NCBI GenBank assembly: GCA_917880885.1
Contig: OU862927.1
Location: 41,443,571 to 41,507,570 of the forward strand
DNA length: 64,000 bases
Origin: Limnephilus marmoratus
Taxonomy: Eukaryota; Arthropoda; Insecta; Trichoptera; Limnephilidae
Direction of reading: 5' to 3'
Shown here: positions 1 to 64,000 of the stretch, one piece after another
How the letters are laid out: every line of letters begins with the position of its first letter
Numbering within the stretch: the first letter of the stretch is position 1
The notes under the pieces: model-generated
What the model saw: only the letters and a program-made list of their open reading frames with translations
Told to the model about the DNA's origin: nothing
Database searches by the model: none
Translations under genes and position numbers: made by a program

Positions 1-57
1 GGTTGGTAAGTATTTTCGGCAAATGTCATGTTTGATTGTTTATTAATTAAAAAAGGA

Positions 58-148
58 ATTAGAATTTGAAATTAAAACACTTTTGTACTTTCTTCCACTA
101 ATTTATATTTCACTAGGACCGGTTTCATCCTATTAAGGACATTTTTTT
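58..148. repeat. Dispersed repeat, inverted partner of 7378-7452
   Basis: About 85 bp here reappear in reverse complement at 7378-7452, including the stretch TTTCTTCCACTAATTTATAT and a 'TTTCATCCTATTA' block. It abuts the 3' tail of LINE A1, so it is either target sequence or part of an older dispersed repeat. The two copies lie 7.2 kb apart and flank two unrelated LINEs, so they are probably independent copies and not the ends of one transposon. The window's first 57 bases also resemble 58255-58285. No coding function is seen. Confidence 0.55.
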
Positions 149-427
149 ATTTATTTATTTATTTGAGACACAAACAGGATATTTATACAGCATTTTTGTG
201 GGTAATAATAATACATTAGAATACAAATATAAATATCCCTAGACTAATGTGTCTGCAGTAATCACATATGCATTTTAACATAAGCAAACTCATGAAAAAA
301 CATTACAAGTATTATTTATACATAACTTGAATACAAAATTGAAATACATAATAATAACAAGTACTTATACAATATTTATAACGAAGTATTTACTGAAAAG
401 TAATAAAACAACAATTTTTTTTTTTTT

Positions 428-1639
428 TTAAGTGCACAAATTGTGGAGATATTTTTTGAAAGATGTTATACTATTTACAAAAATATCTATGAAACCGTGT
501 ATTTTAGCAAGATCGTTGTATGATCGAGACATTCTAGACATAGGATTAAAATATCCAGTATTATTCGTAAAAATTTCGGTCCAAAATATGTTAAGGGTTC
601 TTGTAGATTTGGGCCTGGCGTATAACTTGATTTGGTTGACTAAGTTACTGTCTACACGATTATTCACAATTTTATAAAGCATTAAGAGGTCATTTATGTT
701 ACGTCTTTTAACTAGACTCTCTAATTTGAAATGTTTAAGTCTTTGTTCGTACCCGTCTAGAAGATGAAATACACCTGATCGGTAAGACAAAATCCGTGTA
801 AATTTTCTTTGGACTGATTCGAGTCTAGATACCTGTGTAATATAATGTGGATTCCAGACTGTTGACCCGTACTCAAGAACACTTCGGATTAAGGAATTGA
901 ATAGAACTATTAGGCTATTAGAATTCTTAAACAGTTTGGTTGATCTTACAATAAAACCAAGTAATTTATTTGATTTATTCACAATGTATTCAATATGTTG
1001 GTTGAAAGTTAGTTTGTTGTCAAATATAATTCCTAAATCTTTTATTGATTCAACTGTTTCCAGATTGTGACCACATATGCTATATGAATAAAGAATTTTG
1101 TTGGTGTTCTTGGTGAAGTTTATAACTTTGCACTTAGCTATATTCAGTTCCATTTCATTGTCAACACACCAGGTAGATATTGTGTTAAGGTCTTCTTGTA
1201 AGAGTTCACAATCATTCATAGATTTAATTGCTTTATATAATTTGAGATCATCAGCATATAGAGAAAAATTACAGCGGAGTTTATATGTAAGGTCGTTGAT
1301 AAAGATTAAGAAATGTAAGGGTCCAAGGTGAGATCCTTGTGGTACGCCCGACGTAACTAATGCTGGGGAAGAGTTAAATCCGTTAACAGTAACTAATTGA
1401 CTTCTATGTGATAAATATGATTCTAACCAACGAAGCAGGTTTCCGTGAATGCCGATTTTATCGAGTTTTTTCATTAAGATAGAGTGACTAACTTTGTCAA
1501 AGGCCTTACTGAAGTCGGTGTACACGGCATCTACTTGTGTTTTATTATTCATTGATTTACACAGAAAGTCCATATACTCAAGTAAATTAGTATTTGTGGA
1601 TCTTTTAGCTACAAAGCCGTGTTGGAAAGGACTTAGTAT
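428..1639 (-). pseudogene. LINE A1 ORF2, 3' part: reverse transcriptase palm to C-terminus
   Basis: This is the C-terminal part of the reverse transcriptase. It begins around the palm motif 'YTDFSKAFDKVSH', continues through 'SGVPQGSHLGP' and the catalytic 'LYADDLKLYK', and ends in the usual thumb and tail region ('LGIIFDNKLTFNQHI'). The palm aspartates needed for polymerisation are present. The segment is in a different frame from the preceding one because A1 lacks 7 nt near 1641-1645 that the sister copy A2 retains at the matching point (about 48385). The protein would therefore be truncated before the catalytic palm. Confidence 0.85.
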
Positions 1640-2865
1640 ATGTGGTTAAAAATGGTTTTATATACAATGGACTCGAATATTTTGCCAAAACAAGATAAAA
1701 GGCTGATAGGACGGTAGTTAGTTACATCATTTTTACTGCCAGATTTGTGGATCGGAATTACGTGGGCAACCTTCCACAGATCCGGAAATACCCCATCGTT
1801 CAGACTTTTGGTGAATATTTTGTGTAATGGTATTGCAAGCTGATCTGCACAATTTCGAATAAATAGTGGAGGAATTCCATCTGGGCCGGAACCCTTATTG
1901 ATATCAACAGTGTTTAATTTCGCTTTGACCTCGTCTAACGTTATTTTGATATGAGACAGTGGATAATTATAGAGTGGGGATGAAAGTTTAGAGTCACTTT
2001 TAGAATTGGATGGTGAGTTAAAAACAGAAGAAAAGTAAGTAGATAACAGTTCACATGTATCTTCTCCATTTGTTGCTGATTTGTCATGGAGATGCATGAT
2101 TTTGGGGAGAGAATTAGAAATTCTTTTCGAATTAATGAGGGTTGAAAGATTTTTGATGCTGTTAGGGAGAGAATTTTCTATTGAATCTACATAGGCTTTA
2201 AGGCATGTACGTATGGATACTTTTACTCTAGCCCTCAAGATAGAAAAACTGTCATAGTCACATTGATTTTTGTATTTTTTCCATTTCTTTCGAAACTTTT
2301 CTTTTTCTCTGAGTTGGTGGATCAGAACACTGCTAAACCAAATTGGAAACTTATTATTCCTGTTTCTTAAGCGCGGAGTGTGTTTTTCAATTGATAGCCA
2401 TAACAAGTTATAAAAATGTAGTAGGGAGTCATTACAATTTATCGTGTTAAGATCGCCCCAGTTATTAAGTGATAACATTTCATTGCATTTATTATAATCC
2501 GTTTTTTTGAAGTTATATTTGATGTGATCTGGATTGGTGGATAGGGGTCTGTATTTGGACATTAAAAAATCAAATTCAATGGGAGGATGATAAGAGTCAA
2601 TTTTTGATAGCACATGTGAAGCAATTTGAATGTTGAGGTTATGATTGGAAAACACTAAATCTAAAATTCGACCTATGTTGTTAGAGATATGATTGAATTG
2701 CTTAAGTCCAGTAAAATTTTGAAAGTCTAGTAGAGATATTGATTTTTGGCTATTATGTAAGACTGGTCTGGTGTGCGTTACATTGACAGTTGGTGAGTAT
2801 TGAATAGATGGCACATTAAAATCACCCATTATTATTGTTATATCCTCTGATGAAAGGTTATTATA
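1633..2865 (-). pseudogene. LINE A1 ORF2, middle part: end of endonuclease and start of reverse transcriptase
   Basis: The segment starts with the endonuclease motif 'MGDFNV' (2829 downward). It runs through the linker ('WFSSVLIHQLREKEKFRKK') to the first reverse transcriptase motifs 'KGSGPDGIPP' and 'NYRPISLLSCFGKIFE', and stops at the frameshift. Upstream it is cut by the MITE at 2866-3249. Removing the MITE and one TA target copy joins this frame to the segment starting at 3677, so the interruption came after the element had inserted. Confidence 0.85.
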
Positions 2866-3249
2866 CAGGGTGTAACAGGACGTACCCGAGGGATTTTAAC
2901 CAGCGATTCCTGAGCATATTTGGAGTAAAAAATGTAAATGAAATTTTGGTCTCCGGTGACTTTTTTTGACAACTTTTTTTTTTTTTTTCAATTTTTTTTT
3001 CTTCAAAATCAAACAAAAAAAGAATTCTTCCGCATGTCGTCACTGGTCACTCAGCCGGGTGTCCGACGAACCCCTTACCCCTCCTCCAACTGTTCAACAA
3101 CTACCATTTTTTTATGTTTTTGTAGAAAAAAAAAAAAAAAAAAACATCAAAAATGTCACCGGAGACCAAAATTTCATTTACATTTTTTACTCCATATGAT
3201 GACAGGAATCGATGGTTAAAATCCCTCGGGTACGTTCTGTTACACCCTG
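2866..3249. mobile_element. MITE of Tc1/mariner type, TA duplication, inserted in LINE A1
   Basis: A 384-bp element with nearly symmetrical arms of about 97 bp. The ends are CAGGGTGTAAC and its complement, and each arm carries a 'GGTCTCCGGTGAC' inner border around a T/A homopolymer centre. It is flanked by TA on both sides (2864-2865 and 3250-3251). The host ORF becomes continuous if exactly one TA is kept, whereas a 4-bp TATA reading gives an in-frame stop. A TA duplication is the hallmark of the Tc1/mariner superfamily. No transposase is encoded. Confidence 0.85.
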
Positions 3250-3251
3250 TA

Positions 3252-3677
3252 TATCGTTTGACACTTTTCAAAAAAATCTGTGAGATTTTCGATTGGTATA
3301 TCTGGAGGCAAATACGCCAAACATAAATTAATTGATTGTCTGGATGTTTCATGTAATTTAAATTTAATCCATAAATCTTCTGTAGATTTTGAGATGTGTG
3401 CTGAGACTAAAAAAGATGTCATTTCTTTCTTAATGGCTATTAGAATACCACCACCTGATTTTTTAAGAGAACTCGTTATGTCCCTATCGCGTCTATATAT
3501 AATATAACGATCGTCTACTATTTCATGGTCATAGATTGTGGAATCTAACCATGTTTCTGTAAAACAAATTAAATCATAATTGCAGCTGAGCACTTCGCAG
3601 TATAAATTATTTAATTTACTTTTTAAACCACGTATATTTTGATAATAAAATGTTATTGCCGTTTTGTTAGAATCCAT
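3252..3677 (-). pseudogene. LINE A1 ORF2, 5' part: apurinic-type endonuclease domain
   Basis: The frame starts at ATG 3677-3675 and shows the N-terminal apurinic/apyrimidinic endonuclease signature 'YYQNIRGLKSKLN', then 'CFTETWL' with the catalytic Glu, and 'GGGILIAI'. This domain nicks the target to start target-primed reverse transcription. The start overlaps the end of the spacer ORF (stop at 3669-3667) by 11 bases. The frame runs into the MITE at 3249. Confidence 0.85.
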
Positions 3678-4347
3678 TTTGAAAGTATAATATATTAAGC
3701 ATTATTAAATACGTTTTTATGTAAAATTGATATGGAAATAATTTATTGAAAAGTAAGTAATTATGCTTTGAAAGGGGGCAATTATGAACATCATAAGTTT
3801 TGGTTTGTTTTTGGTAAATGATTTTATCTATGGTATCGGTTGTCATTATTGTTGACAGCTCTAGGTTTATAAATAGTAAACAATATACTGAGTATTCAGT
3901 TGTTACATAAAAGTATGTTATCATTGTGCAATTATTTGTAATAGGTTGCGATCGTTTTTTATATTTAATAGATTGCGATAGTACATAAAAATAATAATGA
4001 ATTTTTAAAGATAGTACATAAAAATAATAATGAATTTTTAATGAATAATTTTGTTCAAAAGTTAGCAACCGGTTTTTGGGATATTTGAAATACCCTAATG
4101 ATTCGTTAATTACTACAATGGAGAAATCGTGCATATAATAAATATTTTGTTTTTGTTTTAAAGAATAATTATGTTCAGAAGTTAACAACAGTTTTTTGTG
4201 ATAATTGAAACACTCTAATAATTCTTTAATTACCACAATGCAGATATCGTGAATATAATAAAGATAAATACAACATTCCAAAAGGTTAACTTTTAAGTAA
4301 CTTGTTTGTGGGAAGTTTTTAAGTAATTTTAATGAATTTAATTTCAT
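3667..4347 (-). CDS. Spacer ORF between LINE A1 ORF1 and ORF2, 226 codons
   Basis: An uninterrupted frame fills the whole interval between ORF1 and ORF2. Its ATG (4347-4345) overlaps the ORF1 stop in an ATGA junction, and its stop overlaps the ORF2 start by 11 bases. The product is rich in Tyr, Ile, Leu and Lys, with no domain I recognise. It contains two diverged tandem units of about 44 residues (around 4150-4260 and 4020-4135) and a short direct repeat ('SLKIHYYFYVL' twice). Family B has only 66 bp between its ORFs. Most differences between the two tandem units change amino acids, which argues against strong protein constraint. It may be a third cistron or chance reading of an AT-rich spacer. 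Confidence 0.3.
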   Translation of the reverse strand: MKLNSLKLLKNFPQTSYLKVNLLECCIYLYYIHDICIVVIKELLECFNYHKKLLLTSEHNYSLKQKQNIYYMHDFSIVVINESLGYFKYPKNRLLTFEQNYSLKIHYYFYVLSLKIHYYFYVLSQSIKYKKRSQPITNNCTMITYFYVTTEYSVYCLLFINLELSTIMTTDTIDKIIYQKQTKTYDVHNCPLSKHNYLLFNKLFPYQFYIKTYLIMLNILYFQNGF

Positions 4348-5090
4348 AAAGGGACTGCAGACCTGGTAGGTGAATTTTGGGTGGACTTCAATGTTGAGAG
4401 TTTGTTGACATCTTCTTGTTCATGAATAAGTATTATGGGGGTTGAATCGCTTATTCGAGTGAAAATTTTACCATTTCTAACCCAGCAATAGCGAATTTTA
4501 CCAGCGCTTCTTATGTCGCGACATTGCTTCAGCAAAAGTTGGTTTTTTGAGGTTAGATGGTCGTTAATATATATTTTACTGGTTCCAGGGAGCTGTAATT
4601 CGGAAGCAAGCATCCCTTTCCTCTTTCTTATAGCAGAAATAAGTTCATCCTTAAGGTACCTGCGAGTTAATTTGACGACAATATTCCTCGGTCTTCCATT
4701 TTTTGCATCACGGTTTGTCCTGGGGGCAATCCTGCTGGCGAAATCCACTTCTTGTCGGGTTATATTGCATCCAGCTGTGGCGCCTATCTTGGAGAGAATG
4801 TCGTACACATTTTCATTGTTGGTTTCAGGAATACCGCTTATGATTACATTGTTAGAACGATTAAATTGATCGTTTATTTCAATTTGTTTTTCCAATTGGA
4901 ACACTTTTTTTTTGAGCTGATTAATTTCTTCTTTGAATTCATTTTTTATGACGTCGACTATATTGTTTTTAAACTCTTCAAATGTTTTCTCTAGAAAATG
5001 AGTTTTGAAGTCTTCAAACTTGTTGTCTAAAAGTTGTAGAAGTTCCGTATTGAGGTTAGTGCCGGACTTAGAGTTTGATCGCGTTGTCAT
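4344..5090 (-). CDS. LINE A1 ORF1 protein (coiled coil, nucleic-acid binding)
   Basis: A 248-residue ORF1. The N-terminal ~90 residues are charged and heptad-like ('FKEEINQLKKKVFQLEKQI'), predicting a coiled coil. A middle domain follows with 'NNVIISGIPE' and 'GRPRNIVVKLTRR', resembling the RNA-binding and C-terminal domains of L1-type ORF1 proteins. Such proteins coat the element's RNA and act as chaperones. The homologous ORF1 of family B (27818-27051) has the same layout. The frame is intact, unlike ORF2. The start is the first ATG; the 5' UTR lies to about 5170. Confidence 0.8.
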   Translation of the reverse strand: MTTRSNSKSGTNLNTELLQLLDNKFEDFKTHFLEKTFEEFKNNIVDVIKNEFKEEINQLKKKVFQLEKQIEINDQFNRSNNVIISGIPETNNENVYDILSKIGATAGCNITRQEVDFASRIAPRTNRDAKNGRPRNIVVKLTRRYLKDELISAIRKRKGMLASELQLPGTSKIYINDHLTSKNQLLLKQCRDIRSAGKIRYCWVRNGKIFTRISDSTPIILIHEQEDVNKLSTLKSTQNSPTRSAVPL

Positions 5091-5192
5091 TGTTATTTAG
5101 TGTAATATTTTTATAATTATAACTTAATAAATTGATTGCAATTTTATTATTTTAATAAAAAATAGGGGAGAGCAAAAATTTATATTTTGGTA

Positions 5193-5387
5193 ATGTTGGG
5201 TTATTCCCTCCTTGTTGCTTAATTGACAAATATTGATGCACTATGGTATTTATTATTATTAGGGTTCTCCGTGTATTTGGGTTATTATATTTTTAAATTA
5301 CATACATACTTAAATTACCCCACTGCTACCTCACAATCAATATTTGTCAATTAAGCCCTAAGCAACAAGGAGGGAATAACCCAACAT
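5193..5387. repeat. 195-bp element with long terminal inverted repeats
   Basis: The first and last ~48 bases are inverted copies, starting ATGTTGGGTTATTCCCTCCT, with a slight difference in the middle (TTGTTGCTTAATTG versus a version with extra bases). The interior is AT-rich. No clear target duplication is visible. It lies between the 5' end of LINE A1 and the RLE-type LINE, so it could be a small MITE or a hairpin in the LINE leader. Confidence 0.6.
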
Positions 5388-5556
5388 AAAATATCAGTAA
5401 TCACAAACCTTTTAAATTATATAAATTCATGTACATATATTCATTTGAAGTAAAAATATCTATTTTATATGTAACATCATTCATAATTTTAATAATAAAC
5501 TTTATAATTACCTGATGTACCTAAAATTAACAAAATAACTTATAATACCTTAAAAT

Positions 5557-7167
5557 TAACAAAATAGAAATATCCATATAGAGAAAGGCAAAATTGTAGA
5601 TGGAGACGAGGGTATATTTAGAAATTTCAAAATTCAAAGTATGAAAGGGGATGAGGTTTATAAATATTTAGGATACCCGCAATCGAATAGATTAGATCAC
5701 ACTAGTATTAAAAATGATATTAGGATTAAATTTCAAACTAGGATCAGAAAAATTTTAAAATGCAATCTATCTGCTAAAAATTTAGTAAAAGCAATAAATA
5801 CTTGGGCAATACCTCTACTAACGTACTCATTTGGCATAATTAAATGGTCCAATACAGATTTAGATAGTTTAGAACGATTAATTAGAACTACGTTAACAAA
5901 ATTTAATTGCCATCATCCAAATTCAGCTATAGAACGAATTAATTTACCTAGAAATTTAGGAGGTAGAGGTGTAGTCAAAATAACATCTTTGAAACACAAT
6001 CAGGTAGAAATGCTTAGAAATTTTTTCCATAGGAAAGCTAATAGCTCAGAAATGCACAAAATAATTTGCAAGGCAGATAGAAATATTACACCTTTAAATT
6101 TATATGACGAGAATGCCAACATTCTTATAAATACTAACCAGGAATTATTAGATTCCTGGTCAAATAAAATTATTCACGCAAAACACTTCAATTATCTCAA
6201 CCAAACGTATGTTGACAAACTTTCGTCAAACAAATGGTTGAGTATTGGAGAGTTGAGCGCAGAAATAGAAGGATTTATGCTTGCAATTCAAGATAGAGTC
6301 ATTAATACTAAAAATTATAGAAAGCATATAATCAAAGATATAAATCAAATTGATGATTTATGTAGAAAATGTTTGGCTTTTCCCGAAACTATAGAACATA
6401 TTATATCGGGATGTTCTATATCAGCGCCTTCCGAGTATACATTTAGGCACAATCAGGTTTTAAAAATAATTCACCAAAGTTTGGTAATTAAACATAACTT
6501 GATTGATTGCCGTAATGTAGTACCTTATTATGAATATGAACCAAATTCATTTATAGAAAATGAATTTTATAAAATATATTATGATAAAACTATACTAACA
6601 GACAGAACAATTAGTCATAATAGACCTGATATAGTTTTACATGACAAAATTAAAAAAATAACTTATATCATTGATGTAGCTATTCCAAATTCCTGTAATA
6701 TTCAAAAAACTGTTTCTGAAAAAATTAGAAAATACACAGATTTAGGAAATGAGATTAAAAGAATTTGGCATTCTCGGACTATAAAAATATTACCATTTGT
6801 TATTTCGGCCACTGGCATAATACCTAGGAATCTGATTCAAAATTTAAGCATATTAGATTTGTCAAAGAATTTGTATATAAAAATGCAAAAAGCAGTAATT
6901 TTAAATACATGTAGGATTACAAAAGATTTTTTAAATATTTATATTGAGGGATCAGTAGGATTTATAGGTTCAATTAGAAATGCCACAGAGCCGAACCCTC
7001 TGATATGAAAATATCTGGAGTCGGTGAATTATATTCCCATTTGGTCTCTAGTAGGTTGACATGTTGTTCTTGTATTGTTTTGTATTTATAATACTTATAT
7101 AGTGCAATTGCATAGATTCACTAGATGATCATTTGGGGAAGTGTATGAAAGGGTTTAGTTTTTTCCT

Positions 7168-7169
<2 letters not shown>
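5557..7169 (+). mobile_element. RLE-type LINE (R2/R4/Dong-like), 5' truncated
   Basis: This is the 3' part of a non-LTR retrotransposon that uses a C-terminal restriction-like endonuclease. Coding sequence is open from about 5560 to 7008 and is followed by a short 3' UTR. The reverse transcriptase palm is missing, so the copy is a dead 5'-truncated insertion. The 3' end lies somewhere before the T-rich run that starts at 7164. Confidence 0.75.
5641..7008 (+). pseudogene. C-terminal half of RLE-type LINE polyprotein
   Basis: 455 open codons; the frame is also open upstream to 5560, so the ATG at 5641 is not a real start. Visible parts are a post-RT segment ('YKYLGYPQSN', 'LPRNLGGRGV'), a zinc-knuckle-like CCHC ('CRKCLAFPETIEHIISGC', around residues 245-262) and a PD-(D/E)xK-like motif ('RPDIVLHD...ITYIIDVAIP'). 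The latter matches the restriction-like endonuclease of R2/R4/Dong elements, which cuts the target site. The open frame suggests a fairly young insertion. Exact clade is uncertain. Confidence 0.75.

Positions 7170-7253
<84 letters not shown>
7170..7253. repeat. Homopolymer run of 84 T
   Basis: An unbroken T run of 84 nt, by far the longest in the window. On the minus strand this is a poly(A) tail. The sequence to its right (7254-7452) could be a small minus-strand retroposon ending here, because its far part matches 58-148. Long homopolymers are also prone to assembly error, so the exact length is uncertain. Confidence 0.9.
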
Positions 7254-7254
<1 letters not shown>

Positions 7255-7452
7255 GGAAAATTTAACCCGGACATTTAAATCTGGTGTTTTAAAAAATAGA
7301 GACAATGTTGTGTACCCCTGCCTAAGTGTGTATAAATACCGTAGCATAAGAATTTCAACTACCAGTTTGAAAATGTCCGTAATAGGATGAAACTGATCCT
7401 GGTGAAATATAAATTAGTGGAAGAAAGTACAAAAAGTACAAATTCTAATACA
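7254..7452 (-). repeat. Possible small retroposon ending in the poly(A) run
   Basis: Read on the minus strand, this 200-bp stretch ends in the 84-nt A run, as expected of a retroposed copy. Bases 7378-7452 match 58-148 in inverted orientation. No coding frame and no clear polymerase III boxes are seen. No target duplication was identified. Confidence 0.4.
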
Positions 7453-7625
7453 ATGGAATTCTACCACGAATTATCAGTGCAAAAACTAGACTCATAAAAA
7501 AGGAATATTCCGTATTATCAGTTGATTTGAACTTCGACAAGGAAATTCCGTGGTATCCGTGAAGCGGACTTGAACGTTTTACCCAATATTTGGTTACCTT
7601 AATTTACTCCTTATAAACAAGCAAG
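7453..7625. repeat. Dispersed repeat, related to 58262-58385 and 8190-8235
   Basis: The part from 7495 shares 'AAAAAAGGAATATTCCGTAT' and the following 'ATTCCGTxxTATCCGTGA' pattern with 58275-58355. The part at 7453-7480 shares 'ACCACGAATT' context with 8195-8215. These look like copies of one non-coding repeat family. Class unknown. Confidence 0.5.
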
Positions 7626-8876
7626 ATGGTTGAAAACGTAGAGAATTTCGCTCGTTTTTCTTATATTTTGGTTCTAAAACTTCTTCCTAGAGAAACCGAT
7701 ATCGTCAATATTTCATTTCCCTTGAGTAGAATACAGCAAGAACTTCAAAACTTTTTATCTACTTCGGCGTTATCATTATTTTTTTTACTTTTTTGTTTTA
7801 ATACTACGAACCTTATTCTTGAATTTAGGTATAATATGATGGGAAGGTTCGGTGATACAGCAGGGTGGGATGGGAGTCCAGAACATCAAGTTTGCCTTTC
7901 TGTTGTCAGGGGATCTTCAAGTCATCAATCAATCAATCAAAACAATCATCGATCAATTTTTGGACCTTCATGCGGTGACTTTTATTCGCGGCTTCATCCC
8001 TAACCTAGTATTTTACGAACAATACATTTTTAAGGGTTTATTGGAGTTTCAAAAGTTTATCACAGAAGCTGCTTAGTAACTTCAATAAACCGCTGCGAAC
8101 CTTATAAAAAATAAAATATTAAACTTATTTCCACTTAAATTAAAGTGGAAATAATTTTTATATATACATTTTTTTTATGAAGTTTTAATAGAATTCCACC
8201 ACGAATTGTCAGTTTCAAAAATAGAAATGTTATAACAACAATTTTTTTTTAAATGTTCTCTCTCTCTCCGATGGCGCTACAGCCCATACCGCTTGGGCTC
8301 TCGCAATATTCGCCTCCAACTCCTCCTGTCCTCAGCGGCTGACTTCCAGTTTGTTACCTGGAGAAGCTGTGCTGCATCCCCTCTTACCTCGTCTTCCCAC
8401 CTCAGTCTGGGTCTTACCACTTTTATTACTCGACGCATTTTCGTCGAAGGCATTTTCTCAATTACTAATATTTTTTGTAATAATATTTTTAATTTAATTC
8501 GATGTAAAAATATTTTGTTGTCCTCCTCAACACAAATAGCTGCTTTATTAGGAGAGTGATTGAAATATTACGTTATACGAGTATTTAATTGTAAAATTCT
8601 AACTTTAATAAATTTTTGAATTAATAAAAAGAAATTAACAAAAAAACAGATTTCTGTTTATGATTCGAAGTCATTTTTTTTTCTTCTAAATTCTAACTCT
8701 GAGCGAACATGAGCTTAAGACCAAGGCGTCCTTCTGTATTATTATTAGATATATCAAAATTGTTTTGATACTAAAAAGTGATTGCCGTGACATTTAGTTT
8801 GACAGTACCATTTAAGAAAAACATAAAAGAACCATAAACCATAAAAAGTTATTTACCTTTTTTTCATTGTCCTCAG
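7626..8876. other. K2P intron sequence with repeat remnants
   Basis: No host exon is recognisable here. It contains a (TCAA)n-like stretch near 7925-7945, a GC-richer patch at 8265-8450 that resembles decayed retroelement sequence in minus orientation, and an AT-rich remainder. The polypyrimidine tract and AG at 8855-8876 form the splice acceptor of the K2P exon. Confidence 0.4.
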
Positions 8877-9682
8877 GTTATGGAAGCATCGCCCCGCGCA
8901 CCGCCCTGGGGAAAGCAGTCACCATGGGGTACGCAGTCCTCGGCATCCCTCTTACCCTCCTCTACCTCAGTGTCGTGGGCACCCTGCTATCCAGACTAGC
9001 CCGCAGCGTCTTCTCCAGGGCTTTGTGCTGCTGCCTCTGTACCAAGTGCGGGTACTGCTGCTATGACGAGAAACGCATGGCAGACAAGGAACGAAAGAAG
9101 AAACAGCACAGACAACACACAGAACATCAAACTCACCAGCTGATGCAAGAACCATACTATGTCAGATCTCCTTCAGGAACTATTATATCAGCATCGCAAG
9201 CAAATAGGAACACCATGTCTTCTCCAATCAAAGAAAAGCATTCTTCGGGTTTCCTCAAGGATTGCGACTCTTTGAGCTGCGGTGATAACGATTCTAGAAC
9301 ATCTTTTAGAGGTCTGTCTATCCTTGCTCCAGTCTTACTCTGTTTCATCATGATAGCAGCGTACATAGTCATGGGAGGCTTTATACTCTACAAGCTTGAA
9401 AACTGGAAGCTTTTAGATGGGATATACTTCTGTTTCATGAGTTTGAGCACTATTGGATTTGGCGATCTGGTTCCAGGATCCAGTCCTCATTATAGAAAGC
9501 GTGATTCAAATGGAACAGTCTGGTTTTGTTCTATTTACATAATTTCTGGACTAGCTTTAACTGCTATGTGCTTCAACGTTCTCCACGACGAGATCGTTCA
9601 CCGCTTGAAACATCAAGAAAGGATGTTGAGGGCTTCGGTCCAGCGAGCACTGAAGCAGGATAATGCCAGACAAATGTCCTGA
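8877..9682 (+). CDS. Two-pore-domain potassium channel (K2P), 3' exon up to the in-frame TGA
   Basis: The exon follows a polypyrimidine tract and AG at 8875-8876 and starts in phase 1 inside the first pore filter, completing the first Gly of 'GYGSIAPRT'. In order it shows M2 ('MGYAVLGIPLTLLYLSVVG'), a cysteine-rich patch ('CCCLCTKCGYCC') at the start of a ~100-residue cytosolic loop, M3 ('LCFIMIAAYIVMGGFILYK'), the second pore filter 'STIGFGDLVPG', M4 ('GLALTAMCFNVLHDEI') and a basic C-tail. K2P channels carry background K+ leak current at the plasma membrane. M1, the extracellular cap and the first pore helix must lie on exons left of the window. The frame stops at TGA 9680-9682, but see 9683-9964. 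Confidence 0.9.
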
Positions 9683-9964
9683 CAATTCAACGAGGAAGTA
9701 TCCGCAATAAAAACGGACCGGATTTACCAGAGGAATCTGACTGAAGAGACTCTGCTCAGTTCAGCGAATTCTAACTCTGTTATCTTCAACACACCAGATT
9801 CGGATATGGACACCATGATGGTGATGGGGAAGGAAGTCATCACGAGGGAACCGAAGGCTACGCCGCTTCCGGAGATGCTGAACCACGTGACCGGAACCAT
9901 GTCGCGCTCGGGAGTTTACACGGTTAAAGAGGAACCGGAAGTGGAAGACGTTACGGAAATGTAA
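9683..9964 (+). CDS. In-frame extension of the K2P C-terminal tail beyond TGA
   Basis: Directly after TGA the same frame stays open for 93 codons and ends at TAA 9962-9964. Composition matches the exon and not the AT-rich DNA that follows, and the peptide is acidic and Ser/Thr-rich ('TPDSDMDTMM', 'VKEEPEVEDVTEM'), as in a regulatory channel tail. No splice donor-acceptor pair could skip only the TGA. Explanations are stop readthrough (the stop is followed by C, a weak context), a C-to-T change in an Arg codon (CGA to TGA) making a recent null or polymorphic allele, RNA editing, or a sequencing error. Confidence 0.65.
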   Translation, partial: QFNEEVSAIKTDRIYQRNLTEETLLSSANSNSVIFNTPDSDMDTMMVMGKEVITREPKATPLPEMLNHVTGTMSRSGVYTVKEEPEVEDVTEM

Positions 9965-10134
9965 AGCAACTATGACTGGTTCATTGTATGATATTACTAT
10001 GGAGTGTTGAGTTAACTTTTAGGTACCGCTGAGAATGTACTTACAAGTTAAGCCTTTATCTTTCTAGTTATCAAAGTTCTAATGATGGTAAAGTGTGAAC
10101 AATATGTTAGTGCTAAAATTTAAGTAAAATAAAT
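9965..10134 (+). other. Probable K2P 3' untranslated region
   Basis: Base composition falls to AT-rich right after the TAA. An AATAAA-like signal is present near 10127-10133 ('AAAATAAATTATTG'), suggesting a possible cleavage site. No frame of interest. Confidence 0.45.
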
Positions 10135-10395
10135 TATTGAACAGTGACAAATTGTGGCCAAAACGGTAAAAGTAGCACCAAAATGTGGACAAAATTTTTA
10201 GCGCAAATTTTGTGAACCTGATGGAATAGCGCAAAATTATTGACAAAATGGTACTTTGCCATCTTGTGGACAAAATGATAAAGTGCCAAAATGCTACTGT
10301 GTCGAAATCTGATCAAATTCCAGTGTCAAAATATGGTTTCGCGCAAAAGTACGATGCCAAAATGGGAAAAATGGTATGGTGCCAAAACATGTGCG
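10135..10395. repeat. Degenerate repeat of a GTGCCAAAATG-like motif
   Basis: Variants of 'GTG(C/A)CAAAATG' or 'GxxCAAAATG' occur about a dozen times in 260 bp at irregular spacing (for example 10172, 10248, 10278, 10359, 10378). Short frames on either strand here reflect the repeat and not a gene. It is a diverged short tandem repeat next to the K2P 3' UTR. Confidence 0.55.
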
Positions 10396-11640
10396 AAATC
10401 AATCTTTAGAACGTAAATAATTATTGTAAAATTAATTTATTATGCAATATGCATTGAAAGCTTCAAAAGGGTAATTTAAAAGTTTTTACCAATGAAAAAA
10501 ATCCTTAAAAAGTGTTTTATCTGGTTCTTTAATATTAAACTTGAATGACATTTTTTTACAAAAGGACAGAAAAAGTCCGCAAAGAAAATTATTAGTTTAA
10601 TTCTGCTTAATTTTGATTTTCATTACTAAGGTAGACATTTGTCAGAATTTTCATGGAAATGTTTTTCAATTAATGTTTTCCAGAGTAATAAAGTTTTTTT
10701 TTACAAATAGGACCCGTCCGATTATTTCCAATAACTACTAGTGTTTTTCTATGAGAGTAAAACCTTATTAAATTCTCCAAGCAAATAATGTATTTTTCAA
10801 AGCATTATTAATTCCCAAGTAACGAAGATTAAATGTTATTTGTCATCAATTCTTGATGGTGGAGCGACCGTATTCATTCAAAATTAATTATTTGTGATGA
10901 GTAAAATATTATTTTCTCAACTTTTCTGAAAGAATATAATATTTTAATATAAGTTAGTAGATAATAAATTGAAAAAATTTAAAATGTAGTGATTAGTGTA
11001 AATACGTAGGTTTTATTACTGCGGTTAATACTTGATGTGAGGTGTTGGTGTTGCGTATATTGTATTTAGTACTTAAATTAGTTTTAAAGATTGCCAGACT
11101 AAATTTAACAATATATTTATTAAGCTTAATAATATATCGAAATAATTAGAAGAGGTGTGGAATTATAATCAAGAAAGCTTTGATGGGGCTTGAAAAAGAA
11201 GGAAGTATCAAATAAAAATATTTATGGTTAAATGTGAAAATTCAACTTGTGAATAGATTCCAGAAATTTCAAGTATATTAATTTGTTTTCTCGCCGGTAA
11301 AACCGGCTACTGCATTACTGTTATTTTTAAATTTTTGATTTTTTTAAATCGTGACATGTCTATTGCAGGTATTGATAGTTCGTTTGTAAGAGAAGTCGCT
11401 TAAGACCCCGCATTCCGATTTTCTTCCGACATAAAAGTAATTACATCAAATATATAAAATTCCCTCAACAAAAAAAATCGCAGTCTGCTCCTAAAATTAA
11501 AAAAATCTGCTTCTGTAACATGCCGTGGGTATGAAAAAAATCACAGCGTTTCTTTAAAAAAGCTAGGTAACTCGGATGTTTTGAGATTATTGCTTAAAAA
11601 TGTCGTCTTTTATTAAATATATTCGCGACAGTCGCTAACG
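10396..11640. other. AT-rich intergenic sequence
   Basis: No gene, RNA or transposon end is recognisable. A small hairpin (GCCGGTAAAACCGGC) lies near 11293-11307, and the block GTCGCTTA(A/G)GACCCC near 11395-11410 resembles a block just inside the left end of the piggyBac-like element at 15039. Confidence 0.4.
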
Positions 11641-11719
11641 ACTGTTAAATATTTTTTTTTTTAAATATAGGTGCAGTCCATCTATCATTTGCATTTGCAT
11701 GTCTCTCTTTCAAACGATA

Positions 11720-12232
11720 GTGCGCCCCACGGTTGAATTTGGCAGCCACCTCTGGTTTGGAGCTCCAAAATACCTGAAAAATACGCGCAGAAACGGGCGG
11801 TCCGTTTGATAGATTTTCCCATCTTAACAGACGGATTGCAATCTTTAGAGCACAGGCGTCGGGTGGGAATGCTATCCTTGTTCTACCGGTATTACAATGG
11901 AAGATGCTCCGAGGAACTAGCATCATTGATCCCTTCGGCACCGGTGAATAGTCGGGAAACACGCCAAACGCGTGCCCAACATTTGTACAAGGTTGACATT
12001 TGTCACATGAGAACGGGTCGTTTCTTCGACTCGTTCTTATGTTCAACAGCTCGGCTGTGGAATGATTTTCCGGCCTCTGTGTTTTCGCCTTCCTACAACA
12101 TGGGTCTCTTCAAGACCAATGTTCATTCCTTCCTCTCCTCAAAAAGACCCTCCGCACAGCATCCCAGATGTCATAGGCCCTGAGGGAAATTGTTTTCCTC
12201 AAGGCCTCCTGTGTGGAGTTAATATAAAAAAA
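11720..12232 (+). mobile_element. LINE D tail fragment
   Basis: A Jockey-type LINE C-terminus. The segment from 11726 matches the tail of D1 ('RPTVEFGSHLW', 'GAPKY'). The frame at 11806-12183 carries 'RETRQTRAQHLY', 'TGRFFDSFLCSTARLWND' and 'YNMGLFKTNVHSFL'. It ends in a 3' UTR terminating 'CTCCTGTGTGGAGTTAAT' plus poly(A). It is 5' truncated, with a frameshift near 11800. The same tail occurs on the minus strand at 13712-14105 and 15775-16062. Confidence 0.8.
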
Positions 12233-12280
12233 AAAAATCTGCAGTTTTCTTTTTTTTCTCTTTGGACGTTTATAACGTAG

Positions 12281-13711
12281 TCTTATTTAGCGAGATTTTC
12301 CTGCGTTTTTGTTATCCTGGGTACGTCGTTGACGTGTGATTTTCAGTTGCATTTTAATTAATAATACAGATTCACTTTAATTTTTTAACTGGCGATAATT
12401 ATTACAGCTGGCCACAATGAAATTTAAGAACAAAAAATATTATACACATATATTTCACATCTATTTTGCTTCCAAACTAACAAGATAATTTTAAATTCAA
12501 CGTTAAGTATTTCATAAATTTCTATTCAGAGTAGAAACAAGATTTTATCACATGACTGCTTACGAAACTCGACTTCCGATTCAAATACACAACTTCCTGC
12601 TTCCATTTCTAACTGATCTAAATGCTAATAACACCACCAATAATTACATTACACTGCACTGTCAACGCTGTCTCTCCTGGACTTAAATTTAAAGCAAGAA
12701 CATCCGAAGTAAAGAAAGTATTGCATTTGTCCATCAGTGTGTGAAATATGTCTGACATCTTAGGAAGTTAATTAATGGATTTGACTAAATAAATAAGAAA
12801 AAAAAATAAAATTATGTAATGGAGTATTTTCACAAACTATGAAAACTGTTTAAAAATGTGTGGAAGATTTAAAGCTCATATTTCTGATTCTGATCATTTT
12901 ACTAAAAATGCGTAAATTTAGTATTTTTATTCATTCAGCGTGACGTCAACACCGCCAAATTCACGAATTAAAACGAACATACCGTTTTAGCGGCAAATTG
13001 AAAATAGCACATTTTAAACAGTTATTGAAAAATTATTAATCAACATAAAAATAAAATAAAAACACCTTTGTTATCGTAATATTTCTCAAAATTTTTTTCG
13101 CGAATTGATAAAACGGTGAAAATACACCATTTTTACTCTAAGATGACGTTTAAAAAAATTATAATTATTATAAGTTGGTATAGGTGTGCTTATATAATAG
13201 TCTATTAATATTTCCGACTGAGGTTTTTTGTATATGAAGATGTACCTATTACGTAATTGTAAAAACTTGAAATCTAATATTTTCTAGGGATAAAAGAAGC
13301 CTTTGGGAATTTATTAATTTTCATCTCCATTTTCTACTTGTTTTTATTTGAGAAAAACAGACAATTCTTTATTAAAATGAACTTTAAAATAATAAAATTT
13401 AATACTGCTCCGGGAAAATTAGAATCCTTTTAATTTTCATCGAACCGAGGTTGCGCCTGGGTAATTCAATATTTTTGCAAAAGTGTTCCGCGATTGTCTG
13501 AAATAAAGCGCTTGCCAACATATTTATTTCTTTTTTGGATTAATCATAAATAATGGATAAAAAATGGAAAAATGATTTATTTGTTCTCGATAAACTTGGA
13601 TTTGCATGTTTATTTCGTAAGATTTATATGTTTCCTTTCATACTTGCAAGAGAAATGATTATTATTTATAATAAAATGTATAAATTTATGTTCGAAATAG
13701 AATGGAAGTGA
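12281..13711. other. AT-rich sequence without recognisable genes
   Basis: No frame longer than expected by chance, no RNA gene and no clear transposon ends were seen. A patch at 12950-13160 contains short related blocks (CGTTTTAGCGG and AAAACGGTG) but no convincing terminal repeat. Confidence 0.4.
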
Positions 13712-14105
13712 CCTTTTTTTACATTATCTCCACACAGGAGGCCCTGAGGAAAATAATTTCTTTGAAGATGCTGTGTGGAGGGTCTTTTTGAGTAAAGGAA
13801 AGAGTGAACATGAGTCTTGAAGAGACCCATGTTGTAGGAGGGAGGAAACACAGAGACCGGCAAATCGTTCCACAGCCGATCCGTTGAACTTAAGAACGAG
13901 TCATAGAAACGACCCGTTCTCATGTGACTAATGCCAACCGTGTACAAATGTTGGGCGCGAGTTTGACGTGTTTCCCGACTATGCACCGGTGCCGAGGGGA
14001 TCAATGACGCTAGTTCCTCGGAGCATCTTCCATTGTAATACCGGTAGAACGAGGACAGCATTCCCACCTGACGCCTATGCTCTAAAGATTGCATCCCGTC
14101 TGTTA
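13712..14105 (-). mobile_element. LINE D tail fragment, minus strand
   Basis: The frame at 14094-13666 is the C-terminal tail of family D ('RRQVGMLSSFYRYYNGRCSE', 'NDLPVSVFPPSYNMGLFKTH'). The 3' UTR with 'CTCCTGTGTGGAG' and a poly(T) read at 13713-13720 mark the 3' end. The copy is uninterrupted in this region and clearly younger than the one at 15775-16062. Confidence 0.8.
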
Positions 14106-14169
14106 AGTTAGTGTATGACGAATGATGCTTAAATTTAAAGCAAATTTGAGTTTGCTGAACGTGATTTTT

Positions 14170-14625
14170 TTATTATATTAACTCCACACAGGAGGCCCTT
14201 CTGCGCCTAAGTCAAATTTGAGAATGCTGTGTGGAGGGTATTTTTAGGGAAATGAAAGGGAGGAAGTTCTGGGAAGGAAAAAGGTGAAAAAAGGTATGAA
14301 GGGGTGGGTAGGAATCTGGAGTTCAATGTGTCTAAAAGTGATGGATGAATGAATCCATCACTCCCACTGCAGTGCAAGGCGATGGATCGAGAGAGTCTGG
14401 CTGGAGACGTCTAGGTTAGGTCTCCCTCAACCAATCTCTCCCGATCCAGGCCACCACGCAAACCACTACCGCCAAGACCTAGACAAACCTCGCCCCATGA
14501 ACCCGAGCACCCCTGCTAAGTCACCAAACGTAGCAAACTACTTGGGGTGACCTATGGCAGAAACCATCCAATTAATGGTTCCCGGGGTGGGGATACCCAT
14601 ACCCGCCTCCCTTTTCACGCAGGAA
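14170..14625 (-). mobile_element. SINE-like retroposon S, nearly full length
   Basis: About 450 bp on the minus strand, from a GC-rich 5' end near 14625 ('GGCGGGTATGGGTATCCCC') to a 3' end at about 14170 next to T-rich sequence. Diagnostic blocks are 'GGTGACTTAGCAGGGGTG', 'GTCTAGGTCTTGGCGG', 'TCGCCTTGCACTGCAGTGGG' and the terminal 'CCTCCTGTGTGGAGTTAAT'. The last ~60 bp are the same as the LINE D 3' end. No protein is coded. Other copies: 16565-16890, 28215-28495, 32425-32770, 33918-34450, 35862-35965, 40745-40915, 43709-43925. Confidence 0.7.
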
Positions 14626-15038
14626 TAATTCAAGCGTACGCACATCACAGACAAACAAAATTAGTATGCATGCATGCCTATGATGATATTTTTAATTTCT
14701 GATTTCCGGAACTTGCTCCTTTTCCCTTCCTGTAAAATAGGTCAACATTGAATACTTCTATTCTACGCCACTAATATATTAAAGATAGTTAATTAATAAA
14801 TAATGTTTAAATTTAAATTAACGTTACCCATAGCAATCTAGATGTATACTTAGTATAATTAATATTTGTGTTGCTTTTTGTATGTCATTGAATTAAAGTT
14901 AAAATATTTGTAACTTTAACATATAAGTATGTACTTGTAGGTATTGCATAACTGATTTGATGTTATTAATTACAAATAAATAAATAATAAAAAAAAATAT
15001 CCATTTCTTCGATTGCATCCATATTAAAATTTCCTTAA

Positions 15039-15638
15039 CCCTCCGCCCGTCGCGCCTTTTTTGTAACGCGAGGTGTCACGTGGGGTCGCTTAGGACCCCA
15101 AAAATAAATATGATTAAATTTTTGTTATAGCATACATTTTATATGTTATTTTAACTGATTACAGTCAGGTGATAATGATTGCTTTGAAATAAAAAGAAAT
15201 GTTAAAAATTAGTTATTTATTTTCAATGCCAGAGCTTAAAAATCAACAAGGAACATTTTTTTGAAATTTTGAATCATATTTTTTAAAAGAAAACTTAAAA
15301 AAAAATCTAACCAATTTCCATCAAACTCATAACTATTTGAGGTTGATATAGACTTATTATTACTACAACAAAAAAATCAACAAAATACAATTAAAAAAAC
15401 ATATACCTAAACTTGATTTTTCATGGTATTTTGTTGAGATTTTTAGCCTCACGCCGAATCACAAGTCTGTATCTCACATCGCACATGCGCAAACTAAATT
15501 TTCTCGGCGCTTGCGTCAAGTATAGTCCCTTTTAGGAAGCTACCAAAAGTAAGAAATCAGTGGGAACATTTAAAATGAATATAATTAGCATTTCTGTAAA
15601 ACCTGGGCTTTTAAAGACCCCACGCGACGGGTCGAGGG
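15039..15638. mobile_element. Non-autonomous piggyBac-like element with TTAA flanks
   Basis: A 600-bp element whose ends are inverted copies ('CCCTCCGCCCGTCGCG' and 'CGCGACGGGTCGAGGG'), each followed inward by a GGGGTC block. It is flanked exactly by TTAA (15035-15038 and 15639-15642). TTAA targets and CCC-starting ends are typical of piggyBac. No transposase frame is present, so it would need one in trans. Confidence 0.8.
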
Positions 15639-15774
15639 TTAAAAAACTATCCTAACATGAGCTAACTTAAAAGTAAAGTGTACAAAACAGGGACAACTTA
15701 AAAGCAGGGTTTTTGGTTTTTTAAGAAGGTTATTTTTGTTTTTTTACAGAAGCCCTTGAATAAAATAATTTCCC

Positions 15775-16062
15775 TCAGTCATCTCTTGGGATGTTATGTG
15801 TAGGGTACTTTTGAGGAGAATAACGATGATGATGTGAACATGGGGCATGAAGAGACTCTACGACGAGTGGTAATAATGACTAATTGTCATGCGATTAATG
15901 TCAACCGGGTTCAAATGTTGGGCTTGCGTTTGGCGTGTTTCCCAACTATGTACTGGTGCGGAAGCAATCGATGATGTTATGTGCTCGGAGCATCTTGCTT
16001 TGAAATTCCGGTATAACATTGACAGCATTTCCACCTGACGCCTGTGGTCTAAAGATTGCAAT
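15775..16062 (-). mobile_element. LINE D tail fragment, decayed
   Basis: Minus-strand remnant of the family D C-terminus ('RRQVEMLSMLYRNFKARCSE', 'HSWETRQTQAQHL') followed by a degenerate 3' UTR ('GGGATGTTATGTGTAGGG' on the plus strand). It has lost most of the middle of the tail. Confidence 0.7.
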
Positions 16063-16564
16063 TCATTTGTTTGTTATTTGTTATATATTTCCCTTGAAAA
16101 TAAAATAGAAGAAAACAAAAATAAATTCATACTCAAAATTAAATATTGGATTAAAGAACAAAAAACACAATATTTTCAAAATCTCATTACATAATAAGAA
16201 TAAAACACGTACACGTAACACACAAAAATAAATATAAAACACACCATTAAAAAATACATTTTACCTAAATTATAAATTTTTATTTTTAGTTTAATTTTAG
16301 CTTTTTTTTATGCAGCATTATTGTTTTATAAAATGGAGGCCTCAGCACAGGTGACCTACCCAGTGAGGCCGACATTGCTGAATTGTATTTAAAAATGATA
16401 GATATTATGTCAAATAAATAAATAAATAGGGAAATCTATGAAACGGACCGTTCGTTTCTGCACAGAGACAGGTTTTTTTTTTTTAAATCAGAAATCTGGC
16501 CAAATTTAAAAATGGGGCGCACTTGCGATTTGTACTGGTACAGGTTAAATCTGAAAAATGTTTT
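16063..16564. other. AT-rich sequence with LINE-tail-like motifs
   Basis: A LINE-type 3' end is suggested near 16330-16430 ('GGCCTCAGCACAGGTGACC', ending in repeated AAATA at 16412-16428). A short piece at 16430-16520 resembles the LINE D segment around 'ACGGACCGTTCGTTTCTGC'. Nothing else is recognised. Confidence 0.35.
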
Positions 16565-16890
16565 AATGTATGAGCACACAGGAGGCCCTGAGAAAAATAA
16601 TTTACCTTATGGCCTGTGACATCTTTGAGAATGCTGCGTGGAGGGTTTTTTTAGGGAAAGGCAGGAGAGTTGGGTTCTGGAAAGGAAAAGGGTTTAAGGG
16701 GTGGGTAGGAATCTGGGGTTCATTGTCTCGTCCGCCTCCAAGACCTAGATAAACCTCACCCCATGAACCCGGGCTCCCCTGCTAAATCACCAAACGTAGC
16801 GAACCACTTGGGGGTGACCTATGGCAGAGGTGTTGGTTATCCAATAAAGGTTCCCGTAGCGGCGCGACGGTACCCCATTCCCGTCTTCCA
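16565..16890 (-). mobile_element. SINE-like retroposon S with internal deletion
   Basis: Minus-strand copy with both ends present ('CACACAGGAGGCCCTGAG' at 16573 and the GC-rich 5' end near 16860-16890). About 130 bp of the middle is missing near 16725-16735, where the 'TTCCTACCCACC' part joins directly to the 'GGTCTTGG' part. Confidence 0.65.
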
Positions 16891-17579
16891 AATTGAATAT
16901 ACATTAAAAAATATATATTGTTTTTAGATTATTATACACATCTACAGTTTTATTTCGACATTGATGAAATTTTTCATATTTGACCGTCAGAATAAAAGGA
17001 AGGTCCCTGTTTATGAAATTTACCCCATTTACCTCATAACATACCCCATTTGGAGATGCCACAGACTTACTGGCTCCAGATGATTTTTTTGGTATTTTTT
17101 TTTTTAAATAAAACATACAACGAAGTTGCATTCTCATGAGTTATCAAAACTCATTTAGGGATCACCAATTGGTACTTTTGAAAAGTTAAACCCAACCCAA
17201 CCCAAAATGAAGACACAATATATGAAGAAAAAATTTACAAAACATTTCACAGAAGCAACATACAGATACAACATATGAAGAATCACTTTACAAATATTTC
17301 ACAGAAACATGTCTTATAAGATTTATTAATTCATCTTTATTTATACTAGACTTTTGTGATGTCCCATGCCTGTCTCACTAAGAAAACCTGTCTTGAGAGC
17401 AAGCGTTTTAAAATATGAATAGTTTATAATAAAATCAATAACACGTAGAGTAAAAATGCAAATAATAACACAATAGCACATTCAAATTAACAAGACAATT
17501 ATTAACATCGTACCATTGAAAAAATACATACTTATATGTTCGTTTTGATAATATCTTTGAAGTACTTAGTTGGTCGAGA
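16891..17579. other. AT-rich sequence
   Basis: No gene or element is recognised. Two diverged short repeats ('CAGAAGCAACATACAGATAC' region, 17215-17310) give a locally repetitive look. Confidence 0.35.
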
Positions 17580-19077
17580 GCAGTTAATAATAATAATATT
17601 AGCCCGATTTCTCTCCTATCAAACATATCAAAAATATATGAGAAAATTGTAAAAAAACAAATTTGGACATTCTTAGAAGAAAATAAAATAATTAATGATA
17701 ACCATTCGGCTTAAAAAAAAATACAAGTACCTACTCATGACGCGATAGCAAAAATAACTAACTATTTATATACGGCTCTAGATTCCGATAAAAAATGTAT
17801 CGGAATATTTATAGACCTGAAAAAAGCTTTCAACAGCATATCACATAAAAAATTAATAAATAAATAAAAATCGATAGGAATTAATGGGAAAGTCTTAGCA
17901 TGGATAACTAGTTATTTACATAAAAGACCTCAACAAGTTAAATTACTCAATCAAGTCAGCGATTCAAAATATAGCGACTTTTCAATACCCCAAGGTACAG
18001 TTTTAGGACCACCGTTATTTATTATATATGTCAATGATATATTCCATATTTCCAAATATGGAGACATTGTCTCCTACGCTGACGATACAGTCCTACTACT
18101 AAAAGCAAACACATGGTCTGAATTAAATAAAATGGCAAACACAGATATCAATGCACTAAAATTATGGTTTGATGAAAACCTGTTGACTTTAAATTCTAAA
18201 AAAACCTATTATTTACCATTTTCCATTAAAAAACAAGAAACACCTAAAGAATTAAACATAATAATCCACTCTGTGACAAATACAGAAAACCACAAATGCG
18301 ATATATTATGTACAAACATAGAAAGCAAGACCGATATTAAGTACCTGGGCATAATAATAGACCAGCGTTTAAAATGGTCCCCACACATAAATATTCTGAA
18401 CAACAGAATAAGGAAACTAACATATATATTTAGATGCTTAAGAGATATTTTAAACGAAAAAATGCTTAGAACCACATACTTCGCTTTCTGACAATCAATT
18501 ATACAATACGGCATTATAGGATGGGGCGGTACATATACAAATCAAACACAAACAATTTACATATCACAAAAAAATAAAAATAAAAACAATTTAAAAAAAA
18601 CCCTACACATATTCATCCGAACTGTTATTCAAACAATTTAAGGTCAGAAAATTAAGTGCGTTATACTTTTATCACGCAACATTACAAATTTATAAAGATA
18701 ATATTCAAAATAAAGTTGCACCCTTCAAAAATAACAGAAATCTTAGACAAACATCAATACTTCCTATTACAAAATGTAAAAAAACAATAGGACAGTTAAA
18801 TCATAAATATCTCGGAGTTAAATTTTTTAATTCACTACCTGAAAAAATCAGAAACATGAACAGAAACATAAAAAAATTTAAAACTCTGCTAAAAAATTAC
18901 ACTGAAAATTTGAACTGAATAAAAAATAATAAATTGAACCAATATTATAACACCCCCCATACACACAAGCCCTGCTTATTTATGGGGGTACATCATATAC
19001 ATGTATTATGTAATTAATTATTGTAAAAAATATATTATAATTTATGTATTCTTTTGTAAATAAAAAAAAATAAATAT
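17580..19077 (+). mobile_element. LINE C1, Jockey-type, 5' truncated and decayed
   Basis: Conceptual translation gives reverse transcriptase motifs in order: 'PISLLSNISKIYEKIVKK', 'IGIFIDLKKAFNSI', 'IPQGTVLGPPLFIIYVND', the catalytic 'SYADDTVLL' and 'IKYLGIIIDQRLKWSPHI'. Stops at about 17712, 17860 and 18489 break the frame. The longest intact stretch is 18132-18491. The 3' UTR carries the block 'CCCCCCATACACACAAGCC', also found inverted at 63500-63530, and an A-rich tail near 19060-19077. Inactive. Confidence 0.8.
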
Positions 19078-19796
19078 GTATAGCGCCGCTTTTGTGTAAA
19101 ATCATCTCAAGGGCGTTGTAAAAATGTACGATAAATTTCAACAGTCTTACTTCTAACTAAAGACTAGATAAACATTATAACAAGTTATGGCTAAAATATT
19201 GCATCTACCGGTTCTTCGATCACCGATACAAATCTATTGTAAACTGTTGTTGAGACCCTTATGCGGTTTATTATTCCCTTATACACCTACGCAAAAATTC
19301 TTTTTACGAAAAGTCTCTTTTCAGTTTTCAGGAACTCGAGGGTGTAAAAGCTCGCTCTCCGAACGTATGGAATATTCCAGGCAGATTCTGAATATTTTAT
19401 GAGGCAAGTGATTTCAGTTAGCAAGACTCCGTGCGAAAACTTTCATATCTTATATGGAGACCAAGGACATGGGACGGATCTGCATGCAGAAAGATATTAT
19501 GTAGGTATGTAGAACTATGGCAGATCTTCTTAGTATTATTTACTCTCCCAGATCTATGCTTAACCTACAAACACTAAGATGTGTTTACTTTTAATCAATT
19601 GCTACGTGTGGTATATGGTATGGGGGGATGTTCACTCATCAAGACTCCATAAGCAAGAATAGTTACACACAGATCAAGCAGATGATTTTTCTCCGGTGTG
19701 CATCTCGAATTTAAAGCTTTTCTCGAAACTGGTTTTAATTTAAGATTGAATCTGTATGCGGGAAGTCGTTTTAATCAACACCCAAAATATAATAAT
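19078..19796. other. Sequence without recognisable genes
   Basis: Short frames at 19187-19402 and 19698-19886 have no domain I recognise; the second overlaps an inverted mariner fragment. No RNA gene was seen. Confidence 0.35.
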
Positions 19797-20048
19797 TCTT
19801 CGAGCCGTTTCTGCAGCACTGGTGCGACGGTGGAACTCGTACTGGTAAATAACGCGATATTTCAAGTTTTCCATTTTGTAAACTAAGTGACGCAAAGAAA
19901 AAACACAATTAAGGAAAAAACTAATTAATTATAATTTTTGAAACACAAATACATGAGTTAATAGCTGAATAAATTTGAATTTGGAATTCCTAACCAAAGA
20001 GAAGATAATTGAGATCAAGGCAAAGCGCCAATTTCATATGTAAGGACC
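19797..20048 (-). mobile_element. Mariner fragment (5' end only)
   Basis: This is an inverted copy of the first ~250 bp of the mariner at 21840: the terminal repeat ('GGTCCTTACATATGAAATTG' read on the minus strand, ending at 20048), the leader with 'GAATTCCAAATTCAAAT', and the first codons of the transposase. It stops abruptly at 19797, with no matching second end. It is a truncated relic. Confidence 0.75.
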
Positions 20049-20931
20049 TAATATAAGAAAGATGCACTGGAATTCGACGAAAATACATGGAAAAAATCGT
20101 CCTTCAGATTGATAAAAAAGTGCTTCGTAGTCTCCCCTGTCTTTTCTTTCTCAGTTTTTATCACATTCTGTTTTTTTTTTTTACCTAATGAATGATAAAA
20201 ATAATGACGAAAGTTGTTAATCGAAAACGATTGATCGAAATACAATTGCAAATAATGAAAACATTTTTTAGTATAGTATTATAATACTTTTTGAACATTA
20301 CTGTCTACATCTAATTTCGAAAGCATAAAGCCCGGACAACTCCTGGTATATAAGTATACCTACATAGTGTCCAAAACTCCTGGCACAAGTGACCTGGTGA
20401 ATCCTTATCACATTAATTTGGAGTGTAACTTTTTTGATTTGATATTTCGTTTTCGAGTAAATACAGTCCGAATCAGGGTTTTTTTAGGTCATATTTGTTA
20501 AACAGAACCTACAGAATTTCTTTGTATAACATTCTACGTGCGAATAATACATAACACATATTCATGATGATTAAATTAATGGTACCTAATATTTTTAAAT
20601 TACCTGCGTGGCAACTTTCCTTTATCCCTGTCCTCCCCTTACCCGTCCCAATCCAAATACCTGTTTCGCACCCTATTTTCTCTACAGTTATAATCGCATT
20701 TATTTTATTGCTGTGTTTTTATATTTAGGTTTATCACTTGTTGAATCTACACCTGTATTATATATATTTTTTTTTATTGCTGCTTTGTCCTGTTTTTTTT
20801 TTCTTTTCTTAAATATTCTTGTTTTCATTCAGTTACTTTTATGTTTCTAAATACCTATCTGTGAACATTAATAATTGGTCTTTTTTTTATTATCCTCTTA
20901 TGTATATTATATTGTTAAGACTGTTTATGTT
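20049..20931. other. Sequence between two mariner ends, T-rich, no gene
   Basis: It contains no coding frame with recognisable domains. The 20600-20930 part is pyrimidine-rich and looks like the 3' UTR of a decayed plus-strand LINE that ends in the AAAT repeats at 20935-20961. Confidence 0.35.
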
Positions 20932-20962
20932 CCTTAAATAAATAAATAAATAAATAAATAAA
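20932..20962. repeat. (AAAT)n microsatellite
   Basis: Seven or more AAAT/AATA units in a row, probably the tail of a decayed LINE copy. Confidence 0.8.
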
Positions 20963-20977
20963 CAATGAGTTAACCTT

Positions 20978-21644
20978 AATATATAAAACAATGTCGGGTT
21001 AGTTACACCATTTATAACTCAAGAACGGCTGGACTGATTTTTATGATTTTAATTTGTTGGAGTTGTAATAGCTATTAAGACATCGGAAAAATTCACGAAA
21101 AAAATAATTATAAAGAAAACTCTTTTCCTCGTACATTTCGTATGGAACGAATTTCCATATTTTGAAAGAGCTGCGGCAATATTTTGATAAATATAATATT
21201 GAATAGTAAGTAAATTCCAAAAATTCAAAAACGTCAAATGTCAATGCGCTGATTGTTTTGCCTTTGTTCTGAAACATATAATGCTGCCCCACTTTCTTAC
21301 ACACTAAATGTCAATAGTCGAAAAGAGACAAACGGTGAACGTTATGTCTGCACCCCCCCAAAAAAAAATAATTATAATAAATCTCCCTCACACATATAAA
21401 GAAAATGACACGCAATTCCATTAGTAGTAAGCGGAAAAGCAAGAAAATCACCAAAAATAAAAATCCGTACACTCTGATCCGCCATCTCTGATACTGACAA
21501 AAATGAAAGAAGGACTGTTGCGCATCGATAATTGCTTCATTATGTAATTTTTAACATAATAAAAAAACTGAATTTAATTCAGCTAATAAGTTAACACAAC
21601 AGTTATTGATTCTGAGGCGATGCAAAGTTCGTCGGGTCAGCTAG
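20978..21644 (+). mobile_element. Helitron-like non-autonomous element
   Basis: It begins near 'TTAATATATAAAACAATGTC' with 'AACTCAAGAACGGCTGGACTG', a sequence typical of insect Helitron-derived repeats, and ends 'GTCGGGTCAGCTAG' (CTAG at 21641-21644) followed by T, the expected 3' end. No replication-helicase frame is present. The 5' end is approximate. Confidence 0.5.
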
Positions 21645-21839
21645 TACTAATTAAAAAGAAGACAATATAAGCGAAACTCAATGGAAAATCTGGAAACAGA
21701 AAAATCAGAAAAATATGCGGTCACATCCAAGGACACAATCCCGGGACCTTCGCCTTGCTTTGAGATTCACTTATTGTCTTCATTTAATTAAATATTACAA
21801 TTTGAGGTTAAGTTAAAAATAAAAATAGAGTTTATATTC

Positions 21840-22774
21840 GGTCCTTACATATGAAATTGTCGTTTTGTCGTACTGGCAACTTTGATCTCAAATATCTTCT
21901 CTTTGGTTAGGAATTCCAAATTCAAATTTATACAGCTATTTACTCATGTATTTGTGTTTCGAAAATAAAAATTCATTTGTTTTTTCCTTAATTCTTTCTT
22001 TTCTTTGCGTCACTTAGTTTACAAAATGGAAAACTTGAAATATCGCATCGTTTACGAGTACGAGTTCCACCGTGGCACCAGTGCTGCAGAAACGGCTCGA
22101 AGGATTAATGATGTGTATGGCGACGGTGCCGCAAAAGAAAACAAAATTTAGTTCCAACGTTTTCGTTCTAGAAATTTCGACCTGCAGAACAAGCCCCGTG
22201 GACGGCCGGAGACCAAAGTTGATAATGAAGAATTGTAGGCTATTGTAGAAGCAGATCCATCGCAAACTACGTCCGAGTTAGCTGCAGGCTGCGGTGTTAG
22301 TTATAAAACTGCTTTAACCCACTTGAAACAAAATTGGGAAGGTGAAAAAGCTTGAAAGGTGGGTACCTCACGAATTGAGTGAAGCAAATCAACAAACGCG
22401 CGTTAGAACGCTAGACCACACACTGCACAACAGACGGCTACCAAATTAGAGGAGCTTCAATTGGAATATTTAAGACATCCACCGTACTCTCCGAACCTTG
22501 CTCCAACAGATTACCATTTTTTTCGAAATTTGGATAACTTCTTGCAAGGGAAAAAATTCAACTCCGATGGGGCAGTCCAAACAGCCTTCAAAGATTTTAA
22601 TGATTCCCGTTCGAATGGTTTTTTTATTAAAGGGATCGATGAACTACCCATGAGATGGCAAAAGTGCATAGATAGCAATGGTACATACTTTGATTAAATA
22701 AATATATTATAATTAAAAAAAAAATCGACTTTATGTTCCTCCCATACAAAACGCCAATTTCATATGTAAGGACC
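21840..22774 (+). mobile_element. Mariner element, internally deleted
   Basis: 935 bp with terminal inverted repeats of about 28 bp ('GGTCCTTACATATGAAATTG' and its inverse at 22755-22774). Coding sequence matches the two ends of a mariner-family transposase but is shorter than the usual ~1.3 kb element, so the catalytic centre is partly lost. The expected flanking TA pair is not clear, suggesting age or mutation at the ends. Confidence 0.85.
22026..22697 (+). pseudogene. Mariner transposase, disrupted
   Basis: From ATG 22026 the frame gives the N-terminal helix-turn-helix region ('YEFHRGTSAAETARRINDVY', 'KPRGRPETKVDNE', 'DPSQTTSELAAG') with in-frame stops at about 22149 and 22236. The C-terminal part (22461-22697) holds 'HPPYSPNLAPTDYHFF', which carries the third acidic residue of the DDD triad, and 'RWQKCIDSNGTYF' at the end. 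The segment with the first two aspartates is missing between about 22350 and 22450. Not functional. Confidence 0.85.
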
Positions 22775-23769
22775 TTATATTAATTTATTTATTTTCGATA
22801 TAACTTATATGCTTCCACCCTGATTAAAATTTATACCGCAGGAGCGCTGCGATAAAGTACCAATTTAAATGCACGCCAAATGCGGACACGTCTCCTGAAT
22901 GTGGATTTCAAGGAAATCCGCAAACCGCTTGGAAAATTGTCCCATCTTGTGCTGCCACATCGGAAGCCATTTAACAGCATACATGCGCATTTTTATCTTG
23001 GAAATACAGTTGATAAACCGCCACCTAAAACGAAATCTCTAGATTTATTTATAAGAGAATTTTAACAAGAACGTCATTTGTTAGAACTACGTTATATGAG
23101 AGGTATTTTCTCAGAATGAGTTTCGTCACATCGAAAGCCATTTAAGAGTATGCCCGGTAAAAGCATTGATGAAATGCCACAAAAAATATTTATTGATTTA
23201 TTTGTTTTATTATACGCCCAGAGGGCTTTTACATAAATAAAAAAGGCAGTACATCTTTAACACGAGAAGGAAATAATATAAATAAAATTACAATAGAAAT
23301 ACAAAAAGGACAAGGAATTAAATAAAAATATAAGCAACAAAAATTTCAAGTACAGTGAGATATAATAACGATAAGTTACGTTAAAAAAATACATACATGA
23401 TGTAAAAATACAAACAACAAAATTTTTAAAGTAAGGTGATCAGAGGTTTACAAAATTGCAACATTAACCATGTCTAATAAAATCTATTAGTTTCGCAAAG
23501 TGGCAAACTGCTACACCGATGGTACCTCCAGTACCTCTGCAAGTTGCAGGAGTTCGGAACTGTCCAATTTGGATTATTATATTTTAGATAAGAAAGTTAA
23601 ATCTCTTTTTTTTAAATAACTAAATAATATTACAAGTTTCAATATTTCAATGAATTTACTAAGACATTACATTTAATTACATTAATAAGATAGGTAGAGA
23701 TAGTTTAGTAAATTTGTCGATGTACGAGTGGTTTAATAAATTTACCAAAGAATTTCCTTAGTGAGTACT
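22775..23769. other. Repeat-rich sequence without genes; minus-strand LINE tail from about 23170
   Basis: At 22880-23180 two related blocks occur ('CGGAAGCCATTTAACAGCAT' and 'CGAAAGCCATTTAAGAGTAT'), a local ~200-bp duplication. From 23190 an ATTTATT-rich tail and AT-rich 3' UTR-like sequence suggest the 3' end of a minus-strand LINE whose coding part is not recognisable. Confidence 0.4.
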
Positions 23770-24119
23770 TGTTTTATTTTTATTTATTTATTTTATTTAT
23801 TTATTTTCGGGAAATCGACAGTTTACATTTTTACAGTTTGTACATGTTTGTATAGCCAAAATAAAACCAATTATGGATTTCCTCCATGTGACTTTACCTC
23901 TGATTAACAGCATAATAAAAAAAATTAAATAATAAATTTATAATAAAGCATTATGAGATCAAAAATTTTATAAAACAAAAGATTAAGTATATAAAACTAA
24001 AATTTACATAAAACATAAAATATCAAAACATTGGTAACCATAAGAAGCCAGATTGTACATATAAATCAAATCACAACAGAATTAAAGATAAACGATAGAA
24101 ACATAGACACATAACATAT

Positions 24120-26984
24120 TCATGAAACATCAGAGAAATACTCTTTTATGTACCCCTTATATTTGGTAGGTTCGGAATTGAAAATGTCCACCTTGGATAA
24201 TATGCTATTGTAACTATTGCATAGTCTGTTCAGACAAGAATTTTGCTTGCAGTTTGTCTTGCATTGATCAACCCTGAACAGGACAGAAGAGCGTGTTGTA
24301 CGCGCAGGTACATTAAATTGAATTTTATTTAGCAACTCTGGGCATTGAATATTATTGTTAACTAATTTATACAGGAATATTGCATCCTTATGATGCCTTC
24401 GTACACTCAATGAATCAATTTTAAAGTATGAGGCTGCCTCTGCATAATTATTAAATCTTACATATGACTTGTAACAAAGATATTTGAGGAATTTGTTTTG
24501 AATTGCTTCAATTTTGTTCGTATGGATTTTATAAAATGGAGACCAAACAACTGACGCGAACTCCAAATGACTTCGTACGTAGGCAAAGTAGAGTTGCTTA
24601 ATGACGTTGATACTATTAAAAAGTTTTGTGTTTCTCATGATAAAACCTAACATTTTAGCAGCTTTATTTGTGATTTGTTGTATATGAAGGTTGTATTGTA
24701 GTTTACTATCAAGGGTTATTCCAAGATCACGAATATCTGAGACTGTTGCAATGTTGTTGTTATTTATAGAATAATTAAATAATGTTTTATTTTTATTTCT
24801 TGAAAAGGTAATATGATGACATTTTGAGACATTTAGAAATAGTTGATTTTGTTGGCAATAGGTAAATATATTGTTTAAATCATGTTGTAAATTGACGCAA
24901 TCGTTTAGACTTTTTATTGGCTTGTATAGCTTGGCATCATCAGCAAATAATTCTATTTCAGAGTATTTAACAACATTGACCAAATCATTGATATATAAAA
25001 TGAAAAATAATGGTCCGAGATGTGAACCCTGTTGGATCCCAGAGGAAATTTCACTGAAATCTGATTCGAAACCCTTTATTGCTACTGCCTGTGATCTCTT
25101 GAGTATATAAGATGTAACCCAACGAAATAAATTACCACGTATACCTAATGACCAAAGTTTTCTGAGTAATAGTTTTTGATTAATTTTATCAAATGCTTTG
25201 GCAAAGTCTGTATAAATGATATCTACTTGAGTGCGGTTGTCCATGTGATCGACAATGAATTCAGTAAGAAGAACGAGGTTACTTTCCACATTTCTGCCTT
25301 TTGTAAAACCGTGTTGCTTTGTTGTAATGATGTGATTCAGTTGTGGGCTTATATATTTGTAAACAATTTTTTCCATTAACTTACTGAATATTGTTAGTTT
25401 TGAAATCGGCCGATAGTTTTTAACATTATTTTTTTCACCATTTTTGTGGATTGGTGTTACATAGGCTCTTTTCCATATTTCAGGTACCGTGCCTTCGTTC
25501 ATTGATTTATTATATATAATGCAGAGAGGTTTTGCAAGTGTTTCCGCGCAATTAACTATAAAGTATGAGGGAATGTCATCACACCCCGCGCTTGTGTTTA
25601 TGTCAAGAGCTTTTATTTCTTTTAAGATTATTTCTCGTGTGAATTTGACCGTGCTGATATTTATGTTATTTGTGTTTTCTGGTATGTCGAAGTCTGGTAG
25701 GTTATTATCGTTTATGTAAACTGATTGGAAATATTCCATGAAAATATTGCATATGTCTTGGCCATTTTCTGCTTTTTTGTCATCTAGGTGCATCGTCCTT
25801 GGAAGAGACGATTGTGTTTTTTTCATGTTATTAAAATGATTCCAGAAGAGTTTAGGATTACCATTTATGCTATTTTCAGCAGTATGTATATAATTAATGT
25901 AGAGTTGTTGTGCGATACGTTTTTGTCTAGATCTTAAGAGAGAAAACGTTTGATAGTCACGTGGATTTTGAAATTTTTTAAAATTTTTATGGTATTTATT
26001 TTTCTCTTTAATTATTTTTATGAGCGATGATGTGTACCACGGCGGATAATTACAATTTTTAGCTGGTTTAGTTGGTACATAATTTATTTTAATGTTGTTT
26101 AATATGTTGTAGAAGACGTCAGTTGCGGGTTGAGTATTCAAATGGTTAAGTTTATGATCCCAATCAATTTCGTTTAATTTTGTGTTTATTATTGAATATT
26201 CCGCTTTTCTGTATAGTAATATTTGTTTTGCGTTAGTTTTCAGGTTTTTATTTATTTTTTTAATAGGAATTGAAATTAGCAGTGTTTTATGATAAATATC
26301 TTCTGGTACTAATGAGATATTATTGTGCCTAATTTTCAGTGGTATGTTGCTTACAGCTAAGTCGAGAATGCGATTATTTATACTATTACTCTGAGAGTTA
26401 TATTGTTTCAGATTATTAAATGATAAAAATTGTGTAAAGTTCAAATGGGCGGGATTCAATGAATTGATTGGTTCAGTACACATATAATCACAGTTCTCAT
26501 TAATTGGTAGCCAATGTAAGTGAGATAGGTTGTAATCTCCTACCAAAATGAAACTATCATTATTGTTGTTATCTGTCATAATTTGTGATGTTTTGTTTAT
26601 GTGAGACATAATATTTATGAGGTGTTTACTGTCAGGTGCAATATATGAAGTGCATATGTGAATTTTTTTACCGGGAAGTGAAATCGTTACCCATATGTCT
26701 TCCGCCTCTGATCCCCATTCTATTTTTTGTTCAGAAATTAATTTATTTTTTACTGCGATTAAAACTCCACCACCGCGATTCTGTTTGAGATTATGGTAAT
26801 CTCTATCTCTTCTGTAAACATGGTATCTTGGATCGAAAAGTTCCTCATTAAATATTGAATTGTTAAGCCATGTTTCAGTGAGACATATAATGTCATAGTT
26901 GTTTAATAGTACATTTTGAAGAAAGGTGTTCGTTTTAGTTCTGAGGCCTCTTAAGTTTTGATAATATAATTCTAGAGATTCCAT
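24120..26984 (-). CDS. LINE B1 ORF2: endonuclease-reverse transcriptase, 954 residues
   Basis: N-terminal apurinic-type endonuclease (residues ~1-230): 'YYQNLRGLRTKTN', 'CLTETWL', 'YIAPDSKHL', 'LVGDYNLSHLHW'. A linker follows with 'YPPWYTSSLIKIIKEKNKYH'. The reverse transcriptase (about 465-740) shows 'SAGCDDIPSYF', 'NYRPISKLTIFSKLMEKIVY', 'IYTDFAKAFDKI', 'GIQQGSHLGPLFFILYIND' and the catalytic 'LFADDAKLYK' near residue 686. The usual Pro of the 'PQG' motif is Gln. The C-terminal thumb-like tail has 'LGITLDSKLQYNLHI' and a weak cysteine cluster ('CKTNCKQNSC'). The enzyme nicks DNA and copies its own RNA at the nick. Full length for the family. Confidence 0.92.
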   Translation of the reverse strand: MESLELYYQNLRGLRTKTNTFLQNVLLNNYDIICLTETWLNNSIFNEELFDPRYHVYRRDRDYHNLKQNRGGGVLIAVKNKLISEQKIEWGSEAEDIWVTISLPGKKIHICTSYIAPDSKHLINIMSHINKTSQIMTDNNNNDSFILVGDYNLSHLHWLPINENCDYMCTEPINSLNPAHLNFTQFLSFNNLKQYNSQSNSINNRILDLAVSNIPLKIRHNNISLVPEDIYHKTLLISIPIKKINKNLKTNAKQILLYRKAEYSIINTKLNEIDWDHKLNHLNTQPATDVFYNILNNIKINYVPTKPAKNCNYPPWYTSSLIKIIKEKNKYHKNFKKFQNPRDYQTFSLLRSRQKRIAQQLYINYIHTAENSINGNPKLFWNHFNNMKKTQSSLPRTMHLDDKKAENGQDICNIFMEYFQSVYINDNNLPDFDIPENTNNINISTVKFTREIILKEIKALDINTSAGCDDIPSYFIVNCAETLAKPLCIIYNKSMNEGTVPEIWKRAYVTPIHKNGEKNNVKNYRPISKLTIFSKLMEKIVYKYISPQLNHIITTKQHGFTKGRNVESNLVLLTEFIVDHMDNRTQVDIIYTDFAKAFDKINQKLLLRKLWSLGIRGNLFRWVTSYILKRSQAVAIKGFESDFSEISSGIQQGSHLGPLFFILYINDLVNVVKYSEIELFADDAKLYKPIKSLNDCVNLQHDLNNIFTYCQQNQLFLNVSKCHHITFSRNKNKTLFNYSINNNNIATVSDIRDLGITLDSKLQYNLHIQQITNKAAKMLGFIMRNTKLFNSINVIKQLYFAYVRSHLEFASVVWSPFYKIHTNKIEAIQNKFLKYLCYKSYVRFNNYAEAASYFKIDSLSVRRHHKDAIFLYKLVNNNIQCPELLNKIQFNVPARTTRSSVLFRVDQCKTNCKQNSCLNRLCNSYNSILSKVDIFNSEPTKYKGYIKEYFSDVS

Positions 26985-27050
26985 TTTAATGATGCAATAA
27001 GTTAATATGATGGTTCTTATGTTAATATGAATATGGTTAATATGAATGTT

Positions 27051-27818
27051 CTAAGCGTTATTGATGGAAATATTGTATTTTTTTAGTTTTTCTAGGTCGA
27101 TAAATGAGTTTATGCAATAGTGATCTGAGTTTTCGTTTAGTCTTACATAAATTTTACAGTTTTTTATCCAGCAAAATTTATATTTGTTAATTTTGGTGAA
27201 CTCTCTGACCTGTTTGTAGAGTATTTTGTTTTTGTGTGTTAAATGTTCATTAATATAGATCCTTTGTTTTCCATTCCAGTTTATATCCTCTGCTGTTAGG
27301 CCCCTTCTCGTTCGGATTGCTGCCATGATATCATCTTTTTGTTTTCTGCACTTCAGTTTAACGATAATATTTCGCGGTCTTCCTTCGATCTTCTCCTTGG
27401 GGGTTACTCGGGTGGCGTATTCAATTTCTTCAGGGCTTACTATTTTTAATTCAGAATAGATGCTTTTGATAATCTCCGTCAGGTTTTCTTGTTTTTTTTC
27501 TGGTATTCCAATGATCTCTATGTTATTTATGCGTGCGTGTTGTTCGTTAGCGTCCAATTGTTTTTGTAATTCGTTAAATTCCCTTTGAATTACGGCGTTT
27601 TGTTCCAGACTTTTTTCAAGGTTGTTGTTTTTTTTCGTGTCAATTTTTTTTTCAAGAGTTAATATTTTATTTTTTAATTCTTCGATTTCTTCTTTATACT
27701 CGTTCCTCACGATTTCCAGAAATTGCACCTTAAATTCTTCAAACTTTTTATCAAGGAGTTGGAGGAGTTGTATGTCTGTATTATTTAGTGCAGTCTTTGC
27801 AGTTGCTCTTGTAGTCAT
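27051..27818 (-). CDS. LINE B1 ORF1 protein
   Basis: 255 residues. A long N-terminal coiled coil (residues ~25-100; 'YKEEIEELKNKILTLEKKI', 'QREFNELQKQLDANEQHA') precedes an RNA-binding-like domain ('RINNIEIIGIPE', 'EIEYATRV', 'GRPRNIIVKLKCRKQKDDI') and a C-terminal domain ('KIYVRLNENSDHY'). It likely forms trimers that package the element RNA. Layout equals ORF1 of family A, at low sequence identity. Start chosen at the first ATG, which aligns with the 'MTTR' start of family A. Confidence 0.88.
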   Translation of the reverse strand: MTTRATAKTALNNTDIQLLQLLDKKFEEFKVQFLEIVRNEYKEEIEELKNKILTLEKKIDTKKNNNLEKSLEQNAVIQREFNELQKQLDANEQHARINNIEIIGIPEKKQENLTEIIKSIYSELKIVSPEEIEYATRVTPKEKIEGRPRNIIVKLKCRKQKDDIMAAIRTRRGLTAEDINWNGKQRIYINEHLTHKNKILYKQVREFTKINKYKFCWIKNCKIYVRLNENSDHYCINSFIDLEKLKKYNISINNA

Positions 27819-28050
27819 ATTGGCACGTAATATTAGCTAATATAACTGATATAACAACACTTCACTATTATAAACTTATTGAAATATAGATATTTAGGTT
27901 TTAGCTTGAACTTTTGTTTTATTTTGTGAAATTTCTAGAGAGAATTAAAAACACGACAGCTGTCATTGAATGTTATTGTTGTAAAAAAGTGTCGTGGATA
28001 AATGATTAAATTATTTTGAATTTAAATTATTATTTGTTTACATGACAATT

Positions 28051-28214
28051 TTTACAAAACTGTCCTTAGAGCTGTTTACCGCAGGACAGTTTTATGTCTG
28101 ATAAAGCCTTGTTATCTACGGCGACGAAATTTCACGCCTCAGTATAAAATAGCAGCTAAGAATAAAATCCCAAGATGACATTTTTTAATGTTAGCTCCTG
28201 TAAACTTAGCAAAT
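28051..28214. other. Hairpin next to the LINE B1 5' end
   Basis: 'AAAACTGTCC' at about 28055 and 'GGACAGTTTT' at about 28083 form an inverted pair. This could be part of the LINE 5' UTR or the flank; no target duplication was found. Confidence 0.3.
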
Positions 28215-28495
28215 CACTTGGGGAGTCCGGAAACCGTTTATTTTAGAACCTACACCCCTCCCTGCTTTGGGTCACACCAAGTGGTTCGCTACGGTGATTT
28301 GGTTGAGGTCCCCGTCATGGTGTGAAGTTTGTCTAGGTCTTGGCGGCGAATTCGTATGCGGGGCGGACCGAATAAGGAGACCTAACCTAGACCCCTCCAG
28401 CCGGACTCTCTCAGGACCGGACTCATCCCCTTGCACCGCAGTCGGAGGGATGGATTAATATGTTCGTCACTCCCGGACACATCGCTGTAATGTAA
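28215..28495 (+). mobile_element. SINE-like retroposon S, 3' truncated
   Basis: Plus-strand copy with the 5' and middle blocks ('GTGGTTCGCTACG', 'GTCTAGGTCTTGGCGGCGAA', 'CTTGCACCGCAGT', 'TTCGTCACTCCCGGACACAT'). It ends near 28490 before the shared 3' tail. Confidence 0.6.
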
Positions 28496-28748
28496 TTTGC
28501 TAAAAACCAATAAAAAATATTTTAAGTATCCTTCCGGATTTGGATTTGGAAGATTGACGGCAATACTTGACGAAGTTGTTATAAATTACACATAACATCA
28601 TTGCGTGTCTCAGTTACTTTGACACAGTTACTTTGGCACTGTTACTGTGTCTCGGTAAGTCACCGATGGTGACTAGCTGTTACTGGATCACAGTGGATAT
28701 TTTAGGAACCAGTTTCTATCGGATTTATAAAATGGTCACAAACACTCA

Positions 28749-28825
28749 AACCGGGCGAAGCCGAAGCAAAAGCCGCCCGCAGGGCCTGGCAGCAAAAACC
28801 TGCGGAGCGGGTTATTTACTGCTAG
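28749..28825 (+). mobile_element. Helitron-like 3' end
   Basis: 'ACCGGGCGAAGCCGAAGC' and 'GCCGCCCGCAGGGCC' precede 'TTATTTACTGCTAG' followed by T. This matches the GC-rich 3' hairpin region and CTAG end of insect Helitron-derived repeats. The 5' end is not located. A LINE frame begins within about 15 bases. Confidence 0.4.
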
Positions 28826-29049
28826 TATATATTATACCTTGGCAGTATTCTCACGGAGACTCTTGACCCAGATGTAGAGGTTAGGTGCAGAATTGAAGCA
28901 GCAAGAACTGTGTTCATTAAAATGAAATCCCTCTTCTGCAATGACAATATCAGCTTAAAACTAAGGCATGGAATGCTAAAATGTTATGTGTGGTCGGTCT
29001 TGCTGTATGGAAGTGATACATGGACCTTGAAAGAAAGTACTATGAACAG

Positions 29050-29946
29050 TAGCGTGTGTCAATTATTTCAACTTTTGAATTCAGAAACGCCCGGGGTCTC
29101 AAAAGTTGCGTCTTGCATAGAAAATGGGAACTGCATTTAAAATTATTTTTTTAAAAATGGTTAGTAGCCCGCTAAAATGCATTGAAAATCAGAAAACAAA
29201 CCTAAAACCTTTTTTTTTTATTTTTAATATATTTTTTTTTCAGTAATCTAACCTTTTAACGTTTGTTTATTATTAACAAATGCATATAACTGACAAAAAT
29301 TAAAAAAAAGTTCAACTTTATGAATACAAGTCAGTCAACAAGAATTCTGATTTTATCCAGAAAAAGTGTTATTTTCCTCTTTTATTTTTTTAACCAACAC
29401 ATCACATATGTTAAAAAAAAATTTTTTTTTGGTTCTTTGTACTGCACTATTATTTAATTTTTTTTTACGTTTTCGAATTTTTAATTTTTTTTAATTTTTT
29501 TTTTATTTGTAATAATAAAGACAAGGTAAATACAATATGACAGGAAAAATTACAGAAAAAGAAAAGTCCCAATAAACTACTTTTTAGTAGTTTGTCAATG
29601 GGGGCTTTTACTTTGAGGATTTAAATAAACTTATTTTACTTTATTTTGCAGTTACAATTTTTGTGCTAGTGTCTAATACAATTTTTTTTTCTTTCGGCGA
29701 GCCAATTCTTCAACATAATATTTGTTTTACCATTTGTACATTTTTTAATTTCAGCAGGTAACATATTCAATAAATTTGGTATCATGTAGTCCAGCGTTCT
29801 TTGTCCATATTTGTTCAAGTGCTTAGGTACAATTAGTCCTTCATTTAGCGTAAAACAATAGCTACAGATCATAGGAAACTTTTGAGACCCCGGGCGTTTA
29901 AATATAAGGCCATTTGTTTTCTCTCTATGGAGAGCGACACACGCTA
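29050..29946. mobile_element. hAT-like non-autonomous element with 8-bp target duplication
   Basis: 897 bp. Terminal repeats start TAGCGTGTGTC and are mirrored at the right end (GACACACGCTA). A second inverted pair lies just inside (CGCCCGGGGTCTCAAAAGTT at 29089 and its complement near 29880-29900). The flanks are ATGAACAG on both sides (29042-29049 and 29947-29954). An 8-bp duplication and a TAGNG start fit the hAT superfamily. No transposase is present; the interior holds a LINE C-terminal fragment (29640-29872, minus). Confidence 0.85.
29640..29872 (-). pseudogene. LINE C-terminal fragment inside the hAT-like element
   Basis: The 68-codon minus-strand frame reads 'YGQRTLDYMIPNLLNMLPAE' and 'MLKNWLAERKK', the usual extreme C-terminus of Jockey-type ORF2. 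The AT-rich sequence downstream (to about 29510) looks like its 3' UTR. It inserted into, or was captured by, the DNA element. Confidence 0.5.
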
Positions 29947-30335
29947 ATGAACAGGTTAGAGGCTTTTGAAATGTGGCTTCACCGTAGAATGCTCAAGGTC
30001 CCATGGACCGACATGATCACCAACACAGAAATTCTCAGGCGGGCTAGAGCAGATAGAGAACTGATTACATTAATAAAAATCAGGTAAATTTCATATCTGG
30101 GTCATATACTTCGAGGGGAGAAGTATCACTTGCCCATTTAATATTGAAAGGCAAGATAGAGGGTCGCCGAGGGCCATGGTATGAGACAAATGTATGAGAC
30201 AAATGTCTTGGTTGCGAAATATACGAGAATGGACCGGCATTAGAAGTGTGGAGGAGCTATTCCAGGCAGCGCAAGACAGAGAGACATTTTTAAGAGTGAT
30301 CGATAACGTCGGGGGGACCTGATACGGCACACAAA

Positions 30336-30859
30336 GAAGATATATTATTATAAAGCATCTTCATTACTTCTCTTTTAAATACAACTAGGACTTATTAACA
30401 TTCCATATAAAACCACTCTCATCACAATGAGATTAACTTAAACGCGATATAATACGAAATTCCAGAGGTGTATTACGCGACAATAAATTAATGTCACAAA
30501 GCGGCATCTAAATCTTCCCCTGCCCTCAGCACTAGAGCAGTCAGCACTACAACGAGCAGAAGAATAATATATATTTTTGCCATCCTAATCCGTTTATACA
30601 TTTCGCTACACCGAGAGATGATAAATTGTCACGCAGAAAGATGTATTTCTACGCGTTTTGTCTAGTACGAGAATAAAGCAATACGGTCGTATGATTTATT
30701 AGGCTTTCTTATTGGGATCTCTTTTGTCATGATGCTTTTCGTGCGATTTACTGGTGCGGTAAAATCTCGATTGTTCAGACTAAAAGGCAACGAAGATAAT
30801 CCGAAAAAACGAACAACTCATGTAGGTTACAATTTGGAAAGCGAATACGGCTACCACCG
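30336..30859. other. Sequence without recognisable genes
   Basis: No coding frame, RNA gene or transposon end was recognised. At 30850-30890 'CCGCCCCGGGAACCATTTAT' resembles the first bases of the SINE-like family S. Confidence 0.35.
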
Positions 30860-30879
30860 CCCCGGGAACCATTTATTAC

Positions 30880-31427
30880 ATTAAAAATGTGAACAACGCA
30901 ATCATTGTACCATACATAAATTTCTGTATCAGCATTCTATTCTTAGCCAACGACGGATTAATGAAACAAATGATAATTCTACAAAACAGAGCAATGAGAA
31001 ATATTTTGAGCAAAAATAGGTAGGTACACTTCAGTCAAGAAAATGTTGAAGGAGTTAAATATCTTGTCATTTAAACAAATTATTTGCTTAAATACTATAT
31101 TGTTAATCTACAAAATAATCAATGGCCATACGTCTATTGAATTCCTAAGAAAAATTGATAAACTACAAAGCAAACATATACATGAGACGAGGAAAAGAAA
31201 TGAACTAAGACTCCCCTTCAGGAAAAAAAAACACGTCAGTCAAAAGTCAAAAGTCATTGATGTACAGAGCATTGAAGATATTTGGAGTATTACCAGAAGA
31301 AATAAAATTGGAAGAGATCATAAAGGCATTTAAAATTAAATTGCGAAGATATGTGTTTGATTTGGCATAGAAGTGTTATTTTAAGTGTATGTATATATAA
31401 GGATCGTATAAGGACAAAAATAACTAT
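30880..31427 (+). mobile_element. LINE K C-terminal fragment
   Basis: Frameshifted C-terminus of a Jockey-type ORF2: 'VPYINFCISILFLAND' (about 30905), 'LNILSFKQIICLNTILLIYK' and 'HIHETRKRNELRLPF' (31043-31230), then in another frame 'YRALKIFGVLPEEIKLEEI' (about 31260-31330) and a stop. The 3' UTR is interrupted at 31428 by the 956-bp element. Confidence 0.7.
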
Positions 31428-32383
31428 GTAGGGGAGAAATGGCATGAAGGAGCCAGGTTTTGAAAGAGCCACTTGCATTATTTTGGTAGTTAAGGAACGG
31501 ATGTGGTTGGTAACTTTATTTTTAAGTGACAGCACTGATTTCCCATCACCCACAAATATTAGACAGTTCGCCGAAACCAACGGACGCCGCGACAACGAGT
31601 CAAAGTTTTTGTCACTACAAAGAAACTATTTTGTTTCATTTAAGATTTTTTTTGGTATTTTATTGTAAACAAATGTAAGTAAATGGCTTGTAGATTGGGT
31701 TTGTGCATATATTTGGCCTTGCAACCGTGTGACAACTGAGCAACACAATTTTTTATAATGTTGTTATTTTGAAGGTTATATTTCTTTAACGAATAAGTTA
31801 CGAAAGAGCCGGGTGAATGGGCCATGAAAGAGCTTAGCGTTTTTGATATAATATATTATTTGCCATTTTGTTTAATTTTCGAGATTGTTATTAATAAAAA
31901 ATAATCTGCCTCTGATATTTTAAGATTATATATATATATATAATAGGTATGACTGAATAATATGTTAAGATTAAAGCGTTTGTTAGAATTACTTAAAATG
32001 ACTGTTATAATTAAAAAATTCTTAAAAATATCATTAGTTTCGAAAAATGATTTGTTGGAATTGTCTTTTTGTTTTTTTTTTAATAGGGCAATTATTATTA
32101 GTTTGCATAATTTTCCCAATTAAACTTTATAATACAGACTGTCTCTTTCATAACTTTTAGTAGCTCTTTCAATACCGAAATGTTATGAAAGAACCAAAAG
32201 ACACATTTAAAAAAAATTAATGTTTCGTTGATTTGTTTATAGTATTGAAGGTTTTTTCGTATAAAATTACCTTCTTCATTAAATAAATAATAATTTAAGA
32301 AAAAAAACATCATTTCTTGCATTAAAAGTATATTTTTTTGCTCTGTTTAGAAAACTGGCTCTTTCATGCCACTTCTCCCCTAC
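31428..32383. mobile_element. 956-bp element with ~40-bp inverted ends and a 4-bp target duplication
   Basis: The ends are GTAGGGGAGAAATGGCATGA and, inverted, GTAGGGGAGAAGTGGCATGA. The sequence CTAT flanks both sides (31424-31427 and 32384-32387). Inside, the motif 'ATGAAAGAGC' or its complement recurs at 31458, 31825, 32137, 32165 and 32358. No protein is recognisable. Four-bp duplications occur in a few DNA transposon superfamilies; the ends do not let me choose one. Confidence 0.7.
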
Positions 32384-32424
32384 CTATTTAAAGTACAGCA
32401 ATAAACAATAAACAATTTATTGGA

Positions 32425-32770
32425 TAACCTACACCTCTGCAATAGTGGTTCATGGGGGGTGAAGTTTGTCCGGGTCTTGGCGGCGAACTTGTTTGCCCAC
32501 CAGCAGCAAGGCATGCCGGATTGAGAGAGAATGGTTGAGGGAGTCTCTTTGACTTCTCCAGCCATACTTTCTCGGAATATCGCCTTGCACCGCAGTGGGA
32601 GGGATGGATTCATACGTCCGTCACTCCTGGACACGCTGACCCCCTGATTCCTACCCACCCTTCATACCCTTTTCCTTCCCAGAACTTTCTCTTATTCCTT
32701 TCCTGAAAAGATTCTCCACACAGCATCCCCAAAGATGACATAGGCCTCCTGTGAGGAGCTAATGTAAAAA
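32425..32770 (+). mobile_element. SINE-like retroposon S, with poly(A)
   Basis: Plus-strand copy lacking only part of the head: 'GTCCGGGTCTTGGCGGCGAA', 'TCGCCTTGCACCGCAGTGGG', 'CCGTCACTCCTGGACACG', 'CCTACCCACCCTTCATACCC', 'CCACACAGCATCCCCAAAGA', ending 'GAGGAGCTAATG' and eight A. This copy best shows the order of blocks and the retroposon tail. Confidence 0.7.
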
Positions 32771-33084
32771 AAAGGTGTCATAGAAATCGTTGTGTCTTCC
32801 ATACTACCGTGATTAGAAATATGCGTATGCTGTTAGAAAGATAAAACAAAACCCTTTATACTCTAATCTAAAAGTTTACTTCAAAATAAACAAAAATTTT
32901 AACAAAACAAAAAAACGACTTCAAAAAATGCACTAAAAAGTAAAAAAATAATTTCGTATTCTTCTACAACTTTATAATCAACTTACCTTTTCTACTCATC
33001 AATATGAACGTACGATTGTTATTTTTGGAGTCGGTGTCGGCGGGAGAGGAGCTGTCAAGTGAACACGCCGGGCCGCGGGTACCT

Positions 33085-33128
33085 TGGTTGACTAATTCGA
33101 TTAAGCTAATTCGATTAAACTAATTCGA
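33085..33128. repeat. Three tandem copies of CTAATTCGATTAA
   Basis: The 14-bp unit (G/A)CTAATTCGATTAA occurs three times in a row between 33089 and 33132. It is a very recent short tandem repeat with no coding frame. Confidence 0.7.
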
Positions 33129-33164
33129 TTAAGATTCGGCCGAGTATCGTAAATTTGTTCTTCA

Positions 33165-33480
33165 GAATTGGAGAGTTCCGTTACTTTGTCATGGATCCCA
33201 TAATCAGAACCTAACCAAACTCTCATCAAACTACACTTGAAGTACATCCTTTCCAATAAAAAAAGAATCATCGAAATCGGTTGGCGTGATATTGAGTTAT
33301 TCGTCCATTTGTCGCGCATATACTTGATGCAAATTTAAGACTTATATGATTTTCTCATAGATGCCATTGTTAGAACTGGACCAAATTAAAATGGGACCAC
33401 ACGGGAAGCACCAGCTTTCAAATAAAAAAAGAATCATCAATATCGGTTCACCCAGTCGAAAGTTCTGAGGTAACAAACAT
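33165..33480. repeat. Two diverged copies of a 'AAAAAAAGAATCATC' repeat
   Basis: The blocks at 33175-33310 and 33355-33480 share the order 'ATCATAACCxxxCCAAA', 'CCAATAAAAAAAGAATCATC' and 'ATCGGTT'. This sequence type is frequent at the 3' ends of insect Helitron- or RTE-derived repeats. It is non-coding. Confidence 0.45.
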
Positions 33481-33917
33481 AAGAAAAAAAAAAAAAAATG
33501 CAGTCGAATTGAGAACCTCCTCCTTTTCGAAGTCGTTAAATAAATAAAATGTACTATTTTATGAATCCACGGTTGCCGACCGCAATATGAAAAAAAAATG
33601 ATGAAACTTTGGGAATGAATTATTTTTACATGTAACGACAAAAAGTCCGTTGACGATAATGTTAATCATACATTTGTTTATAAAATATGTTGATTATAAA
33701 ACTTGAAAGCACAACTCGTCATCTTTCAAAAACGTGTTTTGGTTTTCGGATGCGATCAGAAATATTCCAATTATTTGGATTTAATTGCAAAGTGGAAATA
33801 TTTTGACTTTCAGACAAAATAGTTATTCCGATGCCTGATGGGTTAAGATGTGGAGCTTTGAAAGATACGTAAACTGACAAAAAAGGAGACCAAGTGTTTA
33901 TCACGAGGCTATTAACA

Positions 33918-34450
33918 CCCCCGCCTTAGGTCACCCCAACTTGTTTGCTACGTTTGGTGACTTAGAAAGGGTTCATGGGTTGAGGTTTGTGTAGGGCTTG
34001 GTGGCTGACGTGTTTGCCTACGTACTGCGTGGCGGGCCGGATCATGAGGGATTGGGTGAGGGAGACCTTTTGACCTCTCCAGTCGGAGTCTCGACTCATC
34101 GCCTTGCACCGCAGTGGGAGATTTTTTTTTTACATTAACTCCACACAGGAGGCCCTGAGGAAAATAATTTCCCAAGGGCCTATGTCATTTTGATGCTGTG
34201 TGGAGGTTTTTGAGGAGAGGAAGGAATGAACATTGGTCTTGAAGAGACCCATTTTGTAGGAAGGATGGAAATGGATGCATACGTACGTCACTCCTGGACA
34301 CACTGACCCCAAGATTCCAATCCATCCCTTATACATTTTCCTTTCTTTCTCTAAAATGGCCCTCCACAGAGCATCCCCAAAGACGATACAGGTCGCGAGG
34401 GATATTCTTATAAAAACACAGAGCCTCTTGTGTGGAGCCAATGTAAGATT
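33918..34450 (+). mobile_element. SINE-like retroposon S, split by a LINE D tail
   Basis: The head and middle (33918-34122) and the tail (34271-34450) belong to one plus-strand copy: the block 'GCACCGCAGTGGGAGA' is followed after the insert by 'ATACGTACGTCACTCCTGGA' and ends 'GTGTGGAGCCAATGTAAG'. Between them lies the minus-strand insert at 34123-34270. Confidence 0.65.
34123..34270 (-). mobile_element. LINE D 3' end inserted in a SINE-like copy
   Basis: Poly(T) at 34123-34132 is followed by 'ACATTAACTCCACACAGGAG' and, further in, by the C-terminal codons of LINE D ('GAAGAGACCCATTTTGTAGG' corresponds to the 'YNMGLF' region). It is a 5'-truncated insertion of about 150 bp, younger than the SINE-like copy it interrupts. 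Confidence 0.65.
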
Positions 34451-34559
34451 TTTTTTTTTTAATATTTGTGTATTAATGAAATTTTTTGTATTATATTCAA
34501 TAATTAATGTCATCATCATCATTACATAGTATAAAATGAAGTCGCTCAAAATGTATGTG

Positions 34560-34790
34560 CGCATAGATCTTTTAAACTAACCAACGGATTTTCTTGCGGT
34601 TTTCACCAATAGATAGAGTGATTCAAGAGGAAGATTTATACGTATAATAAATGCTTATTATAGTAGAGAAAAGCCAAGAAATTCAAATATTCAATTCAAG
34701 CAGCGGGCAGCTGGTGGTGTGGATTTTATTAAGGTTGGGTAATGGCGTTGTGTTTCGTTAGCCACAGCAACGTGTGGCCGGGTCTGCTAG
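34560..34790 (+). mobile_element. Helitron-like 3' end
   Basis: The segment ends 'GTGTGGCCGGGTCTGCTAG' (CTAG at 34787-34790) followed by T. Upstream are 'AACCAACGGATTTTCTTGCG' and 'AGCGGGCAGCTGGTGGTG', typical of insect Helitron-derived repeats. The 5' boundary is approximate. Confidence 0.45.
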
Positions 34791-35039
34791 TGAATTATAA
34801 ACCTTAAATATGTTAACTAATTTTGAAATTAATCCTAATTTTAAAATTAACAAATATTTTGTTTACGAAATCAAATAATCGTTATTTTTTTAATTTCCAA
34901 TCAAATTATAAAAATACTTTAATTTTTTAATTAATTTTTTGATTTCCAATCAATTTAGAAAAATGCCTTAATAACTACCTGCTTATCGTTATTGTAATTA
35001 TTCGAAAAACTATGAATTATGAACATGTAGAAATATTAT

Positions 35040-35370
35040 TTACTGGCTGGTTCCCGGCGTGCGTTGCAATGCCATGCAAATAAATAAATTGATTCTCCCA
35101 GCATGCCCTTTCCCATGTGTCCCCGTACCCTTCCACCTTTCCCGCCTTCCCCCTCCCTTGTCTCTTAAATATACGAAATTCACACATTTTCAGTAACAAA
35201 AATTTTATAACGCCATAGCTTACCATTATATAAATATAGCCTATGTTACTTATTGATAATTTCGCTTTCAATTGGTGAAACAATTTTTTAAATCGCTTTA
35301 ATGGTTTAGGTGTGAGAGCGTGGCAAACAAACACACCCCCTTTCGCATTTATAATATTAGTAAGGATATT
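35040..35370 (+). repeat. Dispersed repeat with pyrimidine-rich block and Helitron/RTE-like 3' end
   Basis: 'GGTTCCCGGCGTGCGTTGCA' at 35048 is followed by a C/T-rich block at 35095-35163, then 'CAATTGGTGAAACAATTTTT' and the end 'TTTCGCATTTATAATATTAG'. The first part recurs inverted at 59050-59240. Non-coding. Confidence 0.5.
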
Positions 35371-35861
35371 TAGAAATTCCATATTACTGAGAAAACAAAA
35401 TCTACATAAATACTCAGCTGAAATGTACGAATTAACCGCTCCACAGAGAATTTACATATTTTCTGTCTTAAATTTCTTTCATTTTATTTATTTAGTTTTG
35501 TAATTTATTCTTAATTTTACGCAGGCGTTTAGTTGGCAGTTATGTTAATTAATTTCAATAGAATTTGATAACAATAAGTCCATTAATTTTGCTCTTGAGA
35601 AAAAAAATTGTCTCTTTTAGTATTCTATACATTACGAACAGGCACATTATTAATTTAAGCTAAATAGATTTTAACTTTCTACGCATAAACACCTATTGTT
35701 TTTATAACTTTCTTGCTTTAAACACATGTCATATGATTATTATGTTAATTCTATTACCACCTATTTTAAACTTGTTTTAAATTATAAATATAGGCCACAA
35801 TTCTATTTTTGATGATTTTAGAGGCAACGTTGGCAAATATTTTTAATGATTTTTTTTTTAA
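35371..35861. other. AT-rich sequence without recognisable genes
   Basis: Nothing beyond short chance frames was seen. Confidence 0.35.
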
Positions 35862-35965
35862 CATGAGCTCTACACAGGAGGCCCTGAGAAAAATAATCTT
35901 TGGGATGTTGTGTAGAGGGTTTTTTGAATGAAAGAAGTAAAGGAGAGTTCTGGGAAGGAAATGGA
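35862..35965 (-). mobile_element. SINE-like retroposon S, 5' truncated
   Basis: Minus-strand 3' end: T run, then 'CTCTACACAGGAGGCCCTGA', 'GGGATGTTGTGTAGAGGG' and 'GAGAGTTCTGGGAAGGAAAT'. About 100 bp remain. Confidence 0.6.
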
Positions 35966-36904
35966 TATGATTTTAAAAAAAAAACAATTTCAATGCTTTT
36001 AGATAGAAAACGATAAAATAAAAGATAAAATATTGTACCACATAACCGTACTAAAAAAATTCGTGTTTTGGCCTCAAAACCAAAATTAACTTTTGCATGA
36101 AAAAAGTCGCATAGCTATTCCTTTTAATAACCAAACTAATGCAAACCGCAGCCAAGCAGTAGTTGTTGGTGGCTATAAATCAGATTGGGTGACCGTACCG
36201 TCGGGAGTACCCCAAGGTTCGTTATTAGGACCATTACTCTTCAACATTAATGACATTGGAAAAAACCATTCCAGGACGTTGTTATACGCAGATGACATGA
36301 AAATATTTTCCCCTGTCACGTGCACCAATATTTATTGTGCATAGCACAACCTTCAAATAAACGTTAAAAATGCGGCGCCATCAGGTTCACCCGCAATAAA
36401 AACCCAATTACTTTCAATTATGCCCTTAACGGTACGTCACGAATTTGGAAATAGTGTTAGACTCGAAATTACTTTTTGACCGCAACATCGAATCCATGGT
36501 ATCAAAGGTTTCCAAGGTACGAGGCTTTGTACTTAGAACCTGCAAAGGTTTTAAAAAAGTAAAAACCCTGAAAATGCTTTACTTTCTCTGAGAACGCCTC
36601 TGAAATCTGGAATTCAAAGTATAAGTATCACATAGAAAGTATTGAGAAAGTGCAAAACCGATTTCTACGATACCTAGATTTTCAGAGCTATCGTCCTGAT
36701 CTGAGCCACGAAGAGTCAGCCGCTTTCTTCAGGATATCGTCTTTGGAAAGTCGAAAAAATTTAGCAGACGTACTATTTTTATAAAAAATAGCTTCCTCTA
36801 TGATAGATTGCCCGGAATTACTAGAAGTGCCTATTAAGAGTGCCCATCAGACAAACCAGACAAAACCACGCATTAAAAATTCCTCAATGAAACACTAACT
36901 CTAA

Positions 36905-37070
36905 GGCTACATCCGCACAGGCAGGCGGCTGGCTTAGCGCCTAGAGCCTAGTGGCAAAAAACCAACGCGTTGGTTTACCTGGATACACGCTAAGCGGCAA
37001 TCCATCGGCTATCTACTACCTATCTAGGCTCTAGGCGCTAAGCAAGCCGCCTGCCTATGCGGACGTAGCC
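36905..37070. mobile_element. 166-bp MITE with TAA target duplication (Harbinger/Tourist type)
   Basis: The two halves are inverted copies over ~47 bp: 'GGCTACATCCGCACAGGCAG' against 'CTGCCTATGCGGACGTAGCC', with a shared GGCTCTAGGCGCTAAGC core. It is flanked by TAA on each side (36902-36904 and 37071-37073), as expected for PIF/Harbinger-type MITEs. It interrupts LINE I. Confidence 0.8.
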
Positions 37071-37079
37071 TAAACAAAA

Positions 37080-37151
37080 TCCGCCATAGCTCAGTGGTCA
37101 GAGCATCCGACCGGCAATCAGAAGGACACGGGTTCAAGTCCCGTTGGCGGC
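37080..37151 (+). tRNA. tRNA-like sequence, anticodon position GGC (Ala), probably a pseudogene
   Basis: A cloverleaf can be drawn. The acceptor stem has six of seven pairs (CCGCCA with TGGCGG; first pair T-C). The D stem is GCTC/GAGC, the anticodon stem TCCGA/TCAGA has one C-A mismatch, and the variable loop is 5 nt. The T stem is ACGGG/CCCGT with loop TTCAAGT. Box A (TAGCTCAGTGGT) and box B (GGTTCAAGTCC) are good. The loop CCGGCAA puts GGC at the anticodon and C at position 33, where nearly all tRNAs have U. These defects suggest a decayed tRNA gene or a tRNA-derived SINE head. Confidence 0.55.
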
Positions 37152-37345
37152 AAGTATCTTTTCTCGGAAGATTTTTCAATGTAAATGAGTGTTTCAGGCT
37201 GACAATTATTGCTTATAGTAATTGTAAACAAAATATATCCATTCACCGCGCTTCACACAACTTTAACACTTCTTACAGTGAATTCGACTTATTTAACAGA
37301 GTACCTGACATTTTCAAACCTAAAATGAATAATAAATAACATTTA

Positions 37346-38582
37346 CACATACATACTACTATTTACACACAATATATCCATCCCTTTCCCCTCCCCTCTA
37401 TCATCCCAACCAGACAACCAAATTTAACTATTTTCTTTATATCTACTCACTAAATAATTTAATACACGTCGGTGAAAACCTATTATTGGTTAAATATTTA
37501 CACATATTTCATCAAACATTATTTATTAATGTAAGTGGTTTTCCAAATAAAATAAAATAAAAATAAAATATCGATTGCGGTTCACATGCAGTAGAAGCCA
37601 AACTTTATCAAAAACAATCTCAACCACAATAACTACAAGCGGCCAAAAAGCGCAGACCTAGCGTCATTTCCGTTTGATATCTCTACCAATATAATCAAAG
37701 AGGTCAATGAGCGCAGTTTGATGCTTCGCAGGTGCCGTGATGCGTCATTTCCGTTTCATCTGAATTCCTAATCATAAAGAGGCTAAAGAAGTTTCACTTC
37801 AAAAAATATATATCTCTTGGTCTCTCAAAAATACCACTCCGCAGCTCGCTTCTCCCAGGAAAAAATCAAATATCACTTATTTTTCACATCTTTATCTCTT
37901 CGCAACGTAATTCCAAGTGGGAAGCTTTCACGCCGTCTACGAGATTAATGCACTTCTTCACGGAGGCTTCGAAGGAAAGAGCCTCCTCGGGGAGCGATAA
38001 ATTCTCCTCTCATATTCGATTAGAAGCCTTCGCGAGCTTGTTAGCCCGGCCGCTAGGGCCACCAACCGGAAGGGGATATTGATGTATTGTGTGTGTATTA
38101 GACGAAATAAAAAAAAAATAAAGCCTTTTATAGAAAACGACATAAATTGATAGAGTAGGATTTTATGTATCCATCGTCCAGTTGATTGGTCAGACATCTT
38201 CGAAAAATTTAAATTTGAGTGAGTATGCAGTTATATGAGGAAGTGTACCCACTATCCGGCACAATACTCAGATTACTCATAAACACCACCAAATCACTTA
38301 TAATGCAGAAAAAGTTGCGTTGGATTAAAATAAATTTTAATGTTTTCTGGGTCAGTAATAGGATATTTCAAAATGTCATACTAATGTACCGGACCGTTAT
38401 GTTTCCCAGTGTTATTTTATGGCGTATTTAATATGAATCGTTGAGTTTCAAAACCCACCCTAAAGGATTTTCTTACTTTCGAGTAAATCAAGAATAATGT
38501 GTTTTTTACTAAATCAAGAAAAGCATGGTAAGCAGATGAGGTTCCATTGTTATTTATTGTTTCTTTGTAACTAACTAACTAA
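37346..38582. other. Sequence without recognisable genes
   Basis: Short frames only. (AAATA)n-like repeats at 37545-37570 look like a retroposon tail. A GC-richer patch at 37930-38085 has no coding signature. Confidence 0.35.
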
Positions 38583-38850
38583 CCATCACGCCGTTTCCCC
38601 GCAGGGGTAGGCAGAGAGGACGGACCGCCGAACAACTCGATCTTGGCACACACTCCTTGCCTCGTTCACATTCATACATCGTCTCATACATGCTCTTCTA
38701 TTATTCCGACTCTTCACATGGCCCGACTCAAGTATCTGATTCACTTGGTCGTGCCATGTCTTCCTCGGGCGTCCCCAACATCTTCTTCCATTCACATTTG
38801 CGTCATATATTCTCCTTACACTCCTTTCCTCGTTCATGTTATTATTAGCT
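38583..38850 (-). mobile_element. LINE E C-terminal fragment
   Basis: Minus-strand frame with 'ERSVRRIYDANVNGRRCWGR' and 'PRKTWHDQVNQILESGH', the conserved end of an RTE-like LINE polyprotein, followed by the 3' end (38583-38620, 'CCCCGCAGGGGTAGGCAGAG' on plus). Other copies lie at 42062-42706 and 49845-50392. Confidence 0.75.
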
Positions 38851-39777
38851 GACCAGGAAAGCGTTGTTCTGCGATGTAAATTATTTCTAGTGAATATTTT
38901 GGTTGTTAAATAAAAAATAACGAATGCATTGCAAGCGTGTGGGGATGGGATCTATGACAGAAATAGGAATGGAGCGCTGTAGGCAATGACCGCTGATAAA
39001 AAAAAAAAAAAACACGAAGGTAGGAAAATGAAATAAAGAAAATCAATACGATATTTTTTGTCAGTCCATCACAAATAAGCTCGAGGGTTTGCCCACGCAG
39101 AACACGATCCCGAATGAAATATTAAAATAAAGCGACGAGTCTCGTGAATGTCTTGCGCATGTGTAGATGATAGTTTAATGAGGCGGACGTAGCGCCATCT
39201 GTCATTCAACAACATAAATAACTCCGTTCTGTTTGAAATACGAAAGACGGTTAAATTTGTTGACACAAAAATACTAAGATCGCGATTAAAAAAAGGGAGG
39301 GTGGGAAGCTTAAAATTTGGGGTTATAGGTATTTTTTGATGCCAAATAAAAAAAAATTGTCAAAAAAATTTGATTTTTTTTTCTGGATAGGGACACCCTA
39401 ATCACCCAGCGGTATGAAATATACTTTAAAACCTATTCTCATACCTACCAAAAATACATAAAAAAATCATAAATATCGGTTGAGCCTTTAGGGAGGAGTG
39501 CGACCACAAACATCGTGACACGAGATTTTTATATATAAGATTTAACCACAATAATTATTTTTGCAAAGTTATGGAATATTTCGTTTCAGTAATACACAGT
39601 AGTAATAATATGTAATACAAAATGAAAAAGATACGTTCTTCAGAATAAAAGCGTAATATAATCTAAAGGGTTTTTAAAAGGTGATGAAATACGGATTTAA
39701 ATTTTATAATTCGAATTAAGGCTCCGCAACCGGGCTCGAAAAGAAGAAGATGGAGAGATACAAAATTACGAATGTTA
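38851..39777. other. Repeat-like sequence without genes
   Basis: The stretch 39340-39540 ('CATAAATATCGGTTGAGCCT', 'CATCGTGACACGAGATTTTT') resembles 3' ends of insect Helitron/RTE-derived repeats. Nothing else is recognised. Confidence 0.35.
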
Positions 39778-40148
39778 AGCTGGGTCCACACATGTTCTTT
39801 TGTCCGTTCCGTTTCTCCGTTCCGTATCAGCGTCGCGATCAAGAACGCTAGTTTGGACGCCCGTTCGGAACGGTACGGTGTTACGGCGGGACGATACGGG
39901 TAGGTATGCCCCGATCCATCGGGAGTCGGTTTATTCGGCCCGTTCAAAGGCGATACGATACGGGTATGCGCCAGTCTGGATGCGATCGCGGCATGCGCAG
40001 GTCGTTCTCTCTGGAATGTAATGAACACGCGACGATGCTGATGATCGCAGCGACGTTACGGAGGTACGGGCTATTTTTACTTGCGTCCAGAGTTTTTGAT
40101 ACGGAACGGAGGTACGGAACGGACAAAAGAACATGTGTGGACCCAGCT
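39778..40148. mobile_element. 371-bp MITE with TTA target duplication (Harbinger type)
   Basis: Long, nearly symmetrical arms with ends AGCTGGGTCCACACATGTTC and its inverse, flanked by TTA (39775-39777 and 40149-40151). The GC content (~50%) is well above the surroundings, and CG dinucleotides are frequent ('GTTCCG', 'GATACGGG', 'GGTACGG' repeated). Frames across it (39663-40250) are by-products of the palindrome. No transposase. Confidence 0.85.
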
Positions 40149-40744
40149 TTAGAGGAGAGTGTTAACATTTGCAGCGCAAAATCGATGCGAAAATTTCGAA
40201 AATGTTTAATAAAACACGACTCGTTTAAAATAGAGCAAAAATCTTACTGAAAGCATCTTAAGTATCATTTAAAGAAACATTGTGAACTTTTTCACAAACA
40301 TAATTTATAAGATAATAGAAACAAACTTGTTTATAATGATTTTTGGAGCATACTTTGCGATTTTTTTCTATCGAGGGAATTTCATATAATTTGCGTTTCG
40401 GCGCGGGTATTATCTTGACCTTATCTTCAAAAATAACATATATTTTTTAAGAGCTTTAAAACTTCAAATGTTTAAGGGAGATATGTAAGAAATCGGTAGA
40501 AATTCGGGTTGCGGGCCCTTAAACACATAATTTTTGATGTACAAAAATTTTGCTGCAAACATAAAAAAGTTTTTAAAATGGCACGTTTTTCATTTTTCTA
40601 ACAAACAACACTGATAACGATAATTGCATATTGTAGGCAAATGTATTATAAACGTTATCGCTCACTCACTTTTTATCGTTTCAATTAAAAATAATAAATT
40701 AATTAGAGGAGAATTAATTAAAGAATTCCCAAGGAATACCAATT
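40149..40744. other. AT-rich sequence without genes
   Basis: No features recognised. Confidence 0.35.
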
Positions 40745-40915
40745 TGGGAGGCGGGTATGTGTGCCGCCACCCCTGGAAACATTTATCTTGATAATTAACA
40801 CCTCTGCCATAGGTTACCCTAAATGGTTCACTACGTTTGGTAGCTTAGCAGGGGTGCCCGGGTTCAGAGGATGAGGTTTGTTCAGCTCTTTGCGGAGAAT
40901 GCGTTTGCACATCTA
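40745..40915 (+). mobile_element. SINE-like retroposon S, head only
   Basis: The 5' end ('GGGAGGCGGGTATGTGTGCC') and head blocks ('CACCTCTGCCATAGGTTACC', 'TAGCAGGGGTGCCCGGGTTC') are present. The copy ends near 40915, before the middle and tail. Confidence 0.6.
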
Positions 40916-40964
40916 CTATTGAGATTGATTCAATTACACATACCTGCCTTCTCTTTTTCTTTAA

Positions 40965-41623
40965 CCACTGGAGCGATTGTGGTCGAAAAATGGACCACTT
41001 TTATTTTTCTGCGAATGATAGCGGTCCGAAATTGGACCGCATTTTCCTATCATTCGTAAAACATTTATTGTAATTATTTAAAACATTTTCCATGGCCAGC
41101 CATTTATTTTACAACGAAGTTATTGAAATGCTTTATCTATTATGACCATAGATGTCGAAAAATCCGATCTTCGTAGATTATTTTAGAACGATGTTAACAA
41201 TAAATTTTTAAAATATTTTTTTCACGCTGAATTTTTGATCAGTTGTTTACGGTTAAAATTAAGTAATTTTCCATAGATATGCACCGTTCATCATCAAGAC
41301 TACAGACAACATGCAGAAATCGAAAATATTGTTGACTCGAATGAGTACCCCTCGCGGCAGTCAAAGTAACAAACATGCAGGATTCGCGCGGTTATAAACT
41401 TTAAGATTTTTTTTTATTATATATACATCCTACCAAAATGAGATAAACGGTAAAATAAGGTTAATTCATTGTCTGTACAGCACTATAATAAGTTTTTATG
41501 TCTCCATGGTAAAATTCGAATGTATGATTTTTTTAATGTTTGGAAAAATTTTAAAAAATGATCCTCTGGGAAATCTCGAGCAATCGAAGCAAATTTATTT
41601 ATATCGCGTGATCGCTCCAGTGG
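40965..41623. mobile_element. Second TTAA-flanked element, 659 bp
   Basis: Ends CCACTGGAGCGAT and ATCGCTCCAGTGG are exact inverse copies, flanked by TTAA (40961-40964 and 41624-41627). Near the left end two short palindromes follow each other (GTGGTCGAAAAATGGACCAC and GCGGTCCGAAATTGGACCGC). No transposase frame. TTAA targets fit piggyBac or Kolobok; the ends differ from the element at 15039. Confidence 0.75.
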
Positions 41624-41627
41624 TTAA

Positions 41628-42061
41628 GTATAAATTCATCTTCAAAGTAACTCGCGACTTCCGGATTCAGAGTCGACTTTTGAATTCATTGTCATTTCAC
41701 AAGCTATCTCTAATAGGTATATAATTCTATTCTGTATATATTTCAACCGAGTCTTTGGTTCCTACCATAGACATCAGAATGAATAAACCAGAAGTGGTGA
41801 GAAGAGTGCCCCTGTTCATAAAGTGCAATGACGGGGAAACTATTTCGCCACCCGGTTGGATGAAATTCAAAGAAAAAGAAAATAAATATATTAAAAAAAA
41901 CTTCATTCACATAAAAAAAGAGGTCATGCGAATATTGCATGCAGTCATTTAAGACACTAAAAAACGTACGTGTAGACAGAAAATATTTATTACTTAATAG
42001 GTACTCGTACTAACTCCAGTCATCAAAGAAGCTCAAAATGCTGAAACTACGAGTAACTAAC
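41628..42061. other. Sequence without recognisable genes
   Basis: Only short chance frames. No element ends found. Confidence 0.35.
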
Positions 42062-42706
42062 TAACCATCATGCCGTTTCTCCGCAGGGGTAGGCAGAGAG
42101 AACAGGCCGCCAAACAACTCGGTCTTGGCACACACTCTTTGCCTCACTCACATTCAAACATACTCTTCTATTATTCTGACTTTTATCATGGCCCGACTCA
42201 AGTATCTGATTCACTTGATCGTGCCATGTCTTCCTCGGTTGTTCTCGACTTCTTCTACCATTCACGCTTGCATAATATATTCTTCTTACACTACTTTCTT
42301 CGTTCATTCGCTCTAAATGACCAAACCATCTGATGGTCCCTTTCTTAATCTAATTCAGTATGCTTACATCAGTCTTACATTCTATGCGGATATCCACATT
42401 TTTCACACGATCATTCATGGTTTTACCACACATACGCCTCAGGGATCTCATTTCAACAGCATTTAGTTTACTTTCTTCCTTCCTCTGCCAGTTTCATTCC
42501 TTGCTGCCATTTATCCGGGTAGGTACCAGGACTCCATTATGGACTGCTAGCTTTGCTTCTTTTAACAGTTTTTTATTAGTGCCGACGGCATTCAGTCCTC
42601 CATTAATGGAGTTACCGGCATTTACCCGGCTTTCAATACCTCTATCAGCCTTCCCATCTTTCGTAAACTTACTACCCAGATACACAAACTCATCCACCTG
42701 CTTCAA
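42062..42706 (-). mobile_element. LINE E C-terminal fragment, longer copy
   Basis: The minus-strand frame starts with 'DEFVYLGSKFTKDGKADRGI' and 'LKEAKLAVHNGVLVPTRI' (42706-42494). It then continues after frameshifts with 'RKTWHDQVNQILESGHDKSQ' and 'CLNVSEAKSVCQDRVVWR' (42307-42068). It is the post-RT region and end of an RTE-like LINE. Confidence 0.75.
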
Positions 42707-42894
42707 GTAACTACGAGTACCTACCGAAAAACAGGATGCATCTTAACTTTTTTATAACTGTTCTGCAAAATTTAATTCTGGATTTATGGCTAAAATACCA
42801 AATTATTTCAATTTTTTTTAACCAAAAGGTATGATGGTTAAATATAATATAATCACTTTTATGTATGGTGATATTGTATATTCGCTGTTATTTC

Positions 42895-43435
42895 CGCCTA
42901 CAAAACCAATTAAAATCCAGACTGCTGTCCAGAAAAACGAGGATATTAGTGTACAAAACACCTATCAGACCAGTACTTATGTGCGCAGCTGAGACTTAGG
43001 TACTAACTAAAAGGAATGAGCGAGCACTGGACGTTTTTGGAAGGAAAATTTTGAAGGGCATCTTCGGACCGGTTCTAGAAAATGGATTTTGGCGTAGACG
43101 TTATAACAATGAGCTCTATGCTTTGTTTAAGGAGCTAAAAGTCGCCAAATTTATAAAACTGGAAATACTTCGGTGGCTGGGTCATGTGGAGAGATTGACC
43201 GAGCATCAAGCACCAAAGTCCCTGCTGAACGCAAGATCAATAGGGTGAAGGAGCCTGGGAAGACCAAGATTAAGATGGAGCGACAACGTCCTCAAAGACA
43301 TATCTATCTTGGAGCTTCTAAACTGGAGAGAGCTGGCACAAAACCGAGATGAGTGGAGGAAGACTCTTGAGGAGGCCAAGACCCACCAGGGGTTGTAGAG
43401 CCAATAATGATGATGATGATGATGATATTGTATAT
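42895..43435 (+). mobile_element. LINE G C-terminal fragment ending in (GAT)n
   Basis: Readable pieces: 'VYKTPIRPVLMCAAET', 'RKILKGIFGPVLENGFWRRR', 'LEILRWLGHVERLTEHQAP' (43051-43248), then in other frames 'NWRELAQNRDEW' and 'EEAKTHQGL'. The 3' end is an ATG/TGA trinucleotide repeat at 43408-43430, as many RTE-type LINEs have. Frameshifted, 5' truncated. Confidence 0.75.
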
Positions 43436-43708
43436 TACAAGATTACATTATAGTGAACTAAGTAAAACTAAAATCGCTAAGAACTAAAAACCAAACAAAA
43501 CTAGATACTTTCTAAAGCAGCCAAAAAACTATCTCGTGAAACTTGTGTTATATCACGCAAAACGCCACTACGATGCACATTCGCGGTAGTCGGTTTGTAT
43601 TCATTTGCAGAAATATTTTGTGACATGAATGAATTTAATTCTTGATATTACAAATGAAACGTACGTGAAATGTTTTTGTAAATAAATAAATACGTTTTTA
43701 ATTTATAA

Positions 43709-43925
43709 ACCTCTCTCGACCCATCACCTTGCAAAACAGTGGGAGAGGTGGATTCATACGTCCTGGTGAAATTGACTTCCAGATTCCTACACAGATTCAT
43801 ATCTTTTTCTTTCACATAATTTCCTCTTCTTCCTTTCCCTAAAAAACCTTCCACACAGCATCCCCAACGATTAGAAAGGCACTGAGAGATTTTTTCTCAG
43901 GTGTGGTGCTAATGCGAGAAAAAAT
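43709..43925 (+). mobile_element. SINE-like retroposon S, 5' truncated
   Basis: Blocks 'CTCGACCCATCACCTTGCA', 'GGATTCATACGTCC', 'CTTCCACACAGCATCCCC' and the end 'GTGTGGTGCTAATGCGAG' with A-rich tail. A few bases at 43960-44015 ('CTCCAAGACCCTGACAAACC') are a separate minus-strand head fragment. Confidence 0.6.
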
Positions 43926-44025
43926 ACAATTTGTTCGATTATTATTATTATAAGTCAGGTCAGGTGGGCAGACACGTGGCCTCCAAGACCCTGACAAACC
44001 TCATCCCGTGAACCCGCGTTGTTGT

Positions 44026-44499
44026 TCTTGTGTAAGCTGCATTAGAATAGTGTATTTAGTCGTATGGATATTGTGGGTATGTGTAAATTTATGAGTTGCA
44101 GGAGGAGTTTGAAAAAGTCGAATTTAAAATTTGGTTTAAAAAGTTTTTTTAAGTCGTTCATTTTACGCCTTTGTGAGTTGTTTCCAACTTTGTGAGTTTC
44201 GTTTTGCATCGCTCTGGTATAAGACAACCGTTTGGAATCAAATCGTCGTTTGAAATGGTAATTTTTGTATAAGGTTTTTTAGGTGCATTAAACTGCCAAA
44301 CTGAAACTTCCTGAAAAGCTTCGTACAGAATACCGATTTTCGATCAAAAAAACTACAACAACATCAATGACGCCATTTTGCCATTTTTTGGTATTAGCGC
44401 TCTAGCACACCCAAAAGGCACGGCTGCCACTGCTCCTCAGGTTCTATGTGGACGATAAGATCCTTTAAAAAATCCCAGGACGGCAGATAGAATTGTATA
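44026..44499. other. Sequence without recognisable genes
   Basis: No features recognised apart from short chance frames. Confidence 0.35.
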
Positions 44500-44775
44500 A
44501 ATCTGATATCTGATAACCTCGATAAAAGCTATACACCTAAAGCCTTCGATACAATTCCACATTCTTCTAAAAAAACTGCAAAAGATTGGAATAGAAGGGA
44601 CTGACCGGAAATAGGTAGACCTGATTAAAAACTACCTCACAAACTGATCAAAAATAACTGTCATTCACTCTAATCAAGAACATAAAAGTGAATTTTTACC
44701 AATCACCTACGTTGTGCCCCAAGGAAGTGTTCTAGGTACGATCTTATTTCTCCTTATTGAATTTGAATATTGACG
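44500..44775 (+). mobile_element. LINE J reverse transcriptase fragment
   Basis: With frameshifts the translation reads 'KAFDTIPHS' (palm A motif), 'LQKIGIEGT', 'KITVIHSNQEHK' and 'VPQGSVLGTILF' (the PQG motif). It stops before the YADD box. A small, strongly decayed relic. Confidence 0.6.
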
Positions 44776-46640
44776 GTAATCTAAGATGACACTTTATCAT
44801 GGTTTATTGAACATTTTTATTTCGGTGAAATTGAGTCACTTTATTATTTTACACCCAGTTGAAATTTCTGCAAACCATAAATAATTTAATCTTCCATGAA
44901 ATGGAAACCTCACGGTTAATTTATTTTTCAATCATTATGAAACTAGAAAACTGGTCCATAAAATGCGATGGTACATATGTATACACATTGTCACGATGAT
45001 AATTATTGCACTAGTAATAATTATTATCCTGACTTGATAAACCTCCGCCTGGCTGCACATTTAATAGTTGATTCGCATTTGTTTTCGTTTCTTAAATTGG
45101 CAACTCTATCAACACGATTTTCGGCAAGGTACCTCTTGAATTACCACCGTCACGGGAAACGACGGGAATTCGATTTGTCGCCTAACATTATAGTTTGTGA
45201 TTTAATATGGTTTAATTCCTAGTTTGAATTATGGGAATTGTCACCGAGTGCCGGATCTTTAAGTTTGTGATCTTTAAACACGAGCCTTTGTAGTTATTCG
45301 GGCATTATCGATGGCGAGTACGCTATCTTGACCTTGACATGGCGTGTCCTTGTGCTCTTTGACAAAATCCATATGATCGTGCCTTGTTTTGCATCAGTCT
45401 TTCGCGATCAGGCATTTAAATGGCCTTGGCCGGCCCGTATTTTAAGAGCGACGGAATCCCGGCGGTTTTTCCCTTGGTGAGGGATCATACTGAGTGTCAG
45501 CAAAATCCTGACCAGGTCGCCACGGCGAAAACCTGTCGATTCCTCATACGCACGGCCTGAAACCTGGAGGCGGTTCTGGTTGAGAATCCTGCAGCTAGAG
45601 GGTGGCGGCTGCCCTGGAGTATTCTCAGAATATTACCAGCATCCGGCGTTTTATGTGCTCATCATCAAAGTGTTTACGGGTTGATAGCTACAATTTAGAA
45701 TATCGCATGGTCCACCGGTATTTATTATTTGTTCTTTAGTAATTTCTCCAATATTAACTATACTTTGGTTCACAAAACCGTGTCATTATAACAATGTTCC
45801 TACAATGTTCCTTTTAGTTAAATATACTAGTACCTGTTATTTTGAAATCTAATCTTTTATTTCATATTCAATGCTCACAAAAAAGGGACCTGTTGCTTTT
45901 CCACTATCCTGTTGAGAGTCCCAGCTCTGCCTTTAAAAAATAATAAAAATAAATAAACTATGCTACAACATATATTTGCAGGCACCCAAAAGATAAACTA
46001 ACTTACTAACTTAGATCATTTTATTTATTAATTTGTTTGTTTTTTAATAAAACTGTTATTTACCAAAACAATACAGAAATATCTTTTTTGATAAGATTCC
46101 TAAGACAACTCCAGTTAGCACGATGTGAAGACAAGGGAACTACTTGCCATCTTGCTGGGTAGCGTTATAAAGAGGGTCAAGTTAGGGGCTGCAGGAAAGA
46201 ATTTATTGATTAGGACTTTGAAGAGGATGAATAGAATGAAGTGTGAAAGAAGAAAAACAGATTATGAACAGTTCTCAGAGGATCAGTGCTCCTAGCAATT
46301 TCAAATACATACCCACAGCTTTCCTACATTGCGTCTGTCTATTATAGATAGCAATCGGTCTGTCAACAAGGCATTTTCAGACGGATTGCCCTACGTATAT
46401 TCTGTATATCCGTATAAAATTTCCACACGTTCAAATTAGTAGTATTGCTTGAATTAACCAACTAGAAAGTGATGTTTAGTAACCAAATTCTTTTCTGTAT
46501 TTTTGTTGATAAAGTTAGATTTGATTCGACTTAAAAAAATCTTCTTTTATAACGGGTAGGCACTCGACAATATAATTTCCAAAATACAGTATGAATAATA
46601 ATAAAGCCTACACTTTGACATTCCGAGTGCTCGCTGAGGG
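44776..46640. other. No recognisable genes; GC-richer patch at about 45310-45670
   Basis: The patch at 45310-45670 has ~53% GC against ~33% around it, with runs such as 'GGCCTTGGCCGGCCCG' and 'GGTCGCCACGGCGAAAACC'. It has no long frame or RNA fold that I recognise, and might be a retroelement 5' region. The rest is AT-rich. Confidence 0.35.
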
Positions 46641-46704
46641 TATATATTTTCTTGGAACATCCAGCAGCCAGTCACAAAGGCAACCTTCAGCAACATGATT
46701 TATA
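46641..46704 (+). promoter_or_regulatory. Core promoter with TATA box, initiator and a short exon ending in a splice donor
   Basis: TATATATTTT at 46641-46650 is followed about 29 bp later by an arthropod-like initiator, CCAGTCA (46668-46674). An ATG lies at 46695 and the sequence A|GTAAGAG (donor at 46705) follows after ten coding bases. This is the layout of a short first exon. It could be the first exon of the serpin: splicing to an AG at 48885-48886 would keep frame with the serpin start. That acceptor has a weak pyrimidine tract, so a non-coding or separate transcript is equally possible. Confidence 0.5.
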
Positions 46705-46870
46705 GTAAGAGAATTCTATTTTATTTTCTTTAACTACATTAAAGTTTATTCACGTCTATTCTTACACCATACCAACAGTCATTCATACACCTATTTTTGT
46801 GTAATTTATTACATGTTAGATTTTATTCCAACAGGACTGGATTCAAATACAATCTGCCGTATAGTGTGAT

Positions 46871-48618
46871 ATTATTTATTTATTTATTTGAGACACAAAC
46901 AGGATATTTATATAATATTTTTGTGGGTAGTATATAATAAATTAAAATACAAATATAAGTATCCCTAGATTAATGTGTCTGCATTATTCACATATCCATT
47001 TTCACAGAAGCAAACTCTTGAAAAACAACGCAAGTATTATTTATACATAAGTTGAAAACTTAAATACAAAATTGAAATACATAATAACAACAAGTATACA
47101 ATATTTATAAAGTATTTACTGAAAAGTATCTAATGTAACTTTTTTTTTTTTTAAGTGCACAAATTGTGGAGATATTTTTTGAAATATGTTATATTATTTG
47201 CAAAAATATCTATGGAACTGTGTATTTTGACAAGATCGTTGTATGACCGAGACATTCTAGATATAGGATTAAAATATCCAGTATTATTTGTAAAAATTTC
47301 AGTCCAAAATATGTTAAGGGTTCTTGTAGATTTGGGCCTGGCGTATAACTTAATTTGGTTGACTAAGTTACTGTCTACACGATTATTCACAATTTTATAG
47401 AGCATTAAGAGGTCATTTATGTTTCGTCTTTTAACTAGACTCTCTAATTTGAAATATGTAAGTCTTTGTTCATACCCGTCTAGAAGATGGTGGACACCTG
47501 ATCGGTAAGACAAAATCCGTGTAAATTTTCTTTGGACTGATTCGAGTCTAGATACCTGTGTAATATAATGTGGATTCCAGACTGTACTCAAGATCCGAAG
47601 TGTTCTTGAGTCAAGAACACTTCGGATTAAGGAATTGAATAGAATTATTAGGCTATTAGAATTCTTAAACAGTTTGGTTGATCTTACAATAAAACCTAGT
47701 AATTTATTTGATTTACTCACAATATATTCAATGTGCTGATTAAATGTCAGTTGGTTGTCAAATATAATTCCTAAATCTTTTATTAATTCAACTGTTTCGA
47801 GATTGTGACCACATATGCTATATGAATATAGAATTTTGTTGGTGTTCTTGGTGAAGTTTATAACTTTGCACTTAGCAATATTCAGTTCCATTTCATTGTC
47901 AACACACCAGGTAGATATTGTGTTAAGGTCTTGTTGTAAGAGTTCACAATCTTTCATAGATTTAATTTCTTTATATAATTTGAGGTCATCAGCATATAGA
48001 GAAAAATTACAGCGGAGTTTATGTGTAAGGTCGTTAATAAAGATTAAGAAAAGTAAGGGTCCAAGGTGAGATCCTTGTGGTACGCCCGACGTAACTAATA
48101 TTGGGGAAGAGTTAAATCCGTTAATAGTAACTAATTGACTTCTATGTGATAAATATGATTCTAACCAACGAAGCAGGTTTCCGTGAATGCCGATTTTATC
48201 GAGTTTATTAATTAAGATAGAGTGACTAACTTTGTCAATGGCCTTACTGAAGTCGGTGTACACGGCATCTACTTGTGTTTTATTATTTATCGATTTACAC
48301 AGAAAGTCCATATATTCGAGTAAATTAGTATTTGTGGATCTTTTAGCTACAAATCCATGTTGGAAAGGACTAAGTATATGTGTTACATGGTTAAAAATGG
48401 TTTTATATACAATGGACTCGAATATTTTGCCAAAACAAGATAAAAGGCTGACAGGACGGTAGTTAGTTACATCATTTTTACTGCCAGATTTGTGGATTGG
48501 AATTACGTGGGCAACCTTCCACAGATCCGGAAATACCCCATCGTTCAGACTTTTTATGAATATTTTGTGTAATGGTGTTGCAAGCTGATCTGCACAATTT
48601 CGAATAAATAGTGGAGGA
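46871..48618 (-). mobile_element. LINE A2, 5'-truncated copy upstream of the serpin gene
   Basis: Same family and same 3' tail (ATTATTTATTTATTTATTTG) as A1. It extends from the 3' end into the reverse transcriptase and is cut at about 48618, 295 bp before the serpin ATG. It is more intact than A1: the 7 nt missing there are present here. No target duplication was found. Confidence 0.88.
47151..48613 (-). pseudogene. LINE A2 ORF2 C-terminal part
   Basis: The frame is continuous through the palm and thumb: 'YTDFSKAIDKVSH' (Phe-to-Ile change next to the first Asp compared with A1), 'SGVPQGSHLGP', 'LYADDLKLYKE'. Compared with A1 it has a 5-codon in-frame insertion around 47593-47627, caused by a short inverted duplication. 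The endonuclease and ORF1 are absent, so the copy is dead. Confidence 0.85.
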
Positions 48619-48619
48619 T

Positions 48620-48735
48620 CAAGATAATCGGAGTTCGGACATGTTATATAGTAACGTCACGAGCTAGAAAATAAATACAAGATAATCGGAGTTCGGACAT
48701 GTTATATAGTGACGTCACGAGCTAGAAAGACGGAT
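48620..48735. repeat. Tandem duplication of 58 bp carrying a CRE-like site
   Basis: The unit starting CAAGATAATCGGAGTTCGGA at 48620 is repeated at 48678. The second unit holds the palindrome TGACGTCA (48710-48717); the first has TAACGTCA (48652-48659). It lies between the cut end of LINE A2 and the serpin ATG. Confidence 0.85.
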
Positions 48736-48912
48736 TTATATATTTTATTACAAAAATAATTATAAATTTATAATTTTTAAGAACAATTTCGTAATCTTTG
48801 TAGAAACACCCCTCTTAGATAGAAAACCCGTATGATATTTTCGAAGTTATGATAAAATGCGTGCAAGTAATTAATAGTTTCATAAGGCTTATGCCGTTTT
48901 GAGCTGTGTCGA

Positions 48913-49059
48913 ATGATCCTTAGTGTTATAAAATATGTTTTTGTTCTAGTATTCTGCCTTGTCTTCTTTGTGAGCGTTGCGAGCAGCAACCCTGACAGAA
49001 TTGGTATACAAACACATCTGACCCAAAGCATCAATGACTTTTCTACGGATTTATTTAAG
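48913..49059 (+). CDS. Serpin, exon 1 (signal peptide and start of helix A)
   Basis: ATG 48913 starts a hydrophobic leader ('YVFVLVFCLVFFVSVASS') typical of a signal peptide, followed by the serpin N-terminus 'HLTQSINDFSTDLFK'. The exon ends in AAG|GTAATG at 49059, phase 0. Serpins trap serine (or cysteine) proteases by a suicide mechanism; a signal peptide points to haemolymph or gut secretion, where insect serpins regulate melanisation, Toll signalling and digestion. Together with the exons at 52680, 53615, 59696 and 63250 it gives about 247 residues of an expected ~400. Confidence 0.85.
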
Positions 49060-49084
49060 GTAATGTCATATCACGAATACACAA

Positions 49085-49385
49085 TACATCTCAAGATGAT
49101 AACTATTCTAGTACACCAATTATGAAATATCTCATGGCGGTAAACGATTCTGGAACACCAATTAATATGAAATATCTCGCATGGTAGTGAACCGTTCTGG
49201 AATACCTAATACGAAATATCTCATGGTGGTGAACTATTCTGGATTACCAATTTTGTATCTTCTGGTAGTGAACTATTCTGGAATATCGATTAAAATTCCA
49301 TTATGTGAACTGTTCTGGAATGCGAATTATGAAATATCTCATGATAATACACTGTTCCAGAGCACCGATTATTTTATAGGTTTTA
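49085..49385. repeat. Degenerate minisatellite in serpin intron 1
   Basis: About seven diverged units of ~42 bp built on 'GTGAACTATTCTGGAATACC' followed by 'AATTATGAAATATCTCATGG'. It begins 25 bp after the exon 1 donor. Short frames there come from the repeat. Confidence 0.75.
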
Positions 49386-49844
49386 TACGGTTTTACAGTT
49401 CATAGGTTTTATATATTTTTAGATTTTTTTTTTGGCTTTTACATCATTAGTGAGAGTTTAATATTTTGATAAATGAACAAAAAAATATAATTCGTTCGCA
49501 GCTCCTAGATATGTTTAAGCCAATTTCAAATGCTTAATCATTGTAGAAAATAAATTTTACTTGGAAATTAATAAGGATGTAGACTGTTGATAATTAAAGC
49601 AAATAAATTTTGTTTATCATAAATACCTATCTAGAAACAATGTAAATGCATCTTCTGTAAGTGATATGACCACAGTTTGATAATGCCTTCAGAAGGCGAA
49701 ACAGCTGTCACGTGTAATAATAATTACATAAGTTGTTTGTTAGTAAACTGTTTTTATAAATTGAATAATAATATTATTGAATATGTAAAATAAATAAAAA
49801 TTAAAAAGAAGTTCTACAAATTAAACTTAATAGCATTAAATAAG

Positions 49845-50392
49845 AGAGGACGGACCGCCAAACAATTCGGTCTTGGCACACACTCTTTGCCTCACTCACA
49901 TTCATACATCGTCTCATACATACTCTTCTATTATTCTGACTTTTGACATGGCCCGTCTCATGTATCTGATTCACTTGATCGTGCCATGTCTTCCTCGGGC
50001 GTCCCCGACTTCTTCTACCATTCACATTTGCATCATATATTCTTTTTACACTACTTTCTTCGCTCATTCGCTCTACGTGCCCAAACCATCTGAGGGTCCC
50101 TTTCTTAATTTTGCTCATTATACTTGCATCAGCCTTACATTCTTTGCAGATATCCACATTTCTAACACGATCATACATGGTTTTACCACACATACGTCTC
50201 AGGGATCTCATTTCAACAGCATTTAGTTTACTTTCATCCTTCCTCTGCCAGTTCCATGCCTCACTGCCATAAATGAGGGTAGGTACCAGGACTCCATTGT
50301 GGACTGCTAGCTTCGCTTTTTTTGTCAGTTTTTTATTAGCGCCAACGGCATTCAGTCCTCCATTAATGGAGTTACCGGCATTTACCCGATTA
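49845..50392 (-). mobile_element. LINE E C-terminal fragment in serpin intron 1
   Basis: Minus-strand frame 50211-49801 reads 'MRSLRRMCGKTMYDRVRNVD', 'GTLRWFGHVERMSEESSVKR', 'GRPRKTWHDQVNQIHETGH'. Its upstream part (to 50392) matches 'LAVHNGVLVPT'. It is the longest open copy of this tail in the window. Confidence 0.8.
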
Positions 50393-50494
50393 ATATGAAT
50401 GCAATAATGAAGGTTTGATTAACTTCTATACCTACATCAGAAATCGATTTAGACCCTAGTATTAGACCATAGATAAATTGGCAGGTCTTCTTAA

Positions 50495-50765
50495 TAAAAC
50501 ATCACAAAATTGCTAAATACGGGGAAATTGTCTCATATGCAGATGACACAGTGCTTCTCCCAAAAGCAAACACATGGTTAGAACATGGTTAGAATTGAAA
50601 ACATGGTTAGATAATAACCTACTAACGTTAAACTCTAAAAAAACACATTACGTACAATTTTTCGTAAAATAACCAAACATTAAGAAAAAATGAACATTAA
50701 GATTCACTCTGCCCCAAACACTCAACAACATCACTGTAACTTACTACCTACCAATATTGAAATCA
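50495..50765 (+). mobile_element. LINE C fragment in serpin intron 1
   Basis: 'YGEIVSYADDTVLLPKANTW' and 'DNNLLTLNSKKTHYVQF' match the catalytic region of LINE C1 at 18060-18220. It carries a short internal duplication (AGAACATGGTT, 50579-50600) and frameshifts. Confidence 0.7.
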
Positions 50766-50967
50766 AATCATGTTATTTAATTGAGTATTGGCTGCTTGCC
50801 TCCAAATGGATGCAGCGCATGTTAAATCTCGGCCTTATGGTGGTTTTGTGAATAAGAAGTTTATTTTCTGCTAATAATAGATTATTTCTACACAGAATAG
50901 AATAGATTGAGAAAAATTTTACATTACGATTGAATGGTTTGGAAATATCTACACGAAAATTGCTATA

Positions 50968-51540
50968 CATCCAAAATTTTAGGTATATTAGGATTAGGAT
51001 GCAGGCTTTTGGTACGTTCTGAGGAAAAAATCTCGTCTTGTTTTACCTTAAAGGTGCGATCTATAACAATTGGCGATTAACGAATTGGCTAAACGATTTT
51101 AGAAAGCCGGACGAACATCCATAAAGCAGGCCATTATGCCAAACTTTGTCAAAAGTTTTACTTTTGTAATTACAAGCATAACGGAGTGTTTGTACATATT
51201 AAATCCATCACTAGAATATGCTATAGGTACATCCAAAATTTTAGGTGATAATTGTCCGCCTTGTAGGATGCAGGCTTTTGTACGTTCTGAGGAGAAAATC
51301 TCGTCTTGTTTTACCTCAAAGGTGCGATCTTATAATATAGCGATAAACGGTTTTAGAAAACCCAGGACAAACATTCCATAAAGCAGGCCATTATGCCAAA
51401 CTTTGTCAAAAGTTTTACTTTCGTAAATAGAAAGGATAGCCGAGTGTTTGTACATATTAAATCCATTCATAATATGTTCAACCACAAGCAGGAGTTGGTG
51501 TGAGGCCAGCTTCAATCCTTTTACTTTTTATTGTATAATT
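50968..51540 (-). mobile_element. LINE L reverse transcriptase fragment in 262-bp tandem duplication
   Basis: The minus strand reads 'MYKHSAILSIYESKTFDKVW', 'RTFEVKQDEI' and 'GGQLSPKILDVPIAYS', around the palm A and PQG-type motifs of a Jockey-like RT. The block CATCCAAAATTTTAGGT at 50968 recurs at 51230, so a 262-bp segment is present twice. Each copy has its own small deletions. Confidence 0.65.
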
Positions 51541-52679
51541 TTATGCATAATATGTGTTGCTATAATTTCCTATAATTTTGCTTCTTTCTTGAATAATACC
51601 CATCAGTGGCGGTCCTCCCCTCAGGATAATTGGTCAAAAAACTCCCAAAATTATAAGATGACAGTAAAACATAATATCATTATGAAATATTAAGCAAATC
51701 AAACCAATTGGTATTATTCTAATGCATTTGAAATGCACCGCGAGAGTATGCCAGCAGTGACATCTAACGTCTTAAATAGAAGCTTTCTTTCCCACGCACT
51801 ATGATTTCTGGGTCAATTTATGAAATGACCCGATATCATATCTTTCTGTCTTTTTACCCACCACACAATAAACGCGATGGCACTATGTCACTTAGCAAAA
51901 AGTTTTCAGATTCTGAAAACAGTTTGGATCAGTGCCGTGAGGGAGAGAGAGCATGAAGAATATTATGCGTCTGAAGGAGGTGGTTTGATAATGGTAGCTC
52001 GATTTTGCATATTTTACGCTTTTCGCATTAAATAATTTACTATATTAAATGTAATTTGCGTATGTGGATGAATTTGACTCTCAAACTCGTGAGGTTCCTA
52101 CAAATGAATTTTATCAAATTTAATTTGATATTGTATCATTGGTAATTAAATACCATTTTTTTTAAATTGACCTACCACTTCTGGACCCCTAGAGCCGCAT
52201 CGAATACCATTATTTTTTACAGTTGTTTGGCGGTTTTTTCTCTTCGAAGAAGAAGTGGTAGAATGGTTTTTTGAATAAAGCACCTTTGAGAAATTAAATC
52301 TTTCGTTTTTTATTGTTATGGTTTGAATTTACAAATTACCGACAAGCAATTTTTTCCCCACTCAATGGACAAAGGTTCAATAAATACTTTATGTTTTTCA
52401 GTGAAAGTTTAGTTAAGAAGTGGTTATTTTTAGCCGGCGCGGCGTGGGCTTTTTATAATTAAATTCCTTTGTCCGTTGAGAAGGGAGGAGGAATACAAAA
52501 AAATATCACACAATAGCGACATCTGCAATTACTAGCTCCATCTTTGGCCTAAATGAGGTTACCTTGTTGATAATGATTTTCACTATTATTTGTAATTCAT
52601 AATTGGTTTGAACCTTAATTATAAACCAAAACATTTACCTTGGTATATTTTTTCTAATGATGGTTCTTTTATATCACAG
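51541..52679 (+). other. Serpin intron 1, distal part
   Basis: No element is recognised with confidence. The acceptor for exon 2 (ATATCACAG) is at 52671-52679. Confidence 0.4.
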
Positions 52680-52829
52680 GTGATCTCCGAGGACGAAAAG
52701 CATGCCGGCAAAAACCTAGTAATTTCCGCAATGTCGGCGGATATCGTGCTGGCCATGCTGTCTCTCGGCGCCGAGGGACAGACGCTAAAGGAGATCAATG
52801 ACGCTCTGCGTCTGCCTGACTCTGAGTTT
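52680..52829 (+). CDS. Serpin, exon 2
   Basis: 50 codons between a good acceptor (ATATCACAG) and donor (GTGAGT), phase 0 at both ends. The peptide 'GKNLVISAMSADIVLAMLSL' followed by 'GAEGQTLKEINDALRLP' is the helix B / strand s6B and helix C region shared by all inhibitory serpins ('NxxxSPxSxxxxLxMxxxGAxGxT'). GC content is clearly above the introns. Confidence 0.92.
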
Positions 52830-53614
52830 GTGAGTAATCCCGATAGTCTTTTCCAAAAAACATCGCCATAAATGGGTTTAACAAACCAGTTATGTTGAGA
52901 AAATATGAAGATTTATTTTAAAATTGAGTCATTTCCCATAAAACAAAAAGTTACCTCAACAACTTGTTCTGGCTGCTTCAAAACTAATTTATTACTTTTC
53001 CTGCTAGGACCGGTGTAGTCTCAAACTTTGAGAGATTACTCTTGCAGTCCTGGACTTAATCATCTCTGTCTTCTCAGTGTGATTTATCCTACGATCAACA
53101 AATATTTGAGAAAATGAACGCCCCTAAGCTTTATGCACCTGAAAGTAAAAATCACTTAACATCGAAGGGGTCACTAGAGTTCCCTATACCTATTTTTCAG
53201 ACGTTGCCCATCTTTCTGTGTAAAAAATCTAGCTTACCTCATGGACGTATTGTTGTAGATATTTTTTCTCGTGCATTTGCTCATTGCATACATCTCCTGT
53301 TTGAGGGATGTGTAGGTATTACCCCCTGGTAAAAATTTCAAAAGCTTGTATTTCCCAGATCTTGCTTCTTACGACAGTGGCCCAGTCAATTAAACTAATT
53401 GTTCAAGTCATCTAGTCACTAATTGTTCACACATGACTGAGATTGATCATTTTCCTGGTTTCATCACCTATTGAGATATTCTCTCGACTACAAATATTTA
53501 CTTATGTGCCCTCCTCAGACTCAGACTTTAAACTTACCTACTTACTTACATTGATTTTTGTCAGTACTTAGCTTGTTTTGTCATCTAAACTAAATGATTA
53601 CTCGCCCTCTCCAG
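52830..53614 (+). other. Serpin intron 2
   Basis: 785 bp, AT-rich, with no transposon recognised. The acceptor is CTCTCCAG at 53607-53614. Confidence 0.7.
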
Positions 53615-53818
53615 ACCAAAGCAGCCTACAAACCCGCAATCGACAAGATGAACGCCTTTAAGGAAGTCATTTTCAACTTGGCGAACAAGGTGTACCTTAG
53701 TAAGGAATATCCACTGGCCCCCGACTTCACGAACAACGCCATTCATCTGTTCAGCAGCGATGCGGAAAACATCGATTTCAGCGAAAACACTGCGGCAGCT
53801 GAAAAAATAAACTCTTGG
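53615..53818 (+). CDS. Serpin, exon 3
   Basis: 68 codons, phase 0 at both ends (donor GTGAGA at 53819). The peptide includes 'EVIFNLANKVYLSKEYPLAP', the strand s2A region with the 'ANxxYL' signature, then helix E/F1 with 'AIHLFSSDAENIDFSE' and the ending 'AAEKINSW', which leads into the conserved 'W(V/I)ExxT' of the next exon. Confidence 0.93.
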
Positions 53819-54812
53819 GTGAGATGAAAATGCTAACGTTAACAACTTTAATAATTTCCTTAACATTGGCTCCTCCTTTGCTGTTAATACATACTCCCAA
53901 CTATTTGCCATGCCCTTATTATTTATGTACTGTGTCTTCCTCCCAAACAAGTGCTTGTAGGATACGCTGGATACAATCACCCAGCGCTTGCCACCTCGTG
54001 GACTTTCACCAACCTGTCCCATTGCCTTGTCTATATTTTGTAATACTAATACATATTGTATCTTGTATTTACCGCTAAGCACTTGCATACTGCTTACCAA
54101 CAACGTATGCAGGGACATTGGAGGTCTAAATTCGTTCAAAACTAAATGTAGCTTTGATCTTTCAAAAAAATTAGAATCCTTGCGAGAGCCTTGAAGGAGT
54201 AACCATCTGTTACTTTTACCAGGGCGGGTAAGTGGTAGATAACCTCCAAGGTCAATATATTTGGCAAAGTCACACATATTTCAGCCGATGAAGTAACATT
54301 AGTGAATGTTAGCACTGAATATCTTTGACCCACTATAATATTAGAAATAAATAAAATAATAGCATCTTTAAAACCAAATGCATGTGCATACACTCAAATG
54401 CAAAACAATGCTAAATATCTCCATAAAATTGTTTCCTATTTTATCAAAATTAATCGATCAGTGTGTAAAGAGGGAGCATTTCCAGATAACTGAAAAACGT
54501 AAAGGTTATTCATGAAGGTGGGTTCAAAACGAGTACCTCATTATTATTATTGCCAAATAAATTTAAAAAAAAAGTGTATATTAAAGTCTCGTACATTTAA
54601 ATTACTTGATCGAAAACTGGGGAAACGCGTATGAAATATATATAAATGAATTACAAGCAATACATATACAATGCAATAATCCAATAATCAAAAAATATTT
54701 TCTCTACAGGATCCAGAACAACCACAAAAATTTAATATGGAAACAAACTATGTTTTACAATTAAGAAAACTAAATGAATTCAGATATGTTTTTAGATTTT
54801 CACGGCCAAAAG

Positions 54813-55206
54813 TATTTTCTTTATTTGTTTTGGGATGTTATGCCGTATTGCGCTACCTCCTTCTTTAGCCAACGTTTCGGACAGCGTTGCAGTGTCCATC
54901 ATCAGGGCAGTTCCGGCATCATTGAATGACAGTGGATTCGAGGAACAGTTTTTTGGAACCAGTTCTTATTGTAGCACGCCTGATTACGGAGGCAATTGAA
55001 ATCTACAACCATTCTGAAGTATTCTCTAATACCTGCTCGTAGTGTAGTGGAGCTGGCAACACGGTATCGCTTCAAAGTACATAAGAACACATTTCACTAC
55101 TAACAATTACACATCTGCCGGATCTGCCCTGACGATGTCCGAAACGTTGGCTAAAGAAGGAGGTAGCGCAACACGGTATAGCACCCCAAAAACAAATAAC
55201 GAAATA
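54813..55206. mobile_element. Fold-back element, copy 1
   Basis: Arms of about 75 bp are inverted copies: 'GCGCTACCTCCTTCTTTAGC' at 54850 against 'GCTAAAGAAGGAGGTAGCGC' at 55150, with 'CAACGTTTCGGACA' inside. Between them are 240 bp of unique sequence. The same arm forms the tight hairpin at 59910-60037. Target duplication not resolved. Confidence 0.75.
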
Positions 55207-55884
55207 TATGAATTCAATACATCTCTCTATATATACAAAATAAATAATAAACTCATGCATACAAACACAGAATTCATTAAAACGTACACAAACTCTTTTC
55301 ATGACAATACGAAAACATACTATCTTTGGTAAGCAATCCATTGGTTACGAGGGGGGCAAGATATATAATTGAGACGACATTTCAGACGACATTAAAAATG
55401 AAAAAAAACGGCTGAATAGATTTAAAAAAAAATCATTTTTATTCCAAATCAACAAAATAATGAATCCGAGTAATATTGTGTTGTAATGTAAAGTGTATTT
55501 ATTTTAGTTTAATGTGTTTAGATATTTCTAGTTTAATAAGTGAAAATAAAATTTTATTTTTTCTAGAATAACTTTAAAAACGTAATGCAAAAACAGATTA
55601 CGACGTAGATTTTGCCCTAACAAGCACAAACAAAACGCTGCATTATTATTTATATTTTCACTGGAAATCTAAGTTTGCTGGAAAAAAATATGTCCGCTGA
55701 ACTGAAAAATAAGCCCGTCTTTATGCTACTACTCTAGTTTGATATAGGTCAAATAATTACCTAGCCTCCATAGGCCAAATTTCCAGCCAGTAGTGTATTT
55801 TTAAAGGTCATTTTCATGTACCCACGTAATACGCAAAACCAATTAATAATTACTGATCTTTTCATAATTTTGTTTGATGTGCCC

Positions 55885-57740
55885 AGGAATTTGGTGAAGT
55901 CATCACATCCACGATGGATGGCTTCATCCAATCTACTGTTAAGGAAACTGGTGTAGGCTGTAGGCTCAAAGCGTGGTTCAGCCGACAATGCGCTGAAGCA
56001 GTGCGACGAAAAAACGCGGCTTACCGAGCCTACATCTAGAATATCCGAAGACAGAACAGCTTACAACAAAATGGCAAAGGAAACCAAGAGAATCATAAAT
56101 AGGTCAAAATTCGAGCACGCCCAGCAGATCAGCAGAAAGCTGGCTGCATGCCCGCATGGCAGGGAGGGGGGAATTCTGGTCGCTTGCGGGCTCAATAGTC
56201 AATAGGTCGCAATTTCTGCAAATTCAGTCTGCCACCTCTTACCAGACCTAACGGCTCACTAGAAAATACCGCCACCGAAAAGGCTAACTTATTAGGTAAA
56301 ATGTTTGCAGATAACTCAACCCTCGATGACCAAGGTGCTGTCCCGACGTCGGTTCCTCACTGCGGTTTTGTATGAAAAAGCTGAGGATCCGGCATCGGGA
56401 AGTACTCCATGTTTCACGAGGGTTTGATGTTAATAAAGCTATTGGGCCTGACGGAATACCTGCCCTAGTACTGCAGAGGTGCGCTACAGAAATAGCTCCA
56501 ATTTTGACGAAGCTTTTTAAAATGTCCATGAAGTCTGACTCTGTGCTCTCTGGTTGGAAAAAAGCGGTTATCCATCCTATTCCAAGGAAGGATGACCGCT
56601 CCAACTACCCGGCCACTACAACAACCAACAACTACAACAACCAACTACAACAACCCGGCCAACTTCCGCCCCATAGCGATCACATCAGTTCCGTCTAAGG
56701 TGATGGAACGTGTGATCAACCACAAAGTGCTCACATACCTCGAGAACAAAATTATTAACGACCGTCAATACGGAGTCCGGCGGAACCGCTCGTGCGGTGA
56801 TCTCCTCGCGAATATGACGCATGTTTGGAGGCGGTGCCTGGAACGTTTTGGTGAGACCAAAACGGTTGCACTGGACATTTCCGAGGCCTTTGACCGGGTT
56901 TGGCACCGAGGACTTGTCAACAAATAGCCTTCTTTCGGACTTCCCGTATTCTTGTGTAAGTGGATTGCCGATTTTTTGAGGAAGAGGTCAATTCAGATGG
57001 TAGCCGATGGTTTCATCTCTTCCTCACACTCGATAAATGCTGACGTCCCACAGGGATCAGTTCTGTCTCGGAATTTGTTTTTGTTGCACATCAACGACCT
57101 TTTGTCATGTGCACCAATTCATTGTTACGCGGATGACAGTACAGTCCACGATAGCTTTTTGATTGACAAGTCCCCAAAAGGCTCACAAACTCCAACGGCT
57201 CGGATGGCTTTGAAGCAAAGAATGGACGGTTACCTCGAGAATGATTTCTCTTGGGGTAAAAATAATCTCGTTGAATTTAATGTTTCACAGACCCAATCTT
57301 GTCTGATTACGTCTAAAAGGGTTCGAAACGAAAATCTGGTCTCCTTCAACGAAAGCAATCTTTCGAAGAGGCCCTCCATTGATATGCTTGGTGTAACCCT
57401 AAGTGAGCAGCTCAGATATGGGGGCTCCATCGAAGCCAGAGTAAAGTTAGCCTCTCAAAAACTGGATGTATTGTACAGGGCCCGCAGATACTTTAATAGT
57501 ACACAAGTGCTAACCCTGTACAAATCAAAAGTGCGTCCCACGGTTGAATTTGGCAGCCACCTCTGGTCGGGAGCTCCAAAATACCCGAAAAATACCCTCG
57601 ACTCTGTGCAGAAATGGGCGGTGCGTTTGATAGATTCCTTCCTCTCCTCAAAAAGATCCTCTACACAGCATCCCAGCGGACATAGGCCCCAAGGGAAATT
57701 ATTTTCCTCAAGGCCTCCTGTGAGGAGTTAATGTAAAAAA
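55885..57740 (+). mobile_element. LINE D1, Jockey-type, 5' truncated, several breaks
   Basis: Translation in order: 'GCRLKAWFSRQCAEAVRRKN' (linker), 'FDVNKAIGPDGIPALVL', 'NFRPIAITSVPSKVMERVIN', 'VALDISEAFDRVWHRGL', 'VPQGSVLSRNLFLLHIND', catalytic 'CYADDSTVHDS', 'IDMLGVTLSEQLRYGG', 'LYKSKVRPTVEFGSHLWSG'. Breaks: stops at about 56037 and 56926, a 46-bp CAACTA-type insertion at 56615-56660, and a deletion of about 120 codons of the tail at 57634. Ends with the family 3' UTR and poly(A). Confidence 0.85.
56952..57731 (+). pseudogene. LINE D1 reverse transcriptase C-terminal part
   Basis: 259 open codons from the palm through the thumb. The catalytic YADD is intact ('CYADDSTV'). At about residue 226 the frame jumps from the 'QKWAVRLID' region straight to 'SFLSSKRSSTQHPSG', skipping the tail present at 11806-12130. 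It then reads into the 3' UTR. Confidence 0.8.
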
Positions 57741-58254
57741 AATGCAATTAAAAAATATTTATTATTTATGCATTGAATCGCTTACTCGTTAATACGGAAT
57801 ATTTTTTCAAACAGATTTAGTTTTATTATTACGAAAAGTGAGTATTTATGGCGGAGGAGACAAAAAAACATGCAAAAAATATGCTTTAACGTTTTAATTT
57901 TGTTAAAATTAATCCACTTATGAAGTAAGTTTTATTTAATATTTCTTAGACAATAAATCAATGCCGCCAATAATAGAAAAAATATTTTTGCCATTTAAAA
58001 CAATAATTTATTCACGTTATTGTGAATGCATTATTGACAAGTTTGTACCTGTATTTATAAGAGCATAACATGGAAAGAAATGTATTAGAATAATTACACG
58101 CTAGATAAACCCTGCTTTGCCAAATAAAATAAATTATAATGACATGCGGTTTTCGTAGTTTGAACCTCAATCCAATAATTCGACGAAGGTAGGTACTTTT
58201 TTGTTTTTATTTTGACGAGAATTTATTTTATAAGATTGGTACTTCCAAAACTGT

Positions 58255-58385
58255 CATATTTGATTGTCTAAAGTTAAAAAAGGAATATTCCGTATTATCC
58301 GTACATCAAACTTCGACAACACGAACGTTCCGTATTATCCGTGAGGTGGACTCTACGCATATTATTTACCAAATAGATACCTTTG
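58255..58385. repeat. Dispersed repeat, related to 7453-7625 and 1-60
   Basis: Shares 'TTAAAAAAGGAATATTCCGT' and 'TTCCGTATTATCCGTGAGG' with the other copies. Non-coding. Confidence 0.5.
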
Positions 58386-58447
58386 TTAGGTACCAAATTT
58401 GATTGATTGTTCTTATAATATACGAAAATGAATATAATATATGTAAT

Positions 58448-58955
58448 GGTGACCCGACAATTCGTCCTGCGATAATTCATCCGGCGACAGTTCATCCTGC
58501 GACAGTTCATCCGGCCGACAGTTCATCCTGCCGACAGTTCATCCTGCCGACAGTTCATCCCGCCGACAATTCATCCGGCGACAATTCATCCTGCCTGATC
58601 ATTTAGAAATTTTTTATTAAGTAAGTATGCAAAGAGGATATACGGCCGTACAACCAAAATCGATATACTTATATCTGAAGGCATCTTGAGTGGAAATCCG
58701 CTGTAAAAATATTTTTACTAACAATAATTTCGACTCTCCGAAGAAGCATGCGTGAATAACCAAATACGACATACTTATACTTATAGGTTAGGTTAGGTAA
58801 GGTTGAATTGTCAGGATGAATTGTCGCCGGATGAACTGTCGGCAGGATGAACTGTCGGCCGGATGAACTGTCGCAGGATGAACTGTCGCCGGATGAATTG
58901 TCGCAGGATGAACTGTCGCCGGATGAATTGTCGCAGGATGAACTGTCATGGAACC
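58448..58955. mobile_element. Foldback-type element made of two inverted minisatellites, 9-bp duplication
   Basis: 508 bp. The left arm is about nine tandem units of 15-16 bp (GACAGTTCATCC plus TGC, GGC or GGCC). The right arm (58803-58955) is about nine inverted units (GGATGAACTGTCGC). They are separated by ~200 bp of single-copy sequence. The outer ends also pair (GGTGACCCGACA against inverted GGTTCCATGACA). ATATGTAAT flanks both sides (58439-58447 and 58956-58964). Inverted tandem-repeat arms and 9-bp duplications are known from Drosophila FB elements, grouped with Mutator-like transposons. No transposase. Confidence 0.8.
58786..58802. repeat. Short TTAGG-type stretch
   Basis: 'AGGTTAGGTTAGGTAAGGTT' lies at the inner border of the right arm of the foldback element. 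It matches two to three units of the usual insect telomere repeat. Short TTAGG runs are common by chance, so no telomeric origin is claimed. Confidence 0.4.
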
Positions 58956-59044
58956 ATATGTAATATATGAAAAATGAGAATTCGAATAAAAAATTGTAAT
59001 AGGTGGCACACGAGCTGTTTGAAAACCGAATATACTGGGATTGA

Positions 59045-59240
59045 ATATATGAAACGAGGGGTGGGGGTTGGCGGAACCGGGGAGCGGGAGAGGGGTGAGG
59101 GAAGGCGGGGAAGGTTGAAGGGGAACTCTAGAGGGGACGGGGACGGAGGGGAACGGGGATGCACGGGAGAGGACATGCAGGGAGAAAATTTATTTCTTTG
59201 AATATGGCATTGCAACGCATGCCGGGAACTGGCTAATTTT
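59045..59240 (-). repeat. G-rich dispersed repeat (inverted partner of 35040-35165)
   Basis: 59052-59190 is ~65% G on the plus strand with many GGGG runs. It is followed by 'GGCATTGCAACGCATGCCGG', which matches 35050-35075 in reverse. Both copies keep a strongly one-sided G/C block, so this asymmetry belongs to the repeat family. Confidence 0.6.
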
Positions 59241-59695
59241 GAAATATGTAAAAAAATGTTTATTGCATTTTGATCTAAAAAATTCCAAAAAAAATATCAT
59301 GTCATCACTCAGTAACCGCTTGAATTTTTTGAAGTGAAAACTTCTTTAGCGCCGTTGTGATTTGAAACTCATACAAAAAAGAGACAAATACATACTCTTG
59401 TCTAATTTTGTTTTTTGAAGGTTTTACTTCTACTGCGTGTGTACTGCAAACTTGTATTTTTTCTATTGTTATCTCCATCAGCAAATTTCACTTTAACAAT
59501 TAAGTAATATTTTGACAGTTCTAACTTTTTAAAACTAACAAAACATGGAGTTTATATTCTCACAATACGAGACCTCTTGTAATGATATGGATACACTGGC
59601 TCTACAACGCAACCAAGCCTCTTGCAGGTGTCAAATAAATAAAAGCCATAAAAATACTTTAAATCGATGGTAAAATTTTCCGTTTCTTTGTTCAG

Positions 59696-59794
59696 ATTGA
59701 GGATAAGACCCACGAGACAATAAAGGAAGTTGTGCAAGCCGCTGATTTGGGCGTTTTAACAGCTCTAGTACTCATCAATACCATTTACTTCAAG
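59696..59794 (+). CDS. Serpin, exon 4
   Basis: 33 codons, phase 0 on both sides (donor GTTGGT). The peptide runs from 'IEDKTHETIKEVV' (helix F to s3A lead, the 'VxxxTxxxI' serpin motif) to 'LGVLTALVLINTIYFK', the strongly conserved strand s3A ('LVLxNAIYFKGxW', completed by exon 5). Confidence 0.93.
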
Positions 59795-59909
59795 GTTGGT
59801 AAATCAACATGATATTATAATATAGCACCTGTAGCATCTGCCCTGACGATGGGCAACATAGCACTGTCTGAAATGTTGCTTTTGTTTGCTTTTCACTGCC
59901 AAAAGCATT

Positions 59910-60037
59910 TTCGTTATTTGTTTTTGGGGTGTTATGCCGTGCTGCGCTACCTCCTTGTTTAGCCAACGTTTCGGACATCGTTGGCTAAAAAAGGAGGTAG
60001 CGCAACACGGCATAACACCCCAAAAACAAATAACGAA
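59910..60037. mobile_element. Fold-back element, copy 2: near-perfect hairpin in serpin intron 4
   Basis: Two ~58-bp arms (59910-59968 and 59979-60037) are inverted copies with about three mismatches around a 10-nt loop (TTTCGGACAT). The arm is the same as in copy 1 at 54813. Sequence outside, from about 59830 ('CATCTGCCCTGACGATG'), also belongs to the family. It starts 115 bp after the exon 4 donor. Confidence 0.85.
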
Positions 60038-63000
60038 AACCTCAGCACAGGTTCTCCTAGTTCACGAAACATAAAATATTACCCACACACATTTCTACCT
60101 TCTCAAACCTACCTTACACCTAACATAATAATTAAAAAAATAATAATAAAAATAATCCTTTTTACCTACGACCACTGAATATTAAGGTTTTTTTTGTACT
60201 TCCATATAAACCATTGTAATAATTTGTAAAATGTGTGTCCAAGAATAGACATAAATAAATAAATAAAGAAGGAAAAAACCCACTATTTGTTTGGTGACAT
60301 TACAATTCGTCATAATACCTCTAAAAGAAATGGCAAGTTGAGCATCAGTATCATCTACCGTCAACACTTCCAAAAGGAAATGAGAGAGCACTGAAGGCAT
60401 CAATTTGGTATGGTAAAAGTAGTTTTAGCTCCAAATAGTCTTGGAAGCACCAGTATTACGATACGTACTTATATGCAACTATTTTATATTGCTCAGGCTG
60501 CGGGTTTGGGGAAACGTCCCGTTGTTTTATATAGAAGTATAACGAAAGTAGGTACTCTTAGGATACGACTTTGTTTCAAATATTAATGCCATATCCAAAG
60601 AATACATTGGAACCATCGATATATTAACTATAGATTAGCCCTCCCATACCCAATACCAATCCCAAAGTGACACCACTTACGAGAAATTTCATAATACAAC
60701 TACCCATCGAATTCCGTTGCATCTCTTGCGTGACGTAGTTGTTGTACTAGGAAGAAATTAAACATTTTTTATCAAATGTTACTTTTCTCGATACACTGCC
60801 TGGAATTCACATGTTATGAACATATTTTTTTAGATATTCATATAAATTATGATTAAATTGTTAATAATAAAGTCAGCGATAGCCCATACCTAAAATGTTT
60901 CTAAAGGCCTGATATTTGTGTTTTAAAAATTATCTTCGCAAAGCTAGTAATTCCGTTATCGCGAACTTGATGGAAAATAAATTAGTTCCACGCAGACCAA
61001 CTAAAGGTGGAAACCAAAGCTTCTTGCGATCTTTTGACTGCGAAATAAAGGACTTTATTTTTGATAAATGTTCTCGTAAACCAATATTTTTGGTTTCGGT
61101 GTTATTTTTAAGACCTACACGCCCTGTCTAGATATATTTGGTCGATGATTGGAACTCTTAATTCCAGAAGGGTAGAAGCTGGGGCTCGTCTTCAGGGTGG
61201 TGAGCGCTGTTCATGTCATTGCTGGCGTCAAGGATAGGTTACCAGATAGTTACCAGTTTAATTGGAAGTGGGGAAGTTAATTTTATTATTAGATGGGCAC
61301 GGTGTTCAGTTTTTTTTATTTTTTAATAATTTTTTTGGTACATACATTGGTAATTTTATAATACATACGGCCTTTTTTTTAAAAGTAGAGAATAATACAA
61401 ATTAGCAGATTAACCAAAAAAATCCCACATAGGCATCGCCAGTTCGTGAGTATAGTTGTGTGTTTTTAAAACAGTTAAAATTTACTCATATACGTAGGTA
61501 CATTATATCTTTGAAGAGATTAAAAAATAAAATAAAATTAACAAAAAAAATTAAATTAGTGCGAACTGAATTACAATTCAAACGACATTTTAAGTTACAT
61601 CAGGTCGATGTCACATTACAGCAAGTAAGTTTTTGCATCAACGGTATTTAGCCAAGACTTTGTAACATTTTTGTATTTGCTGTATGAGGAGATGTTTTTA
61701 CATTCAATTTCTGTAGTCTTATAGAGAGAATTATACATTTTTGGTGTAATGAATTACGCATGTCTTTGCGCTAGCCTAGTTTTACATAGTGGAACTTCAA
61801 ATACATTATTTAAACTATTACTAAATCGGTTTTCGTTTTTTGGAAAAAGAATATTTCGAGAAAATATATATTTTAAACATTGAATACAGTAAATTTTTCT
61901 TATCTCTAACAGTCCAGCTTCTTGGAATAATTGCAGGGAGGGGTAGTTCATATCTTTATGCACCATTATTTTTAGTATTAATTTTTGGGTTATTTCTAGT
62001 GGCTTAATGTGGGTATTATACACCCCCCCCCCATCCAATTATTCCATAAGATACTGACGATTGCACCAAAGCATGATCCACTAATTTCATTCTTTTAATG
62101 TCGATTATGTAATTTAAACGTTTAAAAACATAAGTTAAATACCTAAGTTTATTTACAAGCTTTTCGATGTGATCTGTCCATTTGAGTTGACCGTCTATTA
62201 TAATTCCTAAGTATTTAACTGTATTCCCATTTTTGTACAGTTAGAGCATGAGACAAGATTGCAAGTTTTTTTGTGAAACCTTATATTTAAGGGAGTTAAG
62301 GGTGCCGCCTTTTTGGTATTATAAAATGGAATATAAAGAGTTTTTTCACAGTTCAGAGTTAGAAGGTTTTAATTGAGCCATTCTTTGACAATGGATGTGC
62401 ACTTATTTGCATTTTCAGAGACCTCATCCCAGGATTTACCACGAACTGTAATAATTAGAGTGAACTGTAATTTCCTTTAGAGGTTAACTAGATGTGAAAC
62501 ATTGTCAACAAAACTCACCCGGGACCGATGTAAATGAAGAAACTAGCTATACGGATTGTTTTAATCTTGTGAAGAGCGACCGAGCTGTGTCCAGCCTGGT
62601 CTCCAATTGAAAAGACCTGTCAGGAGCAGGCGATGGAGTAGAGAGATTCCCACGCGTCTATCTCGTTAATATCCGGTAACCGGGTTGTGTTTGATAAAGT
62701 GTTTTTAAATAATGTAACATGATATCACATCATATATATTGCACCTTAAAATAGTGTAACACGTTTAAATGGATGGGGTAATTTAGTAAAGACAATAAAT
62801 CACCTGAATACCTTTACCTGGAAAGTGAATTTTGGAATTATTACATCAGTATTTTCAAAATCCTGAATTGGCATTGGGCTACTATAGAAGAATTTGTTAC
62901 ATAAATGACTCTGGGGAAGTAAGTTCGCTGTAAGGCGCCTGGAAAAGTAAGTTCAAACTGTCTTTTGAAAAGAGTTTCCAGCTTGAGCTTCTATCTCTGA

Positions 63001-63249
63001 TGAGCCACGGGTGACGTCGGCCATCGTATGTGGCTGGTTGATGCATGATTTCGCCATCCTCATTATTATCTTCGTCTTTAGCGTTGAAATCCGCGTGCAT
63101 CAATAATTTTAGATGTTGAAAACTGTAGTAGTACATAGAAGACTAGTATTTATGACTACTCGTACATGACGCTGAAATTCTACAGTCGAGAAATAGAAAA
63201 AATTTCGAATGATACTATTTGTTATTTTTTGTATGTTTTTTTGTCGCAG
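60038..63249 (+). other. Serpin intron 4, distal part
   Basis: 3.2 kb. It holds a minus-strand LINE fragment at 61310-62420 and otherwise AT-rich sequence without recognised elements. Acceptor TTTTTTTGTCGCAG ends at 63249. Confidence 0.7.
61310..62420 (-). mobile_element. LINE fragment (Jockey-type C-terminus) in serpin intron 4
   Basis: The minus strand reads, with frameshifts, 'NTVKYLGIIIDGQLKWTDHI' (about 62220), 'LTYVFKRLN', then the frame 62038-61754 ('THIKPLEITQKLILKIMVHK', 'YPSLQLFQEAGLLEIRKIYC'). It has the same domain order as LINE C1. A T-rich tail at 61310-61330 marks the 3' end. Confidence 0.7.
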
Positions 63250-63390
63250 GGCTCCTGGAAAAATAGGTTCGATCCGGAAATCACCGTTGAAACGAGTTTC
63301 CACGTCAGCGCCACCGATGAGATACCCATTCAGATGATGTACCAGGACAGTGTAAATAAATATAGAGAAAGCGCTGCGTTAGACGCAAAG
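63250..63390 (+). CDS. Serpin, exon 5
   Basis: 47 codons, phase 0 on both sides (acceptor GTCGCAG, donor GTAATA). The peptide begins 'GSWKNRFDPEIT', completing the s3A-gate motif, then 'TSFHVSATDEIPIQMMYQD' (s4C/s3C: the serpin pattern 'xFxxxxxxxxxVxMMxQ'). The remaining ~150 residues, including the hinge and reactive-centre loop that set protease specificity, lie beyond the window. Confidence 0.93.
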
Positions 63391-63404
63391 GTAATAATAT
63401 ATAT

Positions 63405-63825
63405 ATTTTTTTTATTTTTATTAGTAATAGAAGGTACATAAATTACAAATAATTTTTATACAGTAATTAATTACATAGTAGAATATTTGATGTACCCCCA
63501 TAATTAAGCAAGGCTTGTGTGTATGGGGGGGTGTTATTGTATTGCTTTTTTTATATCATTCAGTTTAAGTTTTCAGTATAATTTTTAAGGTGAGTTTTAA
63601 AATTTTTTATATTGGTATTCATGTTTCTAATTTTTTCTGGTAATGAATTAAAAAATTTTGCTCCGAGATATTTATGACTCAATTGTCCAATTTTTTTTTA
63701 ACATTTTGGAGTGGGAAGTATTGATGTTTGTCTAAGACTTCTGTTATTTTTAAAGGGTGCAACTTGATTTTTAATATTATCTTTATAAATTTGTAATGTT
63801 GCATGATAAAAGTATAACCTATAAT
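63405..63825 (-). mobile_element. LINE C 3' end in serpin intron 5
   Basis: Reverse complement of 18660-19060, including the 3' UTR block GGCTTGTGTGTATGGGGGGG (63509-63530) and the last coding codons. It begins only 15 bp after the exon 5 donor and ends at about 63825. Confidence 0.8.
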
Positions 63826-63827
63826 AT

Positions 63828-64000
63828 AACCTTCATATACAACAAATCATAAATAAAGCTTCTAAAATGTTAGGTTTCATCATAAGAAACACAAAACTTT
63901 TTAATAGCATCAATATCATTAAGCAACTCTACTTTGCCTATGTACGGAGTCATTTGGAGTTTGCATCAGTTGTTTGGTCTCCATTTTACAAAATCCACAT
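63828..64000 (+). mobile_element. LINE B2, copy of the intact LINE B, cut by the window edge
   Basis: Open frame reading 'SKMLGFIIRNTKLFNSINII' and 'LYFAYVRSHLEFASVVWSPF', almost the same as residues ~775-830 of B1 ORF2, on the opposite strand. It starts abruptly after the LINE C fragment (5' truncated) and runs to the end of the window. Confidence 0.85.

What the first reader, a model, noticed from the sequence alone, without database searches (positions are those of the whole stretch)
9680..9964. K2P channel frame continues 93 codons past a TGA
Seen: the exon frame hits TGA (followed by CAA), then stays open for 93 codons with coding-like composition to a TAA, after which the DNA turns AT-rich. 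Known: insect genes show frequent readthrough, mostly at TGA followed by C. Inference: a readthrough isoform would add an acidic, Ser/Thr-rich regulatory tail. The alternative is a CGA-to-TGA change (one transition), which would be a truncating allele or an error.
Basis: partly seen in the sequence, partly recalled or inferred. Interest (0 to 1): 0.78.

Follow-up and report, generated by a model that had tools for sequence, protein, structure and literature searches.

The report
Conserved readthrough of insect potassium channel
An insect potassium-channel gene carries a probably leaky stop signal followed by 93 more protein letters that other insects also keep, so cells very probably make both a short and a long version of the channel.

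Summary
The last coding exon of a two-pore (K2P) potassium channel ends at TGA (9680-9682, context TCC TGA CAA TTC). The frame then stays open for 93 coding-like codons to TAA (9962-9964). Related sequences favour stop-codon readthrough over a CGA-to-TGA mutation. Of 120 listed relatives, 95 end in Ser at about this place and 17 carry a homologous tail (NLTEETLLS ... GVYTVxEE ... TEM); the only two that can be read across the stop have W there, none Arg. A profile of 16 tails from other species finds the window tail at E=1.3e-9; the best shuffled control scores 0.14. In the same genome two K2P paralogues have the same TCC TGA CAR context with 104 and 170 further open codons; four other K2P genes do not. 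No good splice donor, SECIS match or significant RNA hairpin was found at the site. Best explanation: conserved programmed UGA readthrough adding a probably disordered, acidic tail whose C-terminus may be a docking motif. Translation itself is not shown. The phenomenon is known and abundant in insects; my searches listed no paper on a K2P channel, but supplementary gene lists could not be read.

The parts
8877..9679 (+). last coding exon of a K2P channel up to the first stop (from the first pore filter through M4 to the C-terminus ...NARQMS); the first codon is split across the intron
   Evidence: 63-69% identity to named lepidopteran K2P proteins, Pfam Ion_trans_2 E=2.4e-24; exon 1 around G000:C21:41377501-41378139 ends ...ACAATAG|GTGAGT, in phase
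9680..9682 (+). UGA stop codon inferred to be leaky, context TCC TGA CAA TTC
   Evidence: same TCC TGA CAR in two paralogues of the genome
9683..9961 (+). readthrough extension, 93 codons: QFNEEV...IYQRNLTEETLLSS...LPEMLNHV...GVYTVKEEPEVEDVTEM
   Evidence: profile of 16 other insects' tails finds it at E=1.3e-9; apart from its own ORF copy the next best of 11,111 is a shuffled control at 0.14
9962..9964 (+). second, final stop TAA
9950..9961 (+). extreme C-terminus -VTEM, candidate C-terminal docking (PDZ class I-like) motif
   Evidence: 13 of 17 tail-bearing relatives end in M, 11 of 17 in T-x-M (NTEM, NTAM, TTPM, VTPM, HTVM); three flies end in I and one protein in EDTA; the PDZ reading is recalled, not tested

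Best explanation
An insect K2P channel gene with two known coding exons uses conserved programmed stop-codon readthrough. Most ribosomes stop at UGA 9680 and make the short channel ending ...ARQMS. A fraction decode UGA (context UCC UGA CAA UUC, close to the plant-virus-type CARYYA context) with a near-cognate tRNA and add 93 residues: a probably disordered, acidic, Ser/Thr-rich tail with conserved islands NLTEETLLS and GVYTVxEE and a conserved extreme C-terminus (TEM) that probably serves as a docking or localisation motif. Shown: the open frame, tail homology across insects, a shared protein end, the same context in two paralogues. Inferred: actual readthrough, its level, the residue inserted, the disorder and the function of the tail.
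For: Frame and coordinates. Chance of the open frame is low. 17 of 120 listed relatives carry the tail and 95 of 120 end in Ser. P0062 and P0023 (Logan proteins) run through with W exactly at the stop: NMTS-W-QFPPIKSALYHRNLTEETLLS and LQRS-W-RDESGNFTEES; BLAST of the window tail to these tails gives E=1.9e-7 and 9.9e-7 (a search against three tails only). HMM of 16 other tails against the window tail: E=1.3e-9, best of 10,000 shuffles 0.14. Paralogue L002 (58% identity over 251 residues): TCC TGA CAA TTC + 104 codons. Paralogue L003 (41% over 105 residues): TCC TGA CAG CGG + 170 codons; 29 of its 120 listed relatives carry tail motifs (EYFVPRSVSEFNL...KMVTFED...DVFM), and seven of these read W after Ser at the stop (P0132, P0136, P0140, P0211, P0229, P0230, P0243). 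Four other K2P genes have 2, 17, 1 and 9 open codons. Best splice donor in the 119 bases before the TGA scores 0.5 bits on a hand-made matrix, against 8.2 for the top 1% of GTs in the window. Exon 1 is intact.
Against: No translation data. That W equals TGA in the Logan and similar proteins is inferred from how their gene caller must have worked; no insect DNA outside this genome could be read (the viral and prokaryote collections gave no relative). Most tail-bearing models (15 of 17) reach the tail by dropping the stretch around the stop (e.g. P0035, P0055, P0107), so splicing is not formally excluded in those species. No stable RNA hairpin follows the TGA (z 0.12 and -0.17). The tail of L002 was not among the best hits of the tail profile and shares little more than LPEML with the window tail (E=0.056).
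Confidence: 0.88

Rival explanations
1. Alternative splicing: a small in-frame intron spanning the stop is removed in some transcripts, so the tail is joined without readthrough, as several automatic gene models show.
For: 15 of 17 tail-bearing relatives (P0035, P0055, P0073, P0107, P0112, P0114 and others) lack the stop region but carry the tail. 24 frame-keeping GT..AG pairs of 45 bases or more can be drawn in the window.
Against: All six donors within 119 bases upstream are weak (best 0.5 bits; top-5% cutoff 5.8). The residues between the stop and the island NLTEETLLS are themselves partly conserved: QF directly after the stop in the window, L002 and P0062, and Y-Q/H-R directly before N-L/M-TEE in the window, P0062 and P0055, unlike an intron. 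In the beetle the skipped piece would be only about 54 bases (inferred by comparing P0035 with P0062).
Confidence: 0.07
2. Nonsense mutation, truncating allele or assembly error (CGA to TGA).
For: A single transition would suffice; the tail looks coding.
Against: Relatives end at the same place, and P0002 (one of 201 residues different, so probably another allele or individual) also ends ...ARQMS. Near-identical records of the paralogues (P0066, 4 of 273 different; P0124, 3 of 272) also end at their TGA. Paralogues L002 and L003 have TGA at the same site.
Confidence: 0.01
3. UGA recoded as selenocysteine, or A-to-I editing of UGA to UGG.
For: Both would use UGA at a fixed place.
Against: No SECIS match at E<=5 in 9500-12000 or in L002 (insect SECIS can be missed by Rfam). 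No redox context; the site is in a cytoplasmic tail (established K2P topology). No significant duplex 3' of the stop. Lepidopteran relatives carry the same arrangement, and selenoprotein loss is reported for some insect genomes (start of the abstract of PMC2500217 seen in a search listing).
Confidence: 0.02
4. The downstream ORF is translated separately or is a decayed former coding end without present function.
For: It contains in-frame ATG codons (from DMDTMM).
Against: The conserved island NLTEETLLS and the QF after the stop lie upstream of the first internal ATG of the tail, in the same frame as the channel.
Confidence: 0.02

Closest known systems
Programmed stop-codon readthrough of Drosophila/Anopheles genes (kel, hdc, Syn, dfr; 328 genes annotated in FlyBase in 2015)
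   Same: In-frame second ORF after a UGA, low-complexity tail with conserved islands, final stop (passages of PMC4528330; passages and section 17 of PMC5100048); UGA followed by C as the commonest leaky context is recalled
   Different: Those lists rest on dipteran alignments. Here the tail can be followed from a caddisfly-like insect to moths, beetles, Hymenoptera, flies, locusts and (weakly) a leafhopper, and the gene is a K2P channel
Plant-virus type (TMV-like) CARYYA readthrough context and dfr UAG CAAUCA
   Same: CAA UUC after the stop matches CARYYA at 5 of 6 positions (CARYYA recalled; the dfr context CAA UCA and its likeness to plant viruses from passages of PMC13170385)
   Different: Stop is UGA, not UAG; base +9 is C; no stem-loop found here
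Insect K2P channels named KCNK18-like / TWiK-7 / TWiK-18
   Same: 63-69% identity to annotated moth and butterfly proteins, matching exon boundary, same short C-terminus
   Different: The listed proteins mostly stop at the first stop (95 of 120 end in Ser) or skip it (15 of 120)

Membership tests
programmed stop-codon readthrough (insect type) | long in-frame ORF directly after the stop, unlikely by chance | tested here: met
   93 codons; 65 of 7825 stops and 9 of 20,000 simulations reach that
programmed stop-codon readthrough (insect type) | leaky context (UGA C) | tested here: met
   TCC TGA CAA TTC; same class in two paralogues. Leakiness itself not measured
programmed stop-codon readthrough (insect type) | tail conserved as protein across species | tested here: met
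   HMM E=1.3e-9 against 10,000 shuffles, best 0.14; 17 of 120 listed relatives carry it
programmed stop-codon readthrough (insect type) | stop codon itself conserved, no sense substitution | tested here: inconclusive
   protein ends agree and two W reads sit at the site, but no DNA of other species was available
programmed stop-codon readthrough (insect type) | not explained by splicing | tested here: inconclusive
   no good donor near the stop in the window; 15 of 17 tail-bearing models elsewhere leave the stop region out
programmed stop-codon readthrough (insect type) | 3' RNA stem-loop (optional, not defining; only some cases have it) | tested here: not met
   z 0.12 and -0.17
programmed stop-codon readthrough (insect type) | extended protein made in cells | not testable with these tools
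   needs ribosome profiling, peptides or reporters
K2P potassium channel | two pore loops with GYG/GFG filters in one subunit | tested here: met
   TTIG|YGS across the exon junction and TIGFGD; Ion_trans_2 in 2 stretches

The most novel reading that the evidence does not exclude
A whole clade of insect K2P channels (at least two deeply split subfamilies, three genes in this genome) shares an ancient Ser-UGA-C readthrough switch that adds a conserved C-terminal docking end (T-x-M or D-V-F-M), so translation termination efficiency sets what a leak channel binds. The switch would predate the split of the subfamilies and of the insect orders.
Probability: 0.45. Interest if true: 0.72.

Novelty: new member of a known kind. 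Interest (0 to 1): 0.56.

Why it matters
It gives a clear, testable case in which translation termination, not splicing, could set the cytoplasmic tail of a leak potassium channel. The same stop context recurs in three paralogues, and the tails of two of them are conserved across insect orders, including beetles and Hymenoptera; a genome-wide test did not find abundant readthrough in Tribolium and Apis, perhaps because of incomplete annotation (PMC5100048 section 17). It also suggests that automatic annotation truncates these channels or leaves out a piece to bridge the stop.

Tried and rejected
A tail-only homology search in region mode had 27 candidates and none at E<=1: the tail is too short and diverged for a 5.8-billion-sequence database, so tails were collected from whole-protein hits instead. 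Looking for insect DNA in the viral and prokaryote genome collections gave no relatives. RNA hairpins after the stop: none in the window; L002 weak (z -1.15 and -1.84; 20 and 7 of 200 shuffles fold as well). SECIS: none. The tail of paralogue L002 was not among the best hits of the tail profile, so for L002 the case rests on context and open frame. Naming the Drosophila orthologue failed: searches with recalled CG numbers gave nothing on readthrough. Literature searches listed no paper that by title or abstract start reports readthrough of a K2P channel (some lists were capped: 15 of 82, 10 of 13, 10 of 11). Word finds in PMC5100048 and PMC3840789 gave no 'potassium' or 'ion channel'; PMC4528330, PMC4999894 and PMC13170385 no 'potassium'. 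My first count of the residue after the stop (8 Gln of 9) used too narrow a pattern; a second look found three more W reads and the count is now 8 of 12.

Full report
OBSERVATION. In the window the exon frame of a potassium channel ends at TGA 9680-9682 followed by CAA, remains open for 93 codons and ends at TAA 9962-9964. The tail has 50% G+C with 62% at third positions; the 279 bases after the TAA have 32%. Only 65 of 7825 stops in the six frames of the window are followed by so long an open run (19 of 2256 TGAs), many by eye within transposon ORFs, and 9 of 20,000 sequences simulated from the 3' flank stay open.

THE GENE. The exon is Ion_trans_2-positive and its closest named relatives are moth and butterfly channels called KCNK18-like or TWiK-18. 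Exon 1 lies about 65 kb upstream of the window (match at G000:C21:41377501-41378139), has an ATG, is open and ends at a strong-looking donor ACAATAG|GTGAGT in phase with 8877, giving the first filter TIGYGS. In a tree of 46 rows the window gene, P0002 and P0001 fall beside all 11 lepidopteran-type rows (14-row clade 99/98; window+P0002 98/92; with P0001 89/78). With a 1.63-Gb genome this suggests a caddisfly; the species is not established.

RELATIVES. Of 274 hits, 120 were listed and the C-termini of all 120 were printed and inspected. 95 end in Ser (for example ...PEFLHRS...DPYNMTS...DPFALTS...RQMS); in the 94 that have the motif AMCF/AMSF the end lies 33-72 residues after it, median 43, by eye the window's stop site. 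17 carry a tail with GVYTVxEE or similar (the pattern was written to include P0105, whose likeness is weak), and 8 are neither (cut, chimaeric or ending otherwise). A few of the 120 belong to the L002 paralogue group. P0002, one residue of 201 different from the window, ends at the same place. Two proteins predicted from Logan contigs run through the site with W: P0062 (NMTS-W-QFPPIKSALYHRNLTEETLLSTPETP...GVYTVPELPENDENSEDNTEM) and P0023 (LQRS-W-RDESGNFTEES...SVYTLKEEKEPERTTPM). I infer that their gene caller read TGA as Trp. Support for this: in the second subfamily P0136, P0211, P0230 and P0243 also continue with W just after the DVFM (or AFM) end, where 15 of 29 tail-bearing relatives finish exactly in DVFM or NVFM. 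The other 15 models (P0035, P0055, P0073, P0107, P0114 ...) reach the tail by leaving out the stretch around the stop, which is what an ab initio predictor does to avoid a stop.

TEST OF THE TAIL. A profile of 16 tails from other species, the window's excluded, was run against 11,111 sequences: three own tails, 10,000 shuffles of the window and L002 tails, and 1108 stop-to-stop ORFs of at least 30 residues of the window. The window tail (and its own ORF copy) scored E=1.3e-9; the next was a shuffle at 0.14. The tail start points were chosen by me and one row (P0083) includes upstream residues; P0077, the seventeenth tail, was not used. The tails of paralogues L002 and L003 were not among the 12 hits printed. 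BLAST of the window tail to the two W-read tails gives 1.9e-7 and 9.9e-7, and 0.056 to the L002 tail.

PARALOGUES. The window exon has 15 matches in the genome. The eight best became loci, two of them pieces of one gene; for the resulting seven K2P genes the frame could be followed to a stop. Three share the context TCC TGA CAR and a long extension: the window gene (93 codons), L002 at C21:43796928 (58% identity, 104 codons) and L003 at C21:21692753 (41% over 105 residues, 170 codons). Four do not: 2, 17, 1 and 9 open codons after TAA, TGA, TAG and TAA; that these are the true ends of those genes was not tested. Near-identical public records of L002 and L003 (P0066, P0124) end at the same TGA. 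For L003 a protein search (209 hits, 120 listed; ends printed) shows 79 ending in Ser, 29 with tail motifs (a loose pattern; P0207 is doubtful) and 12 others. The tail islands (FQRxxPxRRS, EYFVPRSVSEFNL, REKMVTFED, DVFM) appear, not all in every one, in lice, a termite, a stick insect, thrips, a water bug, Hymenoptera, beetles, moths and midges. Seven of the 29 read S-W across the stop: P0132, P0136, P0140, P0211, P0229, P0230, P0243.

STOP CONTEXT. Over both subfamilies 12 sequences can be read past the stop: the three own genes, P0062, P0023 and the seven just named. The next residue is Gln in 8 (three own genes, P0062, P0136, P0140, P0229, P0230), Leu in 2 (P0211, P0243), His in 1 (P0132) and Arg in 1 (P0023). 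Gln and His codons begin with C, so base +4 is C in 9 of 12 (if W is TGA) and can be C in the other three.

ALTERNATIVES. Splicing around the stop: 24 frame-keeping GT..AG pairs exist, but the best donor scores 0.5 bits on a hand-made consensus matrix (top 1% of GTs in the window 8.2), and residues on both sides of the stop region are conserved between the window and P0062. Mutation or error is contradicted by relatives and paralogues. Selenocysteine: no SECIS match. Editing to UGG cannot be excluded without RNA. No hairpin was found, so the linear context is the likely driver. Published work on dfr shows that UGA gives the highest readthrough of the three stops and that +4 to +9 CAAUCA, like plant-virus contexts, is required but not sufficient there (passages of PMC13170385); on that analogy a further element may exist here too.

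FUNCTION. Inferred: a low share of channels carries an acidic, probably disordered tail. The extreme C-terminus is well kept (T-x-M in 11 of 17 tails of the window family; DVFM or NVFM in 15 of 29 of the L003 family), which suggests a C-terminal ligand such as a PDZ motif (recalled; methionine is not the commonest last residue). PDZ recognition sites have been proposed for Drosophila and yeast readthrough extensions in general (one passage of PMC4999894). In L003 the string K-M-V-T-F also resembles a PP1 docking motif (recalled, untested).

NOVELTY. Readthrough in insects is known and abundant (passages of PMC4528330 and PMC5100048, section 17 of the latter read). Searches for readthrough with potassium channel, TWiK, two-pore, K2P or sandman listed no paper on K2P readthrough by title or abstract start; supplements were not available. 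I file it as a new member of a known kind, with an unusually deep and family-wide distribution.

Noticed in passing
L002:1501-2637 (G000:C21:43796928 onward): Paralogous K2P gene, 58% identical, also TCC TGA CAA TTC followed by 104 open codons
   Followed up: yes
L003:916-2244 minus strand (G000:C21:21692753 region): Third K2P gene with TCC TGA CAG CGG and a 170-codon tail; the tail islands EYFVPRSVSEFNL and KMVTFED are found across insects
   Followed up: partly
L003 about 913-915 minus strand; P0136, P0211, P0230, P0243: A second TGA CAA follows the DVFM end (6 more codons here); in P0211 and P0243 the residues after it are alike (WREGGW[DN]E), a possible double readthrough in some insects
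   Followed up: no
window 24120-27836 minus strand: Two long adjacent ORFs (976 and 261 aa) that look, by eye, like a non-LTR retrotransposon
   Followed up: no
window 428-5096 minus strand and 5560-7008 plus strand: Further ORFs that by eye look like broken non-LTR elements, upstream of the channel exon and inside its long intron
   Followed up: no
window 22407-22697: ORF that by eye resembles a mariner-like transposase fragment
   Followed up: no
window 10150-10400: Repeated 'caaaatg'-like words in the 3' flank of the channel gene, after the TAA (by eye)
   Followed up: no
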